Shown here: one piece after another, positions 1-47,436 of the stretch | Position numbering within the stretch: position 1 is the first letter of the stretch | Layout of the letters: each line of letters begins with the position of its first letter | DNA from: Planctomycetales bacterium | GTDB lineage: Bacteria > Planctomycetota > Planctomycetia > Isosphaerales > Isosphaeraceae | Direction of reading: 5' to 3' | Length of the DNA stretch: 47,436 bases | NCBI GenBank assembly: GCA_027449865.1 | Contig: DAIDKV010000015.1 | Location: forward strand, 1 to 47,436 | The notes under the pieces: generated by a model | What the model was told of the DNA's origin: nothing | The model's input: only the letters and a program-made list of their open reading frames with translations | Databases searched by the model: none | Made by a program: the position numbers and the translations under genes

Positions 1-143
1 AACAGTTCCTTGTCGAGCCATTCGATGTTGGTGAAATCAAACCGTGCCGCCCAGAGCGGGAAGAAGCCATCGAAGAAGACGCCGAAGAACTCCTTGAGGA
101 GCACCTTGAGGCGTTGATCGTGATTCTGAGATTCGGACGACAT
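1..143 (-). CDS. Rpn/DUF4351-like protein, N-terminal fragment (runs off left edge)
   Basis: The minus strand opens with ATG at 143 and stays open to base 1, giving 47 residues. After a short charged lead (MSSESQNHDQRLKVLLKEFF) it reads GVFFDGFFPLWAARFDF and then EWLDKELF. That pattern, a basic lead followed by an F/W-rich stretch and 'EWLDKE', is what I know from the N-terminus of the Rpn / DUF4351 family, putative PD-(D/E)XK nuclease or transposase-like proteins that are abundant in planctomycetes and cyanobacteria. The nuclease core would lie outside the window, so activity cannot be judged. The family assignment is from recognition of the opening only. Confidence 0.6.
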   Translation of the reverse strand, partial: MSSESQNHDQRLKVLLKEFFGVFFDGFFPLWAARFDFTNIEWLDKEL

Positions 144-427
144 GATCGACATCCCTTGAGACCCGGAACCGAATTGACGGGACGGTCGAACGATGATTCT
201 GTCGTGAATCGACCGAGAAATCCAGCCATCGGTGAGGGCTGGGTTGGGTTCTCCGATCACGACCTGAGCCCTGTCGAGGTCCGTGGATCACAGAGATGCG
301 AGTGGGTCTCTATTGGGTTCTAGTGCACATTTTTGGAGTCACTGGCGACGGAGGCGCCCACCAGGCGCGGCCATTGGAGCTCCGCGGTCGTCAGGGCCCG
401 AGGGGGTCCGCCTCGCGTCGGGGCGGG

Positions 428-754
428 TTAGACCGCACCGCGGCGACGGCTACGGACCAGGGACAGACCCCCACCGACCGCCGCGGCGATCGCCGCCAGG
501 ACCATCGAGCCGACCGTCACAGAGAGGGTCACATCGTTGGCCAGGCCGTTGGTGCCGGAGGTGATCTTCGAGGTATCGCCAACCCCCGAGAGCGTGACCG
601 TCTCTTTGGTGAACGATTGGCCGTCGAGCGAGACCGTCCCAGCGGTGAAGCTCTCGGTGTATGCGATTGGCTCGGCCGTGGCGAGACTCGTCAGAACGGC
701 CACAAGTCCCAGTGAAGTGAGGGCCAGCCGAGCGCATCGCATGGCGCGTTTCAT
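428..754 (-). CDS. Small secreted or membrane-anchored protein
   Basis: A 108-residue protein. I chose ATG at 754 because it is preceded by the purine-rich AAGAAGAG and opens a standard signal peptide (MKRAMRC, then a hydrophobic LTSLGLVAVL stretch, cleavage near TAEP). The mature part is short and Thr/Ser/Gly rich, with no Cys. The C-terminus is a hydrophobic helix of about 20 residues (MVLAAIAAAVGGGLSLV) followed by RSRRRGAV. This architecture resembles PEP-CTERM/sorting-type anchors, but no PEP motif is visible, so an exosortase link is only a possibility. No function is recognisable. A longer in-frame start at 868 exists but would place the signal peptide internally, so I rejected it. Confidence 0.6.
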   Translation of the reverse strand: MKRAMRCARLALTSLGLVAVLTSLATAEPIAYTESFTAGTVSLDGQSFTKETVTLSGVGDTSKITSGTNGLANDVTLSVTVGSMVLAAIAAAVGGGLSLVRSRRRGAV

Positions 755-1118
755 GTTGCTCTTCTTGTCATCAATGAATTTTCCGTCGCCATCCCCCGCT
801 CCTGGCGTCCACGCAGTTCCCTGATCAGAAGATGGGCCAGGATCTGTCATGGCAAGGCGTTGTGGCATCCGGAAAAGAATGCCTCAACGTGACACCATGG
901 TTGCCTCGGAGCGAGGACACGTTATTCTGGACAGAGATAATACCGACGTCGATCGTGGTTTCTCAGTCGCCTTCGTCATTTTTTAGGTCCCTGTCGGCCT
1001 TGATGTTGATCGCAATCAACATGGATCGTCCGATCCGGCGGCCGAAGGTCGTATCTTGAGGTGCGTGGACGAGGCCCGTCGGGCCCGCGCTGGATCGATC
1101 GGGAGACGGGGTAAGGCG
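755..1118. other. Intergenic region between secreted protein and sigma factor
   Basis: This 364-base stretch separates divergent genes and should hold both promoters. I see a perfect 8-bp inverted repeat at 1003-1022 (annotated separately) and an isolated GATAAT at 936-941 that has no convincing -35 partner. I find no coding sequence with a plausible start and no RNA gene. Confidence 0.5.
1003..1022. promoter_or_regulatory. Inverted repeat upstream of the sigma factor gene
   Basis: ATGTTGAT - CGCA - ATCAACAT, two perfect 8-base arms around a 4-base centre, about 100 bases before the sigma factor start. The size and symmetry suit an operator for a dimeric regulator, or a small hairpin in the leader. 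No matching second site was seen in the window. The role is inferred from position only. Confidence 0.35.
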
Positions 1119-1733
1119 ATGCCGGCTCGCGACGACTCGACCAGTTCGACACTGCTCCGCCGTCTGGCTCTTTCGCCACCCGACGAGGCGGCCTGGGGTG
1201 AGTTCGTGGAGCGGTATGGGCCCCGGATCTTCCAGTGGTGCCGCGGTTGGGGGCTTCAGGAGGCCGACATCCTCGACGTGAGCCAGGCGGTTCTGGTCCG
1301 GCTCTCGATCCGGCTCCGGCGGTTTGAATACGACCGGTCGCGGAGTTTCCGGGCCTGGCTCCGCTCGGTCGTCCGAAACGCCGTGCAGGACGGTTTGACC
1401 GGACGAGGACCGGCCGTGGGCGCTGGAACCACCGACATGATCGAGCGGCTGGCGAGCGTGGAAGCCCGCGACGACCTCGCCCGTCGGCTGGAGCAGGAAT
1501 TCGACCTCGAATTGCTCGAAGTGGCGACCGCGATCGTCCGGACCCGGGTTGCCCCGAAGACCTGGGAAGCTTATGAGCTGACCGCGCGCGAGGGCCTTCC
1601 CCCCGCCGAGGTCGCCAGACGGCTGGGGATGCGCGTCGGCACCGTCTATCAGGCGCGAAGTAGCGTCACGCAGATGCTTCAGGAAGAGGTTCGCCGCCTT
1701 GAGGGCGACCCCTCGGAACTGAGACCCGACTGA
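1119..1733 (+). CDS. ECF-family RNA polymerase sigma factor
   Basis: A 204-residue sigma factor. Region 2 spans about residues 25-90 (WGEFVERYGPRIFQWCRGWG, DILDVSQAVLVRL, SFRAWLRSVVRNAVQD). Region 4 spans about 144-195 with a helix-turn-helix (GLPPAEVARRLGMRVGTVYQ) that would read the -35 element. Length and layout match ECF sigma factors, which direct RNA polymerase to dedicated promoters. I start at ATG 1119; a start at 1056 adds 21 basic residues with no family counterpart. The gene lies 32 bases ahead of a kinase that carries an anti-sigma zinc motif. Planctomycete ECF groups linked to kinases are known, so the kinase is the probable regulator. The target promoter is unknown, and I see no clear auto-promoter. 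Confidence 0.9.
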   Translation: MPARDDSTSSTLLRRLALSPPDEAAWGEFVERYGPRIFQWCRGWGLQEADILDVSQAVLVRLSIRLRRFEYDRSRSFRAWLRSVVRNAVQDGLTGRGPAVGAGTTDMIERLASVEARDDLARRLEQEFDLELLEVATAIVRTRVAPKTWEAYELTAREGLPPAEVARRLGMRVGTVYQARSSVTQMLQEEVRRLEGDPSELRPD

Positions 1734-1765
1734 ACCGCCCCGCATCGATTTTGCGAGACCACGCC

Positions 1766-4606
1766 ATGATGGGCTGTCCGTCCCGGCAGGAGCTGGAGCG
1801 ATTTCTCGGCGAGGTACCGGGCACGCCCGAAAGCGAACGGATCGTCCATCACCTTGAGGACTGCGAGGACTGTCGGCGCACACTGGATGGGCTGGCCATC
1901 GTCGATGGGTTGTGGTCCTCGGTCGAGAGATCGACGGCGGTCGACGAGCGTGATGCCTCGCTGATCGAACGGCTTCGGGCCGCGGGACCGCCGGCCATTC
2001 CCGAGGGCACCGAGGAGCCATCGAGGGTTGAGCCTGGTCCGTTGCCGGAGATTTCCGGCTTCCGCATCCTCCGTGAGGTGGGTCGCGGGGGCATGGGCGT
2101 TGTTTACGAGGCTGAGGATCTGGCGCTGAATCGCCGGGTCGCGCTGAAGGTACTGGCGCCGATGATCGCGGACGACCCGCGGCATATCCTCCGATTTGAG
2201 CGTGAGGCCCGGGCGGCCGCCCGGCTGCACCACACGCGAATTGTCCCGGTCTTCGGCGTGGGTCGGCAGGAAGGGTATTGTTACTATGTGATGCAGTTCA
2301 TCGACGGCCGCGGGCTTGATCGGGCGGTGGTCGAATGGCGGCGGAGTCCACAAAACCGGCCCTCGGCTTGCGAGATCGCCCGGATCGGGGAGCAGGTGGC
2401 CGAGGCGCTCGACCACGCCCACGCCCAGGGGATTCTGCACCGCGACATCAAGCCGTCGAACCTGCTCCTGGACGAGGAGGGCGATGTCTGGGTGGCCGAC
2501 TTTGGGCTGGCGAAGACGTCGGATGGCGACGACCTTACCCGAAGCGAGGACGTTCTCGGGACGATCCGGTACATGGGGCCGGAGCGGTTTCGCGGGGCCT
2601 GCGATCGCCGGTCAGACGTTTACAGCCTGGGCCTGACGCTCTACGAGCTGATCGCGAGGCGGCCGGCGTTCTCGGCATCGGATCGCTATGCGATGATTGA
2701 AAGGGTTCGGAACGCCGCGGTGGATCGGCTGAGTCAGATGGCGCCGGGGGTTCCGCGCGACCTGGAGACGATCGTTCACAAGGCGATCGCCGCCGAGCCG
2801 GCGGCTCGGTACGCGACGGCCGGCGAGCTGGCCGAGGACCTGCGTCGGTTCCAGCAAAATCGTCCGATCCGGGCGCGTCGGGTGTCGTTGGTTGAACGGC
2901 TGGTTCGATGGTGCCGCCGGAATCCCTGGGCGGCGGCGTTCCTGGTCGCGCTGGGGGCGGGGCTGGTCGCCAGCACCTGGCAGGCGGTTCGCGCCACCCG
3001 GGCCGAGTCGGCCGCTCGGGCGGATCGCGACCGGGCCGAGCGCTCGTTTGGCCGGGCAGTGGTCGCGATCCGTAATCTCCTGCTTCAAGAGGGTGTGGAC
3101 CAGATTCCGTTGCGCGAGGAGGAGCTTCGGCCGTATCTCCGGTCCCTGATCGAGGCCGGCCTTCGCGAGACCCAGCGGCTGATTGTCGACCTGGAAGCCG
3201 AGCCGGGCCTTCAGGGACAGCTTGTCGAAGCGTATCACGCCCTGGCGCGGATTCAGTCCGCGACGGGTGAGTCGGTCGCCGCCGTCGCGTCAGCCCGGCA
3301 GGCGATCGCGGTTTCGGAGCGTCTTTTCGCTCGTGAACCGACCTTTGAGAACGGGAGATACCTGGCGCATTCGCTCCAGTTGATCATCCAGATTTCCCGC
3401 GATTTCGAAGCCGGCCGGGAGGCGGTTCGGCGGTCGTCGGAGGTACTGAGACAGATCCGGCCCCAGGCGCCCGCGGAGTTTCGTCTGGAGGTCGACGCAC
3501 TGCTCGCGAAGAATGAATACCTCGTGGGCGAAAGTTTCTTCCAGGCCGGGAGACCCGTCGAATCGATCGCGGCCTTCGACCGCGCGCGCGAAGCCAGTGA
3601 GAGAACCCTCCGGGATCATGACCCCGACTCGGGAACACGATACATGCTGGCCCTCACCGAACGGTATCTCTGCCGGGTGTTGCCGGCCGCCAACCGGATC
3701 GATGACGCGATCGCCGCGGGCCGGCGAGCCGTCGCGCTGCTGGAGGCCCTTCATCGCGAGGGCCCCAATGACTTTAACAGAAGCTGGGATCTTTATCTCG
3801 CGTACGAGGAGCTGGGCCTGCGCCACTTTGGCGCCGACGCGACCGTCGAGGCCCTCGCGGCCTACAAGCAGTGTGAGCGCGTTCTGGAGCGGATCGACGC
3901 GCGGAGCGACCTGCTCGCCTCACGACGCCTGACCATCCGGCTCGCGCTGGCCCGGGTCCTTCACAATCGGGTGGCGGCGACCGACAGTGATCCTGCCCGT
4001 TTTGCCGCGATCCGGTGGGGCGAGCCATTGCGGATCGCCGAGCTTTATGGCGCGATCGCCGCGATCCGTCCGCTTCCGACGGAGCATCTCAGCGCCTACG
4101 CCCTGGCCTGCTGGCAGCTTGCCGGACACCGCGAGCGCGACGACGGACGTCTTGATCTCGAGTGGCTTCGCCGCTCGGAACGCCTGTACGCGGAAGCCCT
4201 CGCGAAAGCACCCGGGAGTGTCGAGGCACGCGCTTACTTGTTCATCGTGCGTCGCTTGCTTTCGGAGGAGCTGGCCGCGCGCGGAGACGCGGGCGAGGCC
4301 GATCGCTTCCGTCGCGAGGCCGACCGAGACGCCACGGTCGACCCCGTGGTCCTGGTTGAGATCGCCCGGGAATACGCGCGCTATGTGCTCGACGCCGTCG
4401 CCGCGCCGACCGCGAAGATTGCCGGCTCACGCCAGCGACGGTTCACCCGCCATGCCCTGGCGACCCTTCGCGAGGCGATCAAGGCGGGGTTTCGGGATGT
4501 CTCTGACTTCCACGACGACCCGCTCCTCGCCCCGTTCCGCGCGAGACCCGAGTATCAAGCGATCGTCGGAGACATTGGGTTTCCGGCCGATCCGTTTTCT
4601 CGTTGA
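1766..4606 (+). CDS. Membrane Ser/Thr protein kinase with N-terminal ZAS-like zinc motif and TPR-like C-terminus
   Basis: A 946-residue protein. Residues 4-36 hold C4 and H29-x3-C33-x2-C36, the HxxxCxxC motif of zinc-binding anti-sigma domains. A complete PknB-type kinase follows (about 98-365): glycine loop GRGGMG, VAL-K128, HRD at 225-227, K229, N232, DFG at 245-247 and the APE-like GPE. One membrane helix lies at 387-405. The remaining 540 residues are Ala/Arg/Leu-rich helical repeats of TPR type. Topology therefore puts the kinase and zinc motif in the cytoplasm and the repeats outside. I infer that it binds and controls the ECF sigma factor encoded just upstream, with phosphorylation as the switch. 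Start: ATG 1766 (ATGATG); TTG 1751 in frame is the alternative. Confidence 0.92.
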   Translation: MMGCPSRQELERFLGEVPGTPESERIVHHLEDCEDCRRTLDGLAIVDGLWSSVERSTAVDERDASLIERLRAAGPPAIPEGTEEPSRVEPGPLPEISGFRILREVGRGGMGVVYEAEDLALNRRVALKVLAPMIADDPRHILRFEREARAAARLHHTRIVPVFGVGRQEGYCYYVMQFIDGRGLDRAVVEWRRSPQNRPSACEIARIGEQVAEALDHAHAQGILHRDIKPSNLLLDEEGDVWVADFGLAKTSDGDDLTRSEDVLGTIRYMGPERFRGACDRRSDVYSLGLTLYELIARRPAFSASDRYAMIERVRNAAVDRLSQMAPGVPRDLETIVHKAIAAEPAARYATAGELAEDLRRFQQNRPIRARRVSLVERLVRWCRRNPWAAAFLVALGAGLVASTWQAVRATRAESAARADRDRAERSFGRAVVAIRNLLLQEGVDQIPLREEELRPYLRSLIEAGLRETQRLIVDLEAEPGLQGQLVEAYHALARIQSATGESVAAVASARQAIAVSERLFAREPTFENGRYLAHSLQLIIQISRDFEAGREAVRRSSEVLRQIRPQAPAEFRLEVDALLAKNEYLVGESFFQAGRPVESIAAFDRAREASERTLRDHDPDSGTRYMLALTERYLCRVLPAANRIDDAIAAGRRAVALLEALHREGPNDFNRSWDLYLAYEELGLRHFGADATVEALAAYKQCERVLERIDARSDLLASRRLTIRLALARVLHNRVAATDSDPARFAAIRWGEPLRIAELYGAIAAIRPLPTEHLSAYALACWQLAGHRERDDGRLDLEWLRRSERLYAEALAKAPGSVEARAYLFIVRRLLSEELAARGDAGEADRFRREADRDATVDPVVLVEIAREYARYVLDAVAAPTAKIAGSRQRRFTRHALATLREAIKAGFRDVSDFHDDPLLAPFRARPEYQAIVGDIGFPADPFSR

Positions 4607-4721
4607 GAGGTTGACGATGATTTTATATTTACTAAAAATATTAATGACATAAGATTTATTTTGTTTGAATCGAACATCTCGACCGATCTGTTTCAGTCCT
4701 CTGTGAGGTGTTCGTCGGGTT
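4607..4721. other. AT-rich convergent intergenic patch
   Basis: Bases 4611-4675 are far richer in A+T than anything around them. The patch lies between two genes that converge on it. It holds an AAAATA/TATTTT inverted pair (4635-4640, 4657-4662) and several A and T runs, which would suit bidirectional termination. A TTGACG (4611-4616) followed after 16 bases by TAAAAA could also be read as a rightward promoter. I cannot decide between these from sequence. Confidence 0.4.
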
Positions 4722-6344
4722 TTATCGCGACGTGGGGGTGGGCGTTCTTACCTTGACGTTCCGGAACCAGCAATCGCCGATGAGGTCCTGGAAACCGAGA
4801 AAACCCGCTCTCGAAAGCCGGGCGGGATCAAGGCCGGGCCAGTTGTGGGGCGTTCCGTCGGGTCGTCGGCCAGGCGTCGTCCATTCGTCGAGCTCGATTC
4901 GGCACACCTCCCGACCATTCAGCGAGACCGCGAGCCTCGGTCCGATCGCCGTGATCGTCAGGTGATTCCACTCGCCGGCTGGCTTGCGCGCGTTCACCGA
5001 GGGACCAACCAGCCCCCGGATCGCACCAGGCGCGTCGAGGCCCGTGCCGTCCCGGTCGCTGATCGAGACTTCCAGCCCCGTACGCATCGGATCTTCCAGG
5101 TTCCCGACACGGACGAAGACGCCCGAATCACCGCCCGGGGCGAGTCGGTAATCGAGATCGAGGACGAAGTCGCCAAGCTTGCGCCGGTGGACGACCAGGT
5201 AACTCCCGGAACCGTGCGGATTCAGGCCGTCAGGCTGGATGTTCTTTTTCGGGACCGGTCGTCGCGAGGCGAGCATCCAGTTCGGAGCGTCGGCGGGCCC
5301 GGCGTAGATTGTTTTCGGCTCGCCGAGGACCGGCGCGGGACGCTTCGCCGGGGCGATCTTCCCAGGAGGCGAGACGGGCGCGGCCGCCGGGATCGCACTC
5401 GGGCGTCTGGACACGATCAGCCCGACGATCGCCAGCATCGCGAGAGCGGCGGCGATCGAGAAACCCACGACGCGGACTTTGATCCCTCGTGTCGGCGGTT
5501 TGATCGGCCGGTCGGCGGTTTTCGGCGACGTGGGGACGCCACCCGGCTCGATCCCCAGGCCCGAGAGGTCGAACTCTGGGCCGATCGCCGGCTTTGTCGG
5601 CTCGCCCGAGATCGCGAGCCGGCACGATTCCAGCAGCGTGACCACATCGGCCATCGATTGAGGACGGTCCTCGGGCCGGGGGGCCATGAGCGTTCGGTAG
5701 GCGTCGATGAGTGGCGAGGGGACGTCGGGCCGGTGGATCCGGATCTCGGGCGCGAGTCGATCGGGGGCGGGCGTCCATCGATCGGCGGGCGAGGCCATGG
5801 GGAAGGGCTCTCGGCCGAGGAGCAGGAAGTGGAGCAGGCCGCCGAGCCGGCCGATGTCGGAGTCGGCCTGGAGCGGCTTCGGGATCGCGAGCCGCGAGCC
5901 GCCCAGACCGGTCAGCCGGAGGGTTCCCGCCGGGTCCAGCCGCCACTGGGACGGCTTCAAATCTCCGTGGAAGACCCGACGCTCGTGGGCCGCCGCGAGT
6001 CCGCGCGCTGCCTGGATCAGGAGGTCGAGAGCCTCGGCCGCTGGCATTGGTCCGCGCTGGCGGATGGCCCGGTCGAGGTCGATCCCCTCGGCGTATTCCC
6101 AGACGATGCCGGAGATTCCGCCGGCCGTTCTGGCGTCGAGGACGGCGGCCACGTTTGGATGATGCACCCGGGCCGCGGCCCGGATGTCCTCGAGGATTGG
6201 TTCCAAACGTTCCAGCAACCGGATGGCCACGCTCCGCCCGTGTCGGAGGTCGCGCGCCCGGTAGAGGGACGGATCGTCAGAGATCGGTTCGAGAATCCGG
6301 TATCGCTCGAAGATCGGTTCGCGGTCCGGCGGACGGATCGGCAT
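4722..6344 (-). CDS. Membrane pseudokinase fused to a DUF1080 (LamG-like) domain
   Basis: A 540-residue protein. Residues 14-240 keep the protein kinase fold signature (HHPNVAAVLD, VWEYAEGIDLDRAI, FHGDLKPSQW, RPEDRPQSMADV), but key residues are lost. The glycine loop is absent, VAIK has become VAIR (R42), HRD is HGD, the metal-binding Asn is Q133, and DFG is GLG (146-148). Only the loop Asp128 and K130 remain. One membrane helix lies at about 291-312. Residues 365-533 form a DUF1080 / 3-keto-disaccharide hydrolase-type beta-sandwich (LDLDYRLAPGGDSGVFVR, GEWNHLTITAIG, GFLGFQD). The likely topology is pseudokinase inside and DUF1080 outside, so it may sense or bind glycans. It is the last gene of the gpsA operon, and its first 68 bases overlap the rhomboid gene. 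Confidence 0.85.
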   Translation of the reverse strand: MPIRPPDREPIFERYRILEPISDDPSLYRARDLRHGRSVAIRLLERLEPILEDIRAAARVHHPNVAAVLDARTAGGISGIVWEYAEGIDLDRAIRQRGPMPAAEALDLLIQAARGLAAAHERRVFHGDLKPSQWRLDPAGTLRLTGLGGSRLAIPKPLQADSDIGRLGGLLHFLLLGREPFPMASPADRWTPAPDRLAPEIRIHRPDVPSPLIDAYRTLMAPRPEDRPQSMADVVTLLESCRLAISGEPTKPAIGPEFDLSGLGIEPGGVPTSPKTADRPIKPPTRGIKVRVVGFSIAAALAMLAIVGLIVSRRPSAIPAAAPVSPPGKIAPAKRPAPVLGEPKTIYAGPADAPNWMLASRRPVPKKNIQPDGLNPHGSGSYLVVHRRKLGDFVLDLDYRLAPGGDSGVFVRVGNLEDPMRTGLEVSISDRDGTGLDAPGAIRGLVGPSVNARKPAGEWNHLTITAIGPRLAVSLNGREVCRIELDEWTTPGRRPDGTPHNWPGLDPARLSRAGFLGFQDLIGDCWFRNVKVRTPTPTSR

Positions 6345-7506
6345 GCGTCCCTCGATCGCTTCCCTCGGTCGTGTGCCGACGCTGGTCGGCGTTCGATGTT
6401 CCTCCTCGTGCGTCCGCCGAGGGACGGGCCGCCGCCCGTTGCGACTCTCGGAGGGCGTGGAGCCGGTCGCGGTCCTGGTCGTATCGACGACGGATGGCGT
6501 CGAGGAGCGGCTGGAGATGCTCGATTAGCTCGCGACGGCGATCGGGCGGCAAGGGGCCCTTGCCGGCCTCGTCGACGATCGGTTGGAGCGCGGCGACCTC
6601 GACCCGGCCGGGGCGGTCGAGGAGCTCATCGAGAACTTTCAACCACTTCGCGGCGACGACAAGATGGTCGCGCGGCGGGTTGAATCGGCGGAGCCAGTGG
6701 AGTTCGCGGGCGGCACGCGTCAGGTAGCCCGAGCGCCGGACCAGCGTTCGCTCGAGTCGGACCGGGGAATCGCGGCGATCGGCCACGTACTGGGCGACGG
6801 CCGATCCGATGAAGAGCAGGACCATCGCGACGCCAGGACCCCACGCCGACGGCTTCCCGACGCGCCTGACCAGGTTTCCGTGCGCCAGTCCGGCGGCGAG
6901 TCCAACGATGAGCCCGCCGGCATGTCCCCAGTTGTCGATGGTCTGGGGAAACGCGGCGCCGAGGGCGGCGGTCAGGCCGATGAAGACCAGCATCAGGCGG
7001 AAGATGCGCCGTCCCTCGGTGTCGCCGGTTCGCCAGCCGGCGACGGCGCACAGGCCGACCAGACCCATGATCGCCACCGAGCCGCCCGCCGAGTGAACCT
7101 CGTGGCTGAGACCGAGGCTGTATCGCGCGGCGGAGGAGATCAGATTGCCGCCGCCGCCGGTCAGTCCGAAGAGGAAGAGCGTTTGCGGTGGGCCGTAGGT
7201 CGACTCGATCCAGCTCCCCACCTGATACATCGCGATGGCGTTGAGCGCCAGGTGGATCACGCTGTAATGCAGGAAGTTGCAGGTGATCAGCCGCCAGAAC
7301 TGGCCGCGTGTCAGGTCGTCGAGAGTGACGTCGCCGAATCCCTCGCCGCCGTCGAAGCCGAAGAGGAGCCATCGAGCCGCGGAGAGGGGCTCGCCCGAGG
7401 CCAGGTGGTCGGCGGTCATCGCGGCGAAGACCACGATCCAGGTGGTCCAGACGGCGGTCGTCGCCGGGAACTCCCGGATCTCGCGGATCAGCCATCGCCG
7501 CATCAA
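6277..7506 (-). CDS. Rhomboid-family intramembrane serine protease
   Basis: A 409-residue protein whose first 215 residues form a six-helix rhomboid core. Visible landmarks are the WRLITCNFLH...HLALNAIAM helix, GGSVAIMGL with the presumed nucleophile Ser143, and DNWGHAGGL with the presumed catalytic His195. Rhomboids cut membrane proteins within or next to a transmembrane segment. The usual GxSG is GGSV here, so the Gly after the serine is replaced; activity is probable but not certain. The C-terminal 190 residues are soluble, charged and Arg-rich, and not a known domain to me. The end of the gene overlaps the pseudokinase gene by 68 bases in another frame. It lies 48 bases after the DUF1802 gene. 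Confidence 0.88.
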   Translation of the reverse strand: MMRRWLIREIREFPATTAVWTTWIVVFAAMTADHLASGEPLSAARWLLFGFDGGEGFGDVTLDDLTRGQFWRLITCNFLHYSVIHLALNAIAMYQVGSWIESTYGPPQTLFLFGLTGGGGNLISSAARYSLGLSHEVHSAGGSVAIMGLVGLCAVAGWRTGDTEGRRIFRLMLVFIGLTAALGAAFPQTIDNWGHAGGLIVGLAAGLAHGNLVRRVGKPSAWGPGVAMVLLFIGSAVAQYVADRRDSPVRLERTLVRRSGYLTRAARELHWLRRFNPPRDHLVVAAKWLKVLDELLDRPGRVEVAALQPIVDEAGKGPLPPDRRRELIEHLQPLLDAIRRRYDQDRDRLHALRESQRAAARPSADARGGTSNADQRRHTTEGSDRGTHADPSAGPRTDLRAIPDSRTDL

Positions 7507-7554
7507 ACTTTCCTCCGAGGCCCGCTTCGGCCGAAGTGGCCGGTTTGGAGACGC

Positions 7555-8160
7555 TCACGTGGCGCCAGAATCCTGGCCGATTGCGGCCGGTCGATCTCGG
7601 GCGTCGTCGAGGATCGAAGCGAGGCGCGAGGCCACCGCGGCCCACTCGCGATCGTCCAGGACTGGCGTCATCTGGTCCACTGGCAGAGGCTCGTCGAGGG
7701 TCACCCAGGTTTTGCAACCGGCCTGCTCGGGCGTGGTCTGGATCGCGATGGGCGTGTCGCGCCGCCAGATCCGGACGATCAGGACCCAGAGCCCGGGCTC
7801 CCGGTAATGGAACCGGTTGCGGACCGTTTCGGGGGTGAGAATGTGGAAATTCTCGAGCGCCGGGAGAGACGCCGCGTCGACCACCCGGCGCACATGCTCG
7901 ACCCGTGCCAGCAGGCGGATGGGGACGGTTGGTCCGGTCGTGAGCGTTGGTGCCTCGCCACGGAGCCCCTGCTGCGCCTGGTGGACGGCCGTTGGGAAGA
8001 GCCAGAACTCGGGGTGTTCGGGGACGAAGGCGCCGGCGCCCGATTCCTCGGAGATTCCTCCCTTGCGGAGCAGGAGGGTCTGTCGGCCGTGATCGAGGGC
8101 CTCGCAGACCCCGGCCCACTCCTTGAAGGCGATTCGGCAAGATCCGGTCGGCGTGATCAA
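7555..8160 (-). CDS. DUF1802 family protein
   Basis: A 201-residue protein. AFKEWAGVCEAL at residues 11-22, TLLLRKGGI soon after, and FWLFPTAVHQ are hallmarks of DUF1802, a family of bacterial proteins without an established function. Cytoplasmic, with no signal or membrane segment. Translation seems to start at TTG 8160, four bases after the gpsA stop, so it is probably coupled to gpsA; the upstream end of gpsA supplies the purine-rich GAGTGGGAA. An ATG start in this position is not available without losing the conserved AFKEW block. Confidence 0.8.
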   Translation of the reverse strand: MITPTGSCRIAFKEWAGVCEALDHGRQTLLLRKGGISEESGAGAFVPEHPEFWLFPTAVHQAQQGLRGEAPTLTTGPTVPIRLLARVEHVRRVVDAASLPALENFHILTPETVRNRFHYREPGLWVLIVRIWRRDTPIAIQTTPEQAGCKTWVTLDEPLPVDQMTPVLDDREWAAVASRLASILDDARDRPAAIGQDSGAT

Positions 8161-8164
8161 GGCT

Positions 8165-9163
8165 TTATTCCCACTCTCGCTTCGGGTTGCGCTCCATCAG
8201 GTCGGTGACCGCGACTCGGGGCGGCTTCGCCTCGAAGAGGACCTGATAGAGTTCGGCGGTGATCGGCATTTCCACACCTCGATTTCGGGCGAGGTGGTGG
8301 ACGCTTCGCGTGGTTGGCACCCCCTCGGCGACATTGACCATGTCGCCAAGGATGTGATCGATCGAGTCGCCTCGACCGATCCGCTCACCGACGGCCCGGT
8401 TTCGGCCGAAGGGGCTGTAACAGGTGGTCACGACGTCTCCCACACCCGCGAGGCCGTAGAACGTCTCGAACTTTGCGCCGAGGTCGACGCCCAGGCGGGC
8501 GATCTCGACAAGGCCGCGAGTGAGGAGGGCCGCCTTGGCATTATCGCCGAAACCGAGGCCGTCGCAAATCCCCGCCGCGATCCCGAGGATGTTTTTCAGG
8601 GCACCGGCCAGTTCCACGCCGAGGGCGTCGCCGCTGGTGTAGACGCGGAGCGAGGCGTGACTCAGGCGGTCGCGGATTTCCTCGTTGAGCCGAGGATCGG
8701 CGCCCGAGACGACCACCGAGGCGGGGAGCCCCCGCGCCAGTTCCTCGGCGTGGCTTGGTCCGCTCAGCACGGCGATCGGCCGGGGGCCGAGCACCTCGGC
8801 GATGATCTGGCTTGGGCGGGCGAACGTGCCGAACTCGATACCCTTGACCACGCTGAGAACCGGAATCCCGGGCGCGACCTGGCCCGCGAGGCGGCCCAGG
8901 GTCTCGCGAAGGAACGAGGTCGGGACCGAGGCGACGATGAGCCCGGCGCCCTGGAGCGCCTCGCCCGGGTCGGCCGTGATCCGGATCGGCTCGGGGAGGA
9001 CGATCCCGGGGAGATGACGGCGATTGACGCGGTCGACCTGGATCTCTCGAGCGCGGGCCGGGTCGCGGGCCCAGATTCGGACACCGTCATCCGCCCGGGC
9101 GAAAAACAGAGCCAGGGCGGTTCCCATCCCGCCGGCTCCCACGATTGCGACGTCTCCCATCAA
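8165..9163 (-). CDS. gpsA: NAD(P)H-dependent glycerol-3-phosphate dehydrogenase
   Basis: A 332-residue enzyme that reduces dihydroxyacetone phosphate to sn-glycerol-3-phosphate, the backbone precursor of membrane phospholipids. The Rossmann motif GAGGMG is at residues 9-14, the conserved SVVKGIE is near residue 105, LSGPSHAEE is near 133, and the catalytic-domain block ALKNILGIAAGICDGLGFGDN and GLAGVGDVVTTCYS follow. Length and order match GpsA from other bacteria. Start ATG 9163 or the adjacent ATG 9160. It is the first gene of a four-gene minus-strand operon and is divergent from the malate dehydrogenase-like gene; the promoter should lie in 9164-9428, where I see no clear consensus boxes. 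Confidence 0.95.
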   Translation of the reverse strand: MMGDVAIVGAGGMGTALALFFARADDGVRIWARDPARAREIQVDRVNRRHLPGIVLPEPIRITADPGEALQGAGLIVASVPTSFLRETLGRLAGQVAPGIPVLSVVKGIEFGTFARPSQIIAEVLGPRPIAVLSGPSHAEELARGLPASVVVSGADPRLNEEIRDRLSHASLRVYTSGDALGVELAGALKNILGIAAGICDGLGFGDNAKAALLTRGLVEIARLGVDLGAKFETFYGLAGVGDVVTTCYSPFGRNRAVGERIGRGDSIDHILGDMVNVAEGVPTTRSVHHLARNRGVEMPITAELYQVLFEAKPPRVAVTDLMERNPKREWE

Positions 9164-9428
9164 TCACCCGACCCCGAGAAGGATCCGCCCACCGATCCGG
9201 ACGCCGCCACGGTCCCCAGGCCGTCCGGCACGCCCAGGGCCGTCCCCATTAGACCCGGGACGCCCACAGCCCGACAACCAGGGTCTCCGGTCGATTCTAT
9301 CGGGATATGTGAACCCTTGCTGCATGGATCGGCATCGGGTTTGCTAGGAAGGTGGCCCATTGAGGGGAATCCACGGGGCACAGATGTCGTCGCCACCGTC
9401 CCCTGGTAAACGAACCGAAGAGGTTTCG

Positions 9429-10430
9429 ATGGACGTACAGCAGCCCCCTATCCGTGTTGCCGTCTCGGGTGCGGCCGGGCGGATCGCCTACTCGCTGGCG
9501 TTTCGGATCGCTGGCGGCGGGATGTTTGGTCCCCATCAGCCGGTCTCGCTCCGGCTCCTCGACATTCCTGAGGCGGCCCAGCCGCTTCGGGCCCTGGAAC
9601 TGGAGCTAAGAGACTGCGCTCAGCTTCTGCTGAACGAGGTCAAGAGCACCACCGACCCGATGGAGGCCTTCGAGGGCGCCGACTGGGTCTTGCTGCTGGG
9701 CGGCAAGCCGTTCAGCCCCGAGCATCGCGACCGGCTCGAACTTCTCCGGCTCAACGCGCCGATCATGATTCAGCACGGTCGGGCGATCAACCAGGTTGCG
9801 CCGACGGCCCGGGTGCTGGTCGTGACCAGCCCGAGCAACGCGAACTGCATGGTCGCCCGGTCGACGGCTCCCGGTGTTCCGGAATCGCACTGGTTCGCGT
9901 TGAGCCAGGTGACCCGGATGCGGGCCATCGGCGTGATCGCCGAGAGGATGGGCGTGCCTGTCTCGGAGGTTCGCCGGGTGACGGTCTGGGGGAACAACAG
10001 CGAATCGGCGCTCATCGACCTTCGCCCGGCCCTGATCGGCGAGCGGCCCGCGCTGGAAGTGATCAACGATCCGGAATGGGTCGCCCGGACGCTCGGCCCA
10101 ATGATCGCCGGCCGGAACGATGAGATCTACCGGCTTCGCGGGGTTCTGCCGGCTGGGTCGATTGCGCAGGCGATTCTCGGGACGGTCCGGTCGATCGTCA
10201 CGCCGACGCCGTACGGCCGGTGGTTCTGCGCCGGGGTTGTCTCGGATGGAAGCTACGACGTCCCCCGCGGACTGGTCTTCAGTTTCCCGCTCAGTACGGC
10301 CGACGGCCGGGAGTGGAAGATCGAGCCAAACAACTACCTCGATGAGACCGCTCGCGAGCGGATTGCCGCCAACGTCGCGGAGATTCAGCACGAGACGACG
10401 GCCGTGAGCGACCTGCTGGGCTCGATCTAG
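9429..10430 (+). CDS. Malate dehydrogenase-like protein lacking catalytic His and Asp
   Basis: A 333-residue protein of the cytosolic-type malate dehydrogenase family, with GAAGRIAYSLAFRIA (NAD site), DIPEAAQPLRALELEL, and VVTSPSNANC. The reading start ATG 9429 follows a good AGAGG. The active site is not canonical. The family motif WGNHS reads WGNNS, so the proton-accepting His is N190. The TRLDHNRA block reads SQVTRMRA, so the partner Asp is T162, although the following substrate Arg (R165) is kept. The first mobile-loop Arg (GARPR) is K93. I infer that it no longer oxidises malate in the normal way and may act on another substrate or in regulation. It is monocistronic, convergent with glnE. 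Confidence 0.85.
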   Translation: MDVQQPPIRVAVSGAAGRIAYSLAFRIAGGGMFGPHQPVSLRLLDIPEAAQPLRALELELRDCAQLLLNEVKSTTDPMEAFEGADWVLLLGGKPFSPEHRDRLELLRLNAPIMIQHGRAINQVAPTARVLVVTSPSNANCMVARSTAPGVPESHWFALSQVTRMRAIGVIAERMGVPVSEVRRVTVWGNNSESALIDLRPALIGERPALEVINDPEWVARTLGPMIAGRNDEIYRLRGVLPAGSIAQAILGTVRSIVTPTPYGRWFCAGVVSDGSYDVPRGLVFSFPLSTADGREWKIEPNNYLDETARERIAANVAEIQHETTAVSDLLGSI

Positions 10431-10459
10431 CCAGGGAGCGAGCGGGTCAAGCGTCGCGG

Positions 10460-13400
10460 TCAGTGGCCGGCGGATGCGGCCGGGATCGGGGTGTCTGGGT
10501 CGTCGGGCGCCCGGGCGGTGACGATTCGATCGAAGTGGGCGCGGGTGCGTCGGGTGATTTCCTCCAGTCGGGTCAGGAACGAGGCGACGGGTCCGTCGTG
10601 GTTGGCGGGGTCCTCGTGAAGTCGTCGGGCGAGCCGTTCGAGGTCGACCGGACTTTGCGGGAGCTCGCCGCCGCCTCGGTTCTGGATCAGGCGGAGCCGG
10701 CCCTCGACGGCCCGGAGGAAGTTGTAGGCGTCGCGGAGGTCGGCGTGGGTGGCAGGATCGAGCAGGCCCCGTCGTCGGAGGGCTTCCAGCGCTTCCCAGA
10801 GGTTGGAGCGGAGGAGGTCGGGCCGCTCGGGAGCGTGGACGAGCAGCAGGTACTGGACGAGGAACTCGATATCGGCGACGCCGCCGGTGCCCCGGGTCAG
10901 GTGGCGAGGGGGGCGCGAAGCCTCAAGCCGGCGTCGCATGGAGAGGACCTCGGTGGCCAGCGCCCTCGGATCGACGGGGCGGGTCAGGGCCGATCGGATC
11001 ACTTCCATGATCGCCGGGCCAAACCCGCCGGTGGCGAAGACGACCCGGGCGCGGGTCATCGCCATGCGCTCCCAGGTGGGGGTGGACCGGTTGAGGTAGT
11101 CGCGGAACGCGTCGAGAGTCATCACCAAGGGGCCGGAAGCCCCGTGGGGACGGAGCCGGGCGTCGACCGCGTACAGGGCTCCCGTCGCGTTGCCGCCCAG
11201 GGCCTTCAGGATGCGCTGGACCACCTCGGTGAGGAACTGATCGTTCGAGATCGAGGAGGCGCCGCCCTCGGTTCGGCCGTCAGCCTCGTGGAGGAAGACG
11301 AGGTCGAGGTCGCTGTGGTAGTTGAGCTCGCGCCCCCCGAACTTGCCGAGTCCGAGAATCGCCCATCGGTCGCGCCGGCCCTCGTCGCCGATTCGGGGGG
11401 TGCCGAACCGTTCGGCGCGTCGTCTCCACTGGTCGCGTGCGACCTGGGTGAGGATCGCCTCGGCGACGTCGGCCAGCTCTCGGGTGACGACCTGGACCGG
11501 CTCTCGACCGAGGATATCGCGGGTGCCGATCCGGACCCACTCCTTGTTGCGGAAGCTCCAGAGGATCGGAGCGAGGTCCTCAGCGCCGGCGCAGAGCCCG
11601 GCGAGCTCGGCCTTGATCGCCGATTCGGACGACGGCCGATCGACGACCAGCGAGTCGATCAGGTCGTCGATCATCCCCGGGTTGTTGATCAGGATCTCGG
11701 AGAGGAACTGGCTGGTGGCGCAGAGTTCGACATAGAGTCGGAGGCTGGGCGGGTTGAAGTTGAAAAGCTCCCAGAGGACCGCCTTGGCGCCGAGCGAGGC
11801 GGAGACCTTCTCAAGGTTGGTGAGGGTCATGTCGGGATCGGGGGTACGGCCGACGGCCTCGAGTAGCCGTGGGGCGATCGCGGCGAGGAAGTGCCGGCAT
11901 CGGGCCTGCGAGAGGAACGGGTAATCCTCGCGGGCGAGGGCGAGCAGGTTTTGATGAGCGGTCGCCCGGTCGCGGAACGGGTAGACGGCCATCACGGCCT
12001 GGACCTGGTCGGGGTCGGGATCGGGGTCGAGGACCAGGTCGACGATCGGATCGACAGCCTTGCCGTCGTCGGCGCGGAAGGCGTCGTGCAGGAGGTGGTC
12101 GAGGATTCGTCGGTTGAGCTCGGTCTTGCTCCGATAGTCGGCCAGGAACCGGAGGGCGGGGCCGTTGCGGGCTTCCCAGACGCTCGCCGGGGCGTAGCCC
12201 ATCCGGAGGGCGAGCGTGCGCAGGGCCTCGATCTCACGGGGCATCTCATGGGTCTGGCGGTCGAAGACGATCTGCAACCGATGCTCGACCCGGCGGAGGA
12301 AGCGATAGGTCTCGTCCATGAGGAACCGCTCGTCGGCGGTCAGGCAGCCGACGCGTTCGAGTTCGGCCATGGCGTGGAGGGTGTTGCCGCCGCGGACCGC
12401 CGGATACTGGCCGCCGTGGAGGAGTTGCAAGAACTGGACGACGAACTCGACGTCGCGGATGCCGCCGCGACCAGTCTTGACCTCGACCTCGGCCGTTCCG
12501 GCGGAGACGGTGCGCTGCTCGATCCGTCGCTTGAGAGTCTTGATCTCGGCGATCTCCGAGGCGGCGAGATAGCGTCGGTAGACGAACGGCGTGATCGCCT
12601 CGACGAAGCCCTGGCCCAGGTCGAGGTCGCCCGCGACCGGCCGGACCTTGATCAGGGCCTGACGCTCCCAGGTTCGCCCTCGGGTGACGTAGTAGCCCAG
12701 AGTGGCGCTGAAGGATCGGGCCATGGCGCCCTGCTCGCCATCGGGGCGGAGCCGGAGGTCCACGCGGTAGGCCATTCCCATCGCGGTATGCTCGGCCAGC
12801 AGGCGGACGACCTCGCTCCCCATCCGGGCGAAGAACTCGGCATTGGAGACGACCTTCGGTCCGTCGGTGCGTCCCTCGTCGTCGTAGAGAAAGATCAGGT
12901 CGATGTCGGAGCTGAAGTTCAGCTCCTCGCCGCCGAGCTTGCCCAGGCCGAGGACGACGAACCGCGCGGGGAGGCCGCGGGGCGTTCTGGGAACGCCGTA
13001 TCGCTCCTCGGCATGACGGCGGGCCCGGCGGACGGCGGTCTCGACACAGGCGTCGGCCAGGTGCGAGAGGTCGCGCGTGACCACCTCCAGCGGAAGGCCG
13101 CGGACGATGTCGTCATAGCCGATCCGAAGACTCTCGCGGTGCCGGAATCGCCGGATCGCCAGCTTCTGCGCCTCCTCGGTCGCGCAGGCCGAGACCGCCG
13201 CCCAGAGTTCCTCGACCAGCTCATCCCGGTCGCGAGGTCCCACACCGGCACGCAGCCAGCCGAAGAGGCCCGGGTCGCGGAACAAAACCTCGCTGAAATA
13301 CTGGCTGGTGCTGAAGACCTGGAGGAGAATCTCGGTCGTTCTCGGATCACCGGCAAGCTGGTCGAGCGTCGCGTCCAGCTCGGGGATGGCGCCCAGGAAG

Positions 13401-13627
13401 CGCTCCAGGTTCGTCAGGGCCATCCCGGGATCGGGGCAGCCCGGGAGCACGGCGTTGAGCTGAGCGGCGATCCGGGCGACCCGGTCGAGACAGGCCGGTC
13501 CGGCGCGCCGGGTCAGGTCGATCAGGTCACGCGCGCCCCGCTCGGCATCGCGAACGCCCAGCCCCGAAAGCCAGCCGGCAAGCAGCTCCGGAATCTCATG
13601 ATAGGTGAGGAACCATCCGGCATTCAT
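10460..13627 (-). CDS. glnE: Bifunctional glutamine synthetase adenylyltransferase/adenylyl-removing enzyme
   Basis: A 1055-residue protein, somewhat longer than the roughly 950 of E. coli GlnE. It adds or removes AMP on glutamine synthetase in response to PII signals, tuning nitrogen assimilation. Two nucleotidyltransferase domains are visible. The N-terminal one carries GLGKLGGEELNFSSDIDLIF (about 227-246) with the metal-binding DID. The C-terminal one carries GLGKFGGRELNYHSDLDLVF (about 758-777) with DLD. Each is followed by the helical GlnD_UR_UTase-type region (RDVEFVVQFLQLLHGG and ADIEFLVQYLLLVHA). Both activities therefore look intact. The start, ATG 13627, is preceded only 26 bases upstream by a dispersed repeat, so the gene's leader includes that repeat. 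Confidence 0.95.
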   Translation of the reverse strand: MNAGWFLTYHEIPELLAGWLSGLGVRDAERGARDLIDLTRRAGPACLDRVARIAAQLNAVLPGCPDPGMALTNLERFLGAIPELDATLDQLAGDPRTTEILLQVFSTSQYFSEVLFRDPGLFGWLRAGVGPRDRDELVEELWAAVSACATEEAQKLAIRRFRHRESLRIGYDDIVRGLPLEVVTRDLSHLADACVETAVRRARRHAEERYGVPRTPRGLPARFVVLGLGKLGGEELNFSSDIDLIFLYDDEGRTDGPKVVSNAEFFARMGSEVVRLLAEHTAMGMAYRVDLRLRPDGEQGAMARSFSATLGYYVTRGRTWERQALIKVRPVAGDLDLGQGFVEAITPFVYRRYLAASEIAEIKTLKRRIEQRTVSAGTAEVEVKTGRGGIRDVEFVVQFLQLLHGGQYPAVRGGNTLHAMAELERVGCLTADERFLMDETYRFLRRVEHRLQIVFDRQTHEMPREIEALRTLALRMGYAPASVWEARNGPALRFLADYRSKTELNRRILDHLLHDAFRADDGKAVDPIVDLVLDPDPDPDQVQAVMAVYPFRDRATAHQNLLALAREDYPFLSQARCRHFLAAIAPRLLEAVGRTPDPDMTLTNLEKVSASLGAKAVLWELFNFNPPSLRLYVELCATSQFLSEILINNPGMIDDLIDSLVVDRPSSESAIKAELAGLCAGAEDLAPILWSFRNKEWVRIGTRDILGREPVQVVTRELADVAEAILTQVARDQWRRRAERFGTPRIGDEGRRDRWAILGLGKFGGRELNYHSDLDLVFLHEADGRTEGGASSISNDQFLTEVVQRILKALGGNATGALYAVDARLRPHGASGPLVMTLDAFRDYLNRSTPTWERMAMTRARVVFATGGFGPAIMEVIRSALTRPVDPRALATEVLSMRRRLEASRPPRHLTRGTGGVADIEFLVQYLLLVHAPERPDLLRSNLWEALEALRRRGLLDPATHADLRDAYNFLRAVEGRLRLIQNRGGGELPQSPVDLERLARRLHEDPANHDGPVASFLTRLEEITRRTRAHFDRIVTARAPDDPDTPIPAASAGH

Positions 13628-13652
13628 GGGCTTGAATTCAAATCACAATAAA

Positions 13653-13681
13653 CCACAGAGACACAGAGACACAGAGGAAAT
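13653..13681 (+). repeat. Dispersed cacagagac repeat, copy 1
   Basis: A 29-base unit (CCACAGAGACACAGAGACAC followed by AGAGGAAAT) made of the 8-mer-like CACAGAGA motif. Copy 2 starts exactly 58 bases further on. It lies in the glnE leader. Confidence 0.85.
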
Positions 13682-13710
13682 TCTACGGTTTAATTTGAAG
13701 GCTTGGATAA

Positions 13711-13739
13711 CCACAGAGACACAGAGACACAGAGGAAAT
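13711..13739 (+). repeat. Dispersed cacagagac repeat, copy 2
   Basis: Identical over 29 bases to the copy at 13653-13681, and also preceded by AA. The 29 bases between the two copies are not repeated elsewhere in the window. Confidence 0.85.
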
Positions 13740-13818
13740 CCCAGGGAGCAGATATTGGGTAGAAGCATCGGTTGGTCCGCGGAAACGAAACGGAAGCCAT
13801 ACGTCTTTCCCGTCTGAT

Positions 13819-13843
13819 CTCTGTGTCTCTGTGTCTCTGTGGT
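13819..13843 (-). repeat. Dispersed cacagagac repeat, inverted copy 3
   Basis: Bases 13819-13843 are the reverse complement of the first 24-25 bases of the unit. A further degenerate inverted copy is recognisable at about 13875-13892 (TGCTGTGTCTCCGCGGTT). The direct pair and the inverted copies enclose 13740-13818, which holds no gene. Confidence 0.8.
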
Positions 13844-13897
13844 GAATCCGTTCCGATCGGATGCGGCTCGGCCGTGCTGTGTCTCCGCGGTTGATTT

Positions 13898-14626
13898 TCA
13901 ATGCTTGGCGGCTGGGACCACGTGTTGCAAATGTCGAAGGATCAGCTCGACGTCGTGCCGGGTGATGCCAAGGAGGTCGGCGATCTGTCGGTCGTCGGCG
14001 CCGGATTCGACCAGGGGCGGGACGCGGTCGGCGAACCGTCGGAGGGCGTCGGTGAGGCAGGGGCGTGGGGCGTAGCGCCGATGCGCGGCCCAGGGAGAGC
14101 CGTGCCCTTCGAAGTCGGGGTCGAACCAGAACTCGCGACCGCCCTGTCGGAGCAATTCGAGGAACCACTCGTCGAAGCTTCGGGCGATGATCCGAGGGGG
14201 AGAGCCAAGGGCGTCGTCGCCGGAGGTGAAGATGGGGTGTCCGTGCCCCGGGAGGCGATAGCCGAGGTCGATGCAGACGGTCTGGACGTTGGGATTGCCC
14301 AGCTCGAACCAGCTTTCGGGCTGGACGATCATCTCGGGGACTCGTGCGAAGGGGATCATCGGGCCGATCGCCGAGAGGGGATGGATCATCGGCCCTGATC
14401 GATACAGGCCGTTGGAGAGTTCCAGCCAGGTTCGCAAACCCGGTGGGAACCAGTAACCGTGCCGTTCTTCCCAGTCGCGGATTTCGGTGGCCGAGGCACC
14501 GGCGCGGCAGGGCTCGAGGGCTTCGGGGAAGCCGGATTCGAGCGCATAACGATCGGGGGCGCGGCGGGGATCGATCCCGAGCCGTTCCATCCACCTTGCG
14601 ACGTTCTCGACGAGGCCGCCGGCCAT
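13898..14626 (-). CDS. SMI1/KNR4 family protein
   Basis: A 242-residue protein starting at ATG 14626 (MAGGLVENV). The core shows the SMI1/KNR4 pattern: ATEIRDWEERHGYWFPPGLR, then WLELSNGLYR, PMIPFARVPEM, and later SFDEWFLELL. In bacteria this fold is common among immunity proteins of contact-dependent toxins and in polymorphic toxin loci, but it also occurs alone. The last 45 residues (DDRQIADLLGITRHDVELIL) look like a short helix-turn-helix. The gene starts 11 bases after the miaB stop, so it is probably co-transcribed with miaB. No toxin gene is adjacent; the nearest candidate, an RHS fragment, is 32 kb away. Confidence 0.75.
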   Translation of the reverse strand: MAGGLVENVARWMERLGIDPRRAPDRYALESGFPEALEPCRAGASATEIRDWEERHGYWFPPGLRTWLELSNGLYRSGPMIHPLSAIGPMIPFARVPEMIVQPESWFELGNPNVQTVCIDLGYRLPGHGHPIFTSGDDALGSPPRIIARSFDEWFLELLRQGGREFWFDPDFEGHGSPWAAHRRYAPRPCLTDALRRFADRVPPLVESGADDRQIADLLGITRHDVELILRHLQHVVPAAKH

Positions 14627-14637
14627 CAAGTCGTTCC

Positions 14638-16077
14638 TCAAGCCGGCGTCGGGACGACCTCGGTGGTCTCGACCCGCCCAAACAGAGTGACTGCGCTGGC
14701 GTCCTCGATCGCCACCCGGACCATCCGGCCGACCAGGCGTTCGGAGCCGTCGAAGACGGCGATCCGGTCGCAGGACGTCCGGCCGGTAAGCTGGTCGATC
14801 CCGTTCCACCCCTCGCGGCGGACCGAGGTCCGGCTCGGTCCCTCCACCAGCACCTCGACCGTTCGGCCGATCCATTCCCGGTTGTCTTCGAGGCTGATGG
14901 CTGTCTGAATCGCGAGCAACTCGTTGTTCCGCCGCTTCTTCTCGGCCTCGGGGACGTCGTCGGGATAGAGCCGGTCGGCCCTGGTTCCCTCCCGGGCGCT
15001 GTATTTGAAGATGAAGCTGTTCTTGAACCGCGATCGCTCGACCAGGCGGACCGTTTTCTGGTACGACGCCTCGGTCTCGCCGCAGAAGCCGACGATGAAG
15101 TCGCTGGAGACCGAGACGCCCGGGATGGTTTCTCGGGTTCGGGCGAGCATCTCCTCGTAGGCGGCGACCGAGTACATCCGCTTCATCCGCTTGAGGATCT
15201 CGTCGCACCCGCTCTGAGCCGGGACGTGCAGGTATCGCGAGACGCGGGGCAGGTCGCGGACGGCCTGCAAGAGGTCGTCGGTCATGTCGTTGGGGAAGTT
15301 GGTGATGAACTTGATCCGTTCGATCCCCTCGATCTCGTGGATCTGGGCGAGAATGTCGGAGAGGCGCCAGGTTCGGCCGTCGGGGGCCTGATACCGGTAG
15401 CTGTTGACCGTCTGGCCGAGGAGGGTGATCTCCTTGACGCCCTGATCGGCGAGGAGTCGGGCCTCGTCGAGGATCGCGGCGGGCGGCCGGCTCTGCTCGG
15501 GGCCGCGCACCGAGGGGACGATGCAATAGGTGCAGAACTTGTCGCAGCCCATCATCACGCGGATGAACGCCTGGAAGGGCGTCGGCCGCATGGCGGGTTC
15601 TCGGTTGGCGTCGTAGGTCTCGAAGCTCGCCGTGATCGTCTCCAGCGAGCCGTCGGTTCGAGCCCGGCTGACGGCCAGGCGGGTTGGGTCTTCTCCCCTG
15701 GCTCCTGCCAGCAACTCCGGAACCCGTCCAAGCTGACCTGGCCCCACCACGATGTCGACGTGAGGGGCCCGGCGGAGGATCTGGTCCTGATCCTTCTGTG
15801 CCATGCAGCCGAGAACGCCGATGGCGACCTCCGGCTTTTTCTCCTTCAGCCGCTTGATCCGGCCGAGGGCGCTATACACCTTGTCCTCGGCGTGCTGGCG
15901 GACCGAGCAGGTGTTGTAGAGGATGGCGTCGGCCTGCTGGATGTCGTCGGTGAGTTCGTAGCCGTCCTGGCGCAGGCGGGCGACGACCAGTTCGCTGTCC
16001 AGCAGGTTCATCTGGCAGCCGACGGTCTCGATGTAGAGCTTTTTCTTGTGGTGGGGCGGGTCGCCCTGTTCGGCCAT
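14638..16077 (-). CDS. miaB: tRNA-2-methylthio-N6-dimethylallyladenosine synthase
   Basis: A 479-residue radical SAM methylthiotransferase that converts i6A37 to ms2i6A37 in tRNAs. The N-terminal UPF0004 domain has the three cluster cysteines C21 (VGCQMN), C57 (NTCSVR) and C91 (LGCMAQ). The radical SAM cluster motif is C178-DKF-C182-TY-C185. A TRAM domain closes the protein (residues about 410-475). I start at ATG 16077 (MAEQGDPPHHKKKLYIETVG); the open frame extends to 16170, but those extra residues have no family match. Cytoplasmic housekeeping enzyme, first gene of a two-gene unit with the SMI1/KNR4 gene. Confidence 0.95.
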   Translation of the reverse strand: MAEQGDPPHHKKKLYIETVGCQMNLLDSELVVARLRQDGYELTDDIQQADAILYNTCSVRQHAEDKVYSALGRIKRLKEKKPEVAIGVLGCMAQKDQDQILRRAPHVDIVVGPGQLGRVPELLAGARGEDPTRLAVSRARTDGSLETITASFETYDANREPAMRPTPFQAFIRVMMGCDKFCTYCIVPSVRGPEQSRPPAAILDEARLLADQGVKEITLLGQTVNSYRYQAPDGRTWRLSDILAQIHEIEGIERIKFITNFPNDMTDDLLQAVRDLPRVSRYLHVPAQSGCDEILKRMKRMYSVAAYEEMLARTRETIPGVSVSSDFIVGFCGETEASYQKTVRLVERSRFKNSFIFKYSAREGTRADRLYPDDVPEAEKKRRNNELLAIQTAISLEDNREWIGRTVEVLVEGPSRTSVRREGWNGIDQLTGRTSCDRIAVFDGSERLVGRMVRVAIEDASAVTLFGRVETTEVVPTPA

Positions 16078-16406
16078 CGTCGCGATTCCCCGGCGCTCAG
16101 GATTCCGGGAGGCCCCGACGCGCCGCAACGCCCCGGCGTGGCGGCCGACAATCCAATCCTCCCATGCCATTTAGATCCTAACAGAGCCTTCGTCGCCTGA
16201 AAACCGATCCTGACAAAGGCGCCGGTGGTCTTCGACCGGTTTTTGTCCCCATTTGCATGACCGATTTGCCTTCGCGTTCGGGACCAGCACCCGATCAGCC
16301 ACGAAATGGGGGCAGGCACCTGCGCTGCGATCCGGAGCCAGTCCCGGTTTCCTGGGCGGTTCGAGAAGGAAACGGCCCAGGAAACGTGAGAATTCGACTC
16401 TCGCAC
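16078..16406. other. Intergenic region with two inverted repeats
   Basis: This 329-base stretch lies between the 3' end of the B12 radical SAM gene and the miaB start. It contains CCCCATTT (16247-16254) mirrored by AAATGGGG (16304-16311), the latter followed by the GGCAGGCACC type of sequence that I know as a scattered motif in planctomycete genomes. It also holds a long hairpin at 16347-16385, annotated separately. No gene with a plausible start was found on either strand. Confidence 0.5.
16347..16385 (-). terminator. Strong hairpin after the B12 radical SAM gene
   Basis: GTTTCCTGGGC (16347-16357) pairs perfectly with GCCCAGGAAAC (16375-16385) across a 17-base loop. It begins 21 bases beyond the stop of the radical SAM gene on the minus strand. 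There is no U-tract, so it would be an L-shaped or RNA-stabilising terminator rather than a classical one. Confidence 0.5.
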
Positions 16407-18011
16407 TCACGCCAGCGAGCCGGCGGGCTGGGGTTCGCCGGTCGAGCCGACGTAGCCGCTCACCAGGGCCTCGCGTTTCGCGGCCATCTTTCGGGCCATG
16501 GTATAAGCGTGGTAGTGCTGGGCGCACTTGAACGTGTAGGTGAGTACGAGGCCGGGGTCGGGGCGGTGCCGGATCAGGTTGGCGATCCGCTTTCGGTACT
16601 CGCGGCGCAGTTCGGGCTCGGGGATGCCCATCATCATCCGGGCGAAGAGTCCAGTGGCGTGGAGGGCGAACATGGCGTTGGTCAGCAGGCCCTGGATCGG
16701 ATGCTTCTTCCAGTACTCGGCCCGGGTTCGGCCCATATCGATTTTTGCGTCGATGTAGAGGCTGTCCATGCGCCGGAAGAAGTTCTCGGGTGCATAGAGA
16801 TAATTCAAAACGCGGATGTAGCCCTCGTGCATTTCCTCGCGGGTCATCCGGAGCGGGACCACGTTGGTTTTGAACTCGGTGTTGTCGGTTTCGGCGAGTC
16901 GGCCCTCGGCGAGCAGGCGGTCGTAGAGCGGGGTACGTCGGATCGCATGAAGCATCCCCACCAGGCCGCTCGCGATACGGGCTTCTTCGAGGAACTGAAT
17001 CTGGCGGTCAAAAATGGTCGTGTCGTCGTTGTCGAACCCGACGATCAGGCCGCACCAGACTTCCATTCCGACGTTCTGGATGGCGTGGATTTTTTCGATC
17101 ATCGACCGACCCTGGCGGACGTTCTGATACTTCTTCGTCTCGCGCAGCGATTCCTCGTTCGGGCTTTCGACGCCGATGAAGACGCTGATGATGTTGGCAT
17201 CGACCATCATTTGCATCAGCTCGGGGTCGTCGGCCAGGTCGATGGAGGCCTCGGTGAAGAACGTGAGCGGGAATCCCTTGCGCTGCTGCCAGTCGGCGAC
17301 CGCCTTCAGGACGGGCCGGATCGCTCGCTTGTTGCCGATCAGGTTGTCGTCGACGATGAAGGCGATCTTGACGCCCTGTTTGTCCATCGCCTCGATTTCG
17401 GTGATCACCTGTTCGGACGACTTGATTCTCGGACGTCGGCCGAAGGTCACGATGATGTCGCAGAACTCGCACTGGAAGGGGCATCCGCGCGAGAACTGGA
17501 CACTTCCGAAAAGGTAGCGATTCATCTTCAGGAGGTCGAACCGAGGGGTCGGGACCTTTGTCATGTCGGACTTGGCGGCCTGCTCGTATCGATAGCCGTG
17601 TTCGCCTCGTTCCCACTCCTCGAGGAACCGTGGCCAGGTTTCCTCGGCCTCGCCGATGAAGATGGCGTTGACCCGTCCCTCGAAATACTCCTCGTGGACC
17701 GTCGCCATGGGGCCGCCGACGACGACGAACGCCCCGCGCTTCTTCAACTCGTCGAGAATCTCGGTGATCCGCTGGCGCTGGATGCCCATTCCGGTGATTC
17801 CGACGATATCCGCCCGGGCGACCCGGTCGAAGTCGATCGGCTCGACGTTCTCGTCGAGAAGGGTGACGCGGTGTTTCCCGGGTGTCAGCGCGGCCAGGAG
17901 CGGGAGCGAGGCGACTGGCATGTTGGCGCGGCGACCGATAAACGGCATCACCAGCTCCATGCCGAAGAACGACATCTCGAACCGCGGGTTGATCAGGACG
18001 ATATCGGCCAT
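16407..18011 (-). CDS. B12-binding radical SAM protein (DUF4070 type, HpnP-like family)
   Basis: A 534-residue protein. The N-terminal 130 residues form a cobalamin-binding Rossmann domain (IVLINPRFEMSFFGMELVMP, LLDENVEPID, DIVGITGMGIQ, VVVGGPMAT). The radical SAM motif is C177-PFQ-C181-EF-C184, followed by a TIM-barrel with FIVDDNLIGN and FIGVESPNEESL. The C-terminal part matches the DUF4070 layout. Such enzymes methylate unreactive carbons using methylcobalamin. The hopanoid C-2 methylase HpnP belongs to the same family and shows the similar GSVQFS-GCPF-CEFCDI block, but here the N-terminus is shorter, so I do not assign that name. ATG 18011 is chosen because it opens the Rossmann strand. 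Single-gene unit; substrate unknown. Confidence 0.88.
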   Translation of the reverse strand: MADIVLINPRFEMSFFGMELVMPFIGRRANMPVASLPLLAALTPGKHRVTLLDENVEPIDFDRVARADIVGITGMGIQRQRITEILDELKKRGAFVVVGGPMATVHEEYFEGRVNAIFIGEAEETWPRFLEEWERGEHGYRYEQAAKSDMTKVPTPRFDLLKMNRYLFGSVQFSRGCPFQCEFCDIIVTFGRRPRIKSSEQVITEIEAMDKQGVKIAFIVDDNLIGNKRAIRPVLKAVADWQQRKGFPLTFFTEASIDLADDPELMQMMVDANIISVFIGVESPNEESLRETKKYQNVRQGRSMIEKIHAIQNVGMEVWCGLIVGFDNDDTTIFDRQIQFLEEARIASGLVGMLHAIRRTPLYDRLLAEGRLAETDNTEFKTNVVPLRMTREEMHEGYIRVLNYLYAPENFFRRMDSLYIDAKIDMGRTRAEYWKKHPIQGLLTNAMFALHATGLFARMMMGIPEPELRREYRKRIANLIRHRPDPGLVLTYTFKCAQHYHAYTMARKMAAKREALVSGYVGSTGEPQPAGSLA

Positions 18012-18339
18012 CGGGCGGGATGCTCCTGCTGGGCAGTTCGATGGAGGAAAAATCGGGACAAGGAACATCGGGAGGGTCGCGGTCGATCACCCACGCGACT
18101 CTCAGGCGGCGGACGCCGAGGAGGGTCGGCCTGGACCCTCTCGGCGAGCAACTGGCATACCGCAACCAGAGACAGTGACGTCATGAACGGCGATCGGCCA
18201 CGACCGAAATCGGATCGGAATACGTTGCGAGATAGGCCCCGGTTCCCGGGCCGAGAGGCGCCGGGATAGGGATTAGGATATACCGGGTTGGGATCCGGAT
18301 TCCATGATCCGGCGGCGTCGGGGCTCGGATTTTCACCGA
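18012..18339. other. Intergenic region between radical SAM and multicopper oxidase genes
   Basis: Both flanking genes are on the minus strand, so these 328 bases hold the oxidase 3' end and the radical SAM promoter. Two small hairpins are visible: CCGGAT/ATCCGG at 18295-18312, 28 bases after the oxidase stop, and GAGGGTC/GACCCTC at 18121-18140. No gene, RNA or clear promoter boxes were recognised. Confidence 0.45.
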
Positions 18340-19983
18340 TCAGGCCAGCCCCTTACGACGAAGATCCTCGTTGGCCTGGAACCATTCGTTCCACTGGCTG
18401 ACGTTGAGGCCGCGACGTCGCATCTCGTTGCGAAGCTCTTCCTGGCGCTGGCGACGGCGGACCATCTCGTCGAAGATTTCGCCGGGTTTCACGGGAGCGT
18501 CGCTGTTCATCGCGAGCTGGTAGAGGTCGTCGGGGAGGATACGGACGACGGTGAACATGCCTCGAACGGCGTGGTGCCAGTTCCATCGCATTCCGCGGAC
18601 CTCGCGGCGGGCGTTCAGTTTTTCGAGTTCCTTGGGGGTCATCTGGGTGGCGAGGTAGCGCATCATCGGGTATCCGGGCTGCTGGAAGCCTGGATCGGTG
18701 TGGGGGTAGGTGACGGTAGGGCGGACGTCGACGTTGGCCTTGTAGGCGGAGACCGATTCGCCGGATCGGACCCTGGGTCCCATTTGCTGGACGGGGTGGT
18801 TGAGCATGTGGCTGGCCATATGGCAGTGCAAGACCCAGTCGCCGGCGTCGTTGGCGATGAATTCGAGGTCGGTGGCCTGTGCCACGTGGATGGCCTCGGT
18901 GTTCCTGGAGATCCAGGCGGTCTTCGGGGTTCTTGCCCCCTCTCGGCCGGTGAGCCAGAAATTGGTGCCGTGCATGTGGATGGAGTGGATCGTGACCGGG
19001 CTGAAGTTGAACAGGCGGATGCGGACGCGCTCGCCGAGCTTGCAGACGAAGGGGGTGGTGTAGGGCCCCGATCGGCCGTTGATCATCTGCCAGTTGTGGC
19101 CGAGTGTCGCGGTCAGGCCGGGGTGCTCGCTCGAGAAGGGGGTGGTGATCGTGCTGTTGGCCGGGATCGAGACGTTGCTCACCAGCAGGCCGAAGTCTCG
19201 GTCGACGACGGGGTCCCAGGCGATCTGGGGATGGATGATGAAGAAGCCGACCAGGCCGTTGGCCTCCTGGAACGGGACGTGGACGTGATAGAAGAACGTT
19301 CCGGCCTGGTGGACACGGAACTGGTAGACGTAGGAGGTGCCCGGCTCGATGAAGTCCTGGGTGACACCGGGGACGCCGTCCATGTTGTTCGGTAGCTCGG
19401 CGCCGTGCCAGTGGACCGTGGTGGCCTCGGCGAGGTGATTGTGGACGACCATCCGGACGGTGTCGCCCTGAGTGGCCTCGACGAAGGGACCGGGCATGCT
19501 CCCGTTGGCGCCGTACATGTCGAAAAACTGGCCGGGGAGGATCTCGCGGCGGGTCGGCCCGACGTGGAGGTGGAACTCCTTGACGCCGTCGACCCACTTC
19601 CACTGGAGGCGTGGGACGTCGGGCTGAACGAAGGGGACCGGTGGCAGGCCGGAGGCGCGAAGGCCGGGGACGAGCTTGCCGAGGAACTGGTCGCTGTCCT
19701 CGGGCCCGCCGTAGGTCGGGTAGTAGCGATCGTAGACCTGGAATTCCTGAGGGAGGACGGATCGCTGGGCCGGCGGATTCTCGGCCCGGCTGGGGACGTC
19801 GGTGCCTCCCGCGTTGCGGGGGATGAGGGCGTCGCGTGCCTCGGTGCCGCGGGCTGATGGCGGCTGGGTTGCGGGCTTTTGCTCGGCCTCCTGCGCGGCG
19901 ACGGCGGGCGCGGCGGCGATCAGGCCGGCCGCGGCGGCGGAGCCGACCTTGAGGAAATCCCTGCGGCTCTCGGGCGGGACCAT
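18340..19983 (-). CDS. Tat-exported multicopper oxidase
   Basis: A 547-residue protein with a twin-arginine signal (SRRDFLKVG at 6-14, then an Ala-rich hydrophobic stretch to about 30). All copper sites can be traced: H191-W-H193-G, H233-V-H235, H333-x2-H336-x-H338-G, and H386-C387-H388 with H392. The C387 is the type 1 copper Cys and the flanking His residues bridge to the trinuclear centre. The residue five places after H392 is not Met (HMLNHPVQQM), so the axial ligand is uncertain. The family oxidises phenols, metals or other one-electron donors and reduces oxygen to water outside the cytoplasm; the substrate cannot be told. It lies divergent from a small secreted protein gene. Confidence 0.92.
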   Translation of the reverse strand: MVPPESRRDFLKVGSAAAAGLIAAAPAVAAQEAEQKPATQPPSARGTEARDALIPRNAGGTDVPSRAENPPAQRSVLPQEFQVYDRYYPTYGGPEDSDQFLGKLVPGLRASGLPPVPFVQPDVPRLQWKWVDGVKEFHLHVGPTRREILPGQFFDMYGANGSMPGPFVEATQGDTVRMVVHNHLAEATTVHWHGAELPNNMDGVPGVTQDFIEPGTSYVYQFRVHQAGTFFYHVHVPFQEANGLVGFFIIHPQIAWDPVVDRDFGLLVSNVSIPANSTITTPFSSEHPGLTATLGHNWQMINGRSGPYTTPFVCKLGERVRIRLFNFSPVTIHSIHMHGTNFWLTGREGARTPKTAWISRNTEAIHVAQATDLEFIANDAGDWVLHCHMASHMLNHPVQQMGPRVRSGESVSAYKANVDVRPTVTYPHTDPGFQQPGYPMMRYLATQMTPKELEKLNARREVRGMRWNWHHAVRGMFTVVRILPDDLYQLAMNSDAPVKPGEIFDEMVRRRQRQEELRNEMRRRGLNVSQWNEWFQANEDLRRKGLA

Positions 19984-20328
19984 GTTCGACTCTCCTCCGT
20001 GTCCGGGCCAACCGCGGCGTCCAAAGGATTGTCGGCGCGCGGGGGCATCGCAAACTTCCCGCCTCTATTGATCGTACTGGGTCGGTCGTTGACTGGAGCG
20101 AAAGCGTGCGCGACGCGACCCGGCCGAACGCCCCTCGCCTCCGGGCCTCGGGCGATCGTCGCACGCCGCAGGACCGGCCGGGCCGGTATGTGCCTCGGGC
20201 CACTTCGGTTTGACTCAGCGCGTCGCGGACCCATGCTAGTTTCATCCCCTGGAGCGCCGCGTCGGCGGGTGCCGTCGCGATTCCGATCGGGGCGCATCCC
20301 CGGCTCCCTGCGAAAGGAGTCCGTTCCC
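19984..20328. other. Divergent promoter region
   Basis: 345 bases between the oxidase start (minus) and a secreted protein start (plus). The only reasonable promoter found is TTGACT at 20210, annotated separately. I see no gene or stable RNA. Confidence 0.45.
20210..20242 (+). promoter_or_regulatory. Candidate sigma70-type promoter
   Basis: TTGACT (20210-20215, five of six matches to the -35 box) is followed after 18 bases by TGCTAG and overlapping TAGTTT, poor -10 matches. It would start transcription near 20250, about 80 bases before the ATG at 20329. Confidence 0.3.
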
Positions 20329-20973
20329 ATGTGGCGACGACCGATAGCGAAGGCCCACGGGCTGCTCGCCCTGGCCCTGGTCCTTTCGCCGGCACTCTCG
20401 GCGTCGGCGGCCAACCCCCGGAATACCTACGGTGTCCTGCCGTATGGGTTCCTCTATCCGACCGATCGGCACATCTGGAAGGATCTGAACATTGTCTACG
20501 GCTACGACATGGGCTTCCGCCAGAACTGGGGGCCGAACGGGCCGGGATACTATAGCTGCTACAACTTCGGCGGTCCGCAAGCGCCCGGCCCCTACGGATG
20601 TGCCGCCTGCGGCGGACTGACCCCGCTGCACTACGAACCGATCGCGCCGGCCTCGTATGCGAAGCCGTATCCCCAGCAGGTCGGCCAGTCTTTTTACGCG
20701 GCCACGCCCGTCCCGTACTCGCCGATCCCCGGGTGGGACGTCCCCGAATACCCGCCGTTCGTGCACCAGACCGGCTTCTCGTACTCGTCGATGAACGGAT
20801 TCGTGGTCAGCCGGAATGCCCGCCACATGACGCGAGGCGCTCCGCTCTGGTACACCGGCGCGCCCGAGTATGAGTTCTGGGGCGGCTCGCAGCGCGGGGG
20901 CTTCGGCGCCGGCGTGGGCGTGCCGACCGCCTCCCAGCCCGGCCCGACCGCCGCCGGTGCCTACGTACCCTGA
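20329..20973 (+). CDS. Secreted Tyr/Pro/Gly-rich protein of unknown function
   Basis: A 214-residue protein. ATG 20329 follows AAAGGAG by nine bases and opens a clear signal peptide (MWRRPIAKAHGLLALALVLS, cleavage near SASAAN). The mature chain is rich in Tyr, Pro, Gly and Trp (YGVLPYGFLYPTDRHIW, GYYSCYNFGG, CAACGG) with three Cys in a C-x(12-15)-C-x2-C arrangement and a disordered Pro/Gly/Ala tail. This composition is typical of short planctomycete envelope proteins, none of which has a known role. I recognise no domain. Convergent with the Ser-rich gene that ends 63 bases downstream. Confidence 0.75.
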   Translation: MWRRPIAKAHGLLALALVLSPALSASAANPRNTYGVLPYGFLYPTDRHIWKDLNIVYGYDMGFRQNWGPNGPGYYSCYNFGGPQAPGPYGCAACGGLTPLHYEPIAPASYAKPYPQQVGQSFYAATPVPYSPIPGWDVPEYPPFVHQTGFSYSSMNGFVVSRNARHMTRGAPLWYTGAPEYEFWGGSQRGGFGAGVGVPTASQPGPTAAGAYVP

Positions 20974-21036
20974 TCCGCCGTGTCTCGGCCTGGGCCGACG
21001 TGGGGGTTGGAGATCTCCCGCGTCGGCCCCGTCATT

Positions 21037-21735
21037 TCAGCGCCGCCACTGGGGATGGTGCATCATGATCGCGACCTGGTGGGTGTGAGCGAGGCGAAGT
21101 CCCGCCGCATAGGACCGAAGCAGTTGGTCGACGGCCCGGCGCGTCGCCATCGTCGCCGAGTCGGCCGCCGTGAGCGTCGGATTCCCCGTGACCGCCACGC
21201 TGCTGCTGCTGCTCGACGACGACGAAGATGAAGACGAGCCGGCGGCCTGGACCAGCGAGGTGAGTTGCGAGACCAGGCTCTCCTGCGAAGAGCCGGTGAT
21301 CAACGAATCGATTCGGGTCATGAGCGAGGAAGTATCACCGCGGAGTAGCTTCACCGAGGAGTGAATGTTGCTCTGGAGGTCGCTCGTGTTCTTCTGTGTG
21401 TCCTTGATCTCCTCGCTCGTCGAGCTGCCTCCGGAGCCCGAGCCGCTACTCGAGCTCGAACTCCCGCCGCTTGAACTCGAACTCCCGCCGCTCGAGCTGG
21501 AGCCGCTGCTGGAGAGGAAGTTGCTCAGCGACGAGAGGATGACATTGTTCTCGAAGTGAGCGAAGTCACGCGCGACGGCCGGGATCACCTCGCGGATCGT
21601 GGTGACCCGATCAGGGAACGAGAGGGGCAAGAGGGTCGTGATGGCCCCCGGCGCCACTCCGTGCGCATGCAGGACCAGGCGCCGCTCGAGCGTGGATTCG
21701 CAGAGATCGGGATTCCGACGGTGACCACGTGGCAC
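21037..21735 (-). CDS. Serine-rich low-complexity protein
   Basis: A 232-residue protein, if GTG 21735 is the start (GGAGA lies eight bases upstream). Two low-complexity blocks stand out: a Ser/Gly run of about 40 residues after NFLSSSGSSSSGG, and a 12-serine run near residue 173. Between them lies a helical stretch (TSEEIKDTQKNTSDLQSNIH, LLRGDTSSLMTRIDSLI) that may form a coiled coil. No signal peptide is visible, so location is unclear. Ser codons mix TCG, TCT, TCA and AGC, so the runs are not a simple triplet expansion. No domain known to me; the Ser/Gly runs resemble those of the neighbouring gene. Confidence 0.55.
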   Translation of the reverse strand: MPRGHRRNPDLCESTLERRLVLHAHGVAPGAITTLLPLSFPDRVTTIREVIPAVARDFAHFENNVILSSLSNFLSSSGSSSSGGSSSSSGGSSSSSSGSGSGGSSTSEEIKDTQKNTSDLQSNIHSSVKLLRGDTSSLMTRIDSLITGSSQESLVSQLTSLVQAAGSSSSSSSSSSSSSVAVTGNPTLTAADSATMATRRAVDQLLRSYAAGLRLAHTHQVAIMMHHPQWRR

Positions 21736-21946
21736 GGGATGTCTCCTCTCTGATGTTCTGCACGCCGAGCGGGACGTCGGCGAACGGTCGTTTGCGCAGG
21801 AAGAACGGGGCGGGACGATGGCGTTGCAAATTTCGGAGGACCTTGCCGTCCGTCGTTCCGCCACGATCGGCCGCGTACTTCACCAATCTAACCGAGCTTC
21901 GCCGATCTACCAAATCCTCCCTTTCTGGCGAATCGGTACGATGGGT

Positions 21947-22759
21947 TCATTTGTAGCGATAGCTCAGGTTCTTGGTGCCGGAGAGGAAGACGAGGCCCTC
22001 GAAATGGGCGTAGGCGTCGCCGGCCTGGGCGTGGGGCCCTCCGTGGCTTCGCGAATACCCAATGTTCAGAACGCCTTCGCCCTTGGCGCCGCTGAAGATG
22101 CCGGTGGAACCGCTCGAGTTGACCGACCAGGTGAGATGGGTGGGCAAGGTCTGGTTGGAGGAAGAAGGTTGCACCTGGATGCTCTGAAGGGAGAGAGTCC
22201 CGGAGGAGTTGGGGCCGGCGAGTGAGATCGAGATATTGGCGGCCTTGGTCGGGTCGGTGTAGGTCATGATCGTCATGGTGAGGTGGTAATCGTACTGGGC
22301 CTGCCACGAGGGGGCCTTACCCAGGATCACGGTCTGCGAGATCTGGTCGGTGTATCGGGGCGGGCCGACGATGTAGTTGCTCGCCAGCCCGAGCTGGAAG
22401 ACGGAACGCGCCAGATAGTGGGGCGTGGGCATCTCGAAGGAACTCGACGAACTCGAGCTGCCCGAGGAGCCCGAACTTCCTGAGCTTCCCGAACTTCCTG
22501 TGTTCCCCGAGCTTCCCGAGCCGGAGGAGCTCGAGCCGCCGCTGCTGGCGTCGGTGACCGCATTGATGATCGATTGGCCGAGCGCCAGTCGGGCGGCGTA
22601 GGAGCTCACCCCGGTTGGTCTGGGTGCGGGATGTTCGAGCATGGCGCCCCCCATTCTCGAGAGCAAGGCTCGCCCTTCCAGTGCTTCCAGGCGCGGACAC
22701 CTCCTGCGCCGGGCCACGCCACGGTTGGAACGATCATTTCCCATGAGAATTTGCCCCAT
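21947..22759 (-). CDS. Secreted protein with LExLExRxLLS signal and Ser/Gly linker
   Basis: A 270-residue protein. The N-terminus reads RRRRCPRLEALEGRALLS (about residues 17-34), the arginine-rich 'LExLExR-LLS' motif that planctomycetes place at the start of many exported or surface proteins. A linker of about 40 residues composed almost only of Ser and Gly (with repeated GSSGSSG) separates it from a C-terminal region of about 150 residues. That region has alternating hydrophobic strands (ISISLAGPNSSGTLSLQSIQ, LTWSVNSSGSTGIFSG, HFEGLVFLSGTKNLSYRY) and looks like a beta-sandwich. Function unknown. Start ATG 22759 or ATG 22744. It precedes the other Ser-rich gene on the same strand by 211 bases. 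Confidence 0.68.
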   Translation of the reverse strand: MGQILMGNDRSNRGVARRRRCPRLEALEGRALLSRMGGAMLEHPAPRPTGVSSYAARLALGQSIINAVTDASSGGSSSSGSGSSGNTGSSGSSGSSGSSGSSSSSSSFEMPTPHYLARSVFQLGLASNYIVGPPRYTDQISQTVILGKAPSWQAQYDYHLTMTIMTYTDPTKAANISISLAGPNSSGTLSLQSIQVQPSSSNQTLPTHLTWSVNSSGSTGIFSGAKGEGVLNIGYSRSHGGPHAQAGDAYAHFEGLVFLSGTKNLSYRYK

Positions 22760-23051
22760 CCTGATCCGTCCGGGATCGAACTGTCTTCACGGGACGTCAC
22801 CGCCCCGGCTTTCCCTACTTTCGGAAGGGTCCGCCGACCGGATGAGGAAATTCGAGAAGCGACGCTCGGCGTGACTTTTCCAAGTCGAACAGTCCCGCTA
22901 TGTGAATCTTTTCTTGGGGTTGTGCCGATGATGCCTGTAGGAACGATTTTCGGGGAGGCAGGGATCGGCCGAGGGGGTCCGATATTGAGGGGCATCAAAG
23001 CGGGGCCAGCAGGGACTTCTCGGCCCGGTCGCGGGACAGGAGACGAAGGGA

Positions 23052-25037
23052 ATGAGGTCAGGATTCATCCTTTACACCTGCGCGGCGATCCTTGGGGCTT
23101 CGACGGCCTGCGGAGGCGAAGACAACGGATCGGGCGGGGCGTCGTCGTCGGCATTGGGGGTCTCGGGGGAGAGCCGCGAGGCCAGGGCGGCGAAGGTCCG
23201 GGCAGCCAGGTCGGAGCTGCGCGGGCTCCGGGATCCGGCACCGGGGGCTGTGCGGCCGGGTCTGGGCGTGGTGAGGGGAGGCTTTCCCCGGAAGGACTCC
23301 GGCGTGATCCGGGCCGCGTCGACCCCGGCGCAGGCGGAGGGCGGGCGATCGACGCCGGGCCCGCTCCCTGGGCTGGGTGTCGTCCCGTCCTCGATGTCCG
23401 AGACTGACCAGGGTGCCGCGCCTCCTGGTCCCTCAATGATCCCCGGCACCGCCGTCAATCCGGCGCGGACTGTGGCGCCACCTGGGGTGAACGTGGGGCC
23501 GACTCCGCCGACGGCGCCGGGCTCCGGCGCCCGCGAGACCCGGCCGATCCAGCGGCCGGTCTTCCCGATCCCCGCGCCCTACGACGTCTCGCCCGGCTCC
23601 GAGTCGGAATACCGGGGCCGCCTGACCGCCCCGCCGATCACCCGCCCGCCCGACGCCGAGGAATCACAGCGTGAGCTCCAGCCGGGGGCTGGCGAGGTGC
23701 TGATCCCTCCGCCGCCCATTCCACCCGTCCCGCCCGTCCTGCGGTCGATCAACGAGTCGAACAACGAGGCCCGGACCCGACCCCCGGTGACGCTCGCGGA
23801 CCTCGAAAAGATGGCCGTCCAGTACAACCCGACGCTCAAGCAGGCGCGTGCTCTCGTCGAGGCCAACTTTGGTACGGCGATCCAGAACGGCCTCTGGCCA
23901 GACCCGACCCTTACCTTCGCCAACTCGAGTTGGGGGTCGGGCGGCCTCGCCGGCACGCCCCAGCTCATGGTCACCCAGGACGTGATCACCGCCGGCAAGT
24001 ACCGCCTCGCCCGAGCCTCCTACCTCGAGGTCACCAAGGCCTCGCAGTGGAACGCCATGGCGGTCGAGTATCGCGTTCTCAACGACATCCGCCGGATGTT
24101 CTTCCAGACCCTCGGCTGGCAGGCGATGGTGATGATCGAACAGGAGATCCTCAAGTCGATGGAGGACGAGGTCGTCACCGCCCGAGAGGCGTACAACATG
24201 GGCGTCGACAACCTCCAGGCCCTGCACCTCGCCAACGCCGCCCTTCAGGATGAGCGTCTCACCTACATGAAGATGAACAACTCGTTGCGGATGTACTGGC
24301 AGAAGCTCATGGCCTACGTCGGCACCCAGCTCCCGTTCACCTTCCTCGGCGGCTCGCTCCAGGGAGATACCACCCCGCTGGAATGGGTCCCCATCCTTCA
24401 GAGACTCTATCAATACAGCCCCGAGCTGATGGCGACCTACGCCGACCTGCGTTACGACCAGATCAACCTGAAGCTCCAGCGCGTGATCCCCTGGCCCAAT
24501 ATCCAGCTTGTGGGCGGCACCGGTTACAAGTTCTCCAATGACACCACGGTCGGCATCGGTCAGATCAGCCTCCTGGGCGTCCCGACCTGGAACTGGAACC
24601 AGGGGAACATCCGCCGGGCCAACGCCCAGATTCTCCGCCAGCAGGCCGAGATCCGCCGCGTCCAGCTCACCTTGCAGGAGCAGCTTGCCCTGGTCTACCA
24701 GTCGTATATCACCGCCAATCAGTACGTCGAGAGCTACGAGAAGGTTAACCTCCCCGAGCTGCGGCGAGCCTACGAGCTGACCCTGGACAGCTACGAGGAC
24801 GACCGCGTCGACTGGCCGATCGTCCTGACCTCCCAGCGGCTCTACTTCCAGGCCCGTCGCGATTACATCAGCTACCTCGTCGCCTGGCGCGAGAGCGAGG
24901 TCCTGATCATGGGATTCCTGCTCTCTGGCGCCCTCTCGCCGGTCCCGAGCGGACTGCCGACCGGGGAAGTCAGCGTGACAGCCCCCACCCCCACCAATGC
25001 CAGTATCTTCGTCGCGCCGGGGAACTTTATCCCCTGA
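23052..25037 (+). CDS. TolC-like outer membrane efflux protein
   Basis: A 661-residue protein. An N-terminal export signal (MRSGFILYTCAAILGASTAC) ends in a Cys that could be lipidated, although the -3 residue is not the usual Leu. About 200 residues of Pro/Gly/Ala-rich, probably disordered sequence follow, which is unusual for the family. The OEP domain then begins at about residue 255 (LADLEKMAVQYNPTLKQARA) and shows the two long helical-hairpin repeats with YLEVTKASQWNAMAVEY, DLRYDQINLKLQRVIPWP, and LQEQLALVYQSYITANQYVE. It would form the outer-membrane channel of an efflux or secretion pump. No inner-membrane pump or adaptor gene adjoins it, so the partner must be elsewhere. Confidence 0.85.
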   Translation: MRSGFILYTCAAILGASTACGGEDNGSGGASSSALGVSGESREARAAKVRAARSELRGLRDPAPGAVRPGLGVVRGGFPRKDSGVIRAASTPAQAEGGRSTPGPLPGLGVVPSSMSETDQGAAPPGPSMIPGTAVNPARTVAPPGVNVGPTPPTAPGSGARETRPIQRPVFPIPAPYDVSPGSESEYRGRLTAPPITRPPDAEESQRELQPGAGEVLIPPPPIPPVPPVLRSINESNNEARTRPPVTLADLEKMAVQYNPTLKQARALVEANFGTAIQNGLWPDPTLTFANSSWGSGGLAGTPQLMVTQDVITAGKYRLARASYLEVTKASQWNAMAVEYRVLNDIRRMFFQTLGWQAMVMIEQEILKSMEDEVVTAREAYNMGVDNLQALHLANAALQDERLTYMKMNNSLRMYWQKLMAYVGTQLPFTFLGGSLQGDTTPLEWVPILQRLYQYSPELMATYADLRYDQINLKLQRVIPWPNIQLVGGTGYKFSNDTTVGIGQISLLGVPTWNWNQGNIRRANAQILRQQAEIRRVQLTLQEQLALVYQSYITANQYVESYEKVNLPELRRAYELTLDSYEDDRVDWPIVLTSQRLYFQARRDYISYLVAWRESEVLIMGFLLSGALSPVPSGLPTGEVSVTAPTPTNASIFVAPGNFIP

Positions 25038-25069
25038 GCACGCCCTCGGCCCCATCTTTGCGGCAACAT

Positions 25070-25126
25070 CCCCATCGGCGCAAATTGGCGAAACTGCACG
25101 AGATTTGCAAATGCGCGTCGATGGGG
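25070..25126. promoter_or_regulatory. Composite inverted repeat between efflux gene and small secreted gene
   Basis: CCCCATCG (25070-25077) mirrors CGATGGGG (25119-25126), and inside it GCAAAT (25080-25085) mirrors ATTTGC (25103-25108), which itself belongs to the palindrome ATTTGCAAAT (25103-25112). It may end the efflux transcript 32 bases after its stop, or act as an operator, since a TTGCAA (25105) and a TAAGAT (25127) 16 bases apart could be the downstream promoter. Confidence 0.4.
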
Positions 25127-25180
25127 TAAGATTTCTGTGCTTGCGTCGAGGTTTCTCGGCACTCTGAGAGGGTGACACCA

Positions 25181-25567
25181 ATGAGGGGCGAGAGGCGCGG
25201 AGTGTGGTGGCGGATGGGGATCGTCGCCGCGGTGGGGCTCTCCGGCCTGGCATGGACGGAGACGGCCTCGGCCCAGTATCCGGGCGGTCCTCGGTATGAG
25301 GATGCGATGCCGCGATATGGCGGCTATCTCCCCAGTACGAGAGGTTTCCCTCTCGAGAGCGGGTATCCGTGGGGCGGCTATTCGCCCTGGGGGACACCGC
25401 CGCGATGGGTCTGGATTGATTATGGATGGGGATGCGGCCGGCTCGACCCAGATTTCCGGATGGGGGACGAGGGGATGGACGCGCCCGGTAATAGCCGGAT
25501 GTTCCGCCTGAGACAGACCGTATCGCCCGGGGTCATGGGGGCCTTTTCGGCCCTACCGCCGCCCTGA
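25181..25567 (+). CDS. Small secreted Gly/Tyr/Pro-rich protein
   Basis: A 128-residue protein. ATG 25181 has GAGAGG nine bases upstream. A signal peptide runs to about residue 33 (WWRMGIVAAVGLSGLAW, cleavage near ASAQ). The mature chain is rich in Gly, Tyr, Pro and Trp (GGYLPSTRGFP, GYPWGGYSPWGTPPRWVW) and has a single Cys. No domain is recognisable. It resembles in composition the secreted protein at 20329-20973, and it is followed after about 100 bases by the PQQ-type propeller gene on the same strand. Confidence 0.65.
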   Translation: MRGERRGVWWRMGIVAAVGLSGLAWTETASAQYPGGPRYEDAMPRYGGYLPSTRGFPLESGYPWGGYSPWGTPPRWVWIDYGWGCGRLDPDFRMGDEGMDAPGNSRMFRLRQTVSPGVMGAFSALPPP

Positions 25568-25667
25568 GATGAGAATTGAGCGGCGCGACGCTCGCATCGC
25601 GGTCCAGTTCCGATCCGATCCGACTCCGATTCCGAGCAGGTCCGCTCGAACGAGAGGGGGCGACGGC

Positions 25668-27533
25668 ATGAGATCGTTCCGAGGGGCCCGGGCGAGGGCC
25701 GGGCGTGGCGGTTGGTTGGGGGCCGCGGTGATCGCTGGGATTGTCGTGGGACCGGCTCCGGCCCAGGAGCCCACGCCGGGCGCGACGCCCGCGGCCGAGG
25801 TGAAGGAGCGGGGCGGTGTTGTCCCGATCGAACGAGAGGACATGATTCGGCTGGTCCCGCCGGGCGACCAGACGCCGGCCATCCGTCGGCCCGACCCGAT
25901 GGAGATCCTGGCGCCGCCGGGCTACATCGTGGAGACCTTCGCGACCCGGCTCGACTTCCCGGCCGACATCGCCTTCAGCGACCGCGGCGAGGTCTTCATC
26001 GCCGAGTCGGGGCCGCTCGGCCTGGGAGATAGCCCGGTCCGGACCCCACCCGCGCAGATCATCCAGGTCCGGCCGGATAACACCAAGCGGGTGATCTACG
26101 ACACAAACGTCTCGACGGCCGATGTCCGACGCGCTGACTCCTCGGCACAGATGCCCGAGGGCCTGATTCCGCCGATCACCGGGATGACCTGGCACAACGG
26201 CAAGCTCTACATCTCGCATCGGTCGCGGATCTCGGTACTCGATCTGTCCGACGAGGACCCGAGGACGCGGTTTCGGACGATCGTCAACGGGCTGCCGGTC
26301 TGGGGGCGGGCGGTCAACGGCAAGCCAATCTTCGATCCGAAGGGGAAGCTGGTGTTCTTCGTTCCCACCCAGGGGAACGCCGGCGTGATCGACGAGGTCG
26401 GCGCCTCGGTCATCCTGTCGACGAACAAGCTGCGGGCCCGCGATATCCCCGGCGAGGACGTCGAGCTGACGGGGCGGACGTTCCGGGTCCCTCTGGAGAC
26501 GGCCAACCATGCCGGGACCTACTTCGCGGCCCCAGACGAGCGGATCATGGTCGAGGCGGGACGGTACACCGGCAAGGTGCCCTATGAGCACCTGCACAAG
26601 CTGGTCCCGCCCGAGGGCGAGGGCCGCGACCGGACCGGCGCCTTCGCGCCGATCTGGGGCGGCTCCGAGGCTGGCCGGGTGGTCAAGGGCGAGCGGGTCT
26701 GCAACGGGGCCTTCTTCCGCTGCGACCCCGACGGCAAGAACCTCGAGCGGATCGCCTGGGGCTTCCGCGACAGCGGCGGCTATGGCTTCGCGCCCGACGG
26801 ACGACTCATCTGCACCCACGAAGGAATCGACACCACGGCGCCCCGGTCGGCCTGGTTCGACACCGATTCCGTCTACGAGGTGGTCGCGGGCGAGTGGTAC
26901 GGCTGGCCCGACTTCTTCGGCGGGCTACCGGGCGACGACCCGCGATTCGGTTACAAGGGCGACCCGGTCGAGCCTCTACTGACCGCCGAGACTCATCGTC
27001 GGCTGCTCGGGGGCCGGTCGCGTCCTCGACAGCCCCTCATGCGGCTCCCGGTTCAAAGTACGCCGAGGGGGATGGCCTTCGGCCGGGCCGACTTCGGGAT
27101 CGATCCGGGTGACGTCCTCGTCGCCGAGATGGGGACGACTCTCCCGGCCTTCAAGGGGCCCTACCTGGTCGACTCGGCATTCCGGTTCGAGGAATGGCAG
27201 CAGATCCTTGAGGAACGCCCCGCGCAGGTTCCTCCGGGGGTCGAGTGGGACTGGCCCGGGTTCAAGGTGCAGATTCTCGACCTCGACACCGGCCGGGCCT
27301 TCGACTTCCTGACCAACGCCACCCGCGGACCGGCCACCGCCGGGCGTGGGACCGGCCTGGAGCGCCCCGTGCAGCTCGAGTGGGGGCCCGACGGTGCCCT
27401 TTATGTGGTCGACATCGGGGTCATCCAGCCGGCGATGTTCCAGGGACGGACCGTACTGAACGCACACAGCCAGACGGGCGTAATCTGGCGGGTACATCGG
27501 GGCGGCCACGAGGGCGACCTCCCCGGTCGGTAG
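25668..27533 (+). CDS. Secreted PQQ-dependent sugar dehydrogenase-like beta-propeller
   Basis: A 621-residue protein. ATG 25668 follows GAGAGGGGG. The N-terminus (GGWLGAAVIAGIVVGPAPAQ) is a signal peptide, then a spacer, then a six-bladed propeller of the soluble glucose/sorbosone dehydrogenase type. Blade landmarks are APPGYIVETFATRLDFPADI, GEVFIAESG, GMTWHNGKLYISHR, RIAWGFRDSGGYGFAPDG, and ERPVQLEWGPDGALYVVDIG. Family members oxidise sugars with PQQ and pass electrons on, but many planctomycete paralogues have no tested activity. The insert carrying FFGGLPGDDPRFGYKGD is unusual to me. Likely extracytoplasmic; no electron acceptor gene is adjacent. Confidence 0.78.
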   Translation: MRSFRGARARAGRGGWLGAAVIAGIVVGPAPAQEPTPGATPAAEVKERGGVVPIEREDMIRLVPPGDQTPAIRRPDPMEILAPPGYIVETFATRLDFPADIAFSDRGEVFIAESGPLGLGDSPVRTPPAQIIQVRPDNTKRVIYDTNVSTADVRRADSSAQMPEGLIPPITGMTWHNGKLYISHRSRISVLDLSDEDPRTRFRTIVNGLPVWGRAVNGKPIFDPKGKLVFFVPTQGNAGVIDEVGASVILSTNKLRARDIPGEDVELTGRTFRVPLETANHAGTYFAAPDERIMVEAGRYTGKVPYEHLHKLVPPEGEGRDRTGAFAPIWGGSEAGRVVKGERVCNGAFFRCDPDGKNLERIAWGFRDSGGYGFAPDGRLICTHEGIDTTAPRSAWFDTDSVYEVVAGEWYGWPDFFGGLPGDDPRFGYKGDPVEPLLTAETHRRLLGGRSRPRQPLMRLPVQSTPRGMAFGRADFGIDPGDVLVAEMGTTLPAFKGPYLVDSAFRFEEWQQILEERPAQVPPGVEWDWPGFKVQILDLDTGRAFDFLTNATRGPATAGRGTGLERPVQLEWGPDGALYVVDIGVIQPAMFQGRTVLNAHSQTGVIWRVHRGGHEGDLPGR

Positions 27534-27655
27534 GCGCATTCGGCGGCGAGCCCGCGACGGCACGGTATTTCCAGGCGATGACGGAGATGGAGCCGGCGGG
27601 CCGAGCGTCGCGTGGCACCCGGACACCGGACCGTTCCTCACCGAGGAGAATCCCG

Positions 27656-28192
27656 ATGAATCGGTCGTTCGCGGCGCTCGCGGTCGTTATCGCCGTTGTG
27701 CTGGGCGCGATGCCGGGTTGGCGGGCGGCGTCGGCCGGCGGGGCGGGACGCGGCCAGGAGAAGACCGACGTTCGGTCGAAGCCGGGCGCATCCCGCCCGT
27801 CGCAGGGCCGGGCCGAGGCTGGTTCGATCCGCGGCGCCCTGATCCGGCCGATGGTCCCCGAGGGCGGGTCGGGCCCATCCGCTCCCGAGGAGGGCGCGTT
27901 CGTGCTCCGGCCGGGCGACCTGCTGGAGTTGGAGTGCGCCACGCCCGAGAGTCTCCCGCACAACATGACCACCATCGTCGACGACACGAAGATCATTCGA
28001 CTGCTCCCGATCGGACTCCGCGAGCTGAAGCCGATGGCGATGGTCGGCGGGGAGCCGAGGCCGTTGACCGGCACCTACCGGGTCTCCGCGGTGTTCCAGG
28101 CCCAGGCCGAGGGGAAGACCATCATCCGGCTCAATGCCGGGAGACGACAGTGGGAGTACCGGATCGAGGTCCGCGAACAGGAACACGGCTGA
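27656..28192 (+). CDS. Secreted protein of unknown function
   Basis: A 178-residue protein with GAGGAGAA before ATG 27656. A signal peptide (MNRSFAALAVVIAVVLGAMP, cleavage near ASAGG) and a disordered Gly/Arg/Pro spacer lead to a compact domain of about 100 residues (AFVLRPGDLLELECATPESL, IIRLLPIGLRELKP, GTYRVSAVFQAQAEGKTIIR, EYRIEVREQ). The strand pattern suggests an Ig-like or inhibitor-type beta fold; the ending resembles proteins that bind something through a stable beta scaffold (for example chagasin-like folds), but I cannot confirm it. Confidence 0.7.
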   Translation: MNRSFAALAVVIAVVLGAMPGWRAASAGGAGRGQEKTDVRSKPGASRPSQGRAEAGSIRGALIRPMVPEGGSGPSAPEEGAFVLRPGDLLELECATPESLPHNMTTIVDDTKIIRLLPIGLRELKPMAMVGGEPRPLTGTYRVSAVFQAQAEGKTIIRLNAGRRQWEYRIEVREQEHG

Positions 28193-28272
28193 TCGGCCCC
28201 TCGGATCGTCGATATGATAGAATCCCATGGGCCATAGACCGGCTTACTTCGATCGTTTCCAGGAGCCATGTC

Positions 28273-28650
28273 ATGCGGATTCCCGCATCCTCGGCCCGCG
28301 GCCTGGCCGCGGGGTTGCTCGCTCTGCTCGCCCTCGCCGCTCCGGCCGAGGCCATGGAGCAATGGGGCCGGGTCCGGTCGGTGGATTGCCGGTTCGGCTC
28401 CTTCGATCTCCTTCAGGACGGCAATTACAAGGTCTACCGGATCCGGGTCGGGCCCGATACCGTCTTCGTCACGATCGATGGCCGGGTTCTGACCCATCTG
28501 GACCTCCGCGAGCTGGACGGGAAGCGGATCTTCGCCGTCGTCGAGGAGAATTCCAACCACTTCGCCGACAAGGTCTGGATCCGGGCTGACCTGGCCCCGG
28601 AGGCCGATCCGGTGAACCCGGGCGTCGGCTCCGTTGTCCCGGCCCGATGA
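28273..28650 (+). CDS. Small secreted protein of unknown function
   Basis: A 125-residue protein. ATG 28273 has AGGAG eight bases upstream, then a signal peptide (LAAGLLALLALAAPAEA, cleavage before MEQWG). The mature domain (WGRVRSVDCRFGSFDLLQDG, YKVYRIRVGPDTVFVTIDGR, LDLRELDGKRIFAVVEENSN) is an all-beta, OB-like pattern with one Cys. No family is recognised. It may share an operon with the previous gene (80 bases apart). Confidence 0.72.
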   Translation: MRIPASSARGLAAGLLALLALAAPAEAMEQWGRVRSVDCRFGSFDLLQDGNYKVYRIRVGPDTVFVTIDGRVLTHLDLRELDGKRIFAVVEENSNHFADKVWIRADLAPEADPVNPGVGSVVPAR

Positions 28651-28939
28651 CGCCCGATCGCGGCCGACAACCCGGCCGCCGGCGCTGGCCCCGCAAGGCT
28701 TCCAGAACAGGACCATTCCCTCGATCGTGCCGCCTCTGACGCCCCAAACATCACCCTTCCTGCCTGGCCCGCCCGAGACGCAGAACCTGCCCGGAGTCGA
28801 CCGGGTCGAGGAGCGGCCCGAGGTGAAGGCGCCACCCGAACCCTACGGCTTGATGCTCCGCGGCGCCTCCTCGCACCAGCCGCTCTCCACTCGGTTGAGC
28901 CCGCACGAATCGTGCGTGCTGGAAGAGGCCCCGCGCTGA
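28634..28939 (+). CDS. Possible Pro-rich short gene overlapping the preceding one
   Basis: A 101-residue frame opening with TTG 28634, 17 bases inside the end of the preceding gene in another frame. Its third codon positions are strongly GC, which is coding-like, and it contains PPEPYGLMLRGASSHQPLST. No Shine-Dalgarno is evident. It could be real and coupled, a frameshifted C-terminal extension of the previous protein, or noise in high-GC DNA. Confidence 0.38.
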   Translation: MSRPDDARSRPTTRPPALAPQGFQNRTIPSIVPPLTPQTSPFLPGPPETQNLPGVDRVEERPEVKAPPEPYGLMLRGASSHQPLSTRLSPHESCVLEEAPR

Positions 28940-29179
28940 GGTATCCCTCGCAGGACACGTCATGACCGGGGCGAGCGTCGAACCAGCCGGGTCTCCGCGA
29001 TCTCCCGATCGTCAAATCGCACAGGATGCGGCGAGTCTGCGGGCGGGGGTTGGGTGTTGGACGTGGGAAGCGGGCGTCTTTGGATCGGACGCTTCTGGTC
29101 GACCGGCGCGATTCGTGCTACAAGCGGTTCCGCTCGCGACCGAAAGTGGACGACCCGTGGCCCTTGCGGTGATCGAAAG

Positions 29180-30733
29180 ATGAGAGTTCTTGCTGTCCAT
29201 CCTGGCCCGTTGATGTACACGAAGATCTTCCTCCGGCTGGAGCCGCTGGGGATCGAGATCATCGCCGCGACGGCCAGGCAGGCTGGGCACGATGTCCGGC
29301 TAATCGACCTTCAGGTGGAACCGCCGTCGAGCTTCGCGAGGGCGGTTCGCGAGTGGGCGCCCGACGTCGTCCTGCTCTCGAACAACTACCTGGCGAACGT
29401 TCCCGAGGTGGTGGACCTGGCGAAAACGGCGAAGGCGCTCCGGCCGAGGGTTTTTGTGGTGGTGGGCGGCCATAGCGCCTCGTTCATCGCCGCTGACCTG
29501 ATCGAGCACGCCCAGGGGGCGATCGACTGCGTTCTGAAGGGCGAGGGCGAGACCTCAATGGCCCGGTTGCTGGAGGCCGCCGCCGATCGTGATCCGGTCG
29601 GGCTCCTGGAGGTTCCAGGCGTGATCACGCGAGACGGCCAGGGCCCGCCGCCGGGGTTCATCCGGGCGCTGGAGCAAACCTTGCCGGCGCGCGATCTCCT
29701 CCGGCATCGCCGGAAGTATTTCATCGGAGTGCTCGATCCGTGCGCCTCGATCGAGTTCAGCCGGGGGTGTCCGTGGGATTGCTCGTTTTGCAGCGCCTGG
29801 ACGTTCTACGGCCGGAGCTACCGGATCAAGCCGGCGGAGGCCGCCGCCGAGGAGCTATCGACGATCCGGGAGCCGGGAGTCTTCATCGTCGATGACGTCG
29901 CCTTCATTCAGGCCGAACACGGGATGGCGATCGGCGAGGCGATCGCCCGGCGCGGGATTCGGAAGCAGTATTACCTGGAGACCCGTGGCGATGTCTTGCT
30001 TCGGAACCGGGACGTTTTCCGGTTCTGGAAGGAGCTTGGCCTTCAATATATGTTTCTTGGAGTCGAGGCGATCGACGAGGAGGGGCTGAAGCGATATCGC
30101 AAGCGGGTGACGCTCTCGAAGAACTTCGAGGCGCTGGAGTTCGCGCGGTCGCTGGGGATCATGGTGGCGATCAACATCATCGCGGATCCGTCGTGGGACC
30201 ACGGCCAGTTCGAGGTGATTCGCCAGTGGTGCCTGGAGATTCCCGAGATCGTCAACATCAGCGTGAACACGCCGTATCCGGGAACGGAGAGCTGGATGAC
30301 CGAGTCGCGCCGGGTGACGACGCGGGACTATCGGCTGTACGACATCCAGCACGCGGTTCTGCCGACGAAGCTCCCGCTGGATGAGTTCTACGGCGAGCTG
30401 GTTCGGACGCAGCAGGTTCTGAATCGGAAGCACCTGGGATGGGCGGCGGTGAAGGGGCTGGCCGGGATTCTGGCGAACAACCTGTCGCGAGGCCAGACGA
30501 ACACGCTGAAGATGCTCTGGAAGTTCAACAGCGTGTACGATCCGAGGCTACAGATCGCCGACCATCACCGTCCGGTCCGGTATGAGATGGCGCCGCCGCC
30601 GCCGCCGAGAGAGGTGATTGACGCGAGGACGCTGTATGTCCACCCCTCCCAGGGAAGGCGTTCGCGGGTGCTGGACGAGGCCACCGAGCGGTTCGTGGAC
30701 CAGACCCGGATGCGAGCCGACGCGGCCACCTGA
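29180..30733 (+). CDS. hpnR: Hopanoid C-3 methylase
   Basis: A 517-residue B12-binding radical SAM enzyme. The opening MRVLAVHPGPLMYTKIFLRL, then EPLGIEIIAATARQAGHDVR, DVVLLSNNYLANVPEVVDL, and FVVVGGHSASF closely follow HpnR proteins as I know them. The radical SAM motif is C197-PWD-C201-SF-C204. HpnR adds a methyl group to C-3 of bacteriohopanoids, pentacyclic lipids that stiffen membranes; the 3-methyl group has been linked to late-stationary survival in Methylococcus. The start at ATG 29180 is set by the N-terminal strand. The squalene-hopene cyclase and other hopanoid genes are not in this window. It precedes csrA by 133 bases. Confidence 0.85.
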   Translation: MRVLAVHPGPLMYTKIFLRLEPLGIEIIAATARQAGHDVRLIDLQVEPPSSFARAVREWAPDVVLLSNNYLANVPEVVDLAKTAKALRPRVFVVVGGHSASFIAADLIEHAQGAIDCVLKGEGETSMARLLEAAADRDPVGLLEVPGVITRDGQGPPPGFIRALEQTLPARDLLRHRRKYFIGVLDPCASIEFSRGCPWDCSFCSAWTFYGRSYRIKPAEAAAEELSTIREPGVFIVDDVAFIQAEHGMAIGEAIARRGIRKQYYLETRGDVLLRNRDVFRFWKELGLQYMFLGVEAIDEEGLKRYRKRVTLSKNFEALEFARSLGIMVAINIIADPSWDHGQFEVIRQWCLEIPEIVNISVNTPYPGTESWMTESRRVTTRDYRLYDIQHAVLPTKLPLDEFYGELVRTQQVLNRKHLGWAAVKGLAGILANNLSRGQTNTLKMLWKFNSVYDPRLQIADHHRPVRYEMAPPPPPREVIDARTLYVHPSQGRRSRVLDEATERFVDQTRMRADAAT

Positions 30734-30866
30734 TCGCTCTTTTTCGGGAATCTTCCCCGCGATGGGGTCACGGAGGGTTCCCGGCGTCCTATATTCAGCG
30801 TGAGGGGACGTCGAGGCGAATCGACGAGGCCCGACCGACCGAGGATCCACCCAGGGAGGAACGACG

Positions 30867-31067
30867 ATGCTTGTCCTCAGCCGCAAGCTCGGCGAGCGGA
30901 TCGTGGTGCCGGATATCAACCTGACCCTGACCGTGGTCGCGATCGAGGGGAACTCGGTCCGACTGGGAATCACGGCGCCGAATCAGATCGGGGTCTACCG
31001 CGAGGAGTTGTGGGACCGGGTATGCGCCGGCGAGGCGATTCCTGGGCGTCGGGCGGCCGGGAACTGA
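30867..31067 (+). CDS. csrA: Carbon storage regulator (translation regulator)
   Basis: A 66-residue protein with GGAGGA before ATG 30867. MLVLSRKLGERIVV is the conserved CsrA opening, followed by IEGNSVRLGITAPNQIGVYR and ELWDRV. CsrA dimers bind GGA motifs in mRNA leaders, usually over the Shine-Dalgarno, and repress or stabilise the message. The conserved L4, R6 and R44-type residues for RNA binding are present in position. Monocistronic by spacing. Its own leader contains GGAGGA, so autoregulation is possible. In flagellated bacteria it is partnered with FliW, but no fliW is in the window. Confidence 0.95.
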   Translation: MLVLSRKLGERIVVPDINLTLTVVAIEGNSVRLGITAPNQIGVYREELWDRVCAGEAIPGRRAAGN

Positions 31068-31183
31068 CCGGTTGCTCTCCGCGAGCCGGACCCCCTGGAC
31101 GGGGCCCGGCGGGATCGAATTGGCCGATCAGCGCCGCGACGGCGACGGCGGAGGGAATTCCGCGGGCGAGGTTGGCCCGGCAG

Positions 31184-32119
31184 CTACGGCTGCAACGTCA
31201 TCGTCGAGCTGGAATCGCTGGTTTGCTCGTAGTTCTGGCCCTGGGCGGTGACGACCAGTTCCATGTTGAGAGCAAGCTGGGTTGAGGTGACATGTCCGGA
31301 GGATGTGTCGAGGGTCATGGTGCCGTGGCCGTCCTGTTTGCGGATGGCGATCTTGAAGTCCACGCCTGGGATCGGCTCGACCCTGGCGGTGGTCTGAACG
31401 CCGATCAGCCGAGAGGCCGGCGATGCCGGATCGGGGCCCTGGAAAGTGAAGGTCCGGTCGAGGATCAACGTGGCGATTGGCGGCTGCATCAGCGGGACCT
31501 CTGACGGACGGGCGCTCCAGGTCTGTCCCGCCTCGATCGGATTGGCGGGGAACGCGGGAGGACTGGCCTGCATCAGGTTGTCCTTGATCGCCTTCTCGTT
31601 GACCTCGCCGCCGTCGGGGCGTCCCTCGGGCATCGCGTCCTTGTAGCGTTTGAGCGTTTCGGCCGGGACCTCGATGTCGATGATCTCGCCGTTGGGCTTC
31701 ATCCGGAACGAGAACTCCGCGCCGGCCTCGGCGCGAAGGATTCGGCTCATGGCCTCGAAGCCGGGGGGATCGCCCTTGGTTTCGGCCGAGTCGAATTGGA
31801 AGGGGAGGAGCGGCGGCATATCGGCCTTCATCCGGATTCGCTCGGTTTTGTGGCGAATCCGGGCCTCGCCCGAGGGTTCCACGGCGAGGACGGTCCAGGA
31901 GAAGTTCAGGGTGTGGTTTCGAGTCGACTTACGCTCGACGCCGTTGCCCTTCGTGCTCGTCGTCATCTTTTGCTCGAGCGCGTATTTCAGGGTCTCGCCC
32001 TGGCGGAACGTCCAGCGGAGCGGCTCGGCCGCCGTGGCCCGAGCCCCCGTACTGGTCAGACCGGCTGCTCCCAGCAGCACGAACGCCCACGACCCGGACC
32101 TCAACGCCTGGATGCGCAT
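31184..32119 (-). CDS. Secreted DUF6263-like protein
   Basis: A 311-residue protein. ATG 32119 opens a signal peptide (WAFVLLGAAGLTSTGARATA, cleavage near AAEP). The mature sequence (LRWTFRQGETLKYALEQKMT, NHTLNFSWTVLAV, ERIRMKADMP, QTWSARPSEVP, FKIAIRKQDGHGTMTLDTS) is a repeated beta pattern typical of DUF6263, a family of envelope proteins without an established role. No catalytic motif is visible. It is upstream-adjacent to csrA in the opposite orientation and is probably expressed alone. Confidence 0.68.
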   Translation of the reverse strand: MRIQALRSGSWAFVLLGAAGLTSTGARATAAEPLRWTFRQGETLKYALEQKMTTSTKGNGVERKSTRNHTLNFSWTVLAVEPSGEARIRHKTERIRMKADMPPLLPFQFDSAETKGDPPGFEAMSRILRAEAGAEFSFRMKPNGEIIDIEVPAETLKRYKDAMPEGRPDGGEVNEKAIKDNLMQASPPAFPANPIEAGQTWSARPSEVPLMQPPIATLILDRTFTFQGPDPASPASRLIGVQTTARVEPIPGVDFKIAIRKQDGHGTMTLDTSSGHVTSTQLALNMELVVTAQGQNYEQTSDSSSTMTLQP

Positions 32120-32272
32120 CCGTCGGAACCCCCACCTGGAGCCCAGATCCGTCCCCGGTCGTCCCCGCGTCGACGATCGCCGCACGGCCGACCGACCGAC
32201 GAACAGCATAGCCGACCGCCCGGCCGGTTGGGAATCGACGAGTCTCGCGTCTCGCCCGGACCGGGATCGAGA

Positions 32273-32944
32273 TCAGTCGCGATCGCCGTTCGCCTCGGTC
32301 GGCTCCCTGGCCTCGAAGCGAAGCCGGATCAGGTAGGCGAGCGCGATGAAGTCGTACAGGGCATGGGTGACCATCACGGTGAGCAGGTTGCCGTTGTAGA
32401 TCCAGATGGCCCCCAGATACAGGCCCAGCAACCCCGCGATCATGATGTAGGTGACCGACATCGGGTGCAGGAGCCCGAACAGCAGCCCCGCCAGGATCAC
32501 GCCCCAGAGGGTGCCGAACCAGTCCATGAAGGTCGCCTGGAAGACGCCGCGGAAGAGCATTTCCTCGCCGACACCGGCCGAGAGCGAGATCAGGGCCAGC
32601 TCCGACCAGAGACTCTCGCGAAAGAGCGGGACGACTTCCAGCTCGCAGAGATCCTTGAGCCGGCGAAGCGGGCCGACCGGCCATCGGAGCATCGAAAGGA
32701 AGAGGACGAAGAGGGGAAGGGCGGCCACGGACCCGAGCAGGGCGTCGCGAGCGCTCCAGGCGAAGCTCTGAAGCGGAAGTTGCCCCAGCATCCAGCCGAC
32801 CACGATCGAAAACGGCGCCAGGCCCGCCTCGACAAAGACGGTGAAGAGGACCACGACTCCATGCCCGGGGAGATCGTCCTCCGGGTCGTTCGGAAGCGGT
32901 CCATCCTCCATCATCGTGTCCTGCTCGTCGGCGGTCACCCCCAT
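32273..32944 (-). CDS. CPBP-family intramembrane metalloprotease
   Basis: A 223-residue membrane protein with five or six hydrophobic segments. It has the three CPBP/Abi signatures: GEEMLFRG (EExxxR), FGLLHP (FxxxH), and THALYDFIAL (HxxxD-like). The Glu pair and His residues would bind metal. Family members include CAAX endopeptidases and proteases involved in bacteriocin maturation or immunity; the substrate here is unknown. The first 28 residues are an acidic soluble leader. Starts at ATG 32944, 152 bases from the next upstream gene. Confidence 0.88.
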   Translation of the reverse strand: MGVTADEQDTMMEDGPLPNDPEDDLPGHGVVVLFTVFVEAGLAPFSIVVGWMLGQLPLQSFAWSARDALLGSVAALPLFVLFLSMLRWPVGPLRRLKDLCELEVVPLFRESLWSELALISLSAGVGEEMLFRGVFQATFMDWFGTLWGVILAGLLFGLLHPMSVTYIMIAGLLGLYLGAIWIYNGNLLTVMVTHALYDFIALAYLIRLRFEAREPTEANGDRD

Positions 32945-33100
32945 TGTTATGGTACCCCACAGCCTCGTGGTCTTACCAGCCCCTCGCCTTTGTCCATGAT
33001 ACGATCTCGGTCAAGCTATCATGGGACAAGTCCGTTGTCGATGCCTACTTCGAGGCATGGGCGCGGAATGGGGGGTTGGTGGGGTATCGATCGGCGGGGC

Positions 33101-34540
33101 CTAGCGATGGAGCGAGGCGGCGGCTGGTCCGAGGGCGGTGCCGAGGCTGATCCTGCGCGGCTCGACCTGATTTTTGCGGGCGACGAACAGGACGGCGTCC
33201 TCGATCTGGGCGGCTTCGGGCTGTCGGAGGACGTACAGGATGTTGTCGGGGCGGATGGTTTCCCAGTTGCGCTGGCCGACCTTCATGCCGAGGACGATGT
33301 CGCCCTTTTGCAGGAGGGCCTCGGCGGCCGGGCTGCCGGGCAGGACCGCCTGGACGTAAAGTCCGCCGCGGAGCCTTGACGAGATCGCCGCGACGTAGTC
33401 GGCCGGGACGGGGAGGGCCTTGAGGCCCAGGATTCGCCAGATGGCCTCATCGGGCGCGGCGGCGGCCGAGGTGGCGGCGAGCGCCATTCCGGCGGTCGCC
33501 GGGCGGACGTCGAGGGCGATCGAGGATTCGGTGGTTCCACGGCGGATGGCGATCTTCGAGGGATGGCCTGGTCGGGCGTCGAGCAGTCCGCGTTCGAGAT
33601 CGAGCGGGCTCGCGATCGCGATGTCGCCGACCTTGACGAGTTCGTCGCCGACGTGGAAGCCCGAGGCTTCGGCCGGGCTTCCCGGCTGCACCTCGGCGAC
33701 GACGACCACGCGACGATTGCCTCGCCTTTGCTCCATCGGGACCAGGCCGTGCCAGGTCGCGGCGAGGCGTCGGGTGCTGAGCAACTCGGCCGCGACGCGT
33801 TTCACGTCGTCGATCGGCAGCGCGAAGCCGATTCCCTGGGCCCCGGCCCGAACCGCCACGTTGATCCCGATCAACTCGCCGTTGATGTTGATCAGCGGGC
33901 CGCCGGAGTTCCCTGGGTTGATCGAGGCGTCGGTCTGGACCAGGTTGCGGTAAACCTGGTCGTCGGAGAGAGTGACGTCGCGATGCAAGGCGCTGACGAT
34001 TCCGACCGAGACCGTGTTCTCGTATCCGAACGCGTTGCCGATCGTGATCACCGTCTCGCCGACCATCAGGTCGGAGGAGGTTCCGATCTCGACGGCCGTC
34101 AGGGTTTTTGGCGGTTCGATCTTCAGGACGGCCAGATCCATCACCGGGTCGAACTGGAGCAGCCGGGCCGGGACCGAGGTCCCGTCGTAAAGCTGCACCG
34201 TGATTCCCTGGACCTTGTCGACCACGTGGTGATTGGTCAGGATGTAGCCGCGGCGGTCGATCACGACTCCGCTCCCCATCCCGCTGACCCTCGGGCGCTG
34301 GTTCTCCTCGGGCGAGAACGGCCATCGGCTGTGCGACTCGGCCTTCTTCTCGCTGGAGATGCTGACCACGCTCTCGTGGACCCGGTCGACGGCCTCGACC
34401 ACGGGCGTCCGCCTCGAATCCGAGGCGAGGAGATCCCTCGGCGGGGCTGCCAGCAGCAGAGTCGTCGCGATCGTCAAGCTCCAGGCAATCCGACGAAGCA
34501 GGCCGGCAATCCTAGTCGATGGCGTTGGCACGGCGGTCAT
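33101..34540 (-). CDS. HtrA/Deg-family serine protease with two PDZ domains
   Basis: A 479-residue protein with a signal peptide or anchor (WSLTIATTLLLAAPPRDLLA). The trypsin-like domain (about 85-250) has the triad H105 (TNHHVV), D135 (MDLAVLK) and S212 (GNSGGP). Two PDZ modules follow (about 262-350, with GFHVGDELVKVGD; and about 385-460, with LLQKGDIVLGMKVGQ). HtrA proteases degrade misfolded exported proteins and are usually stress-induced. Length and domain order match DegP/DegQ-type enzymes. I see no clear sigmaE-type promoter in the 5' region, which is unannotated between 34541 and 34866. Confidence 0.92.
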   Translation of the reverse strand: MTAVPTPSTRIAGLLRRIAWSLTIATTLLLAAPPRDLLASDSRRTPVVEAVDRVHESVVSISSEKKAESHSRWPFSPEENQRPRVSGMGSGVVIDRRGYILTNHHVVDKVQGITVQLYDGTSVPARLLQFDPVMDLAVLKIEPPKTLTAVEIGTSSDLMVGETVITIGNAFGYENTVSVGIVSALHRDVTLSDDQVYRNLVQTDASINPGNSGGPLININGELIGINVAVRAGAQGIGFALPIDDVKRVAAELLSTRRLAATWHGLVPMEQRRGNRRVVVVAEVQPGSPAEASGFHVGDELVKVGDIAIASPLDLERGLLDARPGHPSKIAIRRGTTESSIALDVRPATAGMALAATSAAAAPDEAIWRILGLKALPVPADYVAAISSRLRGGLYVQAVLPGSPAAEALLQKGDIVLGMKVGQRNWETIRPDNILYVLRQPEAAQIEDAVLFVARKNQVEPRRISLGTALGPAAASLHR

Positions 34541-34866
34541 CCTCTACAGCGACAGTCCGAGGCTGGATCCGTTCCCGTCCGATCGGGCTCCGCTCGGTCT
34601 CTCGATCGAGGCGGCCCCACCCGACCTGTTTTGGATCGGACTCCCCATCGCGGGGCTTTGACCGTCCCAGGACCGATCTCCCCCAGGTCTCCCTGTCTTC
34701 GTAACGACCGGCAGTCCCTTCGCAGATTGCCAGGCCGTTCGCGGCTGCGATTGCGTCACAAGGGCCCGGCCATTACCGTGGAATAAGGAGCAGCGATCGA
34801 TGGGGTCGGCCCTCCGCGGACGGCGCGGGGACGGAAGGAACCACGTTGGAAAAGAGGGACGCCCGG
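34541..34866. other. Divergent intergenic region with a possible 35-residue ORF
   Basis: 326 bases between the HtrA gene (minus) and the TPR gene (plus). It contains a well-formed AAGGAG (34785-34790) nine bases before ATG 34800, which opens a 35-codon frame ending inside the TPR gene (stop 34905-34907) in another frame. Otherwise I see no gene, RNA or convincing promoter. Confidence 0.4.
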
Positions 34867-35187
34867 ATGCCGGACAAATCACCGCGAAGGTTGATGTTGG
34901 AGCGTAGTCTGGCCGAGGACCCGGGGGACGCGTTCCTCCGCTACGGGCTGGCGATGCAATGCCTTCGGGATGGTGACGTCGCCGAGGGTCGCGACCGGCT
35001 CCAGGCGCTGATCGCCGACGACCCGGGTCAGATCGCCGCGTATCAGCAGCTTGGCCAGTCGTACGCCGACGAGGACCAGGCCGATGAGGCGGCCGTGGTC
35101 CTTCGCAAGGGAATCGAGCAAGCGAGGAAGTCTGGCGACTGGCACGCGGCGGCCGAGATGGAGCACATTCTCGATTCGCTGTCCTGA
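34867..35187 (+). CDS. Small TPR-type protein
   Basis: A 106-residue protein. ATG 34867 follows AAGAGGGA. Helical repeats are visible (LEDPGDAFLRYGLAM-like block at residues 13-30, DRLQALIADDPGQIAAYQQLG, SYADEDQADEAAVVLRKGI), consistent with two to three TPR units; the conserved pattern is Ala/Gly at inter-helix positions. It is cytoplasmic, with no signal. TPR proteins serve as scaffolds; the partner is unknown. It is 44 bases before the alcohol dehydrogenase gene and may be co-transcribed with it. Confidence 0.75.
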   Translation: MPDKSPRRLMLERSLAEDPGDAFLRYGLAMQCLRDGDVAEGRDRLQALIADDPGQIAAYQQLGQSYADEDQADEAAVVLRKGIEQARKSGDWHAAAEMEHILDSLS

Positions 35188-35231
35188 GCGCCCTGCCCGT
35201 CGACGACGCGGAAGTAGCGAGGAGACGACCG

Positions 35232-36464
35232 TTGATCCCGATGACATCGCCGACGCCGATCGAGCGGCCGGATCCCTGGAGCCGCGCGGCGTCGGACGCC
35301 TCGACACCGCCCCCACCGACGACGCCCCCCTCGGTCTTCACCTTTCCAAACCGGATTCTCTTCGGCGCCGGTGCACTTGCCGCTTTAGCCGAGGAACTGA
35401 AGCGGCTGGGAGTCACCCGGCCGATGATCGTCACCGACCCCGGCGTGATCGCGGCGGGGCTGGTCGACCGGGCGATCGGGGGGTTTGATCCGGCTCCGGT
35501 CGTTTTTTCGGGTGTCTCGGCGAATCCGACCGAGGCCGATGTTCAGAACGGTCTGGCCGTTTATCGTGAGACGGAATGCGACGGACTGGTCGCGATCGGC
35601 GGAGGGAGCCCGATCGACGCCGCGAAAGCGATCCGGCTGCTCGTCACCCACCCCGGCGAGCTGGCCGACTATGACCTGACGACCGGCGGGCTGGAACGTA
35701 TTCGGCCCGGGATGCCGCCGATGCTCGCCGTTCCGACGACCGCCGGGACCGGCAGCGAGGCCGGTCGTGGGACGTTGATTCAGCTTCCGTCGACCGGCAG
35801 GAAGACGATCGCGCTGAGCCCGCACCTGCTCCCGAGCGCCGCGATCTGCGACCCGGAACTGACCCTCGGTCTTCCGCCCGCCCTCACCGCGGCGACCGGG
35901 ATGGACGCGCTGACGCACTGTGTCGAGAGCTTTCTCTCGACGACATTCCACCCGATCTGCGACGGGATCGCGGTGGAGGGATTGCGGTCGATTTTCCAGG
36001 GGCTGGAGACGGCGGTCCACGACGGCGGCAACCTCGACGCGCGCACGTCGATGATGATGGGCTCGCTGCTGGGCGGTATCAGCTTCCACAAGGGGCTTGG
36101 CGTGGTCCATTCGCTCTCGCACGCCCTGGGCGCCGAGGGTCGCGTGCATCACGGGACGCTCAACGCGATTCTCCTGCCGCACTCGCTCCGATTCAACCGG
36201 GCCACGGCCTCGCCGAGGATCGCCGAGCTGGCGCGTCGGATGGGACTCGGCCGGAGCGGCGACGCCGAGGGGCATCTGATCACGCTGACCGAACTGCTCC
36301 TGGCTCGTCTCCCGCTGCCCCGCCGCCTCGGTGACCTCGACGGACTTTCCCGCGAGCGCATCCCGCATTATGCCCGCCTGGCCCTGCTCGACCATTGCCA
36401 CCGAACGAACCCTCGGCCTTGCACCGTCGCCGACTTCGAGGAGTTGCTGACGCGGGCCTGGTAG
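35232..36464 (+). CDS. Iron-containing alcohol dehydrogenase
   Basis: A 410-residue enzyme of the type III (iron-dependent) alcohol dehydrogenase family. GGGSPIDAAKAI is the NAD(P)-binding motif and PTTAGTGSEAG follows. The metal ligands are present: D and H in GMDALTHCVE, and the two His of HSLSHALGAEGRVHHG. Family members interconvert alcohols and aldehydes or ketones with NAD(P). The first 35 residues are Pro/Thr-rich and outside the conserved fold, so ATG 35232 might be too early, but no better start is evident. Substrate cannot be predicted. Confidence 0.9.
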   Translation: MIPMTSPTPIERPDPWSRAASDASTPPPPTTPPSVFTFPNRILFGAGALAALAEELKRLGVTRPMIVTDPGVIAAGLVDRAIGGFDPAPVVFSGVSANPTEADVQNGLAVYRETECDGLVAIGGGSPIDAAKAIRLLVTHPGELADYDLTTGGLERIRPGMPPMLAVPTTAGTGSEAGRGTLIQLPSTGRKTIALSPHLLPSAAICDPELTLGLPPALTAATGMDALTHCVESFLSTTFHPICDGIAVEGLRSIFQGLETAVHDGGNLDARTSMMMGSLLGGISFHKGLGVVHSLSHALGAEGRVHHGTLNAILLPHSLRFNRATASPRIAELARRMGLGRSGDAEGHLITLTELLLARLPLPRRLGDLDGLSRERIPHYARLALLDHCHRTNPRPCTVADFEELLTRAW

Positions 36465-36596
36465 TTCCCTGGTCCTCGAGTCCCTTCGTCCCTGGATTCG
36501 CGTGCCTCTTCACCATACCTCCCCAGGTGAATAGAAAAGGCTGGAGATTCGGACCACTCCGCTTAATCAGTGGACTCAATGACAAGGACTAAGTCG

Positions 36597-37619
36597 GTGA
36601 CGTACGACGCAATCCTGATCGTGGGCTTCGGGGGCCCCGAGAAGCCCGACGACGTGATGCCGTTCCTCGAAAACGTGACGCGAGGGCGGAACATCCCGCG
36701 CGAGCGGTTGCTCGAGGTCGCCGAGCATTATCATCACTTCGGCGGCGTCAGCCCGATCAACGCCCAGGTTCGCGAGCTGATCGGGGCGCTCCGGCCCGAG
36801 CTGGAACGTCAGGGCGTCGATCTGCCGATCTACTGGGGCAATCGCAACTGGCACCCGATGCTCGCCGATACGGTGGCCGAAATGGTCCGCGACGGCCGGA
36901 AGCGAGCCATCGGACTCGTCCTGGCGGCTTACAGCTCCTATTCCAGTTGCCGGCAGTATCGCGAGGATGTCGAGCGGGCGCGGCAGGCCATCGGCGAGGC
37001 GGCGCCGATCGTCGACAAGATCCGGGTCTTCTACAATCATCCCGACTTCATCGAGGCGAACGCCGATCGCGTTCGGTCCGCGCTCGGGGAGATCGTGGAA
37101 GAACGCCGCGATTCGGCTCGACTGGCGTTCACCGCGCACAGCATCCCGAAATCGATGGCCGACCATTGCGATTACGAACGCCAGCTCAAGGAGACCTGCC
37201 GGCTGGTCGCCGAGGCGGTGGGCGTCGGGACCGATCGTTGGCGGCTCGTTTATCAGAGTCGGAGCGGTCGGCCTCAGGATCCCTGGCTCGAACCGGATAT
37301 TCTCGATCACCTCCGAGCGCTCAACGAGGAAGGCGTGCGGGATGTCGTTGTTCACCCGGTCGGGTTCCTCTCGGATCACATGGAAGTCCTGTTCGACCTC
37401 GACGAGGAGGCGAAGCAACTCGCGGACTCGCTCGGGATGAGGATGATTCGGTCGGGGTCGGTCGGTGTGCATCCTCGATTTGTTGAGATGCTGGTCGAGC
37501 TGATCCGTGAGCGGATTCATGAAAATGGGGAGCGTCGGGCGGTTGGACGGTTTGGAGCGAATCACGATGTCTGCCCGGTCGGCTGTTGCCCGGCGCCGGC
37601 CCGTCCGCCGGGACGTTGA
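36597..37619 (+). CDS. hemH: Ferrochelatase (coproporphyrin-type) with C-terminal Cys cluster
   Basis: A 340-residue enzyme that inserts ferrous iron into a porphyrin to make heme. FGGPEKPDDVMPFLENVTRG, AAYSSYSSCRQYREDV, FTAHSIPKSM (catalytic His) and PVGFLSDHMEVLFDLD (catalytic Glu) are all conserved. The SSYSSCRQYRED form and the C-terminal CPVGCC are like the actinobacterial enzymes, in which an internal Cys and three C-terminal Cys hold a [2Fe-2S] cluster, so I expect a cluster here. I chose GTG 36597 because AAGGA is nine bases upstream and family members start with YDAIL; ATG 36579 is in frame. It is 107 bases before the chemosensory operon. Confidence 0.9.
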   Translation: MTYDAILIVGFGGPEKPDDVMPFLENVTRGRNIPRERLLEVAEHYHHFGGVSPINAQVRELIGALRPELERQGVDLPIYWGNRNWHPMLADTVAEMVRDGRKRAIGLVLAAYSSYSSCRQYREDVERARQAIGEAAPIVDKIRVFYNHPDFIEANADRVRSALGEIVEERRDSARLAFTAHSIPKSMADHCDYERQLKETCRLVAEAVGVGTDRWRLVYQSRSGRPQDPWLEPDILDHLRALNEEGVRDVVVHPVGFLSDHMEVLFDLDEEAKQLADSLGMRMIRSGSVGVHPRFVEMLVELIRERIHENGERRAVGRFGANHDVCPVGCCPAPARPPGR

Positions 37620-37727
37620 TCGTCGGAGCGGCAATCTGGACAGGGCCCTCTGGCAGGGCGTATCGTAGTTTCGTTCGTCGCGAGGCAGAAACGAATTCCG
37701 CAATAGCGGTCAAGGGAGATTGGGCCG

Positions 37728-38894
37728 ATGGCATCTCGTCGCATCTTGCTGGTCGAGGATAGCTCCACCATGCGCCGGATGCTCTCGATGAAGCTCCAGG
37801 ACGAAGGGTATGAGATCGCCGTCGCGGAGGACGGTCGGAAAGGGCTCGCCGCGGCGGCCGAGGAGCCGCGTCCGGATCTGATCCTCACCGACTTCGAGAT
37901 GCCCGAGATGGACGGCGCCGGGCTCTGCAAGGCGGTGAAGGCCGACCAGGAACTTCGAGCCATCCCGATCTTGCTTTTGACGACTCTCGCGGAGATCGAG
38001 AGCAAGGTGGCGGGGCTGGAGGCCGGTGCCGACGATTATATCCTCAAGCCCAAGAGCCCGGACGACTTCCGCGAGATGTTCAAGCGGATCGAGGCGCATC
38101 TTCGGATTGCCGACCTTCGCCGCGACCTGGCGGAGCAGAACCGTCTGCTCGCGGCAGCCCACAAGAAGCTGACGTTCGAGCTGGACCTGGCTCGGAAGGT
38201 CCAGCTTGCGATGATGCCCCGGCCGCCCAAGCCGCGTGGGGTGCTCCGGCTGGCGATCCGGTACACCCCGGCCAACCAGCTCGGCGGCGATGTTTACGAC
38301 ATTTATCGGCTGGACAACAGCCGGCTGGGCATCCTGGTGGCCGACGTCTCCGGTCACGGAGTCAACTCGGCGATGCTCTCGGGGATGGTCAAGGCGCTGG
38401 CGGCACCGCTCTCGATCGCGGTGCTGGAGCCGGGTGAGCTGCTCGCCGGGCTGGACGTCGCGACCGAGCAATACTTTCCCGAAGGCTATTTTTGCACGGG
38501 GTTTTACCTGATTGCCGACGAGGAGACGGGCCTGCTTCGATACGCGGGAGTCGGCCATCCTCCTGGGATCGTCGTCGGGCCGAACGGGCCGAGAACGTTG
38601 CCATCGAACCCGGGGATGCTGGGGATTGGGATGGTCGATGGGACCGCGGGCGCTTCGGATCGGCTGGAGCCTGGCGAGTCGCTGGTGATTTACACCGATG
38701 GACTGACCGACGCGATGGATCCCTCCGACGTTCTTTTCGGCGAGGAGCGGCTCAAGACGGTGCTTCAGAGCCACCACGGGTCCGACCCGACCCAGATCCT
38801 CGACCAGGTTGACGCCGCGCTGAAGCAGCACACTTCTCCGGGGACCCCGGCCGACGACATCAACATCATCGTGCTCCAGTATCCGGCCGGCTGA
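37728..38894 (+). CDS. Receiver domain-PP2C phosphatase (RsbU-like)
   Basis: A 388-residue protein. Residues 5-122 are a response-regulator receiver with the acidic pair E10-D11, phosphoacceptor D55 (LTDFEMPEMDG), T85/T86 and K107. A coiled-coil linker (about 125-160, LRRDLAEQNRLLAAAHKKL) joins it to a PPM/SpoIIE-type phosphatase (about 175-385) with metal-binding GGDVYD, VADVSGHG, YTDGLTDA and PADDINIIV. RsbU-type phosphatases dephosphorylate STAS-domain anti-anti-sigma proteins. Here CheA could phosphorylate the receiver and so control the phosphatase. It is the first gene of the Che operon and is followed by a STAS gene, which is the likely substrate. Confidence 0.9.
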   Translation: MASRRILLVEDSSTMRRMLSMKLQDEGYEIAVAEDGRKGLAAAAEEPRPDLILTDFEMPEMDGAGLCKAVKADQELRAIPILLLTTLAEIESKVAGLEAGADDYILKPKSPDDFREMFKRIEAHLRIADLRRDLAEQNRLLAAAHKKLTFELDLARKVQLAMMPRPPKPRGVLRLAIRYTPANQLGGDVYDIYRLDNSRLGILVADVSGHGVNSAMLSGMVKALAAPLSIAVLEPGELLAGLDVATEQYFPEGYFCTGFYLIADEETGLLRYAGVGHPPGIVVGPNGPRTLPSNPGMLGIGMVDGTAGASDRLEPGESLVIYTDGLTDAMDPSDVLFGEERLKTVLQSHHGSDPTQILDQVDAALKQHTSPGTPADDINIIVLQYPAG

Positions 38895-39006
38895 CCTGGC
38901 TGACCTCCGATTCTCGGAGATGCTCCCCAACCCGCGCCGGGCGTGATAGAATGCCGGTGGAAGTTGTGTCGATGTCCCCCGGTCCGTCACCGAGGAGCCG
39001 CGAGGC

Positions 39007-39300
39007 GTGGAGTTCTCGGAAGGCCATCCCCATTTTATCAGCGGCCCGGTCACGCTTTACGAGGTGGCGACGGTCCGCGAGAGTTTGCGGACGGCGCTGG
39101 CCGAGGGGGAGCCGCCGATTCGACTCGACCTGGGCGACTCGGGCCCGTGGGACATCGCCGGATTGCAGCTCCTGATCTCCTGCGTCAAGGGGGGCCGGCT
39201 CGAGGATCGGGAGGTTCGGATCGTCCACGTTCCGGCCGCCTGTGCCGAGCTGGCCCGTCGATACGGGCTGGAAGACTGGCTGCGATCGGTCGAGGAGTGA
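39007..39300 (+). CDS. STAS-domain protein
   Basis: A 97-residue single STAS domain starting at GTG 39007. The sequence GPVTLYEVATVRESLRTALA, RLDLGDSGPWDIAGLQLLIS and VRIVHVPAACAELARRYGLE follows the anti-sigma-antagonist fold (MlaB/SpoIIAA-like). At the position where SpoIIAA has the phosphorylated D-S-S-G, this protein has D-I-A-G, so it has no obvious phosphoacceptor and may act as a non-phosphorylatable binding module. It lies between the PP2C gene and the CheY-like gene of the same operon. Alternative: a scaffold of the array. Confidence 0.85.
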   Translation: MEFSEGHPHFISGPVTLYEVATVRESLRTALAEGEPPIRLDLGDSGPWDIAGLQLLISCVKGGRLEDREVRIVHVPAACAELARRYGLEDWLRSVEE

Positions 39301-39371
39301 GTCCCACCCCGCCACCGGCCACCGGAAGGCCGCCTGCCTGAGCCGAGTTGAGTCGAGTCTCTGAGAACGTC

Positions 39372-39737
39372 ATGAGCAAGACGATTGTGCATGCTGATGA
39401 CAGCGCCTCGGTGCGTCGGTGGGTGGCCGAACAGCTCAGCGACCCGGAGCTGAAGGTCATCTCCGTCGCCGATGGCGAGGCTGCGCTCTCGGTATTGAAG
39501 GAGACGGCCTGCGACCTCCTGTTGACCGATCTGGAGATGCCGAACCTCGACGGGCTGGGGCTGGTGGCCGCGGTGCGCGATCTTCCGATGCACCGATTCT
39601 TGCCGGTGCTGGTCCTTTCGAGTCATCAACCGACGGAGTACGACCCGGAGGTTCGGCAGGGAATCACCGGATGGCTGGTCAAGCCGATCGCACCGGACAA
39701 CCTGAGACGATGGATTCGGCGGCTCCTGCCGCGGTGA
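39372..39737 (+). CDS. CheY-like response regulator
   Basis: A 121-residue stand-alone receiver starting at ATG 39372. Acidic pair D9-D10, phosphoacceptor D53 (LTDLEMPNLDG), S83-S84 at the switch Thr position, and the conserved Lys of GWLVKPI. It has no output domain, so it acts by binding partners, such as a flagellar switch or another protein. It is the most probable direct target of the CheA encoded next. No flagellar gene is present here, so the output cannot be assigned from this window. Confidence 0.9.
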   Translation: MSKTIVHADDSASVRRWVAEQLSDPELKVISVADGEAALSVLKETACDLLLTDLEMPNLDGLGLVAAVRDLPMHRFLPVLVLSSHQPTEYDPEVRQGITGWLVKPIAPDNLRRWIRRLLPR

Positions 39738-39884
39738 GCGGCGGACGTCGGCCTTCGAGTCGAGCCGATTCGTGCAAGTTTGCGCGCCGCAATGTAGACT
39801 GGTGAAGATCCGAAGAGTGTGCAAGGCCATCGCCGGTTGGGGTGATTGCCTGGATCCGAGATTGGGGCTCGTCGGCGGGAGGGG

Positions 39885-42176
39885 GTGGACGCCTTGTCGG
39901 GCAGCTCGGACGACCGATTCCGGGAGATGTTCTACGAGGAGGCGCGCGAGCTCCTCATCAGCCTGGAAGAAGGGCTGATGGACCTGGAGCGCCGGCAGGG
40001 CGACCGCGCGCATCTCGACCGGACGTTCCGCGCGGCTCATAGCCTCAAGGGTGCCGCGGCGATGGTGGGGCTGGCGGCGCTCGCCGAGTTCACCCATGGG
40101 ATCGAGGCCGTTCTCGACCGGATTCGAGCCGGGACGATGGCGGTCGACTCCGAGATCATCACGACCCTTCTGGAGTCTCGGGATCATCTCGCGGCGATGG
40201 TCGAGTCGGAATCGGCCGGCTCGCCGATCCCGGCGTCGTCCGAGCTGACGCATCGCCTTCAGGATCTGCTCCGGAATCCTGGGCCGAGCGGTCCCGGAGG
40301 TGGCGGCGGCGGGACATCCGCGCCGCCGGCCGCACCCTCGGCACCGGCTTCGCCTCCGCCAGCCGCCCCACCAGCCGCTCCGGCGCCGCCGGCCGAGGCG
40401 AAAGCCTCGGCATCGAAGGCATCGCGCAAGCCAAGGTCGCCCCGCAAGTCGAAGAAGATGGCGGCGGCCGAAGGCAAGCTGGCGTTCTCGGCTCCCGTGG
40501 GGGATGGCGGCGGCATCCCCTCGTATCGCATCCACTTTACGCCTGGTCCCGACACCTTCCGACGCGGGATCACACCGACCGGAACCTTCGAGGAACTCGC
40601 CGAGCTGGGGCCGATCCGGGTCGAGACCGACCCCGAGGTGGTCCCTCCCCTCGACGAGATCGATCCCGAGCGCTGCTATCTGAGCTGGACGATTCACCTG
40701 GAAACCTCGGCCGACCTCGCCCAGATTCGCGAGGTCTTTCTGTTCTTCACCGAGGACAGCATCGTCTCGATGGAGCGTCGAGACGCGGAGGGGCGCTGGC
40801 TTGTCGTCGGTGAGGAGCCGTCCGCCTCGCCGACCAGCCGCATCGCGGCCCCAGCTTCGGTGCCGGTAGCGGCTCCGGTGGCGCCTCCGGTTGTCGAGGC
40901 GGCCGCGCCGACGCAGGCGGCGAACGGCGCGCCCCAATCCGCGGCCCCCGCGCCTCGGACGCCGCCCCGAACTACCGCCCGCATCCGGGTCGACGCCGCG
41001 CAGCTCGACGATCTGGTCGGCCTGGCCGGCGAGCTTGCGGTCCTCTCCGACAACCTGATGGGCATCCGCGAACTCCCCGCGGTCACGCAGTGGCTCCACG
41101 CGCTGGAGTCGCTTCAGCGCGTCAGTCGCGAGATCCGAGACACGACGCTCGACCTGCGGATGGTCCCGGTTGACGAACTCTTCTCGCGGTTTCCCCGCGT
41201 CGTCCGCGACCTCGCGGATCGGTCGGGGAAGGAGATCGAGCTTCGGATCGTCGGCCAGGAGACGAAGCTCGACCGAACGATTGTCGAGCGGCTCGGCGAT
41301 CCGATGGTTCACCTGATCCGAAACGCCGTGGATCACGCCCTGGAGCCCCCGGCCGAGCGATTGGAAAAAGGGAAGCCGAGAGGCGGCCGGATCACGCTTT
41401 CGGCCGGGCACGAGGGAGACCGAGTCGCGGTCCGGGTCGAGGACGACGGCCGGGGGCTCGACCGCGATCGGATCGTCCGCAAGGGGATCGCGCTGGGGAT
41501 GGTCGCGCCCGGAACCTCTCCCGACGACCCAAGAGTCGTCAGCCTGATCTTCGAGCCGGGCTTCTCGACCCGAGACACCGTCAGCGAGCTCTCGGGGCGC
41601 GGGGTCGGGCTCGACGTCGTTCGCGACGCCGTTCGTGCCCTGCGCGGGACGGTCACCGTCGAGAGCACGCCCGGCAAGGGAACGGCGTTCATCTTTCGAT
41701 TGCCGCTGACTCTCGCCCTGATCGACGGCCTGCTCGTCGAGACGGCCGGGGGCAAATACGTGGTCCCGCTGGCGCAGGTCGAGGAGTGCGTGGCGCTCAA
41801 CGGCCAGCGATCGGCACTGGCCGACGACCGGCCCTGCATCGCCGTTCGGGGTGAGCTGGTGCCGATGGTCTCGCTCCGTAACCTTTTCCAGGCCGATGGC
41901 CCGCTCCCGCCCCGTCAGGAACTGTTGCTGACCCGCCACGCCGGGCAGCGGGTTGGCGTCGCCGTTGACCGGTTGCTGGGGCGGGTGCAGGCCGTGATTC
42001 AGTCGCTGGGCGAGGGGCTGCACGACGTCGGCCGCTTCTCCGGCGCCACGATCCTCGGCGACGGCTCCGTCTCCTTGATCCTCGACCTGTCGGCTCTGGT
42101 GTCCGAATCACGATTCGCCGAGCAGAGCGCCCGTATGTCGCCCTCGACCGGCGGGAGGGCGGAGATTATCCGATGA
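39885..42176 (+). CDS. cheA: Chemotaxis-type histidine kinase CheA
   Basis: A 763-residue CheA counted from GTG 39885; TTG 39894 is better spaced from GGGAGG (39878-39883). HPt domain with phospho-His H52 ([13 protein letters not shown]). A Pro/Ala linker (131-175) and a Lys/Arg stretch (176-191) lead to a domain at about 213-310 ([38 protein letters not shown]), which is in the place of P2. A second linker precedes the dimerisation helices, then the ATPase (N480 in [23 protein letters not shown], and RGVGLDVV) and a CheW-like C-terminus. It has no receiver of its own. Its stop overlaps the chemoreceptor start (ATGA), so they are translationally coupled. Confidence 0.93.
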
Positions 42177-44044
42177 GAATCAGCCTACGCAATCAACTCT
42201 GGTTCGTCGCCGTCCTGTTCGCGGTTGTGCCGGCCGTCGCCATCACCCTGGTGGCCTTCCGGCCCAACGATGCGTTCAAGGAGAAGGAGAAGATTCTCCT
42301 CCAGCAGGCCTCCGACCTCGCCTCGCGCGAGATCCAGAAGGTACTTTCCGAGAAACTCAGTGAGAAGGGCGTCGCGCCCAAGCAGTGGACGCCCGACGCC
42401 CAGACCCGTGAGGCGTTCGTCCAGGCGTTCCGCTCGTCGGCCGTCTACTTCGAACTCGACGGGGTCCAGATGGTGCTGATCAACCCGATCGAGCGCGTGC
42501 TGGCCTCGTACAAGAGCACGCCCGGCGGCTACGACACCAATGCGCCCCCAGGCGCCCTCGACGCGATCGACAGCCCCCGATACTCCGAGCTTTTCAAGGC
42601 CAGCTACAGCCACAAGCGAGGAGCCAGCGAGGTGCCGGCCAACACGACGAAGCCCGCCGAGCTGGTCGGCTACGCGCACGTCGAGCTGGGCGACCTTCCC
42701 GACGCCAACGCCAACCAGCACAGCTTCGAGGTCCTCACGATCGTTCCGCAGCGGGTCGCCTACGCGAGCATTTACGACAACCAGGCCTGGATTCTCCTGA
42801 TCCTCGCCGTTGTCCTGGTGCTGGCGGCCATCAGCGGGTATTTCTACGGCCGCCGATTCGTCCGTCCACTCCTGGAAATCATCGACGTGACCCGGGGCCT
42901 TCAGGACGGGCACCTCTACAACCGAGCCGAGGTCGGCCGGCGCGATGAACTGGGCGAGCTCGCCCGCCAGCTCAACACCGTGATCGACAAGTGGTCAGAG
43001 CTGATCAGCCAGATCCGGACCATGACCAGCTCGGTCACCACCGCGAGCAAGGAACTCGATTCGAGCGCCTACCAGCTTGCTCAGGGCTCGTCCGAACAGG
43101 CGTCGACGCTCCAGGAGATCGCGGGGACCATTCAATCGGTCGACGCCTCGGTCGGTCGGAACGCCCAGCACGCCAAGGAAACCGCCCGGATGGCCAACGA
43201 CGCCAGCTCGCAGGCCGAGAAGGGCGGCGACGCCGTGAGAGAGACGGTCGACGCGATGCGGCAGATCACCCAGAAGATCCTCGTGGTCGACGACATCGCC
43301 TATCAGACCAACCTGCTCGCCCTGAACGCCGCCATCGAGGCCGCCCGCGCGGGAACCCACGGCAAGGGGTTCGCGGTGGTCGCCGGTGAGGTTCGCAAGC
43401 TCGCCGAGCGGAGCCAGGCCGCCGCCCAGCAGATCAGCGACCTCGCCAAGCGGAGCGTCGCGATTGCCGAGAACGCCGGCACCCTGCTCGATCAGACCGT
43501 CCCCATGATCCGGGACACCTCGCACCTGATCAACGAGATCGCCGTCGCCTCGCAGGAGCAGATGACCGCGATCCGAGAGATCAACATGGGCGTCAGCCAG
43601 CTTGAGGAGGTCGTCCAGCAGAACGCCGCGGCCAGTCATGAACTGGCCGGGACCTCCAGCGACCTGGCCGGCCACTCGACCAGCCTCCAGGACAAGGTCG
43701 GTTTCTTCCAGCTCGATGGCCACGACAACGGATACTACGGCGCGGAGCCTCCCGGCCGTTCGCCCCGGGGCCATGTCCACGGCCAGGGCCCCGGGATCGC
43801 CCTCGGAGCCGTGGCGCCGAGGCGGCTCGGCTCCAGCCTGCCGCGTTCGTCCGCCGGTTCTGGCTCGATGGGCGACGGCTCGCACGGCGGCGTTCACCCG
43901 TCCGCCGGCCACGGGACCACGGCCCATCCGGCGCTCCCGCAGCACCCGGCTCCCACGCCTCCCTCGGGCAACCACGTGGGCGGACCCAGGGGTGGCGTGG
44001 TCGTTAACCTTGACGACGACGATAATTTCGAGCGATTCTCATAA
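42173..44044 (+). CDS. Methyl-accepting chemotaxis protein with CheR-docking-like tail
   Basis: A 623-residue receptor. TM1 is at about 10-28 and TM2 at about 204-225 ([18 protein letters not shown]), with an extracytoplasmic sensing part of about 175 residues of no recognised fold. HAMP follows, then the signalling helices with the hairpin [20 protein letters not shown] and [20 protein letters not shown]. The Glu/Gln-rich methylation regions are present. After the signalling domain, about 100 residues of Gly/His/Pro-rich tether end in [15 protein letters not shown] fits the CheR/CheB docking pattern (aromatic-x-x-aromatic), with one extra Ser. The ligand is unknown. Its start overlaps the cheA stop. 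Confidence 0.94.
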
Positions 44045-44046
44045 GG

Positions 44047-44169
44047 ATGAAACCCGTCCGCGGTCGCGCTCCCGTCCCCGATGGTCCCGAAACCGGAAGC
44101 CGAAGACCGAGGCCAACCGCGGCCCGCTCGCCGCGACCCGTCCCGGCCGAGAACCATGAAGGTGCATGA
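44047..44169 (+). CDS. Possible 40-residue basic leader ORF between receptor and cheW
   Basis: ATG 44047 opens three bases after the receptor stop, with the TAAGG overlapping that stop. The 40-codon frame (MKPVRGRAPVPDGPETGSRR, and so on, rich in Arg and Pro) ends in TGA at 44167-44169, overlapping the cheW start region ATGATG. The tight coupling of both ends suggests translational relay to cheW. It may equally be chance in high-GC DNA. Confidence 0.3.
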   Translation: MKPVRGRAPVPDGPETGSRRPRPTAARSPRPVPAENHEGA

Positions 44170-44672
44170 TGGTGGATCTCGTCACAGAAAATGATGTAGA
44201 ATCCGATCGTGATCGCTCGCAGTCGTTCGTTGTCTTTCGGCTGGGCAAGGAGGGGTACGCCCTGGAAGTGATGCGCGTCCAGGAAGTTCTCGATATGCAA
44301 TCGTTGACCGAAGTACCCGGCGGCCCAAAATATCTGCTAGGGGTCATCAACCTCCGCGGACACGTGGTGCCGGTTTATGACCTTCGGATGCCCTTCGGAT
44401 TAAGCAGGGCGGCCCAGCCGTCTCAGGTTCCCTCGGTTCTGATCGTGGAGACCCAGCTTGGCGAGAGCCAGGTCACGGGTCTGGTGGTGGATCGAGTTTC
44501 CGACGTGCTGGAATTCTCGCCCGAGGAGGTTCAGCCGCCGCCGCAACTTGGTCTGGGAAAAGCTACTCCGTTCGTTCGCGGGCTGATCCGTCACCAGGAG
44601 GGGTTTCTGCTCGTACTGGACGTGGATCGAGTTTTGTCGACTCTGGGGTCGTTGAATGGTGAGGGGGTCTGA
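44166..44672 (+). CDS. cheW: Chemotaxis coupling protein CheW
   Basis: A 168-residue CheW. SFVVFRLGKEGYALEVMRVQ, EVPGGPKYLLGVINLRGHVV and VYDLRMPFGL are the hallmarks of the CheW fold (two five-stranded beta-barrels); the conserved NLRG is present. CheW links the receptor hairpin to CheA. ATG 44166 follows AAGG; the adjacent ATG 44169 is also possible. No extra domain. The stop is one base before the next gene. Confidence 0.95.
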   Translation: MMVDLVTENDVESDRDRSQSFVVFRLGKEGYALEVMRVQEVLDMQSLTEVPGGPKYLLGVINLRGHVVPVYDLRMPFGLSRAAQPSQVPSVLIVETQLGESQVTGLVVDRVSDVLEFSPEEVQPPPQLGLGKATPFVRGLIRHQEGFLLVLDVDRVLSTLGSLNGEGV

Positions 44673-44673
44673 C

Positions 44674-45534
44674 GTGGCGACATCGGGAGCGCTGCCACCC
44701 TCGCCTGAGGTCGATGCGTGGTCCGAGAAGGACTTCGCGCCGATTACGGCGTTCTTGCGCACCCAGATCGGGATCTCGCTGGAGCCGCATCGGATGGGGC
44801 TCTTGCAGGCGCGGCTTCGGTCTCGGGTGCAGGTGCGCGGCTACTCCAGCTTCGCCCAGTTCCACGATCAGGTGTTGCGGGCCGACCCCACGGGATGGGG
44901 AACGCAGTTGCTGATCGACCTGAGCACGGTCAACCACACCTCGTTTTTCCGAGAGCCGGCCCACTTCGCGTTCATGGCCGAGAAAGTGGTGGGGTGGCTG
45001 AAGGAGTCGCCAGGTTCGACGATCCGGCTCTGGTCGGCGGGGTGTTCCTCGGGCCAGGAACCGTACAGCATGGCGATGGTTCTGGCCGAGACGCTTCCGC
45101 CGCAGCAGTTGCCCAAGATCGAGATCTGGGCCAGCGACCTCTCGCTGGAGATGCTCAAGGTCGCCGCGACGGCGATCTACAACGCGAGGGACGTCCAGGG
45201 GATCTCGCCGGCCCGGCTCCGCCGCTTCTTCATGCTGGGCAAGGGCCCGCGCGAGGGCTCCTTCCGGATGGTCCCCGAGGTTCGCGACCTGGTCAAGTTC
45301 CGTCACATCGATCTCCGGACCCCGAACTGGGCCGTCCCGTCGGACTTGCCGATGATCTTCTGCCGCAATGTCTCGATCTACTTCGCCGAGGACGAACGGA
45401 TCGCCCTGATCGAGCGGCTGGCCCATCACCTCCGGCCCGGCGGATGGCTGGTGATGGGCAATGGCGAGATCCTTCCGGGCAGTGCACCGTCGTTGCGCAA
45501 GCATTCGCCCTCGTTGTTCCAGAAAGAAGGTTGA
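44674..45534 (+). CDS. cheR: Chemotaxis protein methyltransferase CheR
   Basis: A 286-residue CheR. The helical N-terminal domain includes DFAPITAFLRTQIGISLEPH and the SAM-dependent domain includes the motif WSAGCSSGQEPYSMAM, then IWASDLSLEMLKVA and MIFCRNVSIYFAEDERIAL. It methylates glutamates of the receptor with S-adenosylmethionine. GTG 44674 is chosen because GAGGGG lies eight bases upstream; ATG 44656 is in frame but overlaps cheW. It lacks a C-terminal TPR extension. The receptor tail pentapeptide should dock on its beta-subdomain. Confidence 0.95.
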   Translation: MATSGALPPSPEVDAWSEKDFAPITAFLRTQIGISLEPHRMGLLQARLRSRVQVRGYSSFAQFHDQVLRADPTGWGTQLLIDLSTVNHTSFFREPAHFAFMAEKVVGWLKESPGSTIRLWSAGCSSGQEPYSMAMVLAETLPPQQLPKIEIWASDLSLEMLKVAATAIYNARDVQGISPARLRRFFMLGKGPREGSFRMVPEVRDLVKFRHIDLRTPNWAVPSDLPMIFCRNVSIYFAEDERIALIERLAHHLRPGGWLVMGNGEILPGSAPSLRKHSPSLFQKEG

Positions 45535-45540
45535 CCGCCC

Positions 45541-46674
45541 ATGAACCCCGGCGGCCGAAACCCGACCGGAACGCGCCTGGCCGAGCCCGGATCGATCGAG
45601 GTGCTGGTCGTCGACGACAGCGCCGTGATCCGGCAACGGCTTCGATCGATCATCGAATCCGATCGACGCTTTCACGTCGTTCTCGCCGCCGACCCGTATG
45701 AGGCCGTCGAGCGGCTGAAGGTCTCCGTTCCCGGCGTGATCGTGCTGGACGTCGAGATGCCGAGGATGGATGGCCTGACCTTCCTCAAGAAGCTGATGCG
45801 CCAGCACCCGATGCCGGTGGTCCTCTGCACGACCCAGGCGGAGCGTGCCGTCACGGCGCTGGAGATGGGGGCGGTCGAGGTGATCTCCAAGCCCGACTGG
45901 AGCCAGGCGACGCGGCTGGCCGAGTGGTCGCAAACCCTGCTGGAGAGCATCCGGAACGCGGCGCAGGCGGGCCGGCTGGCGATCCAGGAGGATCGACCGG
46001 GAACGTCGGCCTCGGATCGCCGGTACTCGGCCGACGTCGTCCTGCCCCGGCATCCGTACGTCCCGCACAATGGGCCGAGCGAGCGGATCATCGCGATTGG
46101 GATCAGTACCGGCGGCGTCCAGGCGCTGCACCGAATGATCCCGGCGTTCAGCCCGTCGACGCCCGGCCTCGTGATCGTCCAGCACATGCCGGCCGAGTTC
46201 ATCCCGGCCTTCGCCCGCCGGCTCGGCGACGACCCCGAGGTCAAGATTGAGATCGCGGTGGCGCGGCAGCACGAGCCGATCCGCCCTGGCCGGGCGTTGA
46301 TTGTCCCGGGCGAGAAGCACGGACTGATCCGCCGCGCCGGCGCCGGATACCGCATCGAGCTGGTCGACGGCCCGCCGGTTTGCCGGCATCGGCCGAGCGT
46401 CGAGGTGCTGTTTCGGTCCGCGGCGCAGGCCGCCGGCCCAAACGCGGCGGGTGTCATCATGACCGGGATGCGCGACGACGGCGCGATTGGCCTCCTGGAA
46501 ATGCGGGAGGCTGGCGCGATGACGATCGCGCAGAACGAGGCGACCTGCACGGTCTTCGGGATGCCTCGGGAGGCGATCCGCCGAGGAGCCGCGAAGGCGG
46601 TCGTCCCGCTCGACGCGATCCCCGCGACCCTGATGGGATGGGCCGCCAGCTCGGATACGGGAACCTGGCACTGA
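45541..46674 (+). CDS. cheB: Chemotaxis response regulator methylesterase CheB
   Basis: A 377-residue CheB. The receiver (about 20-135) has D25-D26, phosphoacceptor D70 (VLDVEMPRMDG), T98 and K117. The esterase domain (about 180-370) has the catalytic triad S189 (GISTGG), H215 (QHMP) and D313 (TGMRDDG). It hydrolyses receptor methyl esters and amides and is activated by CheA phosphorylation, giving adaptation with CheR. The linker between domains is longer and more Arg-rich than in E. coli. It starts six bases after the cheR stop and is the last gene of the operon. Confidence 0.95.
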   Translation: MNPGGRNPTGTRLAEPGSIEVLVVDDSAVIRQRLRSIIESDRRFHVVLAADPYEAVERLKVSVPGVIVLDVEMPRMDGLTFLKKLMRQHPMPVVLCTTQAERAVTALEMGAVEVISKPDWSQATRLAEWSQTLLESIRNAAQAGRLAIQEDRPGTSASDRRYSADVVLPRHPYVPHNGPSERIIAIGISTGGVQALHRMIPAFSPSTPGLVIVQHMPAEFIPAFARRLGDDPEVKIEIAVARQHEPIRPGRALIVPGEKHGLIRRAGAGYRIELVDGPPVCRHRPSVEVLFRSAAQAAGPNAAGVIMTGMRDDGAIGLLEMREAGAMTIAQNEATCTVFGMPREAIRRGAAKAVVPLDAIPATLMGWAASSDTGTWH

Positions 46675-46734
46675 GGGCCTGGGCTGGGAAACGGCCGATC
46701 TCTCTCCGTTCCGAGGGCCGGCGATCGACCAGGA

Positions 46735-47436
46735 TCATCGGCCCGCGTAGCAGGTACTGTTGCCGGTGGCGTTGGTGATCGACGTCAGCCGGCCGTTGCC
46801 GTCGTACACGCCGGACATCACCGTGTGGCCCAGCGCGTCGGTGATCGAGGTCAGGAAGTGCGCCTGGGTGGTGCTGTAGCCGAAGCTCGTCACGTGGCCG
46901 TCGCGGTCGGTCACGGATTGCAGGTCGCCCGCGGCCGTGTACGCATACACCAGACTGTTGCCATTGGGATCGGTGATCGAGGTGATCCGCCCGGCGGAGT
47001 CGCGCACAAACGTCACGGCGCGGCCGGTGTTGGAGTAGATCCCGTTATCCTGGAAGGTCAGGGTATTGCCGTGGCGATCGGACTCGGTGAGCACCTGGCC
47101 GGTGTCGGCGGCGAAGGTGGTGGCGAGGCCGGCCTGATCGGTGAGCGTGTAGGTGTCGCCAAACGCCGGATTGGCCGGGTTGTAATCGTCGAGGCCGACG
47201 TAGTATTCCTGTGTCCCGGGGATCTGCGAGAGGTCGGCCGAGGGCACGGCCAGTGTATCGGTGACGCCCGGATCGGGGCGGAAGTAAGGTGTATAGTATT
47301 CGATCACCAGCGCGAACGGCCCGCTGTTGTACACCGGCTGGGGATCGAAGGTGAAGCCTTCGACCGTCCCGTCGGGTTTGGTGATCAGGACCCGCGTTCC
47401 ACCCTCGAACGGCGTCCCGTCGCTGAGGGTACCCAT
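46735..47436 (-). CDS. RHS-repeat protein, C-terminal fragment (continues beyond right edge)
   Basis: Minus-strand frame open from the window edge to TGA at 46735. It carries YD/RHS repeats: GRITSITDPNGNSLVYAY, TAAGDLQSVTDRDGHVTSFG, and GVYDGNGRLTSITNATGNST. Such repeats form the hollow shell of RHS toxins and similar surface proteins, which normally end in a core motif and a variable toxin tip. Here the frame simply stops after STCYAGR, with no core or tip. The first Met visible at 47436 need not be the true start, since the gene can extend further upstream. It may be a truncated remnant or a non-toxic secreted repeat protein. Confidence 0.75.
   Translation of the reverse strand: MGTLSDGTPFEGGTRVLITKPDGTVEGFTFDPQPVYNSGPFALVIEYYTPYFRPDPGVTDTLAVPSADLSQIPGTQEYYVGLDDYNPANPAFGDTYTLTDQAGLATTFAADTGQVLTESDRHGNTLTFQDNGIYSNTGRAVTFVRDSAGRITSITDPNGNSLVYAYTAAGDLQSVTDRDGHVTSFGYSTTQAHFLTSITDALGHTVMSGVYDGNGRLTSITNATGNSTCYAGR

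Follow-up and report, generated by a model that had tools for sequence, protein, structure and literature searches.

The window analysed here, a 47,436-nucleotide stretch of planctomycete DNA, carries eight genes on one strand between positions 37728 and 46674 (+), and an earlier sequence-only reading had named them, in order, receiver-PP2C, STAS, CheY, CheA, chemoreceptor, CheW, CheR and CheB. All eight assignments were confirmed, as follows:

37728..38894, + strand: receiver-PP2C protein (RR-PP2C), 388 aa (Response_reg 87.6 bits, SpoIIE 136.2 bits), with a receiver at residues 6-118, a modelled long helix at 111-161 and a SpoIIE-type PP2C domain at 197-385, without a C-terminal kinase domain
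39007..39300, + strand: STAS-only, CheS-like protein, 97 aa (STAS_2 48.7 bits; motif WDIAGLQLL)
39348..39737, + strand: CheY-like single receiver
39846..42176, + strand: CheA, with Hpt (bearing H65), HATPase_c and CheW-like domains
42173..44044, + strand: chemoreceptor with HAMP and MCPsignal domains, its membrane spans judged by eye only
44166..44672, + strand: CheW coupling protein
44656..45534, + strand: CheR methyltransferase
45541..46674, + strand: CheB methylesterase with a receiver

The H-kinase_dim match of CheA falls under its cut-off, and its middle region appears P2-like by eye. The presence of CheA, CheW, a chemoreceptor, CheR and CheB places the operon among Che systems. Several overlaps or near-overlaps had been described; two are true overlaps (CheA/chemoreceptor, 4 bases; CheW/CheR, 17 bases) and CheR and CheB are 6 bases apart, but the remaining intergenic gaps span 47-121 bases.

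The eight-gene operon is a recurring feature of the Isosphaeraceae (Planctomycetota). Conservation of the gene order had been put forward as a check on the reading, and the full order, on one strand, recurs in 21 of 30 STAS-centred loci retrieved from relatives, an arrangement far beyond chance. Nor are the PP2C and STAS genes missing from the Che clusters of relatives, the outcome that would have counted against the reading: RR-PP2C, STAS and this CheA are present together in 29 of 45 family genomes and jointly absent from 12. Orthologues of RR-PP2C at a minimum of 60% identity occur in 31 of the 45, and their co-occurrence with this CheA gives a Fisher p of 3e-7, a value that ignores relatedness and serves as a guide only. 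RR-PP2C adjoins STAS on the same strand in 25 of the 29 genomes having both, namely that of the window and those of 24 relatives. It lies apart from STAS in three others, about 15 kb away on the opposite strand in G029 and at least 3 kb away in G016 and G019, both of the window's own genus, where a prepilin-like gene adjoins it; contig ends hide the arrangement in the last (G032). Counted with the stop codon, the gap between the two genes is 112 bases in the window and 97-819 bases in the 24 relatives, so that a transcript joining RR-PP2C to the other genes stays putative. A scan of positions 36400-47000 was uninformative, returning three promoter-like sites (1.1 expected) and six terminator-like sites (4.4 expected); one promoter-like site, at 37637-37666, lies just upstream of RR-PP2C, and the same scan placed neither kind of site between RR-PP2C and STAS.

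The residues that phosphotransfer and phosphatase activity would require are intact. In RR-PP2C, receiver positions D11, D55, T85 and K107 and PP2C-domain positions D188, D206, D324, D376 and D377 are invariant in all 24 aligned rows; the latter are aspartates of the PP2C active site. The phospho-accepting histidine of CheA (H65) is retained in 27 of 28 rows, the other row having a gap, and CheY keeps D17, D18, D61, S91 and K112 in 29 of 29. An AlphaFold model of RR-PP2C is good for the receiver and helix and poor for the PP2C half (mean pLDDT 62.8). The best match of the RR-PP2C profile among solved structures is PDB 3eq2 (118.5 bits over profile positions 4-330), a Pseudomonas aeruginosa "probable two-component response regulator" with a similar layout of receiver and PP2C-like domain. 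This entry is presumably RssB, whose PP2C domain is degenerate; RR-PP2C itself scores 115.1 bits with the NCBIfam RssB model against a cut-off of 700, and we did not assign it to that family.

Two genomes bear directly on whether the phosphatase belongs to the array. In G043 an RR-PP2C orthologue (60%) directly precedes a different Che cluster, there without STAS; this cluster resembles G000:C274 (CheW 55%, chemoreceptor 64%, CheR 61%, a cheA piece 48%). In G011, RR-PP2C is present without this Che cluster. The latter case, the three genomes with separated genes, the gap before STAS, the fully conserved CheY and the promoter-like site upstream of RR-PP2C would all fit a scenario in which RR-PP2C is a mere neighbour with its own kinase and promoter, and the che genes from STAS onward act through CheY. 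We regard this as unlikely, given the co-occurrence of RR-PP2C with this CheA across the family, the G043 case in which it is independently linked to another Che cluster, the lack of any terminator-like or promoter-like site between it and STAS in the scan, and the finding that a receiver-HD response regulator fills the same slot, ahead of STAS-CheY-CheA, in two rhizobial clusters (L171 and L163), as if this slot were reserved for an output regulator. Taken together with the intact catalytic residues, these observations support a role for RR-PP2C as an output of the CheA array. The sequence-only reading had likewise proposed that CheA controls the phosphatase through its receiver, and the intact acceptor and PP2C aspartates, the co-occurrence, the second Che cluster and a precedent in Shewanella (Che1/CrsR, below) lend this proposal support at the level of sequence.

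We then consider the STAS protein, which the same reading had taken, along with the phosphatase, to be a part of a partner switch. Its observation that DIAG replaces DSSG was right: the window protein has Ile at the phospho-acceptor column, and across 31 family rows this column holds Leu in 19, Ile in 8, Thr in 4 and Ser in none. We compared 51 proteins, 34 of them che-linked STAS and 17 other STAS. Gln at column 54 occurs in 34 of 34 che-linked proteins and 0 of 17 others, although 7 of the 15 che-linked rows from outside the family were located by the family profile, which favours Gln; the acceptor Ser occurs in 1 of 34 and 16 of 17, respectively. Lack of the acceptor had been called unusual, yet with Ser absent from 33 of 34 it is the usual state of che-linked STAS. 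In a STAS tree all 34 fall to the same side of a branch whose support, 92/86, is under the 95/80 mark; with the motif columns removed the che-linked proteins no longer fall strictly on one side (two changes), and a single group is not rejected (p-AU 0.29). Pairwise similarity is low: CheS of Sinorhizobium meliloti is 13% identical to the window STAS and reaches 7.9 bits against the family profile, and RsbV scores 30.4 bits, above 9 of the 15 non-family che-linked STAS. The window STAS is modelled with a STAS fold at pLDDT 90, and the nearest solved folds to this model are TM1442 and RsbV. On the sequence comparisons, the operon STAS falls in with CheS and other STAS proteins whose genes lie near cheA, and it seems to assist the sensory kinase rather than to serve as a target of RR-PP2C.

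The wider distribution of such genes was surveyed in plasmids and across the phylum. A tblastn search of plasmids with STAS alone gave three weak matches, one of which, in Aeromonas, lies between cheY and cheA. The order STAS-CheY-CheA is found in records of S. meliloti, Azospirillum, Rhizobium, Shinella (two), Sphingomonas, Methylosinus and Vibrio; CP090106.1 is one record with this order. We examined 16 plasmid regions, chosen from 60 listed among 451 records, and 14 carry either a STAS gene or an ORF at the corresponding position. The 15 comparison rows exclude two of these ORFs, those of R. tumorigenes and A. leguminum, on account of their annotation as hypothetical; both read FVQL by eye, the former having no Pfam match and the latter (L171) a STAS_2 match under its cut-off (21.1 versus 29.2 bits). 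The M. radiotolerans and Desulfolutivibrio regions have no STAS gene listed in the PLSDB gene tables, which are incomplete and make "no PP2C listed" weak there as well. A STAS-profile search across the phylum matched 9 of 294 genomes, the window's own included. Wider stretches were fetched around six of the other eight (all but G273 and G183, kept as short loci); three of the six, G283, G160 and G079, are che-linked with the STAS-CheY-CheA order, and Che genes were not seen near STAS in the fetched stretches of G094, G328 and G177.

These results bear on the sequence-only reading's central model, in which RR-PP2C pairs with the operon STAS in a sigma-controlling switch and CheA switches the phosphatase. 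The two genes are neighbours in 25 of 29 genomes, the STAS model resembles TM1442 and RsbV, and in two distant planctomycetes, G110 and G194, an RR-PP2C of 34-36% identity sits with RsbW-like and STAS genes. The STAS genes of G110 and G194, however, retain DSSG or DSTG, whereas the family proteins have Leu, Ile or Thr at that position; a domain search found neither an anti-sigma gene nor a HATPase_c_2 match among the eight operon genes; G006 has STAS and CheA with neither RR-PP2C nor CheY alongside, and G011 and G043 have RR-PP2C without STAS. The Gln column and the tree place the operon STAS among che-linked proteins, most of which adjoin cheY-cheA with no PP2C gene seen. We therefore consider this model improbable. 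An RR-PP2C search of 392 genomes of the phylum (E 1e-50) matched seven, namely the window's own, one family member and five others at 32-36% identity, with no orthologue seen outside the family in this sample. No Che genes were seen around the five distant homologues, one of whose loci (L179) spans only 3.9 kb, apart from an edge match in L175; that 191-aa ORF, a 25%, 42-bit match to CheA, appears by eye to be an ordinary histidine kinase.

A partner switch operating in trans is possible from the content of the genome. HATPase_c_2 has 26 matches in the genome, seven over the cut-off, and the best two, which we examined, are clear REC-HATPase_c_2 proteins outside the operon; there are also eight other STAS matches that bear the acceptor Ser. 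The genome also has two further CheA genes, of which one is clustered with CheD and the other is of the CheA-receiver type; this argues against reading the operon as a standard cluster for flagellar chemotaxis plus accessory genes. The flagellar search covered FHIPEP (FlhA/SctV) only, and matches in 42 of 45 family genomes favour that reading, as does the G000 protein, which is nearer FlhA (760.9 bits, cut-off 772.1) than SctV (509.4) and is encoded with FlhF-like and FliA/WhiG-type genes. Isosphaeraceae are, however, reported to have no motile swarmer cells and few flagellar genes (PMC5352709), and we judge a flagellar role very unlikely.

The nearest precedent is Shewanella oneidensis Che1 with CrsR and CrsA, which its authors link with RpoS control and not chemotaxis; as in the window, a Che operon includes genes for a receiver-PP2C regulator and for a STAS protein (excerpts of PMC9855816 and PMC6482189). 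In the same excerpts CrsR has a third, kinase/anti-sigma domain, whereas RR-PP2C ends after PP2C (match to residue 385); CrsA is a phosphorylated antagonist, whereas the window STAS has no acceptor Ser; and che1 also carries cheD. A phosphorelay onto a receiver-PP2C protein is likewise described for P. aeruginosa HptB-HsbR-HsbA (excerpt of PMC6482189), but there HptB takes the place of a CheA array as donor, HsbR carries a kinase domain and Ser56 is the phosphorylated residue of HsbA. The 388-aa RR-PP2C does not have the three-domain receiver-PP2C-kinase layout of CrsR and HsbR. For the STAS gene the closer parallel is S. meliloti CheS, described as binding CheA and speeding loss of CheY1-P (excerpt of PMC12654446). 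Like the window protein, CheS is STAS-only, 97 aa long and encoded just upstream of cheY and cheA, with Gln at column 54 and no Ser at the acceptor column; unlike the window, its cluster has a second response regulator, cheD and a downstream fliF, and no PP2C gene is listed in the stretch. The plasmid clusters of Agrobacterium leguminum (L171) and Rhizobium sp. 11515TR (L163) share with the window a two-domain response regulator before STAS-CheY-CheA, although its output domain is HD_5 and not PP2C.

One explanation that we somewhat favour is that the array's output is RR-PP2C acting in trans, and that the operon STAS is a CheS-like accessory of CheA and not the PP2C substrate. From the observed gene content, order, conservation, catalytic residues and STAS grouping we infer a phosphotransfer, an activation, a substrate and a sink. 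An adapting chemosensory array of chemoreceptor, CheW, CheA, CheR and CheB would have RR-PP2C as its dedicated output; CheA would phosphorylate the receiver, and the signal would travel along the long helix to the PP2C domain. This domain would dephosphorylate a partner that carries phospho-Ser and whose gene lies elsewhere; the simplest candidate is one of the eight other Ser-bearing STAS proteins. The operon STAS and the small CheY may meanwhile play the part that CheS and CheY1 have in Sinorhizobium, tuning or draining CheA phosphotransfer.

More generally, the product of a STAS gene in a che operon can serve CheA as an accessory, and finding such a gene does not of itself point to sigma control; a simple means of separating the two kinds, tried on 51 proteins, is offered by the Gln and Ser columns. 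The locus offers a testable case of a chemosensory array driving a protein phosphatase and not a motor. Tentatively, and with low confidence, it may represent a rewired array in a family without motile swarmers, in which the only dedicated output is a Ser phosphatase and a non-phosphorylatable, CheS-like STAS directs CheA phosphate either to a sink CheY or to the slot regulator (PP2C here, HD-type in the rhizobial clusters), giving an adapting, methylation-tuned input to a partner switch without a kinase in the operon.

The layout proposed in the sequence-only reading, eight chemosensory (Che) genes on one strand headed by a receiver-PP2C protein (RR-PP2C) and a small STAS-only protein, was borne out, with Pfam domains as expected.

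37728-46674, + strand: RR-PP2C, STAS, CheY, CheA, chemoreceptor, CheW, CheR and CheB, in this order

Overlaps of 4 bases (CheA/chemoreceptor) and 17 bases (CheW/CheR) are present, and 112 bases lie between RR-PP2C and STAS. On the - strand, an open frame of 988 aa (39057-42023) runs opposite STAS, CheY and CheA and is most likely a mirror frame of G+C-rich DNA and no gene; another minus-strand frame leaves the window edge (46735-47436) and shows RHS/YD-like repeats by eye. The genome containing the window (contig C15) is 8.48 Mb.

The gene order also proved to be conserved when checked across Isosphaeraceae (45 genomes, the window's own counted). RR-PP2C orthologues (≥60% identity) occur in 31/45 genomes, STAS in 30, and the core of this CheA in 30, to which G017 adds an N-terminal part of it on a truncated contig; the three occur together in 29 and are all absent from 12. 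G006 has STAS and CheA without RR-PP2C, G018 has only CheA, on a 6,558-base contig that apparently stops within cheA, and G011 and G043 have only RR-PP2C. The full order on one strand was found in 21 of 30 loci taken around the STAS gene (including L043, whose RR-PP2C is cut by a contig end), the other nine showing contig-end cuts, rearrangements or, in G006, only STAS-CheA. Singulisphaera acidiphila, Paludisphaera soli and several Isosphaeraceae MAGs are among the named relatives with the same locus. RR-PP2C and STAS are same-strand neighbours in 25 of the 29 genomes with both (the window and 24 relatives), at gaps of 97-819 bases, stop codon counted. Both genes lie at contig ends in G032, which hides their adjacency, and they are separated in three genomes: in G029 they are ~15 kb apart on opposite strands, and in two members of the window's own genus, G016 and G019, RR-PP2C is followed by a STAS-free stretch of at least 3 kb that opens with a prepilin-like gene. 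G034 has RR-PP2C-STAS-CheY split from CheA-chemoreceptor-CheW-CheR-CheB, ~13 kb off on the other strand. As side observations, RR-PP2C in G001 follows another receiver gene, one 61% like its own receiver (L045 4744-5187), and an extra CheA-start-like piece precedes cheA in G001 (L045 7820-8149) and G002 (L062 7727-8047).

The proposal that the STAS protein is a partner-switching part found no support. We aligned 51 STAS sequences: 34 che-linked, that is, encoded near cheA (19 from the family and 15 others), and 17 not che-linked (9 from the window genome and 8 partner-switch types). The Gln54 column holds Gln in 34/34 che-linked sequences versus 0/17 others, a count that is favoured because 7 of the 15 outside sequences were located by the family profile (annotation next to cheA supplied the other 8). 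In a maximum-likelihood tree a single branch sets the 34 apart, with support of 92/86, which falls short of the program's 95/80 mark; without 12 motif columns the separation is inexact (2 changes), and a single group was not rejected (p-AU 0.29). Orthology to Sinorhizobium meliloti CheS is not claimed: that protein is very divergent from the family STAS (13% identity, 7.9 bits with the family profile), RsbV, at 30.4 bits, beats 9 of the 15 outside che-linked sequences against that profile, and among solved folds TM1442 and RsbV come closest. On these grounds, and judging from sequence, we term the operon STAS che-linked and CheS-like. The noted absence of the phospho-acceptor Ser stands, that column holding Ser in 1/34 che-linked versus 16/17 other sequences; if the STAS is of the che-linked kind, its lack of Ser would be expected. 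The side-by-side STAS-CheA of G006, which has no RR-PP2C, supports CheA as the partner of STAS.

STAS genes near cheA are also found elsewhere. A tblastn search of a plasmid collection with CheA returned 451 records, and in 14 of the 16 Che regions examined the cluster includes a STAS gene or, at that position, a small ORF. The genes run STAS-CheY-CheA in 8 (10 including two unassigned ORFs), CheY-STAS-CheA in 2 and STAS-CheA in 1, with STAS on the other strand in 1. The S. meliloti record CP090106.1 encodes STAS (97 aa), a response regulator, cheA, cheW, cheR, cheB, a response regulator and cheD, and its STAS fits CheS as a review describes it (PMC12654446). This 3.7 Mb record (L168), labelled pSymB, bears the che-fliF cluster expected on the S. 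meliloti chromosome, and the label may be wrong. Outside the family, STAS-CheY-CheA occurs in three planctomycetes (G283, G160 and G079).

Both halves of RR-PP2C look active, since receiver residues D11, D55, T85 and K107 and PP2C residues D188, D206, D324, D376 and D377 are invariant in 24/24 aligned proteins (the window and 23 relatives). In the structural model a single long helix (111-161) runs from the receiver towards the poorly modelled PP2C half. The best matches outside the family are 32-36% identical and occur in 5/392 genomes. The most telling case for its partnership is G043, whose RR-PP2C orthologue (60%) comes directly before a set of CheW, chemoreceptor, CheR and truncated cheA genes with matches in the second Che cluster of the window's genome (55%, 64%, 61% and 48%, respectively) rather than in the window operon. 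RR-PP2C of one kind therefore stands at the head of two distinct Che clusters, which favours a CheA as phosphodonor. The claim that CheA controls the phosphatase through its receiver thus gains from the intact residues and from G043, but G011 counts against it, keeping RR-PP2C without this CheA and without STAS. Two rhizobial plasmid clusters have receiver-HD response regulators just before STAS-CheY-CheA (L171 2375-3517, L163 2733-3893), the slot that RR-PP2C holds in the window. No PP2C gene appears in the incomplete tables of 12 annotated plasmid regions; four others gave one receiver-length match, the receiver-HD protein of L163.

The genome has three CheA genes, the window's and two others, and two clear receiver-HATPase_c_2 proteins, plus weaker HATPase_c_2 matches.

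G000:C274: second CheA, in a cluster with CheD
G000:C65: third CheA, a CheA-receiver type accompanied by two CheW genes and CheR-TPR
L136 6134-6976 and L137 6151-7038 (G000:C9 and C49): receiver-HATPase_c_2 proteins that may be RsbW-like kinases controlled through the receiver

Near the latter two, we saw no STAS or PP2C gene in the L136 and L137 stretches. Eight of nine other PF01740 STAS matches in the genome have Ser at the acceptor column. The kinase that opposes RR-PP2C and the substrate would most naturally be sought among the receiver-HATPase_c_2 and the Ser-bearing STAS proteins, respectively, but we found no positional link between these and the operon. By contrast, planctomycetes G110 and G194 carry sets in which an RR-PP2C of 34-36% identity is combined with a protein judged RsbW-like by eye and with two STAS proteins, one with DSTG or DSSG and the other with DSSG; no Che gene is clearly recognisable next to these sets. 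A row of STAS, RsbW-like, RR-PP2C and STAS genes (L175 7198-9764, L177 6236-8871), seen in a pair of genomes from a single distant planctomycete family, adjoins a gene resembling glycogen phosphorylase by eye.

The Che1 operon of Shewanella oneidensis, which also encodes CrsR and a STAS protein, CrsA, resembles this arrangement; its authors tie it to RpoS control with the words "could be" or "probably" (PMC9855816), and a related paper writes "involved" (PMC9796306). CrsR and HsbR are described with a third, kinase/anti-sigma domain (PMC6482189), which the RR-PP2C of the window lacks. Che genes were noted earlier in P. borealis, S. acidiphila and strain SH-PL62, in a paper that describes Isosphaeraceae as without motile swarmer cells (PMC5352709). 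An FlhA/SctV-family gene is present in 42/45 family genomes, including the window's (G000:C161:62292-64316), where FlhF-like and FliA/WhiG-type genes accompany it. In a library that holds few subscription papers, no listed title or abstract described this operon.

The observation itself is confirmed, and the interpretation first placed on it is, as a whole, partly supported. Chemoreceptor, CheW and CheA make up an array that CheR and CheB adapt, functions established for these families. CheA would phosphorylate the receiver of RR-PP2C, which in turn may dephosphorylate a Ser-phosphorylated STAS protein encoded elsewhere. Judging from kinship and gene order, STAS and CheY would act on CheA as CheS and CheY1 do, shaping or draining phosphoryl flow. 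The operon encodes a chemosensory array whose output is probably a phosphatase, equipped with a CheS-like STAS.
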